The notes under the pieces were generated by a model that was not told the DNA's origin, made no database searches, and was given only the letters and a program-made list of their open reading frames with translations. Shown here one piece after another: positions 1 through 64,000 of a stretch of DNA of 64,000 nucleotides. The DNA is from Xanthostigma xanthostigma. Taxonomy: Eukaryota > Arthropoda > Insecta > Raphidioptera > Raphidiidae. Made by a program: the position numbers and the translations under genes. The stretch is taken from positions 47,151,201 to 47,215,200 of the forward strand of contig OY754470.1 in the NCBI GenBank assembly GCA_963575645.1, given 5' to 3'. Within the stretch, counting starts at the first letter, position 1. The number at the start of each line of letters is the position of its first letter.

Positions 1-1049
1 ATTTTGTTAATCTGGCGTATGTAATATAAAATGAATAAGCCGTCCAGTTTTGTCTGGAACTTTGCGACGCATGTTAATGTGATGGTGTGATACTAAAATC
101 GACTTTACGTACAATGTACGCTAGGCAAAGGTGACGAGCATAACTGTTGCAGTTTGCAACGTAGGTACTAGGTACAATAATTCACAACGGGAACGGAGAA
201 TGTTTATTTTATGCAAACGAACGCCCGTTATGTTATTCGGAACAGTCGAAGCATTGGAACATCCCGGAACAGGTATTTTATTATACTGACAACTGTTCCA
301 ATCTGTTCCTCGTTCGAAACTGTTCCAAAATAACTCTTCCTAGTATTTGGTATCATCTCTAACGGCAGCTATAAACTGTTTCAAAGTAAGTCTTTCCATA
401 TAATTATATATACACTATTCATCGTCCGATATTCATGGCATACTAAATGACGCGAGTTGAGCGTTAAAACAGTTGTTGGAGCTGAATTAATGAGAAAACT
501 GGAGCAGCTTTGGATCTTCTAATTAATGGCGCAAAAGTTGCAAATAGAGGTATACACGCAGCGTCCAACTGAGGACACCTTGGATGCATTCCATTAATTA
601 TAATGAACCAAAGGTGTATCCGGGGCCATGCGGCAAAACGGCTTATTACTTATAGATCAAGCATAAATCTTCACGACCTTCACAGCTCGAAGCAAAAAAA
701 GTCTGGTCGTGAAGGTACCCATGTTATTTAACGGAGTAGCGCACATTAGACCAGTACCTGCAGTCAGCAGACAGCAATGACCGTCAGTCAGTCTCCTGTA
801 ATTTCTATCTGGTGTGCTAATGATGTGCCGTTTTCCTTATTTAAATAAAATGTCCCAATCACCTGACTTGGCAGATATAATAAACAAAATTTTGAATCTA
901 AAACCAGCAAAAATAAAAATATTGATAAAACAATTTGTTTACAAAAGGCAACTTAACACTAACAATTTTCGTGCCTGTGTGTGTTAAACCAACTAGATTT
1001 AATTTTTTTGTTTTTTTAAATGTGATTTTATAAATATACTGTCTCAAGT
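1..1049. other. Unassigned AT-rich sequence
   Basis: No gene or recognisable element. Two local structures stand out: a cluster of GGAACA / TGTTCC motifs in opposite orientations at about 238-330, and a hairpin at 669-714 with a perfect 10-bp stem (CTTCACGACC / GGTCGTGAAG). Confidence 0.4.
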
Positions 1050-1135
1050 ATTAATGTATAGATCAAACTCTAGTTTGATCCTGTCCCTATTGCCTAAATT
1101 TGTATATTTAGAGCAATAAACTATTATTATTATTT
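1050..1135 (+). repeat. Probable LINE 3' tail ending in (ATT)n
   Basis: The stretch ends with GAGCAATAAACTATTATT and an ATT microsatellite. Short AATAAA-plus-microsatellite tails of this kind are typical 3' ends of insect non-LTR retrotransposons. No coding part is attached, so this would be a heavily 5'-truncated copy. It could also be an unrelated host 3' UTR. Confidence 0.35.
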
Positions 1136-1165
1136 AATTTGCGTTGATAAAACTACTTGAAAACT

Positions 1166-1427
1166 CCAAATCTTCTTGGTTTTCGGGCTTGTATGCCGTG
1201 GTCTATTATTAATTCTACCTAACGTTTCGTCTACAACTGCGGTAGACATTATCAAAGGCGATGTGGTAGCGGGCGAAGTGTTCTTCTAGGCTGCTCACAG
1301 GTAAGTGTGTGGTCTACTGGACTTGTAGACGAAACTTCAGGTAGAAATACCAATGGACTACGGTATACAAGTCCGGAAACCAAGAAGATTTGGATCAACA
1401 CCGGCCGTGAAAGCCTACACACTTGGA
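1166..1427 (+). mobile_element. Hairpin retroelement-like unit, copy 1, with hammerhead-like modules
   Basis: The outer arms pair (CCAAATCTTCTTGGTTTTCG against CGGAAACCAAGAAGATTTGG). The 3' tail from 1392 (ATCAACACCGGCCGTGAAAG and onward to ACTTGGA) is shared almost base for base with the copy at 45778. Inside are two opposed modules, each a 6-bp stem GTCTAC...GTAGAC followed directly by GAAAC. One lies on the minus strand (1229-1247, with TTGATAA on its 5' side) and one on the plus strand (1312-1335). A stem II followed by GAAAC is the hammerhead-ribozyme pattern known from Penelope-like elements and retrozymes. The CUGANGA box is degenerate here. Flanks GATAAAACTACTT and GATAAGAAGTACTT may be a decayed target duplication. 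Confidence 0.55.
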
Positions 1428-2010
1428 TAAGAAGTACTTTTTAGTTTGTTTTTGTTAACGTTTATTTTTGTAAATATATATTTTTACCATCGACAGAAAA
1501 CTGTTTTATCGGTTTTTTACATTATTAATCTAACTAAAAATCTAATATTGTCGATAATGAGTAAGTTGTTTTTTTTTATCTCGTTAAATTATGTCGTAAA
1601 ATTATTTTATGTGCAAGGAGCGGAAATGAGTTGCAATTATTGGCAGACATTTTAATTATAAACAGAAAAAGATGGACGCAGTACCGACTAATTGATTACT
1701 TATTTATGTAAATTTTAAAAATAATTCTGCAGCAGTTGTTTTACTCATATTTTATGTATTATCTAAAGTAATATTTTAATGTGTAACATGTACGTATTTA
1801 CCATATTTATAGTGTTTATATTAAGTCTATTTTCGCCAAGGAGCTAATGTTCATTTGAAATAATATAAAATTAGGTAAAAGAAACTTTTAAGTTAAACGG
1901 CTTTATTGTACAATCGATAATGTACTAAAAACTAGTAAATAATTATGAGTCACTAGTCTAGTTCAAATGTCCCTTTTTGATGAATCCAGTCCTCCTTCTG
2001 ATCATGGTGC

Positions 2011-2562
2011 CATTCGATCCGGAATGACATCTAGAAACTTTTTGAACAAATTGAAGGGAGGACGAAAAAATTGCAGAAGTTATAAACATTTTTGTAAAAG
2101 AAAAAATGAGGTTTGTTTTTTGCAAATATCTCAAAAACTGTTGCAGATATCTAATATCACAAAAAAGATTCTGAAAGAGTAGGAAATTTCTTACAAAAAG
2201 CCTTATCTAATTTTAATTTGAAATCAGCGCTAAAATGTTTTTTTTTATATTTTTTATAAAATTCTTAACATTTTCGTGTATTTTAACTTGTATAAAAAAT
2301 AGAAAAAGCTTTATGTAGCCCTTTTTTTAATTAAAATTAGAAATATTGATGGTAGAGTTCCGGGAAATGGAACTTTTTGGTAGAAAATTTCCTGCTCTTT
2401 CAGAATCTTTATTGTGATTTCAGATATCTGCATTAGTTTTTATTCGCAAAAAACCAAACCCCTCTTTTTTCTTTTACTATAAAATGTTTATAACTTTTGA
2501 AGTGCTTTCGTTCCCCCTTTAATCTTTTCAAAAAGTGTCTAGATGTCATTCCGAATCGAATG
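2011..2562. repeat. Imperfect foldback of a four-member repeat family
   Basis: The left arm (about 2011-2200) and right arm (about 2345-2562) are inverted copies of one repeat. Its landmarks are a GGAATGACATCTAGA-type end, a TATAACTTTT block, and an element end rich in TTTCCTGCTCTTTCAGAATC. The right arm has relatives in direct orientation at 6820-7032 and 58715-58936. The short open frames here are not genes. Family unknown. Confidence 0.6.
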
Positions 2563-3180
2563 TTTAAAGCCTGAGCCATTATGTTAAATCCGTTTGCACT
2601 CTTCAAATGTGTACCCGGCTTAACATTCTGTGTCTGCAAGTCGTGTAGAGATGCTTTTAGGTTTCTATTTATCGTTCTTCCCGAATCCAGATGTCTGTCG
2701 GTGTATGGCTGTGTCCAGTTCAGGCCTTCTATTAACGATTGTTTACGACATTAGCCGACCACGTAAGTTCGCACCGCAACCCGTATACAAGCATTGTATT
2801 ATGTCGACTGTGTTAATGAAATTAAAGTACCTTTCCCTTTCCGCAATAAATGTGCGGTTTGCCAGCGCTTTCAAACACTTCAGAAAAAGACACCGATGCC
2901 ATGTCTCGTGCCATGAGATGGAGAATTCAATTAAAAATTCCAGTCGATTTTGCGACAGGACCGTTCCCAGTGGACCTAGCAAGTAAAATGGACCCTGTTA
3001 TAATTTTAAAACCTATCTTGTGAGCTAGCAGGCGAGCCCGCGGTGACGTCATTTTCAGCTTCGTACCCAGCCTACCGGCCAGCAGAAGTTCAAGCAGCGA
3101 TTCTAGCCACGTGTGTAGGCAGACGTTGTCCTGCGACAGAACACGCTAGCAAAATATATTTCTTGAAATAAAATGAAATT
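2563..3180. other. Unassigned sequence with a GC-richer patch
   Basis: No element recognised. The stretch at about 3020-3130 is more GC-rich than its surroundings. A 118-codon frame crosses 2630-2986, but it has no recognisable motif and overlaps an antisense frame of similar quality, so it is not called as a gene. Confidence 0.3.
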
Positions 3181-3817
3181 AAAAAATATTAAGAGTTGCT
3201 GGGAAGTTGAAAATTTGGGATTATATGTTTTTTATGTGTGAAATCATAAAAATCAGATTTTTTAAAATTTGGTCGGAAAATTAAAAGAAAAAATAAATCT
3301 GGATTTCGACGAAAGTGCCACCTATCGGGTCCAAGTATAGCTAAGAACCACCCAGGTGACCCCATAAGTACAAAAAAAAGCATCAAAATCGGTCAAGCCG
3401 TTTAGGAGTAAAAGAATTACGAACACACCGGAATTTTATACCTATACCTACAAAGATTATGTTTATGAAATTGAGAGGGAAAAAGATTTTTACTGTAGTA
3501 ATAAAAATGAAAGTAAATTTTTGAAAGCTCATGACGTAAGTTCTTTAAAAGGAAAAAAATCTCTCTTGTAGAGAGTTTGTTTGTGGGTTCGTATCACTGC
3601 ACTATTACAAAATCGTCGATCGTAAGGTAGTGTGTACAGTCTGTCTGTGACATTATAGCTCTTCAATGGGTGAACCGAATGAAAATGCGGTTTTATTCAT
3701 GCGACAAGACATTATACTCGGGCGGGTTATGTGGTTAAAAAAATGAGTAAAATGTAAATAACCCCTTCAATATATTTGCATAGCAAGGCATGAGAACAAA
3801 CTGGTACAAGACAAATT

Positions 3818-3860
3818 ATTTTTACAAGCTTTTAATTAACTTGCAATGCTTGTACGTTTG
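3818..3860 (+). repeat. Short interspersed repeat (TTACAAGCTTTTAATTAAC)
   Basis: The core is repeated, in the opposite orientation and with one or two changes, at about 8938-8965. There it follows a tRNA-like head, so this is probably the 3' part of a SINE-like unit that has lost its head. Confidence 0.4.
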
Positions 3861-3995
3861 TTTGTTTAGGTCAAATCTTGCAAGCTGAATTAGAAGCATT
3901 TCCTTTTATTCTACAGAGTTGAATTTGGTTCAGTTCCGATGACAATGCATTTTAGCGAAAACCAAAAAATTAAAAAGTTATAGTAAAAATCTAAG

Positions 3996-4357
3996 AAATT
4001 AATAGTAAAAAACATTTTTAAACACAAGCTTTTTTTTGAATGCTCTAAAAAGAAGAAAATAAACTTTAAATTAAATTAAACCCACCCATTTATTACATTA
4101 TACAATTTATATGATATAAGAGCTTGTCGCGAGATTTTCCTGTGCAAATACACAGGAACACAATATGTAACTTGATCTTGATACAAGTAATTCTAAGAAA
4201 AAATGTATGTATTTCATTAAAATACAGGAAAACACAGGAAAATTATTGTATAATGTATAATAAATAATTGGATTCGATTTAATTTAAAGTTTATTTTCTT
4301 CTTTTTAGAGCATTTAAGTAATAGTTTGTTTTTAAAAATGGTTTTTTACTATTAATT
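3996..4357. repeat. Foldback with about 80-bp arms
   Basis: The left arm 3996-4077 (TGCTCTAAAAAGAAGAAAAT, then a TTTAAATTAAATTAA block) is the inverse of 4269-4357. The loop holds a second repeat, about 4089-4145 (ending TTGTCGCGAGATTTTCCTGT), that recurs inverted at about 8838-8890. This suggests one element inserted in another. Confidence 0.6.
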
Positions 4358-4461
4358 TAAAAGATTTATTTATACCTACTATGGTTATAAATAAAGAGAT
4401 ATAGTATTGTATAGTATTGTATTCATGTCGGGGTTTTTTAAATTATAATTTTATTAGTTTG

Positions 4462-4860
4462 TTAGTTTTTTCTTTGACACTTTGGAAGAAGATTAGCAAG
4501 ATCAGCTGATAATAAACTAATTATGCAATTATCTTCCACGCTTGAACGTGACGTGTAGCCATGAGTTATTAATAGGTCAAGTATCAAATCTCTACATCCT
4601 TCCTCACTGACAGACTGACTCACGAACGCAGAGCCGAAACCTTTAAGCTTAGCACCTTGAAATACTAAGCATGATTCCCCGTAAGAACATTTTTCTTTTT
4701 TAATTTCACCCCCAAAGTGGTGAAAAGATAGCTGAAAAACATTGTTTTTCCCCACAAAATTGCACACGAGTATTCTTTGTCAAAATCGAAGAGATATGAT
4801 TCGATTTCGATGAATTTTCAATATTATAAAATCATGTACCGTAAGCTGTCATTTATTACA
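4462..4860. repeat. Probable degenerate transposon remnant
   Basis: This holds a 101-codon minus-strand frame (4462-4767). The sequence resembles non-coding interspersed repeats of moths and butterflies (CACTGACAGACTGACTCACG, then an AAACC...CACC block). No protein domain can be recognised and the frame is probably fortuitous. Confidence 0.3.
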
Positions 4861-4877
4861 ACGAATACAAAATACAA

Positions 4878-5548
4878 CCGGCAAAGTGCGAGTCGGACTC
4901 GTGCACCGAGGATTCCGTACAAACTTGCAAGCATGTAAATAGTTCGTCCATCACGGGAATCGAGTATCGAAAACTTTCCCCACTTAGCCGTTGGTAAACT
5001 GTTGTCCCAATACATCGACAGAGGTTGCGGCCAGTTTTCCAATTAAGCGTGTAATTGCAATGAGTTCAGATGGACTACTGAACTGTATCGTACCTCGTGG
5101 CCATATCTGAAAGTCTAGTTGTCGTACCGCGTTGTATGCGAGAGTTCTCATATTGTGTCGTATAAACGCACCGATAGCGAACGCTTGTTTTGTATTAGAA
5201 CTGTTACTGCGTAGCATGTTGTTGTGGTTTAAAAACATTATTTTTTTGTGATGTAACTATAAAATTACGGTTTTCGGATTTTCCTCTTTATTTGTGCTAT
5301 AACACATTGCTTCTTGGCAAATTTCATGATTCTAGGCCAACGGGAAGTACCCTTATAGGTTTTGATTCCCAAGAGTCTTGATAGACAGACAGACGGACAT
5401 TTTTCACAGCTCTAAGGGATTGCTTGATATTAATTTCAACTTGATACCTTCACGCGCTCCTAATAAAAAGGGTCTTCACAGACAGATAGACGGACAGCGA
5501 AATGATCCTATAAGAGTTTCTTTATTTCCTTTTGAGGTACGGAACCCT
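4878..5548 (+). mobile_element. Interspersed repeat with GTACGGAACCCT end, copy A
   Basis: It starts CCGGCAAAGTGCGAGTCGGA, soon followed by GATTCCGTAC, and ends GAGGTACGGAACCCT, so the two ends are partly inverted. It carries AGACAGACGGACA tracts. Copy B at 30908-31592 has the same landmarks in the same order (TTTCATGATTCTAGG, CGGGAAGTACCC, GATCCTATAAG). The start alone recurs at about 9570-9615 and 44915-44965. The ORFs inside are spurious. Known to me as an abundant lepidopteran non-coding repeat; class uncertain. Confidence 0.6.
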
Positions 5549-5641
5549 CTCAAAAATTGACATCATTGTTCCGGATACCCAAACTTTCTTATGTGATCCG
5601 TAAAACATGAAGATTGACCAAAACAGGTATTTAGTTATTTA

Positions 5642-5841
5642 AATCTTTGATTAGCGTCTGATTAGAACTCTTCAATAAATAAAATTGTCGACCAATTTGT
5701 CAGACAAATATATTAACAAAAAATATAAAAATTAATACATTGAAGAAGTACTAAATCCGGACCGAAACGTCAATGTATTAATTTTTATATTTTTTGTTAA
5801 TATATTTGTCTGAAAAATTGGTCGATAATTTTATTTATTGA
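5642..5841 (+). mobile_element. Penelope-like hairpin fragment with hammerhead-like core
   Basis: The arms 5672-5742 and 5769-5841 form a long, nearly perfect hairpin. Its tip reads TTGAAGA at 5740 and ACCGAAACGTC ending at 5771, around a GTACTAAATCCGGAC loop. CUGANGA - stem II - GAAAC is the hammerhead core, and here C3 is replaced by U and stem II is mismatched, so it is probably decayed. The left flank (TTTGATTAGCGTCTGATTAG) recurs inverted at 56215-56264. Assignment to Penelope-like elements is inference from the hammerhead motif only. Confidence 0.45.
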
Positions 5842-5904
5842 TTTAGTTATTTTCTAGAAGCTAATGAATAAACATTCAATAGCTTCTAGAAAATAACTAA
5901 ATCA
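5839..5904. repeat. Perfect 24-bp stem hairpin
   Basis: The segment 5839-5862 (TGATTTAGTTATTTTCTAGA, then AGCT) is exactly inverted at 5881-5904, with an 18-nt loop. It abuts the Penelope-like hairpin and may be part of the same insertion. Confidence 0.7.
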
Positions 5905-6819
5905 TTACAAATTGGTAGGAACTAGGAATAAATATGACAATAAGTTATAGTTTTTTTTTCAAATTTGAACTTTGCACGTGTCAATGACTCAGGTAGACTA
6001 CATTTGAGGTCGTTGATAATGCATAATACATTATGTAATACATAGAAAAAGTGGACACATAAAATTTCACATTTAATGCGAAATTTCGCGTGATCGCGTT
6101 ATCTATATGTACAGTTCAACCTTAACCCTGTTTAAAACTAAAGGAATGGCACGCAAATCGGATATAGCCGCATACTTCATTTTCCGGCATGTTACAGGCG
6201 AGGTGTTTCAGAAAGTCTCACTCAAAAATAATGAACTTCGTAAAAAACAATCAATAATAGTTGATATACTTGGTACATATAGGCAGTTATTTTTTATTTG
6301 TTTTTAATTTGCTCCCCTCTGGGAGCAAAATTCAAAAATAAATATAGCCTATGTTACCCGGGCCATAATAACGAATCGATTGACACCTTATTTATAAAAA
6401 TCGGATAAATAGTTTAAGCGCTACGGTGTTAAATACAAAAACACATACATCGATTGCTAAACTCATAACCCTTCTTTTTGGCTTCGACGTAGTCGGGTAA
6501 AAACAGCTCCATGAAGCAAAAAATTTATAGGCCAATTATTTAAACATTTTTTGTTGTTAATGGAGACGGTTTTTCGAAAAAAATAGTTAACAATAGCCTC
6601 ACTTTTTTAAAAATAAATTTAAAAACATTTTTTTTAACGGAACTTTATTCTTTCAAGTGTTAACATGACACCATAATTTATTCAAAATTTTAAATTGTCA
6701 TTTAATACAAATAAATAAAAGTTATTTTATGTGTTGTACTCTCTCCACAGGGTTGATCGTTGGAGCTGTAACGGCCGTGCGGAGCTCTATTTTCAACGTC
6801 TATTTAAAAATATAGATAA
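5905..6819. other. Unassigned AT-rich sequence
   Basis: No gene recognised. A 66-codon plus-strand frame at 6107-6307 has no recognisable feature. Phrases such as TCGATTGACACCTTATTT suggest old transposon debris. Confidence 0.3.
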
Positions 6820-7032
6820 TAGAGATAGAGCCCCGGGAGATTGGACTTTTTTATTGGAAATGTCCTCCTCTTTGTAGATTTTCGTTTCCGATTTTTGCTA
6901 TCGCTTATAGTTTTTGAGATATCAGCGAAAAACTTTTTTTTTTCATCTCAATTTGCTTATAACTTTTGCAATTTCTTATGTGCTAATAAAATATTTTAGA
7001 ACATTTTTCTAGACGTCATTCCGAATCCAATG
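6820..7032 (+). repeat. Copy of the TCTAGACGTCATTCCGAA repeat family
   Basis: This shares with 58715-58936 the blocks GACTTTTTTATTGGAA, TATAACTTTTGCAATTTCTT and CATTTTTCTAGACGTC in the same order and spacing. It is also related to both arms of the 2011-2562 foldback. Confidence 0.65.
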
Positions 7033-7262
7033 AGCCATTGGTCATTTATGTACGAGCTAAGTCAAGCCTTAACACGTTTTTGAACTTGTGGACTACACTA
7101 TACGGATTTCTTGAGCTCACAATTAATAGTGATTATAACAATTCAAACAAGAACTTACCTACATTGGATACAGAAAAAAAATTTGTTAATAAATAAAATA
7201 TTTCATGTATCCAACGTATCTTTTTATTAATTGTGTGTAACTCTTTAATATTATACATATTA

Positions 7263-7860
7263 CTAGTGTGACCTGTGCGAATTATTCGCACTAAATGAGT
7301 ACTTTACAATTTTTTTTTTTAAATATGATTGCAGGTATTGAATTCGTTTCTAATTTTGCACACTGCTTATAACGTTCTTCTTTTTGTTGTATTATAATAT
7401 GAAGCTCAGATGACAGATCGAAGAAATATTTTACTAAAATTGTCATATAGAAGCGCAAGTAGCTAAAGCGTTGAGCTAAGCCATCAGATGGCATCATGCA
7501 GCATTGCTGTGACGTTGTTCAGTGTTGCTCGCTGTTTCAAAATTAAAGCCGTCAGATGGCAGTATGCAGTATTGTGTCTGTTGTATTACAATATGAAGGT
7601 CAGATGACAGATCGAAGTGTTGACGTTGTTTCAAAATTAAAGCCGTCAGATGGCAGACGTTGTTCAGCGTTGCTGTATTTTAATTAATTTACAAAAACAA
7701 AAGCAATAATAAATTTTTTAGTTGTCGATGTCAGTAGAGCAAGCAATTATCTGTAAAATGATATATAATTTATGTGGAGAAATTGTGAGGTTTTTTTCTA
7801 AAAAGGGAGGCAAACATCTTTAACCTTAGCGTATATATATATGATATATATCTAGTTGTA
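7263..7860 (-). mobile_element. Non-autonomous Helitron, 5'-truncated, with shared cargo
   Basis: On the minus strand it ends with the palindrome GTGCGAATAATTCGCAC, 8-9 bases, then CTAG at 7263. This is the Helitron 3' signature (hairpin a few bases before CTRR). The body matches 9745-10245 and 21800-22208. A minus-strand frame (7291-7497) includes QQKEERYKQCAKLETN, which stays recognisable in the other copies and may be a captured gene fragment. The body also contains two tandem versions of a segment with AAAGCCGTCAGATGGCAG. The 5' Helitron end is missing. Confidence 0.65.
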
Positions 7861-8007
7861 CGTAATTATTTTATGACTTGTGTGACTGTTAAACTCGCTG
7901 GGCGGTCGTTTTACCACAACGTCATACTGCGTCATAAAACAACGCACTTGATACATAATTTACTATTTAGTGTTAAGCGTACGTTGGCCTCAAAATACAA
8001 AAAGAGA

Positions 8008-8185
8008 GTAGCCTGGTGGTCAGAGTGATTGCTCTTGGATTAAAATGTCGTGGGTTCGAAACATAATCCCGATCAAGGAAGCTCTGTTCGTCGTTTTGAT
8101 ATGTGTTTATTATCGCACTTATTTCGTGTTATATGTCACATTGCTATGATTATTGTTGGCCGAAGGCCATGATCATTGCCATCAT
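8008..8185 (+). mobile_element. tRNA-headed SINE-like element
   Basis: The head reads GTAGCCTGGTGGTCAGAGTG (A-box-like) and, about 30 bases on, GTGGGTTCGAAAC (B box). A tRNA-unrelated body follows, with GTTGGCCGAAGGCCATGATC. No poly-A or target duplication is clear. Confidence 0.5.
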
Positions 8186-8319
8186 AATTTATATAGGGTG
8201 TTCAAAAAATAACAACGACAAATTTCGCGAGGTGGTAGTGGTCAGCAAGATGCGTAAATCGTGTGCAGTTTAGGGTGTTTATTTTTTTTATTTTCGGTCT
8301 AATTGGCTGATGTTTAAAC

Positions 8320-8828
8320 ATTAAAAAAAATTCTAGCTTCCTAAATCAAACCTGCGGACTGTGCAAACCGAATTTGTTTCCTATTTAATTAACGACGTTT
8401 TTATTCAAACACGGATAGCTAGTAGAATTTCTTTTTTAATTTTTAATAGCAGTATTTTGTAGAGAATTAAATTTCCCACGAAAAAGGTCCTTAGTATTAA
8501 ATTCGTGAATTCATTATTTTCAAAGATATGTTCGTTTAAACATTAATTAATTAAATGAAATGATTTTTATGAGAATTTTTAAATGAACAAATCTTTGAAA
8601 ATAATGCATTCATGGATTTAGTACTAAGAACCTTGTTTGCGGGAATTTTAATTGTCTATAAAATTCTGCTATCAAACATTTAAAAAAAAATTCTACCAGC
8701 TAATAATCCATGGGACCATGTCTGAGTAAAAACGTCGTTTTTCCCATGTTAATTAAATGGTAAACAATTTCGGTTTCAGCCGTTCACAGGTTTGATCTAG
8801 GAAGCTGAAATTTTGGGAGAATTTTTTA
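8320..8828. repeat. Foldback element of about 510 bp
   Basis: Arms of roughly 240 bp. The left ends with AATTCTAGCTTCCTAAATC and ACGACGTTTTTATTCA. The right holds AAACGTCGTTTTTCCC and GATCTAGGAAGCTGAAAT. A part of the left arm (8396-8550) recurs at about 26920-27065, so it is a multi-copy family. No protein is encoded. Confidence 0.6.
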
Positions 8829-8934
8829 GGTACACAGAAAAATTTCGCGACAAGATTTTATATCATATAAATTGTATAATGTAATAAATAAAATATCCGT
8901 AGGATAAGAGAAAGTGGGTCTAATTCAAATATAT

Positions 8935-9036
8935 AAACATTGTAAGTTAAATAAAAGCTTGTAAAAACAATAATGGCACCGACCACCAGGATCGAACCTA
9001 CAACCTTTAGATTACGAAGCAGCTAGTAGACCTCTC
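8935..9036 (-). mobile_element. tRNA-headed SINE-like element
   Basis: On the minus strand, GTAGTAGGAGAGAGG (A-box region) is followed by GTAGGTTCGATCCTGG (B box) and then a tail with TTACAAGCTTTTATTTAAC, shared with 3818-3860. Confidence 0.5.
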
Positions 9037-9370
9037 TCCTACTACAGCACAACATTGGGAGTAGGCCTGTCACCGGGAGTACTGCAGCCTCTACGGCTAT
9101 ACAGTATATACGTGGATTGCAACGATTCGTTACACTTACACTCTCATGAATCCTAGCGTGCCAAACTTTAATAATCAGACAATCGGTATTCGAATAGTCG
9201 TACATCCCTAACAGTAAAAAAATGATATAACGTAATGTATTTCCTTGAAAATAAATATGACAACTCGGTCCGAAAAATACACCAATTAATAATACATGAG
9301 GTAATGTAGAGTTAATTAAATTAGTAATGAATACATTATATGGGCCGGCAGGTGGATATTTCATGCTGTG
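9037..9370 (-). other. Unrecognised 113-codon open frame
   Basis: A minus-strand frame at 9023-9364 runs without a stop and begins MKYPPAGPYNVFITNLINST. It contains hydrophobic runs (about residues 15-35 and 48-55). Its C-terminal end overlaps the tRNA-like head of the neighbouring SINE, which argues against an intact gene. No family could be recognised. It may be a receptor-like pseudogene fragment or chance. Confidence 0.15.
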
Positions 9371-9744
9371 TTGATTTTTTGTGTGGTTATTTGTTGAAAT
9401 TACACAGAATACCGGATGAGTAATTATTTTGCTTTCAATAAAATATTGCCAGCTGTTCGAAACATTGATATAAAATTCCCGAAATCAAAAATATTAATCT
9501 AACACCCGGGTTACTTAAGGAACTGAAAATACTGCTAAAAGCCTCTATTATAAATAAAACGCTTGTTTAGCACGCACATGATAGGGCTCCGTAGTGTTCG
9601 GTAATTGTCAAAAAACCCGTTTGTTTGCTTCTGAGCTAATTTACATATTATGAAACAAATAAACAAAACTCTTTTAGTAGTACCTATCGGCATCTATCTG
9701 TTAGAACTCGCAATTTGCTCAAAGCAATTAATTCAGAAGCAAAT

Positions 9745-10457
9745 CATATATATTAATACGTTAAGGTTAAGATGTTTGCCTTCCTTTTTAGAAAAAACCA
9801 CACAATTTCTCCACATAAATTATATATCATTTTACAGATAATTGTTTGCTCTACTGACATCGACAACTAAAAAATTTATTATTGCTTTTGTTTTTGTAAA
9901 TTAATTAATTAACAGCAACGCTGAACAACGTCTGCCATCTGACGGCTTTAATTTTGAAACAACGTCAACACTTCGATCTGTCATCTGACCTTCATATTGT
10001 AAATACTGCATACTGCCATCTGACGGCTTTAATTTTGAAACAGCGAGCAACGCTGAACAACGTCACAGCAATGCTGCATGATGCCATCTGACGGCTTAGC
10101 TCAACGATTTTGCTACTTGCGCCTCTATAAGACAATTTTAGTAAAATATTTCTTCGATCTGTCATCTGAGCTTCATATTGTAATACAACAAAAAGAAGAA
10201 CGTTATAAGCAGTGTGCAAAATTAGAAACGAATTGAATACCTGCAATCATGGGTAATGCACACAGATGGAAAGAACCGATGTTTTCCCAGGTAGTGATAG
10301 CAGTGCCATCTCGCGGCAACGGCTATTATTAATAAATATATGACAACGCCTGCAAATACGGCTCCTTATTCTATAAGAAAGTCCGATGCAGCATATTAAT
10401 ATGTTTATCTTTAATAGGCAATCTACAAATCCGGGCGAAGCCGGACCGGACCGCTAG
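9745..10457 (+). mobile_element. Non-autonomous Helitron, 5' end unclear
   Basis: It ends CCGGGCGAAGCCGG, then ACCGGACCG and CTAG at 10454-10457 before host T: a Helitron 3' end. The body 9745-10245 matches the copies at 7263 (inverted) and 21800, with one extra internal segment carrying AGCGAGCAACGCTGAACAAC. The 3' hairpin differs from the GTGCGAATAATTCGCAC type of its sisters, so this copy is chimaeric. Confidence 0.55.
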
Positions 10458-11744
10458 TATATAATAAATTTTCGATCACTTGATAGAGGTGGACAGACAT
10501 GAGAACATCTAAATGGATAATAAATCACAAATCCAGAAAAATTATTCACATCACGAACTCTGCGTACATTAACAAGAAAATGGAAAATTTCTCTTCGTAA
10601 CAAAATCACAGAACACAACTGTTTTCTGAAAATCGTTTACGTAAAATTATACCTACTATTATCTCTATGTACGTGGCAGGCACTATCTACATTCTATATA
10701 CATACACGCGCTTTAACAATAACTCATCAGACAAAAAACAACTGCGCATCTGAGTGCGATCGTCTATTATTTTTTCTCTGTACTGCGATTGTTTATTGCA
10801 GGTTAAGTACACTCCGAAACCTTTTCCACGAATCTGTTTCCGTTATCTACGCTCTTTTTTCATCTTTCCGATAGTCTCTGTGTGTTTTCGTATTAGTGGG
10901 GCGGATAAGATTAAAGAGATAGCAATATTATGATAAAAAATTTGGCACAGAGATACCTCTTTATATTGTTAAAAGATATAGATATTGGGACACGTGAGAT
11001 CTAGCCGCAAAAGACAGTTGGGGGGGTAAAAGTAAATTTATTTTACTGTACTTGAAAAACTATAAATATTATACAGTATGTAAACACGTAAGATGCACAT
11101 AGGGAAATTAACATTGGGAAAAAATGACTGGATCAGAGTAAGCCTTGAAATCTTGTTTTTCAATTGGACAGATAATATTCTTTTGCAAAATGAATGTGTG
11201 TACTACCGAAGAAAATATTCAAATGATTACAACATAATCGGACTTTTAAGGGACATTAAATTCTCAAAAATACTTAAATATGGTGCATGATCAAATATTT
11301 CCGCCTATTCGTGTTGAACCTAAAGACATTGGGTCACTAATTTACCAACGCGCATACGTCATACCAGTCAGACAATTTTTGAATGAAATGTTTCCAAACA
11401 GATGGAGTTGGTTTTTTGTTTTATTTTTGTACAAAAAAATTAAAATACTGATTTACAAGAGCTTTTATTAAAAAAGTCAAGTAAAATAAAAATAAATCAA
11501 AATAAAATAGAAATCCTCAAGATTACCACGATAATTCAATAGAAATAACAATTAATGCAGTCATGGCTAACTCTGATCCAAGTATTTTTTTCCCAATGCT
11601 AATTTCCCTATGTGCACCTTACGCGTTTATATATTGTATAGACGAAACATCGTACAATAAACAAATTTAATATATTTCACATACCTCAAAATGTGTAAGA
11701 ATGAAATTTTTAAAGATCTAATAATGAAACAATTTTTGTTTCAA
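10458..11744. other. Unassigned AT-rich sequence
   Basis: No element recognised. Two short plus-strand frames (11093-11290 and 11280-11471) carry no motif. The phrase AGGGAAATTAACATTGGGAA at 11100 and an inverted TTCCCAATGCTAATTTCCC near 11592 suggest a 500-bp foldback (about 11083-11628) flanked by CTTACGCG/CACGTAAG-type ends; this is weakly supported. Confidence 0.35.
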
Positions 11745-11851
11745 AAATAGAATTTGCTCAAAGCTTTTAGTTCAGACGCCGGGCTGCAAACGAAATACAT
11801 TTTGCAGAAATATGTACATCGCACCCGGGTGAAACCTGGACGGACCGCTAG
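11745..11851 (+). mobile_element. Helitron 3' end fragment
   Basis: It ends CACCCGGGTGAAACCTGGAC, then GGACCG and CTAG at 11848-11851. The upstream stretch, TTTGCTCAAAGC and GCAAACGAAATACATTTTGC, recurs inverted at 46260-46400, so both are one Helitron subfamily. Confidence 0.65.
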
Positions 11852-12857
11852 TTTAAATATAAATCACACTTAATTATGAACTGACGTTTGAGTAATATCA
11901 TATTATTCAAAAAAGAAAAACCCCAAAGTATAATATCATTGAAAATTAGGGTGCCGTTTCCAAAATTAAACCATATCTCATTGTGCAGGTAGGATGACTG
12001 TGTTATTTTGATCAACTTTAAATATTAAAAGAACTTATAATAAATGTTGAATTTTAAGAAGACTCCCTATTCTGAACCTTAAATTCCTGGACGACTGGAT
12101 TAAATTAACAGAAAAGAACTAAACTCCGATATTTATCGAGCGCCTATCTCAAAGTTTTAATGCCGAAGATTTTCTTTAAGTAAAACAGCTGCGTTTTGTA
12201 CGCAATGTAAAGATTCTTTACAAATTGTTTTGCATAACTCCCATCATCGTAATTCAAAAGAGACGACATTTAAAGCTAAGTTTGCGATAGATAGAATGAA
12301 AGTTAATTAACAAACAAATAGTAAACTTACCGCAAAACTGCTGGTAACTTGGTAATTTACAAAGCTTTTCCGGATACAGAAATTTTAATATCTAGTAGTT
12401 TGTATATCAAGTTGTGTAATGACATATGTAATGTATTTTGTTACAACTTGTATATAACTTTTATTATATTATTTATGTAATCATTATTAATTATGTAATT
12501 TAGTTTTTGTTAATTGTAAAATATTGTACAATTTTAGAACAGAATAAGTTCAACGCTTAACATAGAAAAAATAAATCTTATTTTCAATATTAAAATTAGG
12601 TATATTATTAATTACCACTCATATACCTCAGCATATATTTTGACGAGCTATCTCATTGTGTTAAAAACGAGAGCATTCGAGTTTTAATAGTCGTACGAGG
12701 AGTTTTTTACACGTCTTCAAGTTCCACGAATCCAAAAAAGTAGTTTTATTCGATTGATTTGGATAAAATTTTGCATGCATGCTCAGAACACCTTGAAACT
12801 AAATTAGTCTTAGCCCAAGTAGCTAGAGTAGGTACACCAGTGCGTATGCTTTCCATA
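11852..12857. other. Unassigned AT-rich sequence
   Basis: No gene or transposon end recognised. The segment around 12440-12600 ends AATAAATCTTATTTTCAAT and could be a decayed retrotransposon tail. Confidence 0.3.
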
Positions 12858-12996
12858 AGTGAAAGTGTCTTCAGTTAAGAGAGAGAACGCTGCAGAAAAC
12901 CAGAAATTTGTTAACTCAAAGCACTGTTTTGAATCATTAGTTATATACTATAGAGATAAGGAATTGTTCTCTCTCTTAATTATAGACATTTTCACT
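12858..12996. repeat. Small inverted-repeat element
   Basis: Arms of 31 bp (AGTGAAAGTGTCTTCAGTTA and on to GAGAGAGAAC; inverse GTTCTCTCTCTTAATTATAG and on) with four mismatches, around a 77-nt centre. It looks like a miniature TIR element; no clear target duplication. Confidence 0.55.
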
Positions 12997-13719
12997 GCTC
13001 CCTTGCGTATTCTATTGTAATATCTATATGGAAATATTTTTTTGAAAACTATTTTACCGATTTTGATTAAATTTATTTAACATACGGATGCTTCCTTAGT
13101 GACACTTTGAGATTTGTGTTGGTCCGTTTATCAAATTTATTTGAAGACAAGTCTCAAAGTATAGTTTACCTTAGAAACCACCCACTTATGTAAAGAAGAC
13201 TGGTTGAAAATGAAAAAAATAATTGAGTCGTTGATTTTTTAATCGTTTTATATTATGTGTGAATTGTTTTTGAAGTTACAAAATCAGTTAAATACACAAA
13301 CGTTTCGTATCTTTTAAAGGATGATTAAAACTGTAAAACAAATTAATTTTGCGTTTCCAAGACAGTAATTTAAACTTTGTTGTTTTACATTAAATATTCC
13401 GTAGCTTTATTTTTAATTGAGCGTTAAGATGAACGTAACTTTTCTATCTTTTATTTTAGACAGCTATTTTAATTTCATTTATTCAGTACACGATTTTTTG
13501 TTAGTTGGGCTTAAAATAGACTGTCATATTTAAAATAAAAAAGTTTATTCTTCGGAAACACGACCTTCAACTCTCTCAGAACATCTTCAGACTTCGTAGA
13601 AAATGAGTATTTTTATAGGACATATTTAAACTTTCCATTCTTCTTTTATTAGTTAATTTCTGTTCCATTTGAACAAATAATTATAACATGAATAAAGTTA
13701 AGTTTGATTCTGTTGTGGT
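12997..13719. other. Unassigned AT-rich sequence
   Basis: No gene, RNA or element recognised. Confidence 0.4.
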
Positions 13720-14219
13720 GGCACTTCACATGGCTATTTGTGTTCGCTATTGGGTGTTTGTTGTATTTGGCAAAATATATGACGTTCAAGGCAAACATGC
13801 AAATAGAGGCTAATACGACCATCCACACACGGCAATCAAATAACAAACACACAAACATTTGACAGCAAAACGCAAAGTTCAAAATTTCAGGAATTTTAGC
13901 ACTGTTTCATTGTCCCAATTCATTTTCAATAGTAATTGTTCCAGTTCTCGCTCACAGTACAGACACAAAAATACTGCACGTCCGTACAGGTTCACGGCGC
14001 GTGCGCTTCTGAATATGGCCATTGTGTGGACAGTTTATTTGCCTAGGTATTTAATGTGCCTCGAAAAACCGACAAGCGCACGTTACCGCGTATTTGGTAT
14101 TGGCTTTATTTGTCAAATAGGCAAATAAGGTCAACACTTTGTCAAATAGACTGTCCACACTTGGTAATTGTTTGCCAAATATGCCAGATACACAAATACA
14201 AATAGCCGTGTGAAGTGCC
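13720..14219. mobile_element. TIR element of about 500 bp, superfamily unknown
   Basis: Terminal inverted repeats GGCACTTCACATGGCTATTT (13720) and AAATAGCCGTGTGAAGTGCC (ending 14219) differ at two positions. Subterminal sequence is rich in TATTTGCC / GGCAAATA motifs in both directions. No transposase is left; short frames inside are spurious. A target duplication is not evident, so the superfamily stays open. Confidence 0.7.
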
Positions 14220-14758
14220 GACATTATATTAAAGATTTGTCATATTTATTTTATTTGGATTTCATTGCAAATCAATTCATCCTATTTCATAATAAAAGAG
14301 CATTCAGAAAATGAATCACTCATTTCTCTTGTTATTTCATAAACAAAGTAATGAGATAGTGGCAGAGACCAAAAGATATCACCACTGTACTGACTGCTAC
14401 AGTTATGAAGGGAATTCCCCTCATGTAAACAGCACTAGATTGGGATAAAAAATAATTCATTCTGCTCTCTTTTAGGAATAATTATTGTTTTTTGTTGGAA
14501 AGGGCATCACATCTAGAGTTGATGAAGATACTCGTTTTGTTTACTTGTAGCCTCTAGTGAACGAGAGTTAAATTTTACAGTACCTTTTTAATTTACTGGC
14601 TTGTAAAACATTCCAGAAAATTTTCTGTTCCAAAATTTTACCTGGTCTGAAATCAGCGCAATGAACTGCTATTCAAACATTAGCGACTAAGTCACCGGTA
14701 TAGGAAAATATTGTTCATCTCTGGCAAGGAAATCAAAATTAATTGTGTATATACTCAC
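14220..14758. other. Presumed intron 3' of the coding exon
   Basis: AT-rich sequence without a recognised element. On the minus strand it follows the splice donor of the exon at 14759-14907, so it is probably the start of an intron. Confidence 0.4.
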
Positions 14759-14907
14759 ATCTGCAGCTGTGATGCTTGTCCGTCAGTAAGGCTGTCGGTG
14801 GTTACTGTGGTGCTATTTTGTTGTTGGTGGCCGCGCTGTTGTTCGAGGTCCGGAGGTTCGCTCGACGGCGGCAAACCGTCCGAGTCCGGCGATCCTTCCT
14901 CGCACAT
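14759..14907 (-). CDS. Putative first coding exon of an unrecognised host gene
   Basis: Reads 49 codons plus two bases from ATG at 14907 down to 14759. The product begins MCEEGSPDSDGLPPSSEPPD and continues with Q-, T- and S-rich residues to SQLQ. The donor is consensus (CTGCAGAT|GTGAGT). The ATG has A at -3, and an in-frame TAG lies 36 bases upstream (14941-14943), which fixes the start. The stretch is far more GC-rich than its neighbours, uses no rare-looking codons, and holds no transposon signature. An acidic, Ser/Pro/Gln-rich, probably disordered N-terminus suits a nuclear regulator such as a transcription factor, but no family is recognised. The rest of the gene would lie to the left, partly outside the window. 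No second exon was found. Confidence 0.65.
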
Positions 14908-15010
14908 CTTTTCTCTAACGATGTTATCTCTCGGATAAATCTAATTCCCTAATTATTCTTCACTGCGCTGTTTCGTCTTGCGTACCGCTTTCATATTATT
15001 GAAGTTTTAT
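14908..15010 (-). other. Probable 5' UTR of the coding exon
   Basis: Sequence just upstream (minus strand) of the ATG. It includes an in-frame stop and a GC-richer run AAGCGGTACGCAAGACGAAA. Whether it contains the transcription start or a 3' splice site cannot be decided; there is no clear polypyrimidine-AG. Confidence 0.35.
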
Positions 15011-15251
15011 TTTCTTTACGAACATGATCGGACGTTTGTTAACATGCTTTTCATAAATTACAAAACTGGTTTGGCTTTAGAACGGTTAAAATAATAAGGT
15101 TATTATTAGGAATGGCCTGAAAATAGCCGAGTTTAATATTAGAGCTGAAATAAGTCCAGACCTAACAGATTTGGACTCGTCAAACTTTACTAAAAGAGAA
15201 TTTTCAAGCCAATTATTCTTTTACAAAAATAAGTTACAAAATTGACTTATA

Positions 15252-15503
15252 AAAATATTTTTAACAAAAAAATTGAACCGACTTCAAAATATGCACTAAA
15301 AAGTAAAAAATAATAATTATTGTTATTTTTGGAGTCGGTGTCAGCCAAAATGAAATCTATTCCGAGAACTAGAGACATGTAAGATTTAAATTGCTACTTT
15401 CGAATTCCGATGTGACACCGACTTTAAAAAAACAATAATTATTATTTTTTACTTTTTAGTGCATATTTTGAAGTCGGTTCAATTTCTTTGTTAAAAATAT
15501 TTT
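15252..15503. repeat. AACCGACTTC foldback, copy 1
   Basis: Arms of about 75 bp read inward as AAATATTTTTAACAAAAAAA, TTGAACCGACTTC, CACTAAAAAGTAAAAAATAA. The centre carries GGAGTCGGTGTCAGCC and its inverse GACACCGACTT. The copy at 39630-39830 has the same design. Confidence 0.75.
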
Positions 15504-15712
15504 GTTTTTCTCTTTTTAGTGTTAGATAAAGTATTGCAATGGGTAGGCCAAGTATGCGTGCCTTTGAAATTTGAGAGTTTCCCTCGATTTCTCCGGATTC
15601 CACCATCAGATCCTGACGTGGTTCCGATGGGACCACCTCGGAAGTGCACTCTTTCGAATAAAAAAAATTGGTTGTCTGTAAAGTCGGTTTAAGGACGATA
15701 GTTTTAAAGTGA
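15504..15712 (-). repeat. Body of the AACCGACTTC family joined to a GTCTGTAAAGTCGGTTT repeat
   Basis: The stretch 15540-15655 (inverse: AAGTGCACTTCCGAGGTGGT, GATCTGATGGTGGAATCCGG) matches 39465-39575. It is followed at 15663-15705 by TTGGTTGTCTGTAAAGTCGG and GGACGATAGTTTTA, which recur twice in the 18.0-20.2 kb foldback. The 64-codon frame here is not a gene. Confidence 0.55.
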
Positions 15713-16279
15713 AAAAATTTTAATTATTTATTTAATAGCAATTTTTTCAAAAAAAGTTCTACAAAATTTTACGATAATTTTAAAAGTAGAAAAATCATAA
15801 AATTCAATTTTAACCGCGAATAACTTTTGAAAGAGTAGATTTATCATAAAATAATAAGAGACCCTTTTTTATAGAGCATTCAATTTCCAACAAAAATTTG
15901 TAGGTGTTAGTTTTATCGAAAAGCCAATCCGTTGACATATTATAAAACTCCAAAGTTAAAAAGATTTGTTTTCTATATGTAATTTAAATGGGAAATAGAA
16001 AATCGCGAGAAGCACATCTTAAAATTAATATTAAGAGCTGAAACTTCGACAGCCTTTTTTTCCGTCATTTAGAATAATATTTTAGTGGTCCATTTAAAAA
16101 AAATACTCGATTTTTTTTATACAGTCAGACATATACGCCTCAGCCCCTCATGCGCGCTCACTTTTTCCGTTAAAATAACGTTGGAATCCCTCTCCAGTCT
16201 GCAGTACAATAGATGTATTCTCTCTTTCTAACATTGGAACTCGTATAAGTCTGTTGCGCTCGCACTCCTATCGAGAGTC

Positions 16280-16738
16280 ATGACTATTAAATACTTGTCT
16301 GGCAGACACCCGCAACCGCTAGAATGTTCTGGCTTTTTACATATATTTTTTAAACAATTTAAAGAACATGCACTCAAAATTTTAGCCTTGTGGGAGCAGG
16401 TTATGAATTACTATCCAGATGACAACTTTGCTATAGTCTGGCACGTACTTGCAACCCTCAAAATAGTCTGTCAATTTTTTTTTACACTTAAACATATGTA
16501 AATTACAACATATTAAAATTGTAGCCTTGTGGGAGTCGGTTAAAAAAAATTTTTTTTTGACATTTTCAAAAATTTAAGGGATGATGACGCAACCGCGAGA
16601 TGCCTGCCAGAACGGTATTTTCTTAAATGACGGATAATAAAATATCATTTAAAAATTTTCTAGCTTTGTGGGAAACGGGTTACTCGGATGGTTCACTAGC
16701 TCTTCTACTACTCCTCCTTTTTTGAAGTCGGTTAAAAA
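16280..16738 (+). repeat. AACCGACTTC-family element, partial
   Basis: It ends CTCCTCCTTTTTTGAAGTCG then GTTAAAAA. The body repeats AGCCTTGTGGGAG(C/T) three times (near 16385, 16525, 16665 with variants), so it is internally repetitive. The 73-codon frame is a by-product. Confidence 0.5.
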
Positions 16739-16977
16739 TGTATATTTTAGTCTTTATATATTCAAGTATTTTTCATAATTTTTTGTGGCTTAATCGATAT
16801 TTTGGATTCAAAAAAAGTTTTGGCTCTATTTCTTAAAGCTGTTTGTATCTTTTTTTCATTATATGGTTTATTGTTCTCTACATCTTCTGACATAATCAAT
16901 CATGTCAATACGGTTTGTATCTTTAAAGTCAGTTCTTATGTTCCAGAAAATATCAATTCGGTTTTCAACTTACAGAA

Positions 16978-17165
16978 CTAGCATTCCGTTCCGGTTTCAC
17001 CCGGGTGCAAAAGAACGAATAGGGGGAGAGACATGAGTCCGCACGTTCATCTTAGTTTACCAAGATGAATGTCGTGTCCAAATTTTATGGTGATCGGAGT
17101 TATCGTTCAAAAGTTTTTGTCGGACGTGAGTTATAAATTGAAATTATAAATAGATTTTAGAATTA
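16978..17165 (-). mobile_element. Helitron 3' part, 5'-truncated
   Basis: On the minus strand it contains TTGAACGATAACTCCGATCA, AAGATGAACGTGCGGACTC and CACCCGGGTGAAACCGGAAC, ending with CTAG at 16978. The same blocks in the same order are found in the Helitrons at 25232-25827 and 54370-54722. Confidence 0.75.
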
Positions 17166-17383
17166 GGTTGCCCTATTTGGCATGAAAAAACGGTTTGGAA
17201 TAATTTATTTACTACCGAAAGCCAGGTTTTGAGCCTAGCAATAATTCAATTTATTACTTTTTAATGATAATTGAAAATATAATTGATAACTTTACCAGTT
17301 TAATGACTGATACTATTGAAATAGACCGCATGATATATTATGCTTGCTTCCGATATGACTCTTTAAATTTTTTATCAAAGTTA

Positions 17384-17442
17384 TAAGAAAGCCAACTCTA
17401 AAAGTAAATAGCCATTATTTACTTTTGGAGTTGGCTTTCTTA
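17384..17442. repeat. 26-bp stem hairpin
   Basis: The segment 17384-17409 (TAAGAAAGCCAACTCTAAAA, then GTAAAT) pairs with 17417-17442 along its whole length, with one G-U pair and a 7-nt loop. It could be the end-to-end remains of a miniature element or a small-RNA hairpin. Confidence 0.65.
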
Positions 17443-18046
17443 CTTTAGATATTGTCTTTCCAAAATTCACCGTGTCCATTGAAGATGGATTTTTTCTGGT
17501 AACTTAGTGTTCAAGTACTTAAAGACTAGATTTAATTATTTTAAAAGTCATACCATAAATCGGAGCTTCCATGCTTTTCAAGAAATCGTTTGTTTGTCGA
17601 TATATTTTTTGATGTTTTTGTATCGAAAAGTTAATAAGTTGAAAATGAATTTTAGGGAATATTCTAGTTCACAAAATCAGATTTTAGTCGATTATTGTCA
17701 ACTTTTCGATTACTTTTTTTGTACACGAGTGAAGAGCTGGAAAATTACCAGCTTATCTAGGCCGTTGTTAAAATTGATAACGATTAACTAATAAACCCCA
17801 CAAAAACAACATAAAGAATATAGATAAATAGTTTTAACTGATTTGTGTAATTATTTCAAGCTTTGACAGTTTAAATTCAATATAGGCTTGATAGAGAAAC
17901 ATAATATTGTTCAAAATTTATATTACTTATATAATTTAACGTTATTTTTTATACTTAATGTGTAAGCACTTTCACTACCAGCCCCTCCTAATTTATCTCG
18001 GCAAAAAGCTTCACTGTCGGCTACCCTTCTTGGCAAAGAGTAAATA
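17443..18046. other. Unassigned AT-rich sequence
   Basis: A 94-codon plus-strand frame (17507-17791) has low-complexity Phe/Tyr/Lys composition as expected from AT-rich noise. No element recognised. Confidence 0.35.
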
Positions 18047-20162
18047 TTTTTGACGTGATAACGTCTTATAAATTGATGAATCACCAATCTTATAAATTGA
18101 TAAAACACCGGCTGCATGCACAAAAAAGTGTAACGTAACGTTCCTAACGTCCCTAACGTTCGCAACGCGTAACGCGTAACGTTCCGCCTGACCCTGTGCG
18201 TGCTTTTTGCTAATTTCTCGCTCAATTTAAATCAGATCGGTTTGAAACCAGTCTTAAACGAAAGAGGAGAACATTTTACATAGATTTCGTATAACAGAAT
18301 TTGCCTAAACAGTTTTTTTATACAAATTTATATAGAAAAATAGCTGTATAAATGCAATATTGTCTAATGCATGGCGCGACGCGGTCGGTCGTCTCTGTTT
18401 GCCGTACATGGAAATTAGAAAATAACGTATGTCTTGTCTTAACATGAAAACGGCTGCATTTCTAATGTTTAATTCAATTTTTTGACATTAGTATTTTGTG
18501 AAATGCAACGCCTTCTAAGTTAACTATTGGAATAACTAATTATTATTAGAACATAATACTTTGACAGTTGCAAACGTCACTTTTGACATTTCTTATCATT
18601 CCGACACCAAGGATAAGCGGATTGAAACCAAATTTTGGGAGGATGTTTGATATGCAAATATGAAGTGGCCTATTGTTTTTGGGGAACATCGGCGCATGCG
18701 TAAAAGAATATATCTCTTATAATGATGTTTTATATAATAATAATATAGTTTTTAAAACGGTTTTTACTCTATCTATTTTTACTAGAAATTTTTGTAAATT
18801 TTTTGGGGAAAATCGGCGCATGCGCAAAAGAGATACATGCCATAGTTGTTTTTTATATAATAATAGTGTACTTTTTATAGTGTTTTATTATTCTACTTAA
18901 TAAAATTTACCTAAATTTTTAAGCGAAAGATGCAATATCATAGATTCGAATTATTATAATTATTATATAAATTTAGGTTATGTATTACGGAATACGTTAT
19001 CACGTAAAACTATCGTCCGTAAACCGACTTTACAGACAACCAATTTTTTTTAATAGATTTACGTATAATATTAAAAACAATTAAGCTTGATTTTGAATAC
19101 TAAAAAAGCTCTTGAATAGGCACGGGGACTCGCTGTTTATTTGTAGAATATGCTGCAAGTAATTCGTAATATTTTGCTCTTGCCAAAAAGTTTGGAAGGC
19201 CGGTCCATAGATTTACTGTGACCACCTGATGTTCTGTCTTTTAAATGCAGCGCTTCAGAAGTATAGCAAGGCGGGAACTCACTGTATAACTATTATAAAA
19301 CTTACTGGAGTCACTGTATGTCATGAGCAAGGAAAATTTGTAAATTGCGGTCATCGTATTGTGGATTGACGTCAGACCACAACTTTAATATATTTTTATT
19401 GATATTAAAACTTGATTGTAAAAATATTGCAGCGTCATGGTAATATTAAAAAAAATTGGTTGTCTGTAAAGTCGGTTTACGGACGATAGTTTTACGTGAT
19501 AACGTATTCCGTAATACATAACCTAAACCTCCCAAAATTTGGTTTCAATCCGCTTATCCTTGGTGTCGGAATGATAAGAAATGTCAAAAGTGACGTTTGC
19601 AACTTACAAAGTATTATGTTCTAATAATAATTAGTTATTCCAATACTTAACTTAGAAGGCGTTGCATTTCACAATATACTAATGTCAAAAAATTGAATTA
19701 AACATTAGAAATGCAGCCGTTTTCATGTTAAGACAAGACATACGTTTGCTTCTAGTTTCCATGTACGGCAAACAAAGACAACCGACCGCGTCGCGTCATG
19801 CATTACACAACATTGCATTTATACAGCTATTTTTCTATATAAAGTATAAAATATTTTTCTATATAAATTTGTATAAAATATTTTTCTATATAAATTTGTA
19901 TAAAAAAACTGTTTAGGCAAATTCTGTTATACGAAATCTATGTAAAATGTTCTCCTCTTTCGTTTAAGACTGGTTTCAAACCGATCTGATTTAAATTGAG
20001 CGAGAAATTAGCAAAAAACGTTACGCGTTAGGAACGTTAGGAACGTTAGGCGTTACGCGTTACGCGTTACGAACGTTACACTTTTTCGAACATGCAGCCG
20101 GTGTTTTATCAATATATAAGATTGGTGATTCATCAATTTATAAGACGTTATCACGTCAAAAA
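18047..20162. mobile_element. Large foldback element with TAACG-rich subterminal arrays
   Basis: Arms of about 600 bp (18047-18644 and 19527-20162), beginning TTTTGACGTGATAACGTCTT, are inverted copies of each other. Both carry an array of TAACG / GCGTAACG units near the ends (18129-18187 and 20020-20080). A second pair of arms lies inside (18973-19052 and 19447-19527; GTAATACATAACCT, TTTTACGTGATAACGT, TTGGTTGTCTGTAAAGTCGG). The right arm holds three tandem units of about 29 bp (19830-19905, CTATATAAATTTGTATAAAA type) where the left has one. No transposase is seen. The insertion 18645-18970 separates the left arms. The open frame at 19725-19916 is not a gene. Confidence 0.7.
18617..18900 (+). 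repeat. Interspersed repeat inside the foldback
   Basis: Landmarks GGATTGAAACCAAATTTTGG, GAGGATGTTTGATATGCAAA and AATCGGCGCATGCGCAAAAG; the last occurs twice, 140 bp apart. The same series appears at 39037-39260, so this is an independent multi-copy repeat. Confidence 0.6.
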
Positions 20163-20815
20163 GGTATTTTATCGCGAAATGTATTTCTTCTTTCTTTGAC
20201 CACAAGGCAAACAATATTATGCCTGATAGACCTGAATGGCAATTTTAACCGCATTTTTATTTTTAGTAGGTTATTAGAGTCATCGAATTAACCCTTTCGG
20301 TCCTGGCGGACATTTTAATGGATATACTTATTCTACCGCGTGCAATTTAAGTCAGCGTAATTAAATATAAAAAAATATAAACATTTCATTGAGCTTGGGG
20401 CTTATCTGAGATGCAGACATGCCAAACAAAACAAAGAAATACTATGTGGGTAACTAGAAATATCGAGTCAAGTGTTGACCTGCAGTCATGGATTCACGCA
20501 AAGCTGGCAAAAGTGATTATTAACTTACGCATTTTCATGATGTAATCTATTTTTCGTGTGCGTATATTAATTTGAATTTTATGATGTTAACTTTAATAAT
20601 TATACTTAAAAAGTACTTAAACATCATATGCTAGTGATTACCGCGTAACAAATATTTTTTTTGACCTGTTATCCATTTCAATGGACATAGGATTTTCCAA
20701 AATTCTGTAAATGTTACATTTAGTTTTTCACTGAATATACCTTAATTATATCCTAAAAAACATTTGGTGTTTCAAAAATATAAAATTTAGGTCCGAAGAG
20801 GTTAAACGACGTCAC
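20163..20815. other. Unassigned sequence
   Basis: No gene or element end recognised. Confidence 0.4.
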
Positions 20816-20905
20816 AATACATCCATGAACGGAAGTGGGATTCGAACCTATGACAATTTTGATTCAAAAGTCACACGCTAAGCATTACATCAGGTTGTTC
20901 TCTTG
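20816..20905 (-). mobile_element. tRNA-headed SINE-like fragment
   Basis: On the minus strand, TTAGCGTGTGACTTTTGAAT precedes CATAGGTTCGAATCCCAC, a good B box. The A-box region (GAACAACCTGATGTAATG) is weak and the tail is short. Confidence 0.45.
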
Positions 20906-20921
20906 AGATTATAGACATGTA

Positions 20922-21322
20922 TTTTGAAATAACTCTATATAGCGAAATTTAAGAGACCGGTTATTTTATAGCGTTATAAAGAGTTAAGCGGAGAGTATAA
21001 GAAAATATAATTTTAGAAATAAGTGGACTCATTTTTGACTAAATTAAGAGAAAAAAAATTAACAACAAAATTATAACCTGTTAACTTTGTTGTTTTTTAC
21101 CATGCCAGTATTTTAATTGTTTACAACAAACAAATGAACACATTTCTAAGAATCAGATTGTTGTGGTCTAAATAATGACGTATTGTTTCGCTATTGAGAG
21201 TGGTTGTTACGCTATATAAACTCTATCAATATATGAGTAACAATGTTAACAAATCCTTCGCAATTTCTACGTTTTAAGGAGTCTTTCCTTAAATAGAAGT
21301 TCGCTATATAGAGTTTACACTG
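20922..21322. mobile_element. pogo-like MITE
   Basis: The right end reads CGCTATATAGAGTTTACACTG followed by TA; the left is a decayed inverse (AACTCTATATAGCGAAATTT) preceded by TA. The same ends bound the element at 48729-49271, which encodes a pogo/Tigger-type N-terminus. Internal blocks are GACGTATTGTTTCGCTATTG and TTTAAGGAGTC. TA target sites fit the Tc1/mariner-pogo superfamily. Confidence 0.65.
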
Positions 21323-21550
21323 TATGTTAGAAAATATACGTGTCTTTTTGTAATTTATGAAAAGCATTTAAATATTATTTTAAGCTAATTTAATTTTAAA
21401 TTAGTATTTTTATGTTCAAGTTACCACTGCGACGAATAATTGAAATATGATGAATTTCCATTTTCACGAAACACGTCCCCAGAGATTTAATTAATCTGCA
21501 AAAGAGAAACATTTTATTAGAAATTAATGAACACAGTTTATTATTTCAAA

Positions 21551-21568
21551 GAAGAGAGAGAGAGAGAG
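21551..21568 (+). repeat. (GA)n microsatellite
   Basis: About nine GA units in AT-rich sequence. Confidence 0.8.
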
Positions 21569-21737
21569 CGAAAAAGAAAAACGATTAACGACAAGGTGTG
21601 CGTTTTTCATAGTTTTTCTTTTTTAATGCAAACTGAACATTTTATTCACGAATATCTAATTTATCGGCGAAATCTTCGTGTATAATGGGCAGACTTTGAT
21701 GGGCCTAATTTGAATTTGTTCAGTAAGATTTTGCCTG

Positions 21738-22208
21738 TACTAAATATTATAAAAGAGAGAGTGCAAATTTTGTGAGTTTGTGTGTATGCGGAGGGTAATC
21801 TCCGCAATCATATATATTAATACGCTAAGGTTAAGAATGTTTGCCTCCCTTTTTAGAAAAAACCTCACAATTTCTCCACATAAATTATATTTCATTTTAC
21901 AGATAATTGCTTGCTCTACTGACATCGACAACTAAAAAATTTATTATTGCTTTTATTTTTGTAAATTAATTAAAATACAGCAACGCTGAACAACGTCTGC
22001 CATCTGACGGCTTTAATTTAGAAACAACGTCAACACTTCGATCTGTCATCTGACCTTCATATTGTAATACAACAAAAAGAAGAACGTTATAAGCAGTGTG
22101 CAAAATTAGAAACGAATTGAATACCTGCAATCATATTTAAAAAATAATTTTGTAAAGTGATAATTATTATACTTATTTAGTGCGAATAATTCGCACAGGC
22201 CACACTAG
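21738..22208 (+). mobile_element. Non-autonomous Helitron with both ends
   Basis: The 5' end TACTAAATATTATAAAAGAG, with GTGCAAATTTTGTGAGTTTG next, matches the starts at 53998 and (looser) 38030. The 3' end is the perfect palindrome GTGCGAATAATTCGCAC, then AGGCCACA and CTAG at 22205-22208, before host T. The cargo (TTCGATCTGTCATCTGACC, CAACAAAAAGAAGAACG) is shared with 7263-7860 and 9745-10245. This copy appears the most complete of the three. Confidence 0.75.
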
Positions 22209-22244
22209 TCTATTCTTATTACATTATCCTATTAGAGCTGTTGT

Positions 22245-22363
22245 ATGTGTTTTCGTTACGTTAAAAAGAAGTGCTTTCTGTTTATTTGCTTAACTGTTTT
22301 GTTAAACGTTTTATTATTACTGTAAAAAAAATTTCCAGCACAAACTAGAACAGTTTTGTTACA
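22245..22363 (+). mobile_element. Truncated LTR, 3' part
   Basis: The sequence GCTTAACTGTTTTGTTAAAC, TTTCCAGCACAAACTAG and AACAGTTTTGTTACA matches the 3' end of the solo LTR at 36721-37294 (read on its minus strand). It ends TACA as an LTR should; the 5' part is missing. Confidence 0.7.
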
Positions 22364-24363
22364 TTATATTTTATACATCGACACAAAAATGATTAAAATG
22401 CCATTATTTTGTAGTCGCGCAAACCGGGCCGAACGATATAAAATTGGTTGATCACATTTTCATCTATAGATATTTTTTGTAGAAATCATAATACATTTAA
22501 AGTACGCATAAGCCTGTAAAAGAAGAGCAAATTTATGAAAGAAAAATTCGATTGAAGCTGATTACACAAAAATGAACGTTATGTTGGATAAAAGAGGATT
22601 TATCTTATCTGTGCGGTGCAGCTTGTGGCTTAGATTAGATAACACGAGTATATGTATATTATATATTATCTTTGTATTGTACTTCAAATATGGATGATAT
22701 CATTATCTAAAATTAGTGTATTACGCAAACGTAGCTTAAATATTGTTTGCATTTTAACGAAGAAAATTATTAAAAGCTGCAAATTTTATTATAGCTGCAA
22801 GCTTGTCAGTATATGGGCTCATTTTGTTGTCAGAAATAAATAAAATCCACCAATGATTCGATGCTGTGTCTAGTTCGATAACTCAATGTGCTCAAATTTT
22901 GACGTTTAAAAAAAAAAAAAAAACTTTGCGCATTATTCACAAATTTCTTCAAAATACGTAGAAAAATTTCGTCTTTTATTGTAATTTTTTTAATCTAACC
23001 AATCAGAAATCACATATACACGTCATAGCAACTAGTGTAGAATTACTGTATTATTATCTCACTTTGCATACACGACCCGGTAAAGAACTCTCCTCCAAAC
23101 ATCCCTCCCCTTTTCACTGCACGAAAAAAAACGCCATTGAATAGACACGATCCCGTAATTAATTTTTAAAGAACTCCCCCAGACACCTTCTCCTTTTCAC
23201 TGCGCAAAAAAAAACCTACCTATACATTCTTCACCTCAAATTCTTCCCCCTCGTCTAAATCGATTACAGCTCTCTCGACGCTACTTATAAACTCAACGGG
23301 TACATTTAAACGCCAAATGAAACACTCTGAAAACGTCTGAAAGATATTTTTTCAGGATTATTTTTCAAATTTTCGCCTGTATGATCTGTAATGTGATTCT
23401 AGGTTTTTAATTTGGCATTTACCCGAATCATTTAGCTTTAAAAATAGCATCGAGAGAGCCATAAACGTATTCAGGCAAGGGGAAAGGATTTAAGATGAAG
23501 TGTGCAGGGGGTGTTTGTATATTCTTAGAAGACTTAAACACAGTCTACTGCAATTTGAAATTAGAAAGCACTAACTGACGTCATTGTGAAGTTTCAAATA
23601 CACCGATATTAGTCTAGTCTTAAAGTGCAATTACTAATTTTTTTAATTTAAAGTTTTAACGTCAGAAACTGTTACAATCTCAAGTGCAATTTTAATTATA
23701 AATTATACAGTACAATAAATTACATAAGTTTATAGTTCGTACTGTTTGTGGCAACCGACTCATTTAGAGTTTATATATTTAGATGTATGTAAACCTAAGT
23801 ATTTTGTTTGTTACCCTTGAATTATTTCAGGTCACGTTTAATATTATAAATGTCAGGGGTGGCTTTCAATATTGGGATTTATATCTATTTTTTTAGGGTC
23901 TCGTACTGTAGGGTAGAAACCTCTCATTTTGTCTCTCAGTGACTGCTTTCCAGCGACTAGCAGTTTCACTTCTGTAGTGTGCAAAAGTATTAGAAGGTCA
24001 TTCAAAAGTAGATAAAATAATTAAAAATTTTCGAATATAGCTATGCTTGTCTCTGGTATCTTTAGAGTAAGAAGCATTGTTTTTTTTTAGTTCAAAATGG
24101 CGACCTTCAAATTAACTTAAGATTTTTTTTAATAGCTACGAATACCTATTTTCGTCAACGCTGCTAATTTTCTCAATTAGGCAGTTTCCACTTGAAAATA
24201 CTAATAATGATAATCATGAATTTTAGGAATGCTGAAAACGTAGGATTCTTCCTCAAAAAAAAAAAGCTATCAAATGGTAAAAATCGAATTCAAAGCCGTT
24301 CAGTAGTTCTCTAGATTCCAGACAAACGCCTACTGAGACTTCATTTTATTCTTTGTATAAAAT
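22364..24363. other. Unassigned sequence
   Basis: Two kilobases without a recognised gene or element. At 23060-23230 two related phrases (AACTCTCCTCCAAACATCCC and AACTCCCCCAGACACC, each followed by CCTTTTCACTGC.CGAAAAAAAA) form an imperfect duplication about 105 bp apart. A poly-A run lies at 22908-22923. Confidence 0.4.
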
Positions 24364-24868
24364 GTATTGTAACGAGACGCCACTGTAGGCGGCGGCTGTC
24401 TATTGTTGCCAGAACCGCGTAGACAACAGTACTTGCATTGTTGTCGGAACCGCATAGGCAACAATCGTGCATTGTTACATTCATTGTCATTGGAACCATA
24501 GAAGAATGCCGAAGCTTCTAGAATGCCGAAGAATGTTCCACTATGCGACTGAAGAACTTATATAAACAACGCTAGCGAGGAAGGCAAGGCAGTCAGTCAG
24601 AAGGCAGTGTCAGTGACAATGAACAGTGCGCGACATAAATAAATATTGTGACATAAATAACCGTTACAAGATAAATAGACATCTGTGAGATATAAATATT
24701 CTGTGTATATAGTAGTTTAGTGTTATTATTGTTGTTTTAGAATTAGTTTGTTTTTCGTTATTTATGTTATTCATTAATTTTTGCATTATTATACGGAAGT
24801 ACTTTTAGTTTGTTTTATATTTTTAACCAGCATTAAGAAGAACTGTTTTGTCAGTTTTGTTATAGTAT
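24364..24868 (+). mobile_element. Solo LTR with 4-bp target duplication
   Basis: Element 24368-24864 begins TGTAACGAGACG and ends AGTTTTGTTATA (an expected CA end changed to TA). It is flanked by GTAT on both sides (24364-24367, 24865-24868). A TATA box (TATATAA, 24559-24565) lies about 30 bases before an initiator-like AGTCAGTCAG (24591), the usual insect LTR promoter. The 3' end resembles the LTR at 36721-37294. No internal region, so it arose by LTR recombination. The superfamily is probably Ty3/gypsy, from the 4-bp duplication. Confidence 0.7.
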
Positions 24869-25231
24869 ATAGGAAAAGACATTTCAACAAGGGCAATATA
24901 ACATCCAATGACTTTATTGTCATTCGTTAAGAAACCAAATATATTTATGGCGCCTCGTTTTGTATCCCGTATAACGAATTTTCTGAGAGAAAATTCATGG
25001 GTTCAGCGAACTCGTCTAATTGATTCGAGTTATTTAAATGAGGGTGACGTCACTACATATTTACTTTCCGCACCCTATTTACAGGCGTAGTATATCAAAG
25101 GTGTCACCTCACATATAACGCAATAATGTCAGTTCTAACTGGGTAGCTGAAGTAGACAGATAGGCATAATATACAGGCTAGATCTATTCGAAAGAATGAC
25201 AAAAAAAACCTCGTTTGGGTATCTCATTATA

Positions 25232-25827
25232 ATCTATACTTAATATATAAAGCTGAAGAGTTTGTTTGTTTGAACGCGCTAATCTCAGGAACTACTGGTT
25301 CACATTAAAACATTTTTTTTTGTTGGATAGCCCATTTATCGAGAAAGGCTATAGGCTATATAATATTACGCTACGACCATTAGAAGCGGAGCTTTAATGA
25401 AAAATGTTGCAAAATGTAACTCAAAAATAAGCTTATATTCATGTGAAATGCACTAACTAGATATACTCATATTAGCGTTGCGAGAAGACAACCTCAGGTG
25501 GCGCAATCGGTAGAGCATGCGACTGTCAATATCAGGATCGTGGGTTCGAGCCCCACGTTGGGCGAATATTTTTTTATTTTTTACATTGCTTTCTTCTAAG
25601 GCTTACATTTAAATTTATTTTAATTAATTTAAAAAAAAAAAAAATTAGTTGAAAAAAGTTTAAATATTGCTTTTTATCGACAAAAAACTTTTGAACGGTA
25701 ACTCCGATCATCATGAAATTTGGACACAACATTTATCTCGGTAAACTAAGATGAATGTGTGTACTCATGTATCTCCCTTCCCCCATTCGTTCTTTTAAAC
25801 CCGGGTGAAACCGGACGGGACCGCTAG
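25232..25827 (+). mobile_element. Complete non-autonomous Helitron carrying a tRNA-like sequence
   Basis: 5' TCTATACTTAATATATAAAG follows host A; 3' CCCGGGTGAAACCGGACG, GGACCG and CTAG end before host T. No target duplication, as for Helitrons. Compared with the sister copy at 54370-54722, about 240 bp (25430-25670) are extra. They contain the tRNA-like sequence described separately. The remainder aligns throughout (GAACGCGCTAATCTC, GATAGCCCATTTATCGAG, AACGGTAACTCCGATCATCA). Confidence 0.85.
25492..25564 (+). tRNA. tRNA-Lys-like pseudogene or SINE head inside a Helitron
   Basis: 73 nt. The segments GGTAGAGCATGCGACT and GATCGTGGGTTCGAGCCCC with CACGTTGGGCG match the body of insect tRNA-Lys. 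The T arm (GTGGG/CCCAC) is perfect. The acceptor stem is mispaired at positions 1 and 7, and the anticodon stem has two mismatches. The anticodon loop reads CTGTCAA, so the formal anticodon is GTC (25525-25527), not a Lys one. A run of seven T follows at 25568, which can stop RNA polymerase III. So it is a decayed or captured tRNA, not a working gene. Confidence 0.6.
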
Positions 25828-25851
25828 TATAATATTAAATTCCTTTAACTC

Positions 25852-26665
25852 CTAAGTTGAGCATAGGGCTTCTACGAAAGTTTTAAATCTAGTCCTATCT
25901 TTTGCCATATTTTTGACTTGAAGCCAGGTAGTTCCTTGTTCCATAACTTCTTCACGAACAGTTCTTCTCCAAGATATTTTTGGTCTTCCTCTTTTTCGGT
26001 ATCTCTGTGGGTTCCAATCCAAGGCTCTCTTTGCTATGTCGTCATCTGTCTTTCGTAGCGTGTGTCCTATCCAATTCCATTTCCTACGTTTTATAGTTAT
26101 ACAGATTTGTTCAAGACATGCACGTTTCCAAAGTTCGTTGTTTGAGACGTATTCATACCATTTCACCTTGAGGATTGTTCTGAGGCATTTGTTTATGAAG
26201 ATTTGCAGTTTAGTTGATATGGATTTCGTCACTTTCCAGGTTTCAGATCCATATAGAACAGGGGCGGGCAAATCTTTTGATCGGCGGGCCACATAGCTGA
26301 TGAAAATTTGACCGCGGGCCGGATGGCTGACGAAAATTTCACCGCGGGCCAAAAATTTGCAGAAAAATAATCCCCACATTCTATTTCCGCATTCGGAGAT
26401 CAAAAAAAAACAAAGGTCCTCACATTCTATTTCCGCATGTAGAGAGCAAAAAAAAAAGGTCTCCGCATTCTATTTCAGCTACTATTTTTCTAAAATTTTC
26501 TAAAATGCTTCGCGGGCCGGATAAAATTGCGCTGCGGGCCGCCATTTGCCCAGACCTGATATAGAAGTACCGATTTTACATTCGAATTAAAAATACGTAA
26601 CTTCGTTTTTTCGAAAATCATGCTTGAATGCCAAATACCAGGGTATCTCATTAATTGTATTTAAA
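25852..26665 (-). pseudogene. 3' end of a LINE reverse-transcriptase ORF, split by a MITE
   Basis: Two blocks read in one frame, 26665-26567 and 26250-25852. The first gives KTKLRIFNSNVKSV, which joins LYGSETWKVTKS in the second, followed by RKWNWIGHTLRKTDDDIAKR, GRPKISWRRTVREE and a C-terminus FVEALCST. This layout (KTKLRIFN.NVKSVLLYG, W.WIGHTLR, GRPK..W.R) is that of the C-terminal region of RTE-like and related endonuclease-reverse transcriptases of invertebrates. The polymerase domain itself is missing (5' truncation). The N-terminal part of the predicted 183-residue frame is MITE sequence. Exact clade unsure. Confidence 0.8.
26259..26558. mobile_element. hAT MITE with perfect 8-bp target duplication
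   Basis: 300 bp. Ends CAGGGGCGGGCAAATCTTTT and its partner GCCATTTGCCCAGACCTG fit hAT termini (CAGGGGTGGGCAAA type). Both flanks are ATATAGAA (26251-26258, 26559-26566). Repeated GCGGGCC motifs fill the subterminal regions. It lies in the LINE ORF, between the codons of LL and YG; removing it restores the frame. Confidence 0.92.
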
Positions 26666-26689
26666 AGTGGTCTTAATCAATGTTGTCAA

Positions 26690-26760
26690 AGATACGGTCT
26701 GCGGGCCGCATCCGGCTCTTAGCCATCTCACGACCGGAAGCTATCCAGTGAGAATTTTAG
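26690..26760. mobile_element. Possible hAT end fragment
   Basis: The phrase GATACGGTCTGCGGGCCGCA is of the kind seen at hAT MITE ends. No partner end or duplication found. Confidence 0.3.
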
Positions 26761-26919
26761 AGATCAATTAACTTATCAAAAACAAGAGACCTCAGGTGTC
26801 TGAATCCTCAAGCTCAAGATAAATTACACTTTTTATTACCTTTATATGAAAATTGATTTAAACTAAATAAATAAAGGTTTTAATATAGTATGTGTTCAGT
26901 TTTTAGATTAGAAAACGAC

Positions 26920-27065
26920 ATTTTTACTCAAACATGGATAGCTGGTTTTAATTTTTGATAGCAACATTTTGCAGAGAATTAAATTTGCTACAAAAAAAGA
27001 TCTTAGTACTAAATCCGTGAATTTGTTATTTTCAAAGATATGCTCGTTTAAACAATAATTACAAA
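26920..27065 (+). repeat. Partial copy of the 8320-8828 foldback arm
   Basis: Shared blocks GACATTTTTACTCAAACATG, GCAGAGAATTAAATTT and TTTCAAAGATATGCTCGTTT. Confidence 0.6.
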
Positions 27066-27514
27066 AATAAAGAATAGTTACTTCTTACCACAACAGTTTT
27101 ATTAGTGGATGTACATTTTGGGAGCTTTGCTCTCATCTTCAGCAAACAGTAAACTAAGTTACTAAACAAAAATCTTAACTTAATATAACTATCACAGGTA
27201 TAGAACAAAAATTAAATTAGGAACTATAACTAATCAAAAGACTTGCGGAAAATTAGATAAACTGGAGGTCCATTGTAACTTGACAAACTGTCAAAAACGC
27301 AAAGGTCCGTGTCGATGAGAAATCTGTAAAAACAAAAGAAACAACAGACCGAAAAACAAAAAACTAATTAACTACGGTTTTAAAAGATCGAATAATGCTG
27401 AATAAGGTATATAACCATTATCTGAATTTAAAAGCTTATGTGAATGACTCTGATTCAGTATTGATTATGATGGGAGGACCCATATCATGGCTTGACTCAA
27501 CAATGCTCATTTTT

Positions 27515-27900
27515 TTATAATAATAATAATATTTATTTTACTCTGTGTACACCAAAAGTGAAGAGTAAGTCAAAAAAATACAATATATTTAAAATACAAT
27601 ATTAAAAAATTCGTCCATAGAATAAATAAAGAAATAAATTTTGTACAGAATCAATTAGGATCTTTTTTTTCTTTTTTTTTTTAAATGATTCCATTTCTGC
27701 ATCCTGTATAGTGTATATCATGTTGATTGAATCATAGGCTGCTCGTAACGTTAGTAAACACAATGACTCACTTGTTTTAAAATAGATGCATGTTATATAA
27801 TAAATAACAATATGTGATAACATTATAGTTAGCTGTTTGAATAAGTTCAATGTGACAAATAATGGAAACAACGCGTTCAATTTCCAATTCTAGGATATGA
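27515..27900 (-). mobile_element. LINE 3' end with (ATT)n tail
   Basis: On the minus strand the segment runs into AGTAAAATAAATATTATTAT, an ATT microsatellite tail, followed by a T-run in the flank. A 92-codon minus-strand frame (27602-27880), with a Lys run encoded by poly-A, precedes the tail and may be the last part of an ORF2, but no RT motif is visible. Confidence 0.45.
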
Positions 27901-30040
27901 AACCGACATCACTGCATCCATGCGGCGAATAGAGGAAAACATTGAAAAGTTGTACATTAGCTTAGGGTTCCAAAATCAAATTATTCTAATTACTTGCTGT
28001 AAATCCAGCTTCGCTCCAGTTAAGTTCTGTGCGGATACAATCTTCAAATTGCAGTTAGAGTGTGAGTATAGGTACTGGCTTATTAATCTAGTAGAGTACA
28101 AAACTTTTCTTTATTTTTTTTTGCCCAAAATGGTGATGGGACTTCTGCAATGTGAGCAGTTTTGGAACAATTTTAAAACTTTTTGACCTAGCAACTTGAA
28201 ATTTGGTCGATATGTATTCTTCACGATTATGACGAGATCAGTTTTATCAAAATCGGTCCAAAGATTTCTGAGATTAGAGAACATGGAGTCCTGTACACAA
28301 ACAAACTGGTTCTTTTCAATAGTTTCTAGCAAAATTACAGGTCTCGTAAATCGACGCATTTTCTAAGTCTATAATTTCATAAATGAGCGTCGTATTAAAA
28401 TGTATGAAATACAAAAAAAAAGCTTTACTGACAAATTATTTTTTTTATATTTTCTTTTGTATGCTTGTAAATTACTTTTATATCGTTATTCGTTAGGAAA
28501 ACTCGTAAATATTGAAAGCAGCGTACTTTGGGAGTTTTTCTCTTTTGTCATTTGTCTACATTTACATTTGTATGTAAATAAATTAATATTCGTTTCTTTG
28601 TTTTTCACTATTGAAATACAGACGCTTGCACGTGTCCTATAAAGTATAAAATATCTTTTTTTAATTTAAAATAATCCGGATGGATTAGGTATACAAAAAG
28701 ATCACTGGAAAGAGTGTAATCCGTTCCCAACCGCGGATTCGAAACAACGCGATCCTGTTTCTGAAAAAAAAAAATATGTCGGCATACTCTAGTGTCAATA
28801 CTGATATACCCATATATTTAATACCCTCTATATAGCTAGCAAAGATCGGGAGAAAGACTTCAACACTACGGTGCAGACATTTATACGTCTGTCTCACTTA
28901 ATATACTCTGAGTCTCATGCGCAAGTCCCTGAACGGATGCACGTCAGTTTGCACATGGAACTAAGCTGTGAAAGGGAGGTGGCTTGCTCTATTCCACTTA
29001 CTAATTGCCCCACTACCGACGCGACACTTGCGCGCATCGGGTCAAATAAAAAGAAAGAGATAGCTAACAGTCATTTGCTGTCTCATTTCATGGGCCACGC
29101 TTCCACTTATGGCCACTAGCAATATAGAAGTTATTAAATATATGAACATATACCGATATATGATATATAACCTAAGCTGTTTTAGTCGTCTTCAGGAATA
29201 TCGCATCTTTTTTTATATTTGTTCATCAGTAAACTATTTAGAAGAGTAATGCCCATATTCACCGAACACTATTAAAGATAGAAGTTACTTATCTTTGAAC
29301 AAATTAATTCGTTAGAATAAAATTTACTTTCAATTCACCAATCAAAATATCAGGTAGAAGAGTTACTTAAAGAATAAATATACACTGCACTATAGTCCTT
29401 GTTCTTTCTGTTGAATATTTTAACCTTCACCCAAAAAATCGACCCGTCAGTGTAAGCGTCAAAAAAAGTTTCAAAAAATTATAATGTTTTATTCAAATCC
29501 AATTTCCCATAAAACTTTCACTAACTGACAGACAGACAGACGCGGTGGGGGACTTTGTTTTATAATATGTACGTACATTGCAACACGGTCTCAAAAATCA
29601 ATTTTATTCTACAGTTTCAAAAGAAACTTTACTTTTAAATACATCTTTCAAACGAAGTCATACGGAAAACACTGCGGTACAGTCAAAGCTTTCACACACC
29701 CGATTTTTTCATTGAGCTTTTCGATTTAATAAATAAAGAAAAAGCGAAGTAATTTCTTTAGTTTGTTATGCAACTTTTATTGATACGTATCTATTTATTT
29801 CAAGGCCTTTCGTTCATCTGTTTCTCTTCGACTAGCATTTGTCTTAAGAAAGCGTGTAAACAACGCCATACATCTGTATTATGTGTGTACGGTAAATGTA
29901 ACTAATTGTGATTAAACATTTATTTGCATATATTAAATTTTAATAATAACGTCAAATCGTATACAAAGAACGGAAACAGGAGTATGTCAAAGTGAGAAAC
30001 ATTATTGTTTCTGTGACAAACCTTCAATTCTAACTAATTT
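27901..30040. other. Unassigned sequence
   Basis: Several 70-90 codon frames overlap on both strands at 27920-29119, with no recognisable domain. Phrases such as AATTTGGTCGATATGTATTC and TTATCAAAATCGGTCCAAAG (28200-28265) are typical of transposon-derived repeats. 28880-29110 is GC-richer. Confidence 0.35.
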
Positions 30041-30854
30041 GTAAGGTTTAGACGTGTGTCGATCACGATTGATCGAATCGTTTTGATTCGATCACCACCC
30101 GTGACTGAGTGATTGAATCACTGAATCTCACAAGATCCAATCGTTCGGTCTCGAGTCGATCGTCAGCTCAATAGCAACCAAAGAGCCACAGGGAATAGAT
30201 GACAGAGCGTGACCGAGTGATTGAATGATGAATTTCTATGGTAGAGTCGTGACTCGTGAGTCATAATAACATACAACAATCACTTGAATGAATGCTACAT
30301 CTGTACCATGCGAACGATTTTTTTCCAAAGCTGGAATGACAATAAGTGCAAAAAGAAGTTCTTTAAAACCCGAAAAAAATTCTCAAGTTTTATTTCTTAA
30401 TCATAACCTATAGTGTCATAAAATAGATATAAACATTAATTTAATCTTAAAATACCTACTTGGTGTTAATTTATCGTATCTCATTATCTATTTTATTATA
30501 TAAGTAATTTGAGTCGAGTTAAATAAAAGCCTCATTGTTCTGTTCAATGGTAAGTTTTTCTTTCGTACAAACAAGCTAGCGCAGAAAATTACATCAACAG
30601 GTCAATGGTAACTCGTATAGAAATGAAATAGGTACTCAGACAGCCGATCGAACGATCGAATCATTGTGATACTATCCCCTAACCTGTAGGTTGCGATCGA
30701 CCTAGGTCGCAGGAAATGTTCGATCGACACACGTCTAATAGGTACAAGCTGATCGATCAAACGATCGAAACATTGTGATACGATCACTTAACCTGTGGGT
30801 CGCGATCGACCCGGGTCGCAAGAAATGATCGATCGACACACGTCTAGTAAGGTT
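30041..30854. mobile_element. hAT-like element with 8-bp target duplication
   Basis: The element itself is 30049-30846, with ends TAGACGTGTGTCGATC and GATCGACACACGTCTA. Both flanks are GTAAGGTT (30041-30048, 30847-30854). The interior is dense in GATCGAACGATCGA-type palindromes. Two tandem units of 109 bp (about 30629-30737 and 30738-30846) close the right side, each ending in a copy of the terminal GATCGACACACGTCTA. No transposase; the frames inside follow the repeat. The 8-bp duplication suggests hAT. Confidence 0.85.
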
Positions 30855-30907
30855 GAACGAGTGTTTCAAGAATTTGTAAGTTGACCATCCATATTGAAAA
30901 AAAAAGA

Positions 30908-31592
30908 CGGACAAGTGCGAGTAGAAGTCGCGCACTGAGGGTTCCGTGAATTCATACCATTACTTCATAAAAATTAAATTTGTCAAGTAATGATTCTATA
31001 TTATAGAATTTACGATTACCCGATTTTTTTTCTTTACTTGTGCTATGCAACGGGAAACATTGAAGGCTTCAAAAAGTGACCCACTATAAAGCTAGCAGTC
31101 ATACCGTGCTGTATGCGAGAGTTCTCATAATTGCATTCTAATAAATGAACGAGTATATACTGCTGTTTCACCGCACCGTTAGCGGACGCTTGTTTTGTAA
31201 AAGAACTGTTATTGTGTACGTGCGTAGCATGTTGCGGTTTAAAAAAATATTTTTTTGTGATGTAACTACAAATTTACGGTTTTAGGATTTTTCCCTTTAC
31301 TTGTGCCATAAGACATTCCTTCTTGCCAAATTTCATGATTCTAGGTCAACGGGAAGTACCCTATATGTTTTGATTCCCTTGCGAGTGTCAAAATATGCGG
31401 CATAAATGGTAGAATTTTTTTATTGCGTTGACTTAGAAGTTTGATTTTTTCACAGTTCCAAGAGATTGCAGACCTGAGTATTTGATATTAATTTCAACTT
31501 TATACCACCACGAGTTCTCGAGATAGACAGACAGACGGACAACGAAGTGATCCTATAAGGGTTCCTTTAATCCTTTTGAGGTACGGAACCCT
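30908..31592 (+). mobile_element. Interspersed repeat with GTACGGAACCCT end, copy B
   Basis: Matches copy A (4878-5548): start GGACAAGTGCGAGTAGAAGT, then GAGGGTTCCGTG, and end GAGGTACGGAACCCT. Compared with A it holds an extra block near 31400-31470 (GCATAAATGGTAGAA). Confidence 0.6.
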
Positions 31593-32539
31593 AAAAGCAG
31601 TCATCCTACGGCTTAGAAAAAAGGTTCTAGCTCATCAGTGTGATCTAGAACAAACATTCCAGCTAATTCCAACTTCAAATAGATTGACATTTGATATACT
31701 AAACTCATGTATGTTGTCTCTATGATATTCAGTATATAAATTCCCAGAAAATGTGCAATATTTGGAATTTGTATGTAAATTCAAGTGATTCTGAGACAAT
31801 AATAATAATTAATTATTGAGTATCAACACCGACTGTTTACTTTGAATTAGTCTATTATGTTTAGTATATCTACGTTAATTAACAAAGGCTATGCTAGTAA
31901 AACGTTATCTATATTTGGCATTCATATGTTACAATATAGTGCTCTCAAAAATAATAACTCAAAACCTTACTTAAGACCTAAAGACCTAAGGCGGACAGAA
32001 TATATTTCTGGAGTCTATAAACGACTCTTTCATTAAATCACTAGTCGCTACCCGATTTTATAAAAAAATATGTTAATTTTAGGAAAATTCAAATGAAAAA
32101 TTAATCTTATCTTAATATTTACAAAAACATATCGATATATTTTTTTAGTGCGTTTCGCAAACTTCCTATAACAACTTCTTTCATAAATCACTTTTGTTTA
32201 CCTAAGATATATTTTAAAATAAAGTACATACCGAATGTTTATAAAATAGTTCTTACATCCAATAATAATATTTTTGTGGTTAAGAATGATTAAATTATCA
32301 TTTTTTGTATAATAATAATTATGGCTTGGTATTAGTAATCAGATAGTAGTTATCTATTATTGTTGAGTCTTGAAAATAATAATAATTATAATGCGTTTAA
32401 CGTCCGTTTCTCGACTTTATGTCATAACAGACACCATTCGCACCATTACTATTTTCCACTTAATTAATAGCAATGGGCGAATGAAGGAATTTTAGGACAT
32501 TAGAATAAGGTAGGCAAATTTTGAGCATAGGAGTTTGAC
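31593..32539. other. Unassigned AT-rich sequence
   Basis: No gene or element recognised. Many AATAATAAT runs. Confidence 0.4.
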
Positions 32540-32765
32540 AGATAATCAGCCGTGGCCTTGAATAAGGAACCATCTTGATATTAGTCTGGAATTATTGAGG
32601 GAAACTATGGAAAACCTCAACAAGATGGCCGATACAGGAATTACCGTTTCTCGGCGATAGGCAGCAGGAAAAAGTCCCAGCCACATCTGCCCTCGCCGGG
32701 ATTCGAACCCGATACCTCCCGAATACGAGTCTAGTGCTCTTACCACTACGTCACCCCGCTCGATT
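32540..32765 (-). mobile_element. tRNA-headed SINE
   Basis: On the minus strand the head reads GACGTAGTGGTAAGAGCACT (A box) and GGGTTCGAATCCCGG (B box). The body ends AGATGGTTCCTTATTCAAGG then CCACGGCTG, a 3' domain (GATGGTTCCTTT...GGCCACGGC) that I know from arthropod tRNA SINEs. The 66-codon frame is a by-product. Confidence 0.75.
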
Positions 32766-33273
32766 TTTGAGGCTTAAAAATTAGAAGTAAATAATTATTA
32801 ATATCGAAAATGCATCATAACAAATTGACGCAATATAAAAATACTTATGTAGCTGTAACTCCGTAACAAAGCGTTTTCAAACTAACGTCAATTGGATTTT
32901 TTTCCGTGTAACTAATTAAAGAATCACCCTCCGAAGTGTGTCGGTGTTGTTTTTTAACATACCTAAAGCACCTTGTATATTATGAGAAACCTTTCAACTA
33001 AAGTTAATACTACTACTTAATTCGATTTAATAACAAGCCGAGTAAACAGAGGTTAGTTTGTAATAAAGCAAGCACGAAATTAATCAAATAAAATAAGCCA
33101 TTTAAGTTGAAGACCGTTGGCATTAAACCGTCCATATTGTCAATTAACAGATGGCAATCAAATCAAAAGTTGGGTCTAACCTCAACAATAAAAGGCAGAC
33201 ATTTATATTAGACGACAGACAATATTATTTAATCATATTTTGTGGGTTTTAGGTACATTTTCATAATAATCCG
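32766..33273. other. Unassigned AT-rich sequence
   Basis: No gene or element recognised. Confidence 0.4.
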
Positions 33274-33468
33274 TATATTATGACTACCAAGCTATTATAA
33301 TCGAAACATAAACGTAATGAAATCTAGAAATATACAGTGTGTCTATATTCAGGATAGACTAAAATATATACCTGTATATTTAGTCTATCCTGAATATAGA
33401 CACACTGTATATTTCTAGATTTCATTACGTTTATGTTTCGATTTTAAAAGCTTGGTAGTCATAATATA
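33274..33468. repeat. Near-perfect 195-bp palindrome
   Basis: Arms of about 92 bp (ATGACTACCAAGCT, CATAAACGTAATGAAATCTA, GTGTCTATATTCAGGATAGA) differ at only a few places near the outer third and meet with a few unpaired bases around 33367-33375. It lies directly beside the tandem array. It may be a MITE or the end of a larger element. Confidence 0.85.
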
Positions 33469-33474
33469 TTTTCA

Positions 33475-34020
33475 CGCAGAAAAGCAGTTTTACATGCTTC
33501 ACGACAATTAGATGCAATGGAGTCCTTATAGGCAAAATTGCTTTATTTTACAAAGGTAAGTCTACTCACACTATAACATTCAGGTTTGGATCATTCTCTC
33601 ATAAGAAAATGCAAACTGCATATTAACCATTATTATAACGCAGACAAGCAGTTTTTACATGCTTCACGACAATTAGGTGCAAATGAGTTCTTATAGGCAA
33701 AATTGCTTTATTTTACAAAGGTGGGGTCTACTTACACTGTAACATTCAGCTTTGGATCATTCTCTCATAAGATAATGCAAACTGCACATTTCTTATTATT
33801 TTCACGCAGACAAGCAGTTTTTACTTCCTTCACGACAATTAGGTGCAAATGAGTCCTTATAGGCAAAATTGCTTTATTTCACAAAGGTAAGTCTACTTAC
33901 ACTATACAATTCAGGTTTGGATCATTCTCTCATAAGAAAATGCAAACTGCATATTAACCATTATTTTAACGCAGACAAGCAGTTTTTACATGCTTCACGA
34001 CAATAAGGTGCAAATGAGTC
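33475..34020 (+). repeat. Tandem array, 165-bp period, 3.3 copies
   Basis: Anchored on CGCAGA.AAGCAGTTTT, the units begin at about 33475, 33639, 33805 and 33970 (spacing 164, 166, 165). Each contains ATGCTTCACGACAATTAG, TATAGGCAAAATTGCTTTAT and GATCATTCTCTCATAAGA. The fourth breaks off at GCAAATGAGTC, 34020. Confidence 0.9.
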
Positions 34021-35600
34021 AGACCACCCGTATCGGTCGTTTTTTTTGAAAAAGGTTAGTCGTAGAGAGTTGTGTCAAAAATCTGTATTATAAAAGCCCT
34101 AATGAAGAATCGAATGGTGATATTTTTTTCCCCCCGGAAAGGTCGGCTTCCCTGTTAGTTTGCTCCGGAATGATCAGAACTCCGGAATGTTAAATGGCAC
34201 GATAGGTCGAAAGTGGTATTGTTGAAAAGATCTTTAAAAAATAAGCAAGTTTTGTAGGACATTTTTTTTTCTTACTGCCACCCCTGTTAAGTAATATGCG
34301 TTTGAAATTATTAAATTAACATGTCAGAATAACAAACTTAATTTTAAAAGTAGACATTTAAAATCTAGTTACCTAATTAAACAATGTCACAATAAGTTTT
34401 CAATAATTGCAATTGTTTTTTTTTGTCGGAAAATACTTCCAGGTACTCATAACATATCTAGAAGAGCTCCGCAGTGTTTAAAAGTAAATTGAAGACATTG
34501 TTTAATTAGGAGAAATCTAAATATATAAAGGATAGCCGTGATTGACTGACTGATTTATCAACGCACAACTCAAACCACTAAACGAGCTTTAAAAAATTAT
34601 TTTAATAAATTAATATACTTTTATTCTATAGTGAGCATAGGAATAAAATAGCAATCGAACCAAACATATACTTCTGTTTTTTTTTAAGCCGTAAGCACTG
34701 ACGTATCCAGGAGGGCAAAACAAGCACGGGGAACCTGGTTAAGAAATTTATAATTTGCCCCCTCCTAGGAAAAAACTGGGTACGCCCATGTTAACGTCAT
34801 AGAAAAAGTTTTTGAAACAGAGATACTTTATTCAGATTGAATGCAAGTACATCGACCAATCCTATCATCGGAGAAATCAGAGAATTACATCGAAGAAAGA
34901 GACGCAGATATATGTTTTCGATACGCTTTGTTGCTTTCACTCACTGCACATTGAGTAGATAGACAATGATTCATATAGTAAATTTTTAAATATATGAATA
35001 AATTACGTATTAATGTTCCTTTTTTATCGTTATTTCAAAATATTATAAAGACTTATTGCGCCCAATTTAAAGCCATTCTGCATCATCAACTGACAGTTTG
35101 GAGTCTATTGCTTTCCTTGTCCTGATAATCCAACCATAATTGCGTTTTACGTTTTTGTATGCCGGCACACAGATTAAACTCTTAAGTCTTGGGTCGAGAT
35201 TTGACAAAAAAACTGTCAGTTTTATGAAACATTCAGTACAAACAATATGGTATATTGAAGACAGTCGTAAAATTATTTTATAGCATTTTATATACTAACT
35301 GGCTATAAAAATTTGTTCACAAATAATGTACATCTAGCATAGGTAGTAGATAAATTATGTGAATCGATAAAGCTCCTGAAATTCGTGTCTCATGTGTTTT
35401 CCCAAAACACTTAAACGGACACAACTCCGTGTTGCCAGACGTTCCGAGTTTTGTAGGATGTCCAGAATTTTTAGCTTTAAAATGTCCCGCGTGGGACAAC
35501 ACATTTCACTACTCAAATCATAATTTATGTACTCAGAATCTCTCCCAGAGTTGAAATCTTCAGGCAAGTACAAGTCTCTATAAATAGTATATTACACTAC
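34021..35600. other. Unassigned sequence
   Basis: No element recognised. Two overlapping minus-strand frames at 35317-35573 cover a GC-richer stretch (TGTTGCCAGACGTTCCGAG). They read in two frames without a recognisable domain; a frame-shifted coding relic is possible. Confidence 0.3.
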
Positions 35601-35917
35601 AAGGGCAGAAAGTTTGAGATTCTTGAACCTTCTGCCCGTGTGGTGTATACTATTTGTCTTCATACCTTGGTCGAAAGTACGCTTATTAATTACATATAAT
35701 TAATTACATAAAAAAAAACAAATAAATTTCCAGCAAGCAGCTTTGAGGTTATACGTAAAAACACGAATGGCAGCTGCTCGCGACTATTGGCGGGCTACAT
35801 GATGATTATTTTTCTTCATCTCTCGATCGAAAGTACGTACTTCCGGCATCAGTGCGTGTAATCCCACCAATGCATAAATTAATGCCGGAAGAACGTAATC
35901 TGACCGAGGTATGAAGA
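35601..35917. mobile_element. MITE with TCTTCATACCTCGG-type ends, copy 1
   Basis: Ends TCTTCATACCTTGGTCGAAA (35657) and GACCGAGGTATGAAGA (to 35917). A small hairpin (GGGCAGAA...TTCTGCCC, 35603-35640) and GTGTATACTATT precede the left end, as at 43303-43421, so they seem part of the family. The interior carries CATCAGTGCGTGTAATCCCA. Related copies: 43303-44402 and 56950-57083. Confidence 0.65.
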
Positions 35918-36716
35918 AAAAAATATTTATACTACGGTTCTGAAATAGAAGAGAGTGAGTCCCAACTACAGTAAGGTTCGCTTAATGAAACGGCGAAATA
36001 ATAATACAATATATCCATCTCATGCGTAAAAATATGCCGCTTATATTATATTGAGAACTATAAGACTATGAATCACTATAAATTACTACATACAGGATCT
36101 TAGAAGTGATACTAAATGGACACTGGACAGGTTTCTTCGCAGCTGATTGTGACAGATATAAGACCATTATTTAAACTACACACAGCTGTCGGACACAGGG
36201 TTGTAGTTAGAATAATTTATGATAGTTTGTCTTTGACAGCCAACTGGTCTTTTTAAAATGTAACTTCTAAAGAGATGTAAAAATGGAAACTTCATTTATG
36301 TTTTGATGAGATCAGTTATTGTAGATATGAACCTTCCCCAAGTCTCAAGAAATTAACTATCGAATGGTAAAAGTCACATTCAAACCCACACAATTATGTT
36401 CACAGTGGCTTCGTTAGACAAAGATCTTCGTCTGCCAATGCCACTGTGTGGTGAGAAACAATTATAGAATAATGTTCTTAAGCGTAATAAATTGAAACGT
36501 TTTGTATTATTTAATTAAAAAATATTTAACATTAATTACGTCAATTAACTATCGAATATAGATTGTCCGAAAGCAATTCTGGACACAGAAAATTAATGAG
36601 TGCAGCAAGAAAGACATACACGAAGTATCTATGGAAAATATGCATTCTTTGTTTCGGACAATCTGTATAAAATTATTTTTGCTTGTATAGGTACTATGTT
36701 TGCATGTTTTTGCAAA
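35918..36716. other. Unassigned sequence
   Basis: An inverted pair, GATTGTCCGAAAGCAATTCT (36563) and TGTTTCGGACAATCTG (36649), bounds a 110-bp segment; otherwise nothing recognised. Confidence 0.4.
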
Positions 36717-37298
36717 ATATTGTAACAAAACTGTTGTAGTCCGTGCTGGAAATTATTTATTTACAATAATAAATGTTTAACAAAACAGTTAAACACACAA
36801 ACGAAAGCGTACTTCTTTAACTTAACAGCAATAGAAATAAAATAACGACAGTCCTAAATAATAAATAAGTAAGAGAGAATACAGAGTCACTAAATTATGT
36901 ACACAAAATATTTACAACACAAAGTTTATCAGCACACTTGTCTATTAACTATAAGTAATTTATGTAAAACCAGATTTATATAATCGCACTCACTAAAGTT
37001 TATTTATCTTCACAGTATAACTGAATAATTTATGTCGTAATGCCAGAGCACTTGTATCAACACATGAACAACACGCATAACTGACTGGCTACGTCAGCAA
37101 TCCTCTCGCATTTTATAGCTTCGTCCCCCACCTATCGAAGGTTCTAGACGCATCTCGACCTTTTCTTTAGATGCGTTGGTTTCTCCAGGTTATTCTAAAA
37201 AGGTCGGGTCTTTACCTGCTTTCGATTGTTATTGTTGTCGTTACTAGAAGATTCCTACAGAATCCATAGTCGTCCCAACAAGGGGCACGCAACAATAT
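36717..37298 (-). mobile_element. Solo LTR with 4-bp target duplication
   Basis: Element 36721-37294 (574 bp). Read on the minus strand it starts TGTTGCGTGCCCC and ends CAGTTTTGTTACA. Both flanks are ATAT. It holds a TATA box (TATAAAA, 37111-37117), an initiator-like CAGTCAGTTA about 30 bases on, and AATAAA near the 3' end (36758-36763). No internal region remains. A truncated relative lies at 22245-22363. Probably Ty3/gypsy. Confidence 0.88.
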
Positions 37299-37650
37299 GT
37301 TCCGCAAAAAGTAAATACATCACCTGAGGACCGAAGCACAGATAATGTGATAACTTTCGATATTGGTTAAAATGATGTATGTGACAGAAAATTGAAAATT
37401 AAAAAGCTATCGAAGTTCATTAATGCTTTTTACGCGTTTCATCGGTGAATATTTTCTGCGATATACATAAATATCCGCGACCATAAAGCACAAAGCTTAT
37501 ATTGAATGTGAGATAATTTATTGTATATTGTCAGATAAATTTCTCTCACTTCTATTGTGTGCAAAATTTGCGTAAAAACGTTTCATGTCAATTTAAAATC
37601 CCGTTCCGGCAAATTTTTTGATCACTTATGCCTATATTCACAGAACATTT
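37299..37650. other. Unassigned sequence
   Basis: Nothing recognised. Confidence 0.4.
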
Positions 37651-37809
37651 TTATTGAAATGTACTAAAAAAGAAAAAAATATTTTTTTTTAAAATGTATA
37701 GGTTCATAAAATATATAAAAGCGTGGTAATAAACGATCATCCCACGCTTTTATAATTATGACCCAAATTCTAAAAAAACTATTTTTTCCTTTTTAGTATA
37801 TTTCAATAA
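37651..37809. repeat. Inverted-repeat element of about 160 bp
   Basis: Arms of about 70 bp, TTATTGAAATGTACTAAAAA and inverse TTTTTAGTATATTTCAATAA; the tip is the strong stem ATAAAAGCGTGG / CCACGCTTTTAT. Confidence 0.7.
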
Positions 37810-38029
37810 GAACTTGTCAAGTATTTTTTACAAATGTTTTTTAATTGTTTCTTCTGACACTGGTTATAATTGACACAAATGAATAAAGAAGTTTATTATA
37901 ATTCTTATTAGATATGTCAAACTGTACCGCAGCCGAGTAAATAGGGCTGAGTTATATATCAGAAACGTGAATTATAACATTGAATAATCTTGAATAAATA
38001 TAAAATATTATTACTTGGACATATATAGT

Positions 38030-38259
38030 ATATACTAATATTATAAAGAGGTAAAGTTTGTAAGTTTGTTTGAGGAGGTAATTTCCGAAACTACTCCTCC
38101 GATTTCAAAAATTTTTTTACCAATATTTAGAATGAAGCTTCGGGATGGACAGAGGCTATACATTATTATTGCTTTAAAATAAAGATACTTTTCGTGGACA
38201 CGAATTTTGCAACGTAAGTCGACGAAAAAAATTCGAGCAAAGTCGAACTGGGCCGCTAG
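38030..38259 (+). mobile_element. Short non-autonomous Helitron
   Basis: 5' TATACTAATATTATAAAGAG; 3' GAGCAAAGTCGAACTGGG, CCG and CTAG at 38256-38259, before T. The body (GAAACTACTCCTCCGATTTC, TTTTCGTGGACACGAATTTT) matches the fragments at 53855-54215. Confidence 0.8.
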
Positions 38260-39036
38260 TTTGTAATAAAGACTGAACTGTTGTCTGTTGCTGACTTCCA
38301 GCCTATATGTTTACTGATATTATATTGTGTTTAAAATATTGACATCAATAAATTCCATTATAAAACTTTTAATACCTTTAAGAGGTACTATTAAGTTAAA
38401 AGTTTTAAATATTAATTTCAGAATAAATAAAAGCTATGTTATGGTCTAGTGACATTTGTTAAAGAAGCTTTCTACATTATCTGAAAGTTGAACAAAGTTA
38501 CCAGCTGAGAGGAGAATATTTTATAAAACAATTGAATGACGTAAAGTGTTACCAGTTTATTTGGTTAATACTTGTTAGCAAATTGGATTGTAGCAAATAT
38601 ACATGTGTTCAAGTGTTATGGGATTCAAAATACGCGTACATGATTTCGCTAAATGTAGTTAACGTACAAAGGAGATATATATATTATAAGGGACAAGAGA
38701 AACCAAATATAGATACTAGATTTGAATATACAAGGTGTTGAAAAAGTCCCGGTACTCCGGAATAACTCTTTTTCTATGCCTCGAATAAAAAAATGTTTGG
38801 GACAAAATTTGTTTGGTTTTGAAGGAACGATTGTTTGCACATAAAACCTCTTCGCCCCTTTGAAAATTTCATATAGCAACCCCTATTACCATTCCAACCC
38901 ACTAGTGGGGAACGGTACTAGTTTAGGACAAATATTTTACAATATCTTTTCGTTTTTCTGAGGTCCCTGAATTTCAAAACCATATTTTTGGACAAACTCT
39001 GTGCGTCTGCTAATCTGTGAGCACGATACAGGTCAA
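38260..39036. other. Unassigned sequence
   Basis: 38740-38890 (AAAGTCCCGGTACTCCGGAA) looks like transposon debris; no ends seen. Confidence 0.3.
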
Positions 39037-39260
39037 ACGGATGAACGGATTGAAACTACATTTTGAGAGGATGTTTATAGTACGCAAATATGAAGAGCCC
39101 TATTGTTTTTGAGGAAAATCGGCGCATGCATAGAAGAGATATATGCTATAACTGTGTTTTTTTTTATATAATAATGGTATAATTTTTATAACGACTTATT
39201 ATTCTATTGATTTTTCCAAGGAAGTTTTGTTAATTTTTTTTTATAAGCTTAATAGTTTCG
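39037..39260 (+). repeat. Copy of the GGCGCATGC repeat
   Basis: Same ordered landmarks as 18617-18900: GGATTGAAACTACATTTTGA, GAGGATGTTTATAGTACGCA, AAATCGGCGCATGCATAG. Confidence 0.65.
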
Positions 39261-39344
39261 TAAATATTTTGAAAATGAAAAAAAACAGCTATTCTTTTGT
39301 TTTGCAGATCTGTCAGAAATAAACTAGTTAAACATGCTTTGATT

Positions 39345-39629
39345 AGTTTTTAACCGACTTCAACAAAAAAGAGGAGGTTTCCTTGTTCGTCTGTATATAT
39401 TTTTTTTTATGTATGTTCACCGATTTCTCCGTCAATTATGGACCGATTTTCAAATTTTTTTTTATTCGAAAGAGTGCACCTCAGAGGTGGTCCCATCGGA
39501 ACCAAATCAGGATCTGATGGTGGAATCCAGAGAAATCGAGGGAAACTCTCAAATTTCAAAGACACGCATAATGTTTTTTATGTATGTTTACCGATTTTTA
39601 GTGTTAGATTAACAATAAAAAGAGAAAAA
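39345..39629 (+). repeat. AACCGACTTC-family body
   Basis: Starts TTTTTAACCGACTTCAACAA then AGAGGAGG, the mirror of the end at 16738. 39465-39575 (GAGTGCACCTCAGAGGTGGT, GATCTGATGGTGGAATCC) is shared inverted with 15540-15655. The two overlapping frames here are not genes. Confidence 0.6.
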
Positions 39630-39830
39630 TAAAATATTTTTAACAAAAAAATTGAACCGACTTCACACTAAAAAGTAAAAAATAATTGCGTATTGAAATG
39701 TTTTGGAGTCGGTGTAGTTCTCGGAATAGATTTCATTTCGGCTGACACCGACTCCAAAACATTTCAATACGCAATTATTTTTTACTTTTTAGTGTGAAGT
39801 CGGTTCAATTTTTTTGTTAAAAATATTTTA
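39630..39830. repeat. AACCGACTTC foldback, copy 2, near perfect
   Basis: Arms of about 87 bp (39630-39717 and 39745-39830) are almost identical inverts, with GCGTATTGAAATGTTTTGGA and GTCGGTGT at the inner side. The loop is 27 bp. Compared with copy 1 (15252-15503) the inner third differs, yet each copy is self-complementary there. Confidence 0.85.
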
Positions 39831-39900
39831 TTACATGACGTAGAACATATTATATAGGTAACCATGGCAACGAATAGCAAATATCATATTGAATACCTTA
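39831..39900 (-). repeat. Short interspersed repeat (TTGCCATGGTTACCTA)
   Basis: The inverse of this stretch (GATATTTGCTATTCGTTGCC, ATGGTTACC, ATATGTTCTACGTCATG) recurs at 41735-41805 and in part at 52440-52495. Confidence 0.55.
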
Positions 39901-40091
39901 CGCGATATCAGAAATTTTATTTATTTTTTTATTATACTATATCTTAATGTCAACATTTTGAAATTGGAATGGTCGCCCAATTGGCTGTAATTTTTTTTAT
40001 TAACTTAATGACTTTTCCGACTAAAAACAAACAATCTTTTGTTCGAAACTGTGTTTTGTTCGGCTAATTCTTAAGTCACGGAGGGGTTCCA

Positions 40092-40244
40092 GTATATATG
40101 TCGCCGGGATATTGTCAAATCCGTGATTTTGTAATTTCACTAGTGAAATTGCAATATCACGATTGACAAAGATTCGTGATATTATAATTTCACTAAGTGA
40201 AATTATAATATCACGGGTTTGACAATATCCCGGCGACATATATG
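40092..40244. repeat. Foldback with nested internal palindromes
   Basis: Outer arms TATATATGTCGCCGGGATAT, TGTCAAATCCGTGAT and the inverse ending CCCGGCGACATATATGA. Inside are two further self-complementary segments: TTTCACTAGTGAAATT, and GTGATATTATAATTTCAC with its mirror. No coding capacity. Confidence 0.8.
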
Positions 40245-40904
40245 ATTAAAAAAAATTAGAATTTTTTAAACTAAATATTATTGCTGCTAACGGTTTAATA
40301 AATAATGAAAATATTTGTAAAGTTGCATCACGAAACCCTTGTTTTGAGTTTTATACATAAACCAAAAGTTTAGACGTATCATTATTTTCAGATTTAGCAT
40401 TATTGGGTCCAAAATTCGAAAGAGTGAAGAGGATTTACGATTTCCGCAAAAGACAGTATTTTTAACTCGATCGGGTAGCTTTTGACTGTAACCTATCAGT
40501 AGGTACAGTACGAGAAGCAAAGGCAGTAAGCTATTCGCTATACGTTATTTGGTAAGATGTACTTAATGAAACCAACTTATTCGCTTCACTGGCACGAGCA
40601 CAGCGCAGTTTTGCTTGTAGCGGATGATAAACGTTATAAAATGAAATAGTTGGCAAGACCAAAAGTGCACATCCCGCTAGTTTTCCATTGTATGATAAAA
40701 AAATAACAATTAAAAAATATTTTTTATATATTTAAAAAGATTTAAAAATTTAAAGAAATAAATAATTAAAAATTGAAAAAATATTTTTTTTAAGTTTGCA
40801 AAAATAAAAAAAATTAAGAACTATACATAATATAATATATAATTAATATCAAGTGGAATAAAATAAAACAAAATAAAAAGAAAAAAAAAGAAAAAAAATC
40901 AATG
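40245..40904. other. Unassigned AT-rich sequence
   Basis: Minus-strand 77-codon frame (40287-40520) without a recognised motif. 40690-40900 is A/T low complexity. Confidence 0.35.
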
Positions 40905-40985
40905 ATTTCGTAAGGAATCGAACCCAGGACCTTGCCCTTGGGGATCCAACGGCATAACCATTACGCCACGGCGGCCTAATACGTG
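40905..40985 (-). mobile_element. tRNA-like SINE head
   Basis: On the minus strand: GCCGCCGTGGCGTAATGGTT (A box) and CCTGGGTTCGATTCC (B box), 40 bases apart. A pyrimidine-rich, T-rich tail follows (40862-40890), consistent with a SINE or a tRNA pseudogene. Confidence 0.6.
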
Positions 40986-41462
40986 TAGTGGTGTTATCAC
41001 GGTATAGAAGTGTAGCACTTGTTTTATGGATTACACTATATTTACACAGCAATTATTATATTGTTTTTTTAAACTATTAGCTGTCAAAAATAATAAAATA
41101 AAACTGTTTATAAAAATTAAACTACTGAACACATTTTAGTAATTTAAATAGGGTTCTGGTCTGATAGTAAACAAAGTGAATAAAATATAACCCAAGGCAA
41201 TCCGACCAAAATTGCGATCTGTAGAGTCGTGACGTACGTACGTACATACGTACAGACCAACCGACAACTGCTGTTTGTGATTTTCAATTACAATTTTAAT
41301 AGTATTTATGAACTCGAATTGATTTGAAAATGGTTCTATTTTATAGATTAGAATCTCCTCTTTTCAAAAAGCTTCAATTTGAATGGATTTCGTGTGAAAT
41401 TAACTTAGATATAACTTCTTATATGAACGAAAGTCAGCTCTGACGCACAAAGCGATAATAAA

Positions 41463-41491
41463 GCACATACCGCTAGTTTAGCGGTATGTGC
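41463..41491. repeat. 12-bp perfect stem hairpin
   Basis: GCACATACCGCT / AGCGGTATGTGC with a 5-nt loop (AGTTT), GC-rich for this window. Confidence 0.7.
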
Positions 41492-41734
41492 AATAACAAT
41501 AGGTCGAAAGTTCATATAAAATACGCTTGAACTAAAACAGATTATATAGTATTGACATTTGGTAAAATCGTAGATAATTAATTAGTTTTTATAATTAATT
41601 ATACAGGGGAAATCCATTACATAGGCTGGTAGGGATGCAAAAATCATTCTAATTTCAGAAATAATTAACATTTGATGTCGTATAATAATGAAATTAAAAT
41701 TTCTGTTATCACTTGTGATGACTTGAGTAACGGC

Positions 41735-41805
41735 TAGTATTAAATATTACGATATTTGCCATTCGTTTCCATGGTTAATACATAATGTTTCACGTCATGT
41801 AAAAA
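41735..41805 (+). repeat. Copy of the GATATTTGCCATTCG repeat
   Basis: Same family as 39831-39900 (inverted) and 52440-52495. The CTAGTATTAAAT preceding it may be a Helitron junction. Confidence 0.5.
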
Positions 41806-42945
41806 TTCCGGTAGAATTTCTCAATCCTGATAATTTTCGTTCAATCTACACCTAATTTTCAATATTCAAGAGTTTTTTCATATTTTTTTGAGCAATCCTT
41901 TTAATATTAAATGTAGGTGACAGACATTTTTAAGCGTTTTTTCCGAAATATGTTTCTAAAACAATTTTAAAAGCTTTTTATACTTCACGTCTGTATCTAA
42001 TTGAGTCAACACACTCTATCTGTGTGCTTTTGAAATTTTTACGTCAAATAGTTTTAGAGAAAATCGTCTGTGATAGACGGACAGACGGACGGACACTGAA
42101 GTGATTTCATAAGGGTTCTGTAATGCATCGAACGTTAAAAGATAAAAACAACGTCATGCGTATATTTTTTGTAAACTTTATGCATTAAATGAATAATTTT
42201 GGGCCAAATTTCAAAAGCTAATTGAAATCTGAACTTTGTTTTCCTGTAACCTTTAACATCCTCTTTATCTACTTTTATATCTACTTTTTTCAAAATTTTA
42301 AATCTAATACTTTCAGAGACGCAGGGTAAAAAATATTTGACTCTCAAACTTTAATAACTATGCCAAACTTCAATAGTTCCTGACAAAATGAGACAAACAT
42401 ACAGATTCCAAAGTCTCGCAAAAATAATTATTTTTGTATTTTTTAAGACGCGGAACCTTAAAAATAATAAATATATACTTTGGGCGCGGCATTTTATAGA
42501 AGCTGGTTCTACAATATCTTTTATTGCACGATTATTATTTTATTGATATTAATATTTAATAACTGTATATTTTAATAATTTTCAATACAAATAAGAAATA
42601 TAAAACGCAAAACGACCATAAAAAACAGTACGTGAATTGTTACTTGCGTTATCCACTTTACATAACATAAAACACACAACTTACGTCATTCTGATTTTAC
42701 ACTCAAACTTTTACAAACAATTTTTGAGACGTTCGTCACAAGTTAAACAACGGTAAAGCTTATCTAATGTTTCAACCAACCGAACTTTATAACGATTAAC
42801 TTTTGAACAATACTTTCCGCTAACTTTTTTCAAAGTAATTGGCACTGACAAATAAAAACTGTTATATAAAAGTTTCAAATACACCACTTATCACGAAACC
42901 AAAAAATATATTTGTTTTTAAGTTTAGTTGTACACGCGTCGTTTG
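41806..42945. other. Mostly unassigned, with a remnant of the GTACGGAACCCT repeat
   Basis: 42070-42125 (GATAGACGGACAGACGGACG, GATTTCATAAGGGTTCTG) and 42440-42460 (GACGCGGAACCTT) are remnants of the family at 4878 and 30908. The rest is unrecognised. Confidence 0.4.
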
Positions 42946-43190
42946 CTTACGTAACCGCCCTGCTAGACCACGGATCAGTATAGAGAGTAAACTGAATTCC
43001 TGCTGAAGGTGGGAGTTTGCTTGTGTCAAGCTAAAGTAGAAGTGTATTACTGCTGGCAGCAGGAGAGACAGTTAGTCAGCAGGAACTGGCAACCGGCGCT
43101 CGCGCGAAACGGTGGTATTGGTATCGCTGTAACGGCAGGGTTGTAGTTTCAACGCTGACGGCACCGGTTTATCACGTAAGCACAGGGCCG
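42946..43190 (-). promoter_or_regulatory. GC-rich candidate 5' exon or promoter region
   Basis: A stretch clearly richer in GC and CpG than the surroundings (CGGCGCTCGCGCGAAACGG). On the minus strand it ends with CGGTTAC|GTAAGC, a possible splice donor at 42950. It could be a non-coding first exon, perhaps of the gene at 14759-14907, but there is no direct link. A transposon origin is not excluded. Confidence 0.25.
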
Positions 43191-43245
43191 GCTTTATCGT
43201 AAGTGCCGCACCGTGAAAAATGCCGCTCCATTACCCTACATAAAA
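43186..43245 (+). mobile_element. Possible hAT end fragment
   Basis: The phrase CAGGGCCGGCTTTATCGTAA, GTGCCGCACCGTG resembles hAT termini of the CAGGGCCGG type. A similar interior phrase, GTGCCGCCCGGGGC, lies at 49868. No partner end or target duplication. Confidence 0.3.
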
Positions 43246-43302
43246 TCGGTAAAGGTTCGGTCCACAGTTTTCAAATAATTTGTAGTCAAAATATTGCATC
43301 AC

Positions 43303-44402
43303 AAGGGCCGAAAGTTTGATATTCGTGCACTGCGCGCCATAATACCTGAGGCAAAGCCGAGGGCATCATAGCACGCAGTGCAAGATAATCAAACTTTCGG
43401 CCAGTATAGTGTATACTATTTTCTTCATACCTCGGTCGGAAGTACCCTTATCAAATACATTAATTAATTAATTACTTAAAAACATAGATACATTCCAAAC
43501 AAGCAGCTTTGAAGTTATAAGTAAAAACACGAATGACAGCTGTTTGCGACTATTAGCTAAAATGTAATAGGGTTGCTATGGAAACGACATCTAAACCACC
43601 GTTAATCATATGCAAAGCTTGCCTATGGAAAAATTTAAAAAAAAACTGAAAATGTTTTTAACCTGTAATTGTTTTTATGCCACTGATGAATTCCTAAAAT
43701 TTGTTTTTTAAATCTATTTTTAACATATATAGTAACTTTATATGACGTCACTATTCATAATTATTTGTATTAGTGCAAAATAAATCTTATCTTATCTTAT
43801 CTTAATAGGTTATTTTTCCTTTTACTGCCGCCCCAACGTACGTACTTCCCGCATCAGTGCGTGTAATCCCATCAATATCGCAAATGTTAGACTTTCTGCC
43901 TTACAATTGGGCTTTTGAATGAAATTTTTTTTTGTCATAAATGGAAAGATCGTATATAAGTTTTATAACAAAACTATTTTTCTTTTTTTTATTCGTTATA
44001 ATTCAAAAGTTATATCAAATTAAAAATAAATTTTTGTACCCAGTTCCGAGAACGCGCCATTTCCCGAACATAATGTGACGTCATAATGGTAATTTATATT
44101 ATAATAATACATGTAGAAGCCATTGATAGTAGGTATACTGCGTATATACATTTTACCATTATGACGTCACAACTGTCAAAAACAGTTTTAGTGCGTTTGC
44201 AGTCACGTGATTTTTTTTAATATTTTATCAATTTTAAATTGCTTATAATTAATTTAAAAAAAGTTTTTTGAAAGTTTTTCGCATCGATTATCAATATTAT
44301 TTATAATAAAGTTTTAAAATACAATAAAAAAATCGATAATTATTTTTTTTTCAAAAGCCTAATTGATGCCGAAAGTATGTACTTTCGATCGAGGTATTGA
44401 AG
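43303..44402. mobile_element. MITE with TCTTCATACCTCGG-type ends, copy 2, interrupted
   Basis: It starts with a 100-bp hairpin (GGCCGAAAGTTTGAT...ATCAAACTTTCGGCC, 43303-43402), then TCTTCATACCTCGGTCGGAA (43422), and ends TTTCGATCGAGGTATTGAAG (to 44402). The interior has GGGTTGCTATGGAAACGACA (also at 55510), then a retrotransposon tail (43690-43804), then CGTACTTCCCGCATCAGTGC. So a retroelement fragment sits inside. 43970-44300 has no recognised content. Confidence 0.6.
43690..43804 (+). mobile_element. LINE 3' tail ending in (TTATC)n
   Basis: TTAGTGCAAAATAAATCTTA is followed by four TTATC units, a typical microsatellite tail of a non-LTR element. It lies in the MITE. Confidence 0.55.
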
Positions 44403-45045
44403 AAAAAATTATTTTTTTAAGTTTGCAAAAATTTAGAAATATCTTAGAGAGAGGGGACATGATTCCTGGAGATGTTCGAAACTGCTCAAATCTACTCAAT
44501 ATTATTAAAATCGACTAGAGTACAACCCTGATTATAGTATAGCTGATATCTTGTGAAGTTTTTGTCCATTCTGTATAAAATAACCACGGTGCAGCGTCTG
44601 TGTTTAGTTTTTTATTATTATAGAAAAGATAATACGACGTCTACCCCTTCTTGACACAGTGATGTTCTGGAACATGATTCACTTGATGGTTTTCTTTTGT
44701 GTTTTCCACGCTATATTAAATTTATTATGGCACTCCTAAAATCATGAGTCAGTTCGATTTTGTCTAAACTAAAAATTTGGGTATAGAACTGTGAAATATC
44801 AAAAACAATTAGACATGTTTAATTATTTTTGACATTTAATAGTCCAAATATTTGTGACAGTACTACTATCATTTATTAATTTCTTTTTCGATGTGAACTG
44901 ATGAATATAAAAGCCGGCAAAGCACATGTTGGGCACACACATGATAGGGTTCCGTAGTGTTCGTATGACGTATTAATAGGTTAGTTATGGGTCGCAATCG
45001 TTACTTGACAAATATCATAACCTATTTGCTGATACTGTTTTGAAT
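44403..45045. other. Unassigned sequence
   Basis: 44915-44965 (AAGCCGGCAAAGCACATGTT, TAGGGTTCCGTAGTG) is the start of a GTACGGAACCCT-type repeat; otherwise unrecognised. Confidence 0.35.
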
Positions 45046-45608
45046 TACGCTAGGAAAGTATCTTTTGACAGGCGATCTTTGCGCCCTCTCGTGTTTATGT
45101 TTTTTTTTTTTCTTGTTCAGTCAAAACCTTAGTGTCGAATGTTATAATGCATTTTAATAAGGATTAATTGTCGAATAAAATGGGTAAAAAGCTATCAAAT
45201 CTGAAGTGCTGTGTTGTTGATTGTAAAAATACACCAATTAAAAATCCAGAATTACAATTCCACCGTTTTTCTGGATTTTCATATGAATTAGAGAGGGAAA
45301 GAATTGATTGCAGCAGTACGTCGTCAAGGGTAATTAAATTTTATTTTACGTCTGTAATCATTATTAAATACATTGAAAATATCTTAATTGTTATTTTGCT
45401 AACAAAAATAAGATTTAAAAAATCTTGAAATAAAAATTGTTTATCATTTATGTAGTTTGTTTACTGACATTATGCGTAAATATTTTTTTAATAATTATAA
45501 GAATAAAGCTGGTTTCCATGGGTTTGTAAATTTTGACTGAACCAGATTTTAAAAAAACAAACACGAGATGGCGCAAAAGTCGCGTGTCATAGATACTTTC
45601 CTAGCGTA
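45046..45608 (+). mobile_element. TIR transposon derivative carrying a THAP exon
   Basis: Inverted ends of about 60 bp: TACGCTAGGAAAGTATCTTT and inverse GATACTTTCCTAGCGTA, followed inward by TTTGCGCC.TCTCGTGTTT on both sides. The 563-bp element keeps one coding exon for the start of a THAP domain and lacks the rest of a transposase. P elements and Kolobok elements have transposases with an N-terminal THAP domain. The target duplication is not clear (TA, or TTGAA by another alignment), so the superfamily is open. Confidence 0.75.
45180..45428 (+). CDS. N-terminal THAP-domain exon of a transposase, truncated
   Basis: The ATG at 45180 starts MGKKLSNLKCCVVDCKN, then NPELQFHRF. This is the beginning of a THAP zinc finger: the Cys pair (C-x4-C), and the FHRF block that precedes the first helix. 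The later CxxH pair is absent, because the frame runs off the conserved part after IDCSS. Two splice-donor-like sites follow (CA|GTACGT at 45316; AAGG|GTAATT at 45329), so the exon probably ended there and the rest of the open frame to 45428 is intron. In an intact element the THAP domain binds the TIR. Alone, this fragment lacks a full finger. Confidence 0.65.
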   Translation: MGKKLSNLKCCVVDCKNTPIKNPELQFHRFSGFSYELERERIDCSSTSSRVIKFYFTSVIIIKYIENILIVILLTKIRFKKS

Positions 45609-45764
45609 TTGAAAAGAGGTCGAGTATCCATGAGTTATTATTTGCACTAAAAATCAATTTGTGGCATTTCAAAAAGCGAGTATTTATGTAAATAAACAGT
45701 CAATAAGGCAATATTAACAATGGTCTCATTGTAACCTAAAAACTGTCAAAGCTACCCGCAAAGT

Positions 45765-45911
45765 TAAAGTAAACCCTCCAAATTTTCTTGGTTTCCGGGC
45801 TTGTATGCCGTGGAGAAATACCAATGGACCACGGTATACAAGTCCGGAAACTGAGAATATTTGGATCAACACCGGCCGTGAAAGCCTACACACTTGGATA
45901 AAGTAAACCCT
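45765..45911 (+). mobile_element. Hairpin retroelement-like unit, copy 2, with 13-bp target duplication
   Basis: The element 45778-45898 (121 bp) has arms CCAAATTTTCTTGGTTTCCG and CGGAAACTGAGAATATTTGG, then the tail ATCAACACCGGCCGTGAAAG and on to ACTTGGA. The flanks TAAAGTAAACCCT (45765-45777 and 45899-45911) match exactly. A 13-bp duplication without terminal inverted host ends points to target-primed reverse transcription rather than a DNA transposase. Compared with copy 1, the hammerhead-like interior is deleted. Confidence 0.75.
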
Positions 45912-46244
45912 ATTGCATTAAAGATTATCTAATCTGACATTTTTTAAATTGAACATTACAAGAAGTCATACTTTGTTGACGACAATTCATTTTACAAACC
46001 TTTTCTTTAAAGCTCTTAAATCTGTTGTGCAAAGACAAAAAACAAACACAAATTTCTCTTGAAGGAAAAACACGTTTTTTTCGTTCAAGCTGTAATAGTA
46101 AACCGTCTGGGCGATTTTGTTTCCAACTGCGAGCTTATTGATTCTAGTTAAAGAGAATCAAGTGTGATATATTTTTAAGACAAATTTCAGCGGTAAACTT
46201 TTATTTTATTTGGGAAAAATAGCTCATGACTTTTTGTAGCCTGA

Positions 46245-46530
46245 CTAGCGGTCTGTCCCGGTTTCACCCGGGTGCGATAGATATAATTCTGCAAAATGTA
46301 TTTCGTTTGCAGTCCCGACGCCTGAACTAATATAGCTTTGAGCAAATTCTACTAGATTTGCTTCTGAATTAATAGCTTTGAGCAAATTCTATCAGATGTC
46401 GCTACTTGGTACTAAAACAGTTTTTTTTGTTTGCATCTGAACTAATAGCTTTGAGCAAATTCTATCAGATATCGTTACATGTTACTAAAACAGTTTTTTT
46501 GAGAAACCACCTTAAGTTTTTACAAAATCA
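46245..46530 (-). mobile_element. Helitron 3' part with internal short repeats
   Basis: On the minus strand it ends CACCCGGGTGAAACCGGGAC then GACCG and CTAG at 46245. Interior: TAGCTTTGAGCAAATTCT three times (46333, 46373, 46446), partly within longer units. Same subfamily as 11745-11851. Confidence 0.65.
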
Positions 46531-46533
46531 TAT

Positions 46534-47094
46534 TCATATTAATATTATAAATGCGAATGTAAGTTTGTTTGTTACGCTTTCACGCAAAAACTACTTAACC
46601 GATCATCATGAAACTTTGCACATACACTCTTGAAGGTATTAGAAGTAACATAGGATACTTTTTATTAAAAAAAAATAAAAATTTTTTACGAAAAATAAGA
46701 AAGGGTTGAAAACATTTTTTGGGCCCAAAAATACCGAAAAATTTCTCCGAATCGTTTCAAAATTGAAATTTAACCCTTTAGTAATGATTAAAATGTGCTA
46801 TTAAAATTTCATTAAAATCGGCCCGACAGGACCGGACTTACAAATTTTATGAAAACGAAATATTATAAATGCGAATGTAAGTTTGTTTGTTACGCTTTCA
46901 CGCAAAAACTACTTAACCGATCATCATGAAACTTTGCACATACACTCTTGAAGGTATTAGAAGTAACATAGGATACTTTTTATTAAAAAAAAATAAAAAT
47001 TTTTTACGAAAAATAAGAAAATTGTTTCCCCTGATATGCATGTCAAAAGTCGATTTCCATCTCAATCGCGGGCGTAGCCGCGGGTAGCGGCTAG
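46534..47094 (+). mobile_element. Helitron with two identical 162-bp direct repeats
   Basis: 5' TCATATTAATATTATAAATG; 3' ATCGCGGGCGTAGCCGCGGG, TAGCGG and CTAG at 47091-47094. The first 162 bases (46541-46702) reappear at 46860-47021 without a visible change. So the element has two 5' halves and one 3' end, either by a nested insertion or by tandem transposition that skipped an internal terminator. Confidence 0.8.
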
Positions 47095-47407
47095 TATTTA
47101 ATAAAAACTATCTTATAGCGTAAGTTGCACCAAACAAGACACATTTAGAAAATTTCATTAAAATCGCTTCACTGGTTTCGAAGATTAGCGCGACCAAAAT
47201 ATATTGTGACTCGTTATCCGGTAACATATAGATTTTTAAAACGCTACCCCTGTCGACAATAAACGATTCCTCCCAGATTTTGTTAAAATTTATATGGGAC
47301 CAACTTTGAGACATACTCTATCGAATAAAAAAAGAAACATCGAAATCGGTTCACAGCCGCCGAAGATATCGACGGACACATGCAAAAAAAATACAATCAA
47401 ACATATA
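47095..47407. other. Unassigned sequence
   Basis: Contains a 68-codon minus-strand frame with phrases such as AAATCGGTTCACAGCCGCCG that are typical of insect transposon-derived DNA. No ends seen. Confidence 0.3.
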
Positions 47408-47760
47408 GGGTGTGTTCCGAAATACAACCCAATATGCTGGCCAGTGCTAATGACGTCATGAATCCGACGTCATAATTGTACTGGAGTGCCACTATATTGT
47501 ACTGGTGAGACAGGTGTGACGTAGCATAAATATTTAACCGGGCGTGTGTGCATCAGACTTTGTGGAATATTTTATTTTATTATCTGTTATTTTCAATAAT
47601 GTCTTCTCAACAAAGTAAACAATTACTTTTGGTGGACGAGGGAAATAATAATACGTCAAAACGATGGCCAGTATATTTCGGAACGAATCAACAGTATGGC
47701 GTCGATTCATGACGTCATTAGCACTGGCCAGTATACTGGATTATATTTCGGAGCGTACCT
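47408..47760 (+). mobile_element. PIF/Harbinger-like MITE with a residual start codon
   Basis: 353 bp. Ends GGGTGTGTTCCGAAATACAA and inverse TATATTTCGGAGCGTACCT, with inverted sequence continuing for about 60 bp (GCTGGCCAGTGCTAATGACG, TCATGAAT). ATA lies on both sides. GGG...TTCCGAAAT ends suit PIF/Harbinger, perhaps the ISL2EU group; this is inference. Confidence 0.65.
47599..47712 (+). CDS. 37-residue residual ORF in the PIF-like MITE
   Basis: Starts MSSQQSKQLLLVDEGNNNTS and ends within the right TIR (KRWPVYFGTNQQYGVDS). The first half looks like the start of a transposon protein, the second half is TIR sequence read through. It is probably what deletion left of a coding region. Function not expected. 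Confidence 0.35.
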   Translation: MSSQQSKQLLLVDEGNNNTSKRWPVYFGTNQQYGVDS

Positions 47761-48228
47761 ATAACCTCCTCCGTTTTTTGAAGTCGGTGAGAAGGGAAAT
47801 TTTATAATTGTTAAAATAAAGAAGCTACTTATTAATAAATAAAAACCCTGAGTTCATTTAAACATAGTTTTATAAAGTTTTAAGAATTTTTTTGAATGCA
47901 CAAAGTTTATTATACAAGCGTGCAACCTTAAAAAACAAAAAAAAACCACAATAATCAGCGATTGATTTCACCTCTGCACATCCGCTTCAACCTAGCTGAC
48001 CACTAATACTAAACTATTACTTTTGCCAAGGTCCCGGAACTGCAGACAGTGATTTGTTTTAACTTTGCTTTTAAGTAATTGAAGAACAATTTACTTTATT
48101 TCATTTATTAGTTTCAGACTCGCTGCATTTCACTTTACTTGTGTAATTACCCAATTGTTGATACAATTAATTCTTATAATTTTATATTGCGTGTACAACT
48201 TTCCATTATTGAAACATTTTTTTACATT

Positions 48229-48447
48229 AAATTAACAATATTGTATTTAAAATCTGAAGTTATAATCTATGAAAGAATATAAATATAATAATAGTTTTAC
48301 TGCTATTTTCAAAATGTAAGTTAGTATTTACTAGTTTAAATTAACAATATTGTATTTAAAATCTGAAGTTATAATCTATGAAAGTATATAAATATAATAA
48401 TAGTTTTACTGCTATTTTCAAAATGTAAGTTAGTATTTACTAGTTTT
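48229..48447 (+). repeat. Recent 109-bp tandem duplication
   Basis: Units 48229-48337 and 48338-48447 differ by one substitution (AAAGAATATA / AAAGTATATA) and one A in a run. Confidence 0.9.
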
Positions 48448-48728
48448 GGAAATAGAGGGAGTGAATCAATTTTCGAGATGCGTTTTTATGAAATCTAACT
48501 ACAGAGAAAAATTTTAAAAAAACATTTTTTTATGTTCTTAAAAAAACCCATTTAAATCATACCCCACAAACCAAATGTAAAGATTTTTCTCGGGATGTCA
48601 AACGGCCTCCCTCCCCAATTTACGGGAAGCTTCTGTCATTAAAATCAAAAAGAGAGAGGGAATAAAAACAATATTTTTATATTACAATTTCCTTTAGAGC
48701 TATGGAGATGGTATACGGGTTTAAAATA

Positions 48729-49271
48729 ATGTGTAAACTCTATTTAACGTCACTCGATATAACGACAAACTTTTTAAAACGTCGAAATTACTTAACTCTA
48801 GTTGGCTTACCTTGTTGCTCATACAATGATACACTCTGAATACCGACTCACCCACTCTAAATAACGACAACAATACGTCATCATTAAGCAATAAACAATA
48901 CTTGTTTGTTATTTTGTTGCTTTGTTGTCGGCATAATGCGTACCGAAGATTCTAAGAAATTCGTCTTTTGTTTGGATTATCTTTCATATGTTCAGCTCAG
49001 CTGCTTATCGATAAGTTATCATATTCTTACTTGCCCACAAACTTGCAAACTGTGAACATGGCGAGTAAAAAAAAATCTTTGTGTATTGACGAAAAAGTTT
49101 TATTAATACGCGCAATAGAAGCGGGAGAAAAGATGTTAGAAGACGTTTTGGATTCAGTCGCTCGAACGTATCGACAATATGGAAGAACAAATTAACTCCG
49201 CTTAACGACAACTCTCAATAACGTCACAAAGTGAACAGTCCCTTGAGTGTCGCTATATAGAGTTTACACTG
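48729..49271 (+). mobile_element. pogo-type deletion derivative
   Basis: Ends ATGTGTAAACTCTATTTAAC and CTATATAGAGTTTACACTG, flanked by TA on both sides. Subterminal AACGACA motifs lie on both sides. It encodes the 45-residue peptide given separately. The element at 20922-21322 has the same ends. Confidence 0.8.
49058..49195 (+). CDS. pogo/Tigger transposase N-terminus fused to a C-terminal tail
   Basis: A complete 45-codon frame: MASKKKSLCIDEKVLLIRAI, EAGEK, then MLEDVLDSVARTYRQYGRTN. The first 25 residues are the start of the CENP-B/psq-type helix-turn-helix found in pogo and Tigger transposases (MAS.K...L...EKV.LI..IE.GEK). The remainder is probably the end of the transposase, joined in frame by deletion of the DDD catalytic region. 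An ATG with AAC upstream and a stop in the 3' half make it translatable. Only the first helix region is kept, so DNA binding is doubtful. Confidence 0.65.
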   Translation: MASKKKSLCIDEKVLLIRAIEAGEKMLEDVLDSVARTYRQYGRTN

Positions 49272-50304
49272 TATATAGAAATTCAATGGCCATTGGAGCA
49301 GGGTAATGGTCCTGTCCACCCCTGTTTACAGCGTGACACAAGGATGTATTATGTATTGAGGAGATCTGCTCTTCAACAACTCATCAGCGTCCTGTCAACG
49401 AACCTGCGCTTGTAAAGAACTCGCTTCTTGGCCTGTGCGCCATTTATAACAACCGCTGTCACGTAATTGTGAACACAAAAACATCGTCGTCCTCGTTCTT
49501 ATATTATATTTGTTATGTTAGCGATCTCAAAGTGGCTAATATAGAATATTTAATATCTTCTTTTTTAACACCGATCTGATTTTTTTACTCTATGTTTTTT
49601 GTGTGCCTGTACAGCGATCGTAAAATGATCTATTTAACACTAGTGCTGCAGTCAAATAAGAAACGCAGCCCCGGAGCAGAAACTTGATAATGGCGCCTCC
49701 TCTCTCCAGCGTTTGAGATAAATTACTTAAAAAAACTCAAAATATATAATGGTTGGCAATTTTTCGTGAACGGGAAACCGTTAGAATCAGATTGAGTAAA
49801 TCGGAAAAAGGACAGATTGGGTGTGGTTTTTAACCATATTATATTATGATTTTCGCGCCCCCTGAAAGTGCCGCCCGGGGCAGGTGCGATTTAGCAACTG
49901 CATCGCAATTGCATTACAGTTGGGCGACAACTCAGCCACCCGGTTGAAATCAGCATGCACTAAATCCAGTGATCGATGCGTTTGTTTACTATTCGATCTG
50001 TGTTCGACAATTGCGCGAACGTGACACATTTCCGTATGATGTTCGACCTTACGCTGTTGGAAGCTGTATCTGATGATCTATAAACGATTAAATTCCACCA
50101 TCGTGATACAAAAAGAAGTTGTGGTGCGCTGGCTGTTGACCCTAAACGCGCGATTTTAAATAATATATATTCTCATGTAAAATAACTATTTTGTGTCCCC
50201 TAAGTTTCTAGCAACACTCATTACTGCAGTGTTAATTGTACAATATAAAAAGCTATAAGGTTTTTCATTGCTCTTATATTATTATCTGTAGGTAATAGGT
50301 ATAT
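49272..50304. other. Mostly unassigned; one hAT-like phrase
   Basis: 49850-49885 (GCGCCCCCTGAAAGTGCCGC, CCGGGGCAGG) resembles interior sequence of hAT MITEs and continues into a GC-richer stretch up to about 50040. A minus-strand 61-codon frame there is not a gene. No ends found. Confidence 0.35.
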
Positions 50305-51525
50305 GTGTTACGGTCTATACTCGAATTCGGTCAATGACCGAAATATATGCGCAGAACTAGTATTGACTAATGAATATTGCCCAAACCCGAAATCTTACAT
50401 TTAAACGGGTATTGAGTGTTATAAAATGAGCAATACTAGTTTTGCGCATTTTCAGTTGGACAAAACTAGTTCTGTCTATTTCTGAACGGACAATACGTCT
50501 AGTTCTGCTTGTTTCATTCAATCAAGGTCCGAACTTGAATAAAAGGAGGGTTATGTTTTTGTTTACTTATTAAATTGTTCTCCTGAATGTTATAATTAAT
50601 ATTTAGATGAGTTTAGTTACAGTTAGTAATTATTATAATATATTGTTTATAGAGTAGCTACTGTTTGCTACAATTGTTAAGAAACACCCATTGTTACAAT
50701 GCTATCAACATAGAAAAATTAGTTTATTTTTATTTTGATTCACTCACAGGTCTCACTACTGTATTGGTTCATATCTAGCGTTAACTAATATAATTGGCTC
50801 TCGCATGATGTGAAAAAATCGGTTACCAGTGCTATAAATATTAGAATGATAGTTTGATAGTTGTGTCACTTTGGTGTAATGTAACACAGTCCGCCGCGAG
50901 AGTGGAAAGATTCGGGGTTGGTATCCCGACGGTGACATTGTTTATAAAAATAAAAATAAACTAATTTTTCTATGTTGATAGCATTGTAACAATGGGTGTT
51001 TCTTAACAATTGTAGCAAACAGTAGCTACTCTATAAACAATATGTTATAATAAATATAATGGTGGGATATTTAGTGTAATAATTAAGTAAAAATGCAAGG
51101 TGAATTCGAGTCTCAACTAGTTCGGTTATTGGAGGCTACTGAAACATAATTTTATGACGAAACATAATTACTTTACTACACTCAGTCAGGTTAAGAAAGG
51201 AAATTTGTTAAAAGCTGAATTAAAACCTCTGTCTGCTAAATAATACAGAAAAATAAATCACTTTGATATAATAAGTATCGTCGATGTGGAAAAGTTAAAT
51301 AAAAAACCCAAAGAAGATTCCGATGCCATAATAGTATTGTCCGTTCAGAAATGGACAGAACTAGTTTTGTCCAATTGAAAATGCGCAAAACTAGTTTTGC
51401 TCATTTTATAACACTCAATACCCGTTTAAATTTAAGATTTCGGGTATGGGTAATATTCGTTGGTCAAAACTAGTTTTGCGCATTTATTTCGATCATTGAC
51501 CGAATTTGGGTATAGACCGTAACAT
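50305..51525. mobile_element. Nested foldback with an ACTAGT-motif array in long TIRs
   Basis: Outer arms of about 200 bp, GTTACGGTCTATACTCGAAT and inverse TTGGGTATAGACCGTAAC (to 51523). The arms hold seven or so copies of a motif (C)AAAACTAGTTTTG(CGCAT) or near variants, plus CACTCAATACCCGTTTAAA. Inner arms of about 120 bp (50630-50745 and 50940-51055; GTAGCTACTGTTTGCTACAA, AACACCCATTGTTACAATGC) form a second foldback, with a GC-rich insert (50885-50940, B-box-like GGTTGGTATCC) at the tip. No transposase. Confidence 0.75.
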
Positions 51526-52265
51526 ATATAATAATTACTATATAAAGCATTATCACTCAATGTGCTGTGAGCGAAGGCAACAAAGCATATCGAAAATATA
51601 ACGGCGTCTCTTTTTTCGAAGTAGTTCCTTGCTTATTCCGACAATATATTATATTAGCATGGAGTATATCTCTTTTTATCAAAAGTTTTGTGTCTTTATC
51701 TATGGCGTTAACCAATCAGAACCGACGACCTCTTACAACTTAAAAAAATACAGAAGTATATTTGCACCCTAATGATTTGATTGCGATTTTATGCCTATGC
51801 TCGGTATATGAATGTTTTCACAGAGCTCGATTAGATGCGGGCAGCAACAAATATGCGCAAAGGTATATCCATTTCATTTATTTATCCGAGGTACTCAATT
51901 ACTTTTCATGTTGGTAGCTTGTTTTGTATTTTCGTGTTAGCCGCAATCGGGTTTTTATGTTTTCATATTTGATGATTTATTTTTAAATAAATTTGTAATT
52001 CAACAAAACTTAAATTGATTACACGTGCTTATAATTCAACATTTTATCAGTGATATCATGCTGCCACTCTCTGGTTGGCTGTTGATGAACGTTTTCAATA
52101 CACGTGCAACCAATTCATTTTATGTAAAGATCAGTGGCTGCTCATTGACACGAAACTTAAACCGATTTATCTCTTCAGTTGAGTTGCTCCCCTTCAAAAG
52201 TTTGAGTAACTTCAGAATAGTTTTGAATGCGGCTTTCTTTTAGTTCTTTGCTTTCTAATAGTCTG
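51526..52265. other. Unassigned sequence
   Basis: Plus-strand 72-codon frame at 52025-52243 lacks a recognisable feature. Confidence 0.35.
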
Positions 52266-52834
52266 AGATCCCGATTTGGCTCGATATTCACCCATCGAGT
52301 TTTCTAATGAAATTTGAATTTTGATAATATAATGTATTAATAAAAAAATGATTTGGTTGCCATTCAATTTCTTGGCACAGATATTTTTAATATTAAAGCT
52401 GTTAATTTTATTGTATTTATTTAGTATTAAATGCAGTTGTGTTATTCGTTGCCATGGTTACCTACATGTAATATGTTCCACATGTTTGCAATAAAAATAT
52501 CCACATTTTCATATACATATGACAGTATAGACTACCCTATAACTGCAAAATACTAATTAGAAGGTACCTGACTACCAGGTCTTATGCCAGGAATCAAAAT
52601 GTCGACCAAATTTTGGCATTTTATGTACATAATATGTTACTAATAAATTTATCTGAAAACTCGGGAACTACATTTCAGAAATAAAATTAACAACTTTATT
52701 TTTTTATTAGAAAGAGCTGTGCCAAGAAATTGAATGGAGACCAAATCAATTTTTCTTTATTATTACATTATATTATCACAATTCTAATTTCATTAGAAAA
52801 CTCGATGGGTGAAGATCGAGCCAAATCAGAATCT
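52266..52834. repeat. TIR element of about 570 bp
   Basis: Arms of about 115 bp: AGATCCCGATTTGGCTCGAT, CCCATCGAGTTTTCTAATGA, TTCAATTTCTTGGCACAG, and the inverse 52720-52834. The interior carries a copy of the TTCGTTGCCATGGTTACC repeat. No target duplication recognised. Confidence 0.75.
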
Positions 52835-53850
52835 TGTACTATAATATACGAAGCATAAAATCGCTTTTAAGTTTTTTGTGGGCAGACACGCTTTCATGTC
52901 CTTGAATTTTAAAAATTAGTTTCAAATGTCTGTCTGTGATCACCTCTGGAACCCAAAACGCTCAAATAATTTTGTTTAAACTCGGTCTCATAATCAGTAA
53001 ATAGAAATAAGAAAAATGACAAAAATACCTCTTCAAAAATGACTCTAATGATGTTAATTAAATTTTACACATTAATACTTCTTTAGATCGCATGACTATA
53101 GACGCTGGATGAGCTCAGCTGTCGAGCGTCTATAAGTTATAATCTATCTATCAATAGCATGACTTTTTCTTATAAATATCGAGAGGGGCGCTGTGGATAA
53201 TTGGTTTGGATCTAAATACCTAATGTTAGATATTATTCAGATTCAGACCACGCGATCGCTTTTCCATTGATTCTAATCTGAAACTCTGAGAAGGCTATTG
53301 GTTCGCATCTGAATCTGTATGAAAATTGTTACTTTTTCTAGTCTATTTCTTTCTAAAAAGCACATGTTTCTTTATTTCAAAAGAAAACTATATACTTTGA
53401 AAATAAATATGGCGGCTAGTGAACAGCTGACTTATTTTAGGTTATGTAGAAATTAATATGAACTGCTTTCCCAAAAAATCTTAAAGAATGAAAGCTTTTT
53501 ATCGTAAGCCACTGAATTAAATCTCTTAGTGAACCGTATTGAATCCCTAATGTCATGCCTTTGCTTTCATTGTAAGATAATAACTGCAAGCAAATTTCCT
53601 GTCAATAGATAACTTTTGACATGCTGAGTATGGTTAATAGAATGTTTTTTTTTTTCAATATGAGTAAAATTGAGTCAATAATGTAGAAGCGTTGGATGTG
53701 TCAAATGTTACGTCATAAGATCACACGACCGGACCTTTTTTCGCCGATTCTTTTAACAAAGACAAAATGCAATGTCTGACTGACAAACAGAAACGGAAGT
53801 TGCTGTTTTTATAACCCGTTCGATTGAATTAGTTTAGCTTAAACCTCTGA
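52835..53850. other. Unassigned sequence
   Basis: A hairpin with 10-bp stem TATAGACGCT / AGCGTCTATA lies at 53098-53133. Otherwise nothing recognised. Confidence 0.4.
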
Positions 53851-53854
53851 AACT

Positions 53855-54215
53855 ACTCATCTGATTTTACCAATATTTAAAATGGACGTTCAAGATGGAC
53901 ATAGGCTATGTATTATTGAGTTACAATAAAATCGTCTTTCGTGGAGACTAATTTTGCACCGTAAGTCGACGAAAAATCTATACTAATTTATACTAGTACT
54001 AAAGAGAGAGTGCAAATTTTGTAAGTTTGTGTATATGTGGAAGGTAATCTCCGAAACTACTCATCCGATTTCAATTTTTTTTCACCACTATTTAGAACAT
54101 ACCTTCAGGATGGACATAGGCTATATATTATCGCATTAAAATAAAAGCGCTTTTCGTGGAGACCAATTTTACAACGGAAGTCGACGAAAAAACGATGGCA
54201 GTCTACAAATTCGGG
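53855..54215 (+). mobile_element. Two joined Helitron fragments
   Basis: 53855-53975 is the 3' half of a 38030-type Helitron (GAAACTACTCATCTGATTTT, CGTAAGTCGACGAAAAATCT) without terminal hairpin. 53984-54215 is a second one starting TATACTAATTTATACTAGTA and GAGAGAGTGCAAATTTTG, ending near ATTCGGGCGAAACCGCACC, a decayed 3' hairpin. Confidence 0.65.
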
Positions 54216-54369
54216 CGAAACCGCACCACGCCACTATTATTTAGTAAACTAATGAATCATTTTTTAGGGCTTGTGACAACTATCCATGACCACAGGCTTG
54301 ATAATACTGGTTCGTTATTGAATAAACATTTTTATCGTGTTTGGAGTAGGTTTCCTCTGAATTATTTAT

Positions 54370-54722
54370 TCTACTATACTAATATATAAAGCTGAAGAGT
54401 TTGTTTGTTTGGTTGGTTGAACGCGCTAATCTCTGGAACTACTGGTTCGAATTGAATTTTTTTTTTGTTGGATAGCCCATTTATCGAGGAAGACTATAGG
54501 CTATATAATATCACGCTACGACCAATAGGAGCTGAGAATCAATGAAACATGTTGCAAAATTTTACTTAAAATTTGTCCGTCCGACAAAAACTTTTGAACG
54601 GTAACACCGATCATCATGAAATTGGGACACAACATTCATCTCGGTAAACTAAGATGAATGTACGTACGCATGTCCCCTCATTCGTTCTCTTGCACCCGGG
54701 TGAAACCGGGCGGGGCCGCTAG
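54370..54722 (+). mobile_element. Complete non-autonomous Helitron
   Basis: 5' TCTACTATACTAATATATAA; 3' CACCCGGGTGAAACCGGGCG, GGGCCG and CTAG at 54719-54722, before T. Same family as 25232-25827 but without its 240-bp tRNA-bearing insert. Confidence 0.85.
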
Positions 54723-55568
54723 TAATTAATATATGTCCAATAAAAATGCGGTATAAGACGTATTATGTATTTTTTTCTGAATACATGCTTTGTGAAAAAA
54801 AATCACTACAATTGGAAAATCAGCGTGCTTTTAAACATTGAAATCTTATATTTAATTTTGATGTTACAAATCTTATTGACGTCATTATTAATTATCTAGG
54901 TCGGACTCTGTTTTTATTTTAAAATTTATCAGTTGACACTTTGATCGTATCACCTTTTTATGCAGGAAATACACTTACTCTAAAATGATAAATGTGTGTG
55001 TATTAAAAACAATTTTAAAAATAGTGAGATGGAATTTTACTATTAAAGTGTGTCCAGGTATTTGAAAATGTCCCAAATTACTTAAATTTGTAGCAAAAAC
55101 TATACATAAAATAAATATCAAAATATATAGTGACAATATGCCTCAATAATTATTGTATGATTTTATCTTTGTTGTTAAACATGACATTATTTATGTTTCC
55201 ATAAATGCCTTTAATCACACATAAATAATATTTTTATTGCCTAACTTTTTTGCGTTTACTTGGTACAGTCCAAAGTACAAGAAATAAAATTTTAAAAGAG
55301 AAAATAAATCGCAGTTATATCATTATTTTAAACGGGGCAATGTGGCCATATTACTGCAGATCAAACGTCATTCATTTTCCGGCGTTCTGCTTGACCAGGA
55401 CTGCAAATTTTTAAAAGCTTATGGGTTATAGCTCTACCTAACTCTACTATTCGGGAAGGGTTCTAGCTGGAAGCATTCTAATGAGAGAATTAGGAATCGA
55501 GAAAATGTAATTGGGTTGTTATGGAAACGACATCTAAACAACAGTCGATAGGTTGTTATTATAGACGG
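54723..55568. other. Unassigned sequence
   Basis: 55500-55545 (GGGTTGTTATGGAAACGACA) belongs to the TCTTCATACCTCGG MITE family. The rest is unrecognised. Confidence 0.4.
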
Positions 55569-55771
55569 AGAGCTGGCTACGGAGAAAATGGGTGACTCGG
55601 TGCAGAGCTGAAAATTTGCAGAATAATAGGAGATAGTACAAGTACGTAGGGAATAAATTGCCAGAAAGCTAGGCGGAAGATAAAGAGCCGCCAGAAGACG
55701 CTAATGTTGCGAAAAATTACTGCACTTCTGGCAATTTCTATAGTTATTCTGTAATTCAAAACTAGATTATA

Positions 55772-56430
55772 TCTAATATATAAAATTCTCGTGTCACAGT
55801 TTTCGAAGTCATACTCCTCCGAAACGGCTTGACGGATTTTGATGAAATTTTTTGTGCTTATCCGGTATCTATGAGAATCGGCCAACATCTATTTTTCATC
55901 CCCCTAAATGTTAGGGGTAGTCCACCCTTAAATTTTTTTTCTTCCTTTGATTATAATTATTATTAAAGACACGATTTTTTTTTTAAATTCGTATCCATGG
56001 TTTTAAAATATAAACAGCCTTATGTATGATTTGAAAAAATTCTGTCAAAAATTAAAAAAAACATTGATTTATAATAAACCATTGTGCGAGTCATTAGGAT
56101 CAGTTTTTCTGACAATTATACTGACAAAAATATATAATTATAATTCAATAAATTTATTGAATTATAATTATATATTGTCAATATAATTGTTAGAAAAATT
56201 GGTCGATAATTTATTTATTGAAGAGTACTAATCAGACGTTAATCAAAGATTCAAATATCCCCATTCGTTCTTTTGCACCGGGCACGACGGCGCAGCCGGA
56301 GTGCTCGACATACACACATTTACGTCCATGTATATTTTAAAATAAATAAAATAGATAGATAGATGTTCCAATTATATAGATATATATATATTATACTGTT
56401 AGGCGGTACGAAGTTCGCCGGGTCCGCTAG
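55772..56430 (+). mobile_element. Helitron at the edge of the foldback arm
   Basis: 5' TCTAATATATAAAATTCTCG (host A before it), then GTGTCACAGTTTTCG and CTCCGAAACGGCTTGACGGA. 3' ACGAAGTTCGCCGGGTCCG and CTAG at 56427-56430, before T. A Penelope-like fragment interrupts it. Confidence 0.75.
56103..56264 (-). mobile_element. Penelope-like fragment, inside the Helitron
   Basis: 56190-56264 (inverse: AATCTTTGATTAACGTCTGA, TAGTACTCTTCAATAAATAA) matches 5642-5700. 56124-56180 is a perfect AT palindrome around AATTTATTGAATT. The hammerhead-like tip present at 5740 is absent. Confidence 0.55.
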
Positions 56431-56460
56431 TATTATATATATTATTATACATTATATAGA

Positions 56461-56705
56461 TAAGGGCATACTGAAAATTCAAACATGATATAATAATTAC
56501 ATTCGACAAACATTCAAAATTATTAATGACATTTTGATAGAAATAAAATTAATCGTCATATATTTTCATTAATAAAATTACGTTGTTATAACAACGTAAT
56601 GTTATTAATTTATTTAATTTTATTTCTATCAAAATGTCATTAATAATTTTGAATATTTGTCGAATGTAATTATTATATCATGTTTGAATTTTCAGTATGC
56701 CCTTA
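56461..56705. repeat. Near-perfect 92-bp inverted repeat
   Basis: TAAGGGCATACTGAAAATTC and on (56461-56552) is inverted at 56614-56705 with at most a couple of changes. The 61-nt loop holds another palindrome, ACGTTGTTATAACAACGT. Confidence 0.9.
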
Positions 56706-56950
56706 TAACTATACTCGTATAATATATAATATAATATATAATATATGTATAATCTAGTTTTGAATTACAGAATAAGTATAGAAATTGCCAGAAGTGCACT
56801 GATTTTTCGCAACATTAGCGCCTTCTGGCGGCTCTTTATCTTCCGCCTAGCCTTCTGGCAATTTTTTCCCTACTTACTTGTACTATCTCCTATTATTCTG
56901 CAAATTTTCAGCTCTGCACCGAGTCAACCATTTTCTCCGTAGCCAGCTCT

Positions 56951-57083
56951 TAGCCATTATTTTACTGCCGCCCGAACGTACGCACTTCCCGCATCAGTGC
57001 GTGCAATCCCACCAATGCGTTAATGTTAGACTTTCTGCCTTACAATTGAAGCCGAAAGTATGTAATTTCGATCGAGGTATATA
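56951..57083 (+). mobile_element. TCTTCATACCTCGG-family MITE, 3' part
   Basis: CCCGAACGTACGCACTTCCC, CAGTGCGTGCAATCCCACC, and the end TTTCGATCGAGGTATATA correspond to 43830-43870 and 44370-44402. Confidence 0.6.
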
Positions 57084-57099
57084 TAAAATGTATTTTGCT

Positions 57100-58346
57100 G
57101 GCTCAAGTTTAATAACTTTATAGATAATAGATAATATATTTGTACTGCCCTAAGTGGATACATCGTCAATAATACATAAAATTTAAAAATTACAATTTAA
57201 AAATTCATCAATGTTATAAAAACAGTGTTTGATAAAAAACAATTTTAAGCTACTTTTAAATTTTTTTAGGCATTGAATGCTACTTAAGCTGTTAGGAAGT
57301 TTATTATATAATGCACATCCAATGTATTCTGGGTTTTTTTGTGATAGGGATAACCTACATTTGTCTAGTCTGATGTCACCATTGTTTCTAATACTGTAAC
57401 TATGTATATTATAACCTTTAGTGTATGTATTAATGTTTTTTTTTATCTGTAAAATACATTCAAACATAAAAATACTAGGAACTGTCAGGATGTTATTATT
57501 TATGAAAACATTTTTGCACGTTTCCATCGATTTCAAATCAAAAATTAATCTTAGTATTCTCTTTTGCAAAATAAAAAGTCTTTGAACATCTGATGATTGA
57601 CCCCAAATAACTATATTATATTTTATAACTGTATAAACTAGTGAGTAGTAAGCTTGTAATAATACTTCTTGATTAACAAATGATTTTAATATTTTTATTG
57701 CAAAATATGAAGAGTTAACTTTTTTGCATATGTGATTTACATGATCAAACCACTTTAAATTTTTATCAATATATAGACCTAAGTATTTGACACAACTAAC
57801 TAAATAAAGGGTATGATCGTTCCAATGCAGGTTTAAGTTTGAATAATTTTTGTTTCCAAATGATGTTATTTGAGTTTTATCTTCATTAACCAGTAACTTA
57901 TTTTTTTTACACCAAATTGAGAAGTCACTTAAAATAGTTGTAATTTTTGCTTGTAATTGATTTGATGATTCATCAGAAACTAAAACAGAGGTGTCATCTG
58001 CAAACATAATAACATCCCCTTCATTAATGTAGTATGGTAGGTCATTGATGAAAATTAAAAAAAGTAGAGGCCCGAGAACAGATCCTTGGGGAACGCCAAT
58101 ATTTATTTGTTTTTCTTGTGAATATTCAGTTGCGATCTTAACTATTAATTTTCTATTTGTCAAATAGGAACGAATTAATTGCAGAGCATTTCCCCGTATA
58201 CCAATATTATATAATTTTTCCATTAAAAATTCCGTCGAAACACTATCAAATACTTTGGCCAAGTCAAAAAATGAACAAGCATAAGCAGTTGCACTTAAAA
58301 AATAAAGGCAGCGTTGGAAAAAACAGATGTACAGGTCAGGAGGCAT
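57100..58346 (-). mobile_element. 5'-truncated LINE of the Jockey/CR1 group
   Basis: Holds the open reverse-transcriptase frame (57183-58346). The 3' UTR is short (57100-57182), ending about AGTACAAATATATTATCTAT. The endonuclease and ORF1 are missing. The truncation point is near 58285, where homology to other LINEs stops. Confidence 0.75.
57183..58346 (-). CDS. Reverse transcriptase, truncated LINE ORF2
   Basis: 387 codons without a stop. Visible RT motifs: A, FFDLAKVFDSV (about 26-36, catalytic D28); B, GVPQGSVLGPLLFLIFINDL (84-103); C, FADD (115-118, both Asp present); D/E region, KKNKLLVNEDKTQ (147-159) and KYLGLYIDKNLKWFDHV (187-203). The C-terminal part ends YNKLPNSLSSIQCLKKFKSS and a Phe/Tyr-rich tail, as in Jockey- and CR1-group elements. 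The fingers N-terminal of motif A, the endonuclease and ORF1 are lacking, and the first about 22 residues are not RT-like, so the ATG is not the native start. The open frame with intact YADD-type centre suggests a fairly recent insertion. It is not functional by itself. Confidence 0.88.
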   Translation of the reverse strand: MPPDLYICFFQRCLYFLSATAYACSFFDLAKVFDSVSTEFLMEKLYNIGIRGNALQLIRSYLTNRKLIVKIATEYSQEKQINIGVPQGSVLGPLLFLIFINDLPYYINEGDVIMFADDTSVLVSDESSNQLQAKITTILSDFSIWCKKNKLLVNEDKTQITSFGNKNYSNLNLHWNDHTLYLVSCVKYLGLYIDKNLKWFDHVNHICKKVNSSYFAIKILKSFVNQEVLLQAYYSLVYTVIKYNIVIWGQSSDVQRLFILQKRILRLIFDLKSMETCKNVFINNNILTVPSIFMFECILQIKKNINTYTKGYNIHSYSIRNNGDIRLDKCRLSLSQKNPEYIGCALYNKLPNSLSSIQCLKKFKSSLKLFFIKHCFYNIDEFLNCNF

Positions 58347-58714
58347 CGCGAACTGACCGGTGAACCAGAACTGATGTTTTTATAGAAGCACGCTTATGTA
58401 TTGTGATATCACAACGCACATTATCTCCGATGCTCAGCTGTTGGTTGTGTCAATACTTCTCACTGATATAAGATAGTTTCCAAGTTTCAACGGACTATGA
58501 CAGCTGTGTTCTAAAATGAACCGTAAATACCAGTAAGTCCTTAAGGACCTGTTTCACATATTCGACTTAAGCCCAGTTTGGCTGTTGAGCCTAGCTTAAA
58601 ATATAGTGTTTTGCATTTTGAATGAAATTGATAAACTTATACATAGGTATACTTACTGTGCAACATACAAGGCCAACCGAAATACTATTTTTAACGTTAA
58701 ATCAAAATTATAAA
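58347..58714. other. Unassigned sequence
   Basis: Nothing recognised. Confidence 0.4.
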
Positions 58715-58936
58715 TAATAGAGATTGAGTCTCAGGAGATGAGACTTTTTTATTGGAAGTTTTCTCCTGTTTAAGAATCTTTTCTCCGATTTTGGCTATCG
58801 TTTAGAGTTTTCGAGATATGAGTGAAAAACTAAACGCCTTTCTTTTTTCATTTTTATTTGTTTATAACTTTTGCAATTTCTTATGTGTTAATAAAATATT
58901 TTGATACATTTTTCTAGACGTCGTTCCGAATTCAAT
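58715..58936 (+). repeat. Copy of the TCTAGACGTCATTCCGAA repeat family
   Basis: Blocks GACTTTTTTATTGGAAGTTT, TATAACTTTTGCAATTTCTT and CATTTTTCTAGACGTCGTTC in the same order as 6820-7032. Confidence 0.65.
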
Positions 58937-61200
58937 TTTACGAGCTATTTCAAGCCTTAATACTCGTGAACTAAACTAGTCACATTGCAAAACCGGCTCC
59001 TAAGTTTATAGCTTGAGTTTTCTGGGTATTATATTATTTAACTAAGATTACTTGGAACAATTTAGCTGATTTTGAATCACACTTGAAAATAGGGACATAA
59101 AGACAATATATCAATATAAATAAATATCTATAAAGCCTGCCCTAAATATCAATATTTTATCGATGTCTTTATGTTCGATGCATCGATATTCTAAATTATT
59201 TTTAATCGGCAAATATCATCATCGAAATAAAAAATTGTAATTTTCTATTTCAAATGTAATAATAATTTAAGATCATCTGTAGGCCCCACTCAGTTTGGAC
59301 CTACGAAAGTCGATGTTCGTCAGCTGTCTACTTAAAGTCTTGATATTAAACTTTCAATAAAGTATTACGAAATGTTAGTAAGAATAAATAATTGTTTGTT
59401 AATTTTTATTTTATAATAAGTATATTGTATTTTATGTAAATGCATATTTTAATATTTGTATTTGACATTGGTCGCCTTTACATACATTAATAAATAATTA
59501 AATAATTTTTTGAAACAATACTTGATTTTGATTGCCACTTGAAATAGATCGATCCTAAGTGACCTGTACCGAATTTAGATTTTAATAGCTAACTAAATAT
59601 TGCTTTTATTATTTTTACTATGTATGACGAGCTTAGGATACCGTTTTTTTTTTTGGTTTTTGGCAAATAAATACTAATACTAATACTAAACTGAGCCAGT
59701 GACATTACGTTACGCAAAAACACAATAACTTTGTCTACAAAACTTAAATCCCAATTTTTGAGTCAGGAAAAACAAAATTGAAAATTCGGTTTTCACTCCT
59801 ACCAGTTCTCAGATTAGAACTCTAGAACTGGAGACAGTAATAATACCAAATACAAAACTGTGATTTTTCTGTTTATTAAATAAATAGCTATTGTTGTAGT
59901 GTTAAAGGTCGATGCACATTTTTTTTGCGTCTTTAAAAAAATCCAAATATTGTAATAGTATGATGATTGTAAGGAAGAAGATTTCTGATAAAAGTCACAG
60001 AGGTCGAGCGTGCTTAAGACGCGTGGGGATTATTTATAAAATATTTCTCTTGGCTGCTTTGCTATCGATGATCATTATCGTTGTTTGACAGTTAACAATA
60101 TTAATTTTAATAATAACACAACTGGAACGTTTATATTAATTTATAATTAACATAGTATGTTTCTTTGATTAATCTAAATTTCATAAACACTGGATAATAC
60201 TTTAATTATAAATTATATTTTTAAAAGTGCACTAAAAATTAGCCTCCCCCGCACATAAAACAGCAATAATAAAATACACACGCTGTTACAGCATTCCAAA
60301 TTTTAATAGTACGTAAGTTATATTTCTAGTGCATGTAGCTATCCCCTACAAAAAAATAACGTAAATACCTATATGTCCACTTTTTACAAGTTTTAAATGA
60401 ATACGGTATGCACAATTACTTTTTACATAAATAGCATAAATATTGATACATTCATCCTCCTTCCGAAAGGTTTCTGATTTTCAATAATATAAAAAAAACA
60501 AAATTAAAAAAAGTCATCAGAATCGAAGCTGTTCTTGAGGACTTAGGATTATTGACCGTTTAACGTATTCCAATGTCGCGATTGTAACTTCTCAGAAGAC
60601 CCTGTATACATAATTTAATAATTGTGTTTTTGTGTTAAGGTAAACCGGTTAAGGTGTACGAAAAATAGTTTGTCGAAATGTTTCATTTAGAAGATATTTT
60701 TGTATCATACCTAAATCATTTCATTTCACGGCCATAGAAATGAACTTATCATATTTCTGAATTTGAAACATTCACTATAAATTAAAAATCATTCTTTTGC
60801 ATAATCAAAAAACATCGCGTTCTCTGTACATCGGAAGTAAAAATAAGAATGCAACCTTCCGGAAAACGGTATTAAGAAAACTAAGAACGATTTTAATAAT
60901 TTATTATTCGACACAATATGAAGTCTGGATGTAAATAATAATAAAAGAACTATCTACAACGTGTCGTGCAATATGAAGGACATCGCGTGTCATGTTTAAT
61001 TCATTACGAGTTGAAGAGAGGCGACGCAAATATATTATGCTAAAATGAGATACAAATGAACTTTTTCACTTTTCTGAACACTGCAGTTATAATATAACTA
61101 TACACTAATTGGTAAAGTTTTTCCTTTTAGTTGATGGGTTAATATGTAAGAAAGCTAGAAGAATTGTATATACGAAAGCTGATCTACAAGTTTAACCTCT
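58937..61200. other. Mostly unassigned; one LINE-like tail
   Basis: 59640-59692 (GGCAAATAAATACTAATACT, AATACT repeats) is a typical LINE 3' tail with a TAATAC microsatellite. No coding part. The remainder shows no element or gene. Confidence 0.4.
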
Positions 61201-61206
61201 CAACGA

Positions 61207-61775
61207 ATTGCCTATATCTCCGAAACTAAAAGAAATACAGGGCTGCAGATGGTCGGAATCGATTCAGAATGACTTTTTCTATAAATATGCATCATATCAA
61301 AGGAAACAGAGCGAACTTTTTTTTTCAAAAATTTTCCAATTTTGAAAGAAGGGCCCCCCTTCTTACTTTTTTCGTTAAAAAAAACCCGCGAAATCTCCCA
61401 GATATTGTTTACATACGACTTATAACTGACGTTATTCTTATAGAAAATATAGCGCAGAATCGATTCCGACCACTCCCACCTCTGTATCATTAGTCGCTTA
61501 GAAGTTTTTCTCAAATAATATAAATAAACGCTCGTATCTCTGAAACTAAAAGTGATACAGGATTGCGGGTTGTCGGTATCGATTCAGCTTGACTTTTTCT
61601 ATAAGTTCGAATAATATAAAACAGGCCAAATATCTTTTAGTGTGTTAAAAAGTTGCATCAAAACATGAAAATATTTACGATATTTGGACAAATATTCGAT
61701 TATCCCCGATATTCTTAATATTGACGTGTCTTATAGACAAAATTACGCTGAATCGATTAGGCCTAAGCACAAAAT
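61207..61775 (+). repeat. Two diverged tandem units of about 320 bp
   Basis: Shared series: TATCTCCGAAACTAAAAG (61211) / TATCTCTGAAACTAAAAG (61535), ATACAGG.(C/T)TGC, ATCGATTCAG, GACTTTTTCTATAA, and a later GC(A/T)GAATCGATT. The frames on both strands in the first unit are not genes. Confidence 0.6.
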
Positions 61776-62317
61776 CGTATCTCGATTCGTTTAGACGGTA
61801 TGACGGTTTAAAATGTGTAACAATTTAAACAGTTTAAAATTGGCTATAGCCAAACAAGCAATCTGCGTTTGATTTAGAAAAGATCGTGGACGTGTTTGGA
61901 TTTGGCTAGAAGGAGATTAAGTTACTTCCGTCCGAAAAAAGATCTGAGTTACTCTCAAGTCGTGCCTAAAGCAGTTAAAAAAATTAAACTGGTATAATAT
62001 TTGTTCGTCTGTATATAGAAAAATATGAACTTGAAATAGTGCTAAATTTTTAAAGACGTGTTCGATAAAAGAGCGTCTAGAATTTTAAATCTTAGTTGTC
62101 AGCTTGTTTTCCATTGTCAACATTTACATGCAATGAAATCATTTAAAGTCTTCCTACAAATGCTTCCGGTATCGTGACAGTTATATCATTTCGATGCTTT
62201 CTGAAAACAGAATGATCTAAGCAATATATTTGTCGTTGTATTTTTTGATATGCGTTCTGGTCAAAGTTAACCCACCACTCAATTTTTCTGTTAAGCTTTG
62301 AAATCATCAGATATTAA

Positions 62318-62520
62318 TTGAATTATGATGTTTGGATGAAGAACTTCTTTCGTAGCATAGGATCAAAAACAAAAACAATTTATACCATAGTATTGTTTTT
62401 TTTTTTTTAATTTTGAAAAAATGCTTCGGTAAAAGCCATTAGCATAACAAAAAAAAAACAATAACTTTTGTTTTTGATTCTATACTACGAGGATGCTCTT
62501 CATCCAAACATTATAATCAA
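62318..62520. repeat. Inverted-repeat element of about 200 bp
   Basis: Arms of about 55 bp: TTGAATTATGATGTTTGGAT, GTAGCATAGGATCAAAAAC and inverse GTTTTTGATTCTATACTACG and on. The centre is A/T-rich. Confidence 0.75.
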
Positions 62521-64000
62521 CCAAGGATCACAGTCATCTCTTCTTTGGTTGAGATAAGTTTTCTTACTGATTGAATTTTTAGAAAGCGAGAGAAGATAAT
62601 TGAGTTTAATAAAGATAAAAGTTTAAAACAAATAAGGATGGTCCTAGTTAGCCAAAAAATGCACCAGTGCTTCCCGTTTTGTGTTGGATCTAATCAACAA
62701 ATAATCTGGATATTCTTAGGAGCTCCAGAATATTGGCCATTATCCTGTGGAATGATACACCGCCTCATCAATTTATGGAGGTCAAAAATTGATTATTGTA
62801 ATCGAGCATAAGTGCAAAGTTTATTATTACTGCTATTTTATTTTTGTACCGTATCATAAAAATAATACAAATGTGTAATATAACAATTTTTCAAGCCACG
62901 CTTTTATAGTTGATAACCTCCAAACTTTGTATGATAGAATAAAAAAGTTCTATCATTTTTTAAATGCCGAAAGACATTATCAGAACAATAATTAGTGCCA
63001 CCGATTGTCGACAAGCTGACTGCTACTTAACTCCACATGTGAAGAAATGAGAAGATTAAATGGGAGAAATTTTCCAAAAAAAGTGGATGATCTCATAGTT
63101 AAATTATGAAAAATATACAACGCTAAAAATAAATATCCATCACAAAAGTTGTAAAATTGGATAATTGCGGTCTGAACTCGCCCGCCGAGAGTTTCTGTCC
63201 ATGAAATACTCAGGAAAAATTATTATTGACCTGTAATTTTCTCAATTACCGTCCCATTGAACTTTGAAAAATTTGATTTTGACAGCTCGGTAACTTGACA
63301 GATTTGCATTTTTGGAAAAAAAGTTTCCAACCAAAGTTGTATTTTTTTGCCAACTCAATCAAAATAAGTCATAAAAAATGGGGGTTACTATTTAAAAAAT
63401 TCGACTTACCTCCACCCCCCGAGGAGGGTTGGGGGTAAGGGGGATGATTGTGCCCCCGAACGATGTCCACCTAACAACCGTACAGCTTTTGTTGGAAACT
63501 TTTTTTTAAACCCCACTGTTTTCAAATATCTGCCTGGTAAGACTAAAATGGATCACCTATATATAGTAGGTATATAAAAAACTTGTATCTGTCGCGAGTG
63601 AACTACCTTAAGAAAAGACAATACTTAACTATAAGTTTGTGGTAGGTGTAAGTAATTTAATGCAATAAGCGTATGAAATATGAATAAACATTAGAGACTT
63701 CCATAATTAAAAAATTTCCATAATGGGAAAACGTTTTGTACAATAACTACATTAAAGAGATGGAACTGCAGTAAAATACGAATGACTGCATTTTAGTGTA
63801 AATACTGTTGTGCTGATGGTAAAATGAGACTGTAACCAAACTTCTATTGCAGCATTTTGTGTTAAGTCACAGTCTGAACAAATGGAGATTCTAGTTTTAT
63901 TTCCCCATTTTTTAGCGACATGAGTTTGCAAAATGTATTAGTTATGAGCATTTGAAAGTTTGAACATTTCAAACTCGGTTTTCTTCAAAACTAGACAAGA
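62521..64000. other. Unassigned sequence
   Basis: No gene or element ends. A G/C-rich patch (63410-63460, CCACCCCCCGAGGAGGGTTG) followed by CCCCCGAACGATGTCC is an isolated anomaly. Confidence 0.35.

Follow-up and report, generated by a model that had tools for sequence, protein, structure and literature searches.

A head-to-head inverted repeat in Xanthostigma xanthostigma read as a truncated Penelope-like element insertion, very probably made by two-ended target-primed reverse transcription

The unit at positions 1165-1429 of the window, by which we mean the whole 64,000-nucleotide stretch of Xanthostigma xanthostigma DNA that was analysed, is a truncated Penelope-like element (PLE) insertion in head-to-head arrangement, one whose candidate copies number in the thousands. 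We are confident that it is a severely 5'-truncated insertion and that it arose by two-ended target-primed reverse transcription. How PLEs integrate is poorly understood and such scars hint at the route of insertion, with the thousands of candidate scars forming a natural statistical record of the reaction.

The unit and its layout

The unit is composed of a 230-nt inverted repeat and a 35-nt tail. Its arms (1165-1247 and 1312-1394) are 84% complementary and a single strand of the unit is predicted to form a very stable hairpin (-138.6 kcal/mol, z -15.6), thus the foldback structure proposed in the initial annotation is confirmed. Each arm contains a pseudo-LTR (pLTR) and the first 85 or 120 nt of an open reading frame (ORF), the two being in opposite orientations. 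The site-1 arm (1165-1310, minus strand) carries the pLTR and the ORF start in antisense, from +85 relative to the ATG (at 1165) up to approximately -60 (at 1310), and the site-2 arm (1312-1429, plus strand) carries the ORF start in sense, from approximately +3 to +120. The tail (1395-1429, plus strand) is found at one end only and spans +86 to +120, from one putative start site of reverse transcription to the other. That this conserved tail is real, as had been suggested, is shown by aligning 21 copies, but it is not non-coding as was also suggested, since it continues the reading frame that begins at the ORF start.

The motif GTCTAC..GTAGAC-GAAAC was reported to occur once on each strand, and it does. 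On the plus strand it is a truncated copy (1312-1335) that retains only stem II and GAAAC, with GTCTAC at 1312-1317, GTAGAC at 1325-1330 and GAAAC at 1331-1335, its upstream core having been lost at the junction; on the minus strand it lies at 1224-1247 with TTGATAA at 1255-1249. The arm junction falls just inside TTGATAA on the other side, which is why the minus-strand module alone keeps it. The two opposed modules are not independent observations because the inverted repeat makes one follow from the other, and they are a by-product of inverted duplication.

The window contains a further member of the family, with a site-1 arm at 45777-45813 (minus strand, +85 to +49) and a site-2 arm at 45814-45900 (plus strand, +34 to +120), joined at a junction unlike that of the first. 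The target-site duplication (TSD) of this second copy, 45777-45900, is clear, the left one being TAAAGTAAACCC at 45765-45776 and the right one, at 45899-45910, overlapping the end of the element. No clear TSD was found for the copy at 1165-1429.

The family in the genome and its coding content

The genome that was searched has 623 Mb in 28 contigs. With 40 of its 3481 first-look candidates scored, the unit gave at least 84 matches at E<=0.001, so it is not a chance structure. In the 21 aligned copies, the window's included, the ends are sharp (TCCAAATC and CACTTGGATA) and the flanks are unrelated. Loci L002-L008 and L048, which duplicate other loci, and L001, the window's own copy, were left out before counting, with L001 entering the 21-copy alignment only.

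Longer copies extend into coding sequence. In L022 (2055-2619) the left arm continues, in antisense, into the 3' end of an ORF, and a genome search with this coding piece gave 1277 candidates, 40 of which were scored. Copies found in this way carry GIYRVPCTCGSVYIGTTKRSVKTRITEHK on the sense strand with YVDD further upstream, both being present in L055. A GIY..YIG motif is visible by eye in several copies, and as the endonuclease (EN) part has no GIY-YIG match in Pfam, PHROGs, NCBIfam or PDB sequences, its identity rests on motifs read by eye. The reverse transcriptase (RT) domain expected of a PLE appears to be present, as a 72-aa upstream piece of L109 that has the RT motifs MGNPLSP and YVDD matches RVT_1 at E 8.3e-06, with 26.1 bits falling below the curated cut-off of 29.6. 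Searches of Pfam, NCBIfam, PHROGs and PDB with the EN and RT pieces were otherwise mostly empty, with a weak NCBIfam match to an RT, Drt3a (E 0.0021). The number of first-look candidates drops from 3481 for the unit to 1277 for the ORF 3' end and 39 for the RT piece, as is predicted by 5' truncation, with the proviso that the query lengths differ.

Along the arms the order is the end of one ORF, the pLTR, then the ATG and start of a second ORF, MSTAVVDETSGRNTNGPRHTSPETKKIWINTGRESLHTWI in majority letters, read over 40 codons to +120. Judged from sequence, this ORF-pLTR-ORF order is that of tandem Penelope-like elements, and the family has the tandem pLTR, the inverted pLTR and a tail within the 30-40 nt range that mark such elements. 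The GTCTAC..GTAGAC-GAAAC segment itself forms codons 1-9 of the ORF, which starts at stem II and contains the sites at +85 and +120 that bound the 35-nt tail. The retroelement origin and the Penelope-like lead in the initial annotation are borne out, and the element has RT and GIY-YIG-like sequence.

Ends, target duplications and junctions

The ends of the copies follow a simple pattern. The 99 sources gave 64 two-armed insertions, and each of the 64 pairs an end near +85 with an end near +120. Whilst 40 of these were found with a query that holds both ends, the other 24 (12 + 12) came from queries that hold neither; if sites were chosen independently no more than half would be expected to be heterotypic, and by simple arithmetic 24 out of 24 has a chance of ~6e-8. 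When 20 loci of the 40 listed were read directly, 14/14 two-armed copies were heterotypic, and in another count over 40 loci, with TSD support, the figure was 13/14, loci without a recognisable far end being left unscored. The one exception in that count, the apparently homotypic copy L052, proved on inspection to be a spurious low-complexity match. Three heterotypic copies with imperfect motifs (L071, L072 and L081) were upheld on inspection.

Target duplications are variable in length, roughly 7-15 bp, and a TSD score of at least 8 was reached by 34 of the 42 tabulated copies (one of them, L046, mis-paired) compared with 2.5% of swapped flanks. The point at which the two arms meet is also variable, with 53 distinct junctions among 57 adjacent-arm copies. 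Four pairs of junction coordinates recur in this set (L009/L013, L020/L042, L011/L018 and L022/L078, the last at the reference edge). Compared with a simulated null, it is inserted sequence that stands out at the junctions, with filler of at least two bases in 12/41 against 5%, and blunt joins are few (3/41 against 45%). Microhomology is not clearly above the same null (overlap of at least two in 14/41 against 25%), and it was dropped as proof of end joining since it is not significant. The two arms may differ greatly in extent. A clear case is L055 where, at 757-800 (sense orientation), the +120 side contributes only 22 nt of cDNA, which is joined directly to the RT domain, the whole flanked by a 12-nt duplication. 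Not all copies are two-armed, as L091 appears to be a one-ended, 5'-truncated insertion.

Fixed ends, target duplications, a tail, variable junctions and coding content are all features of the sequences themselves, and the first two together with the variable junctions are what two-ended target-primed reverse transcription predicts. We infer the enzymology, the order of events and the joining pathway to be as follows. A GIY-YIG-type endonuclease of the element would cut both strands of the target in a staggered manner, leaving 3' overhangs that give rise to the target duplication. Both DNA 3' ends would then prime on the element RNA inside the ORF start, one at +85 and one at +120, and both antisense cDNAs would proceed upstream through the pLTR and sometimes into the ORF of the preceding copy. 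End joining would finally unite the two cDNA ends, producing a head-to-head inverted repeat with the tail at one end only.

One RNA or two

Whether the two arms of a copy were templated by one RNA can be approached through variants that they share. At +36, scored in 52 copies, 18 have T in both arms, 30 have A in both and 4 are mixed, so that 48/52 agree, with only 7.7 copies expected to have T in both arms if the arms were independent. Rare non-CpG variants common to both arms number 11, against a mean of 1.9 and a maximum of 7 in 200 re-pairings. The agreement at +36 and the common rare variants together indicate that the arms of one copy tend to derive from the same source element. This fits a single RNA, although two transcripts of one locus would look alike. 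Rare variants confined to one arm number 203 non-CpG and 51 CpG, against 11 and 2 found in both arms, and the minor variants at +47, +63, +78 and +84 are in both arms of 0/11, 0/9, 0/7 and 1/9 carrier copies respectively; variants in one arm only are taken to be later mutation.

The finding of one end of each kind in all 64 scored two-armed insertions suggests that the two strands share one RNA, or one asymmetric complex, when they are primed. A stricter form can be proposed in which each strand invariably has its own priming site, +85 for one and +120 for the other, whether on a single RNA or within an asymmetric protein-RNA dimer, with inverted pLTRs and a one-sided tail being the normal outcome of priming by two strands and not of self-priming. 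We regard the case for this stricter form as evenly balanced. It would provide a sharp and testable rule on how two strands share RNA.

Self-priming, or snap-back, is an alternative source of an inverted repeat. Here a single cDNA started at +120 would fold back and copy itself, leaving its last 35 nt uncopied. The accessible part of PMC3846280 puts it forward for inverted repeats of rotifer Penelopes whose junctions are palindromic, and some copies here (e.g. L028 and L021) do have palindromic centres. However, under self-priming the site-2 arm must contain the whole of the site-1 arm, yet the site-1 arm reaches further upstream in 45/57 adjacent-arm copies, and in L022 the arm limits are -415 and +56. 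The excess should be read with care, as the site-1 arm is longer in 35/40 copies of the first set, whose query is itself of that shape, and in only 10/17 from end-neutral queries (8/12 and 2/5); no claim is therefore made from the excess as such. Where the site-1 arm is the longer one self-priming is impossible, and the ruling-out is limited to such copies. The mixed copies at +36 also stand against a cDNA that copied itself, and overall we consider self-priming very improbable.

The hammerhead-like segment

The segment that drew attention to the unit (1224-1255, minus strand) comprises UUGAUAAU, a stem II of GUCUAC/GUAGAC, and GAAAC. Its position fits that of a PLE hammerhead, since the base of stem II is overlapped by the start codon and an NUH cleavage triplet, GUC, lies at +27 to +29. 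Stem II, GAAA and the GUC are conserved in the family, and stem II is paired. The core is a different matter, for it reads UUGAUAAU and not CUGANGA, with the canonical form in 0/129 arm alignments that hold the whole core. The C3 position is U in 131/132 letters, the G8 position is A in 137/139, and the family core has an extra U ahead of stem II. A change of C3-G8 to U-A could in principle keep pairing. TTGATAA had been taken as close to a CUGANGA box, and a consensus with the complete box and a GUH site was named as what would support the proposal; the cleavage site is there but the box is absent. Of the two features whose lack was to count against it, a paired stem II and the box, only the box is missing.

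Searches with Rfam models agree with this. No hammerhead was found at E<=10 in window 1100-1500, at E<=5 in 12 loci of the family or at E<=10 in 8 further family loci, and the whole window gave nothing at gathering scores. The models do detect hammerheads elsewhere in the genome, where a control that scored 73 of 81843 candidates found two places at 33.6 bits, just below the cut-off of 34; at one of these loci, L111, a minus-strand match of 35.7 bits is over the cut-off. Matches to miRNA families at low E in window 1100-1500 and the tested loci are far below gathering scores and were rejected; on the family itself they are taken to reflect the long hairpin. Folding is equivocal, in that a 45-nt piece of the consensus forms both stems, I and II (z -1.8), and a 73-nt piece does not keep this hammerhead-like fold. 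In the foldback RNA the module is also predicted to pair with its own complement.

Thus the module sits where a PLE hammerhead would, and the idea that it is a functional one is not supported. Going by sequence, this is the ribozyme site of a PLE in degenerate form, which overlaps the start codon and is probably inactive here, with weak protein-assisted cleavage unlikely. Stem-plus-GAAAC motifs within foldbacks should be treated with caution, as they can be the ORF starts of PLEs and not working ribozymes.

These results bear on the original proposal of a dedicated, small non-autonomous hairpin element, retrozyme-like in having two opposed hammerheads and spread from a hairpin master copy. Candidate copies in the thousands would suit such an element, as would the conserved stem II and GAAAC, the fold of the 45-nt piece and the four recurring junction pairs. 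A hairpin master copy, however, predicts common junctions where 53 of 57 are distinct, and the arms of longer copies run into PLE coding sequence; for both reasons the copies seem to be truncated insertions, each independent of the others, that derive from a coding element. The missing CUGANGA, the loss of the fold in the 73-nt piece and the lack of an Rfam hammerhead in the tested copies, although L111 matches, count against it further. In a retrozyme the hammerhead would sit in a small element that is tandem or bounded by LTRs, and here there is no canonical core and the 64 scored two-armed copies are head-to-head. The hairpin element is thus an explanation that we find extremely doubtful. 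As for a foldback or MITE-type DNA transposon, the small size and long inverted repeats recall one, but symmetric terminal repeats and TSDs of fixed length are replaced here by asymmetric ends with a tail at one side only and TSDs of varying length, long copies encode RT inside and no transposase-encoding relative with both ends was seen, which makes it scarcely conceivable.

Comparison with known systems

In twin-primed LINE-1 inversions both target strands prime reverse transcription and an inversion results. Two-ended priming in the Xanthostigma family differs in that both ends are at fixed sites and the arms overlap, the same region being copied twice.

The closest biochemical parallel is PAc, a Poseidon PLE of Anolis carolinensis. 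According to the accessible part of its description, RT begins at 111-118 nt of the ORF, the Penelope tail of 30-40 bp is the stretch between two RT start sites, the start codon lies at stem II of the hammerhead, and both strands are cut and extended in vitro (PMC11167929). PAc resembles the Xanthostigma family in that the tail separates two start sites near the beginning of the ORF. The hammerhead of PAc, in contrast, cleaves when protein is added, whereas the family core here is degenerate, and in that part of the account two-strand extension is not tied to inverted pLTRs (PMC11167929). In vitro, the strands did not differ in start site (PMC11167929), a result that, as far as the available text goes, neither conflicts with nor supports a pairing of sites within one insertion.

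The Penelopes of the rotifer Adineta vaga also have inverted pLTRs with the first ORF codons inside the pLTR and, in the portion of the source available, a 31-bp tail that one inverted pLTR may carry at its 3' end, with TSDs of 8-10 bp (PMC3846280). They differ in having a low copy number and in that self-priming was proposed for them (PMC3846280), whereas there are thousands of candidates here and two separate primings are argued for. Metazoan non-LTR retrozymes resemble the family in being small and non-autonomous, a few hundred bases long and perhaps mobilised by PLEs, although, as the accessible text describes them, they are tandem repeats (PMC7229834); the Xanthostigma family is head-to-head with no valid hammerhead found.

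Each of these features, inverted pLTR, tail and pair of start sites, is already known. No passage was found, in the accessible parts of the open-licence literature, saying that the ends of an insertion invariably come from different start sites or ascribing the inverted pLTR to priming by both strands. By analogy, and as far as those sources go, two-ended target-primed reverse transcription fits the two-strand extension and two start sites of PAc and also the rotifer inverted pLTRs, of which one bears the tail. Through the family, inverted pLTRs with a one-sided tail can be linked to what has been seen in vitro, namely two-strand extension and a pair of start sites.

Other observations

At L111 hammerhead matches occur on both strands within ~350 bp, at 1210-1256 (minus, the RF00163 match that served as control) and at 1489-1562 (plus, RF02275, 36.0 bits, below the cut-off of 52), and the locus has inverted arms at 1175-1233 and 1523-1581. 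It is nearer to what the initial annotation had in mind and is perhaps a retrozyme inserted head to head. The same sequence is found in L112, the two being identical over 3046 bases, in opposite orientation and ~41 Mb apart on one contig.

Other repeats are present in the window. At 2011-2562 there is an inverted repeat of ~550 bp with arms of 82 and 67 nt that are 85-87% complementary, for which no tie to the PLE family was seen. Tandem repeats are found at 33467-34020 (165 bp x 3.4, 89%) and at 48227-48446 (109 bp x 2, 99%).
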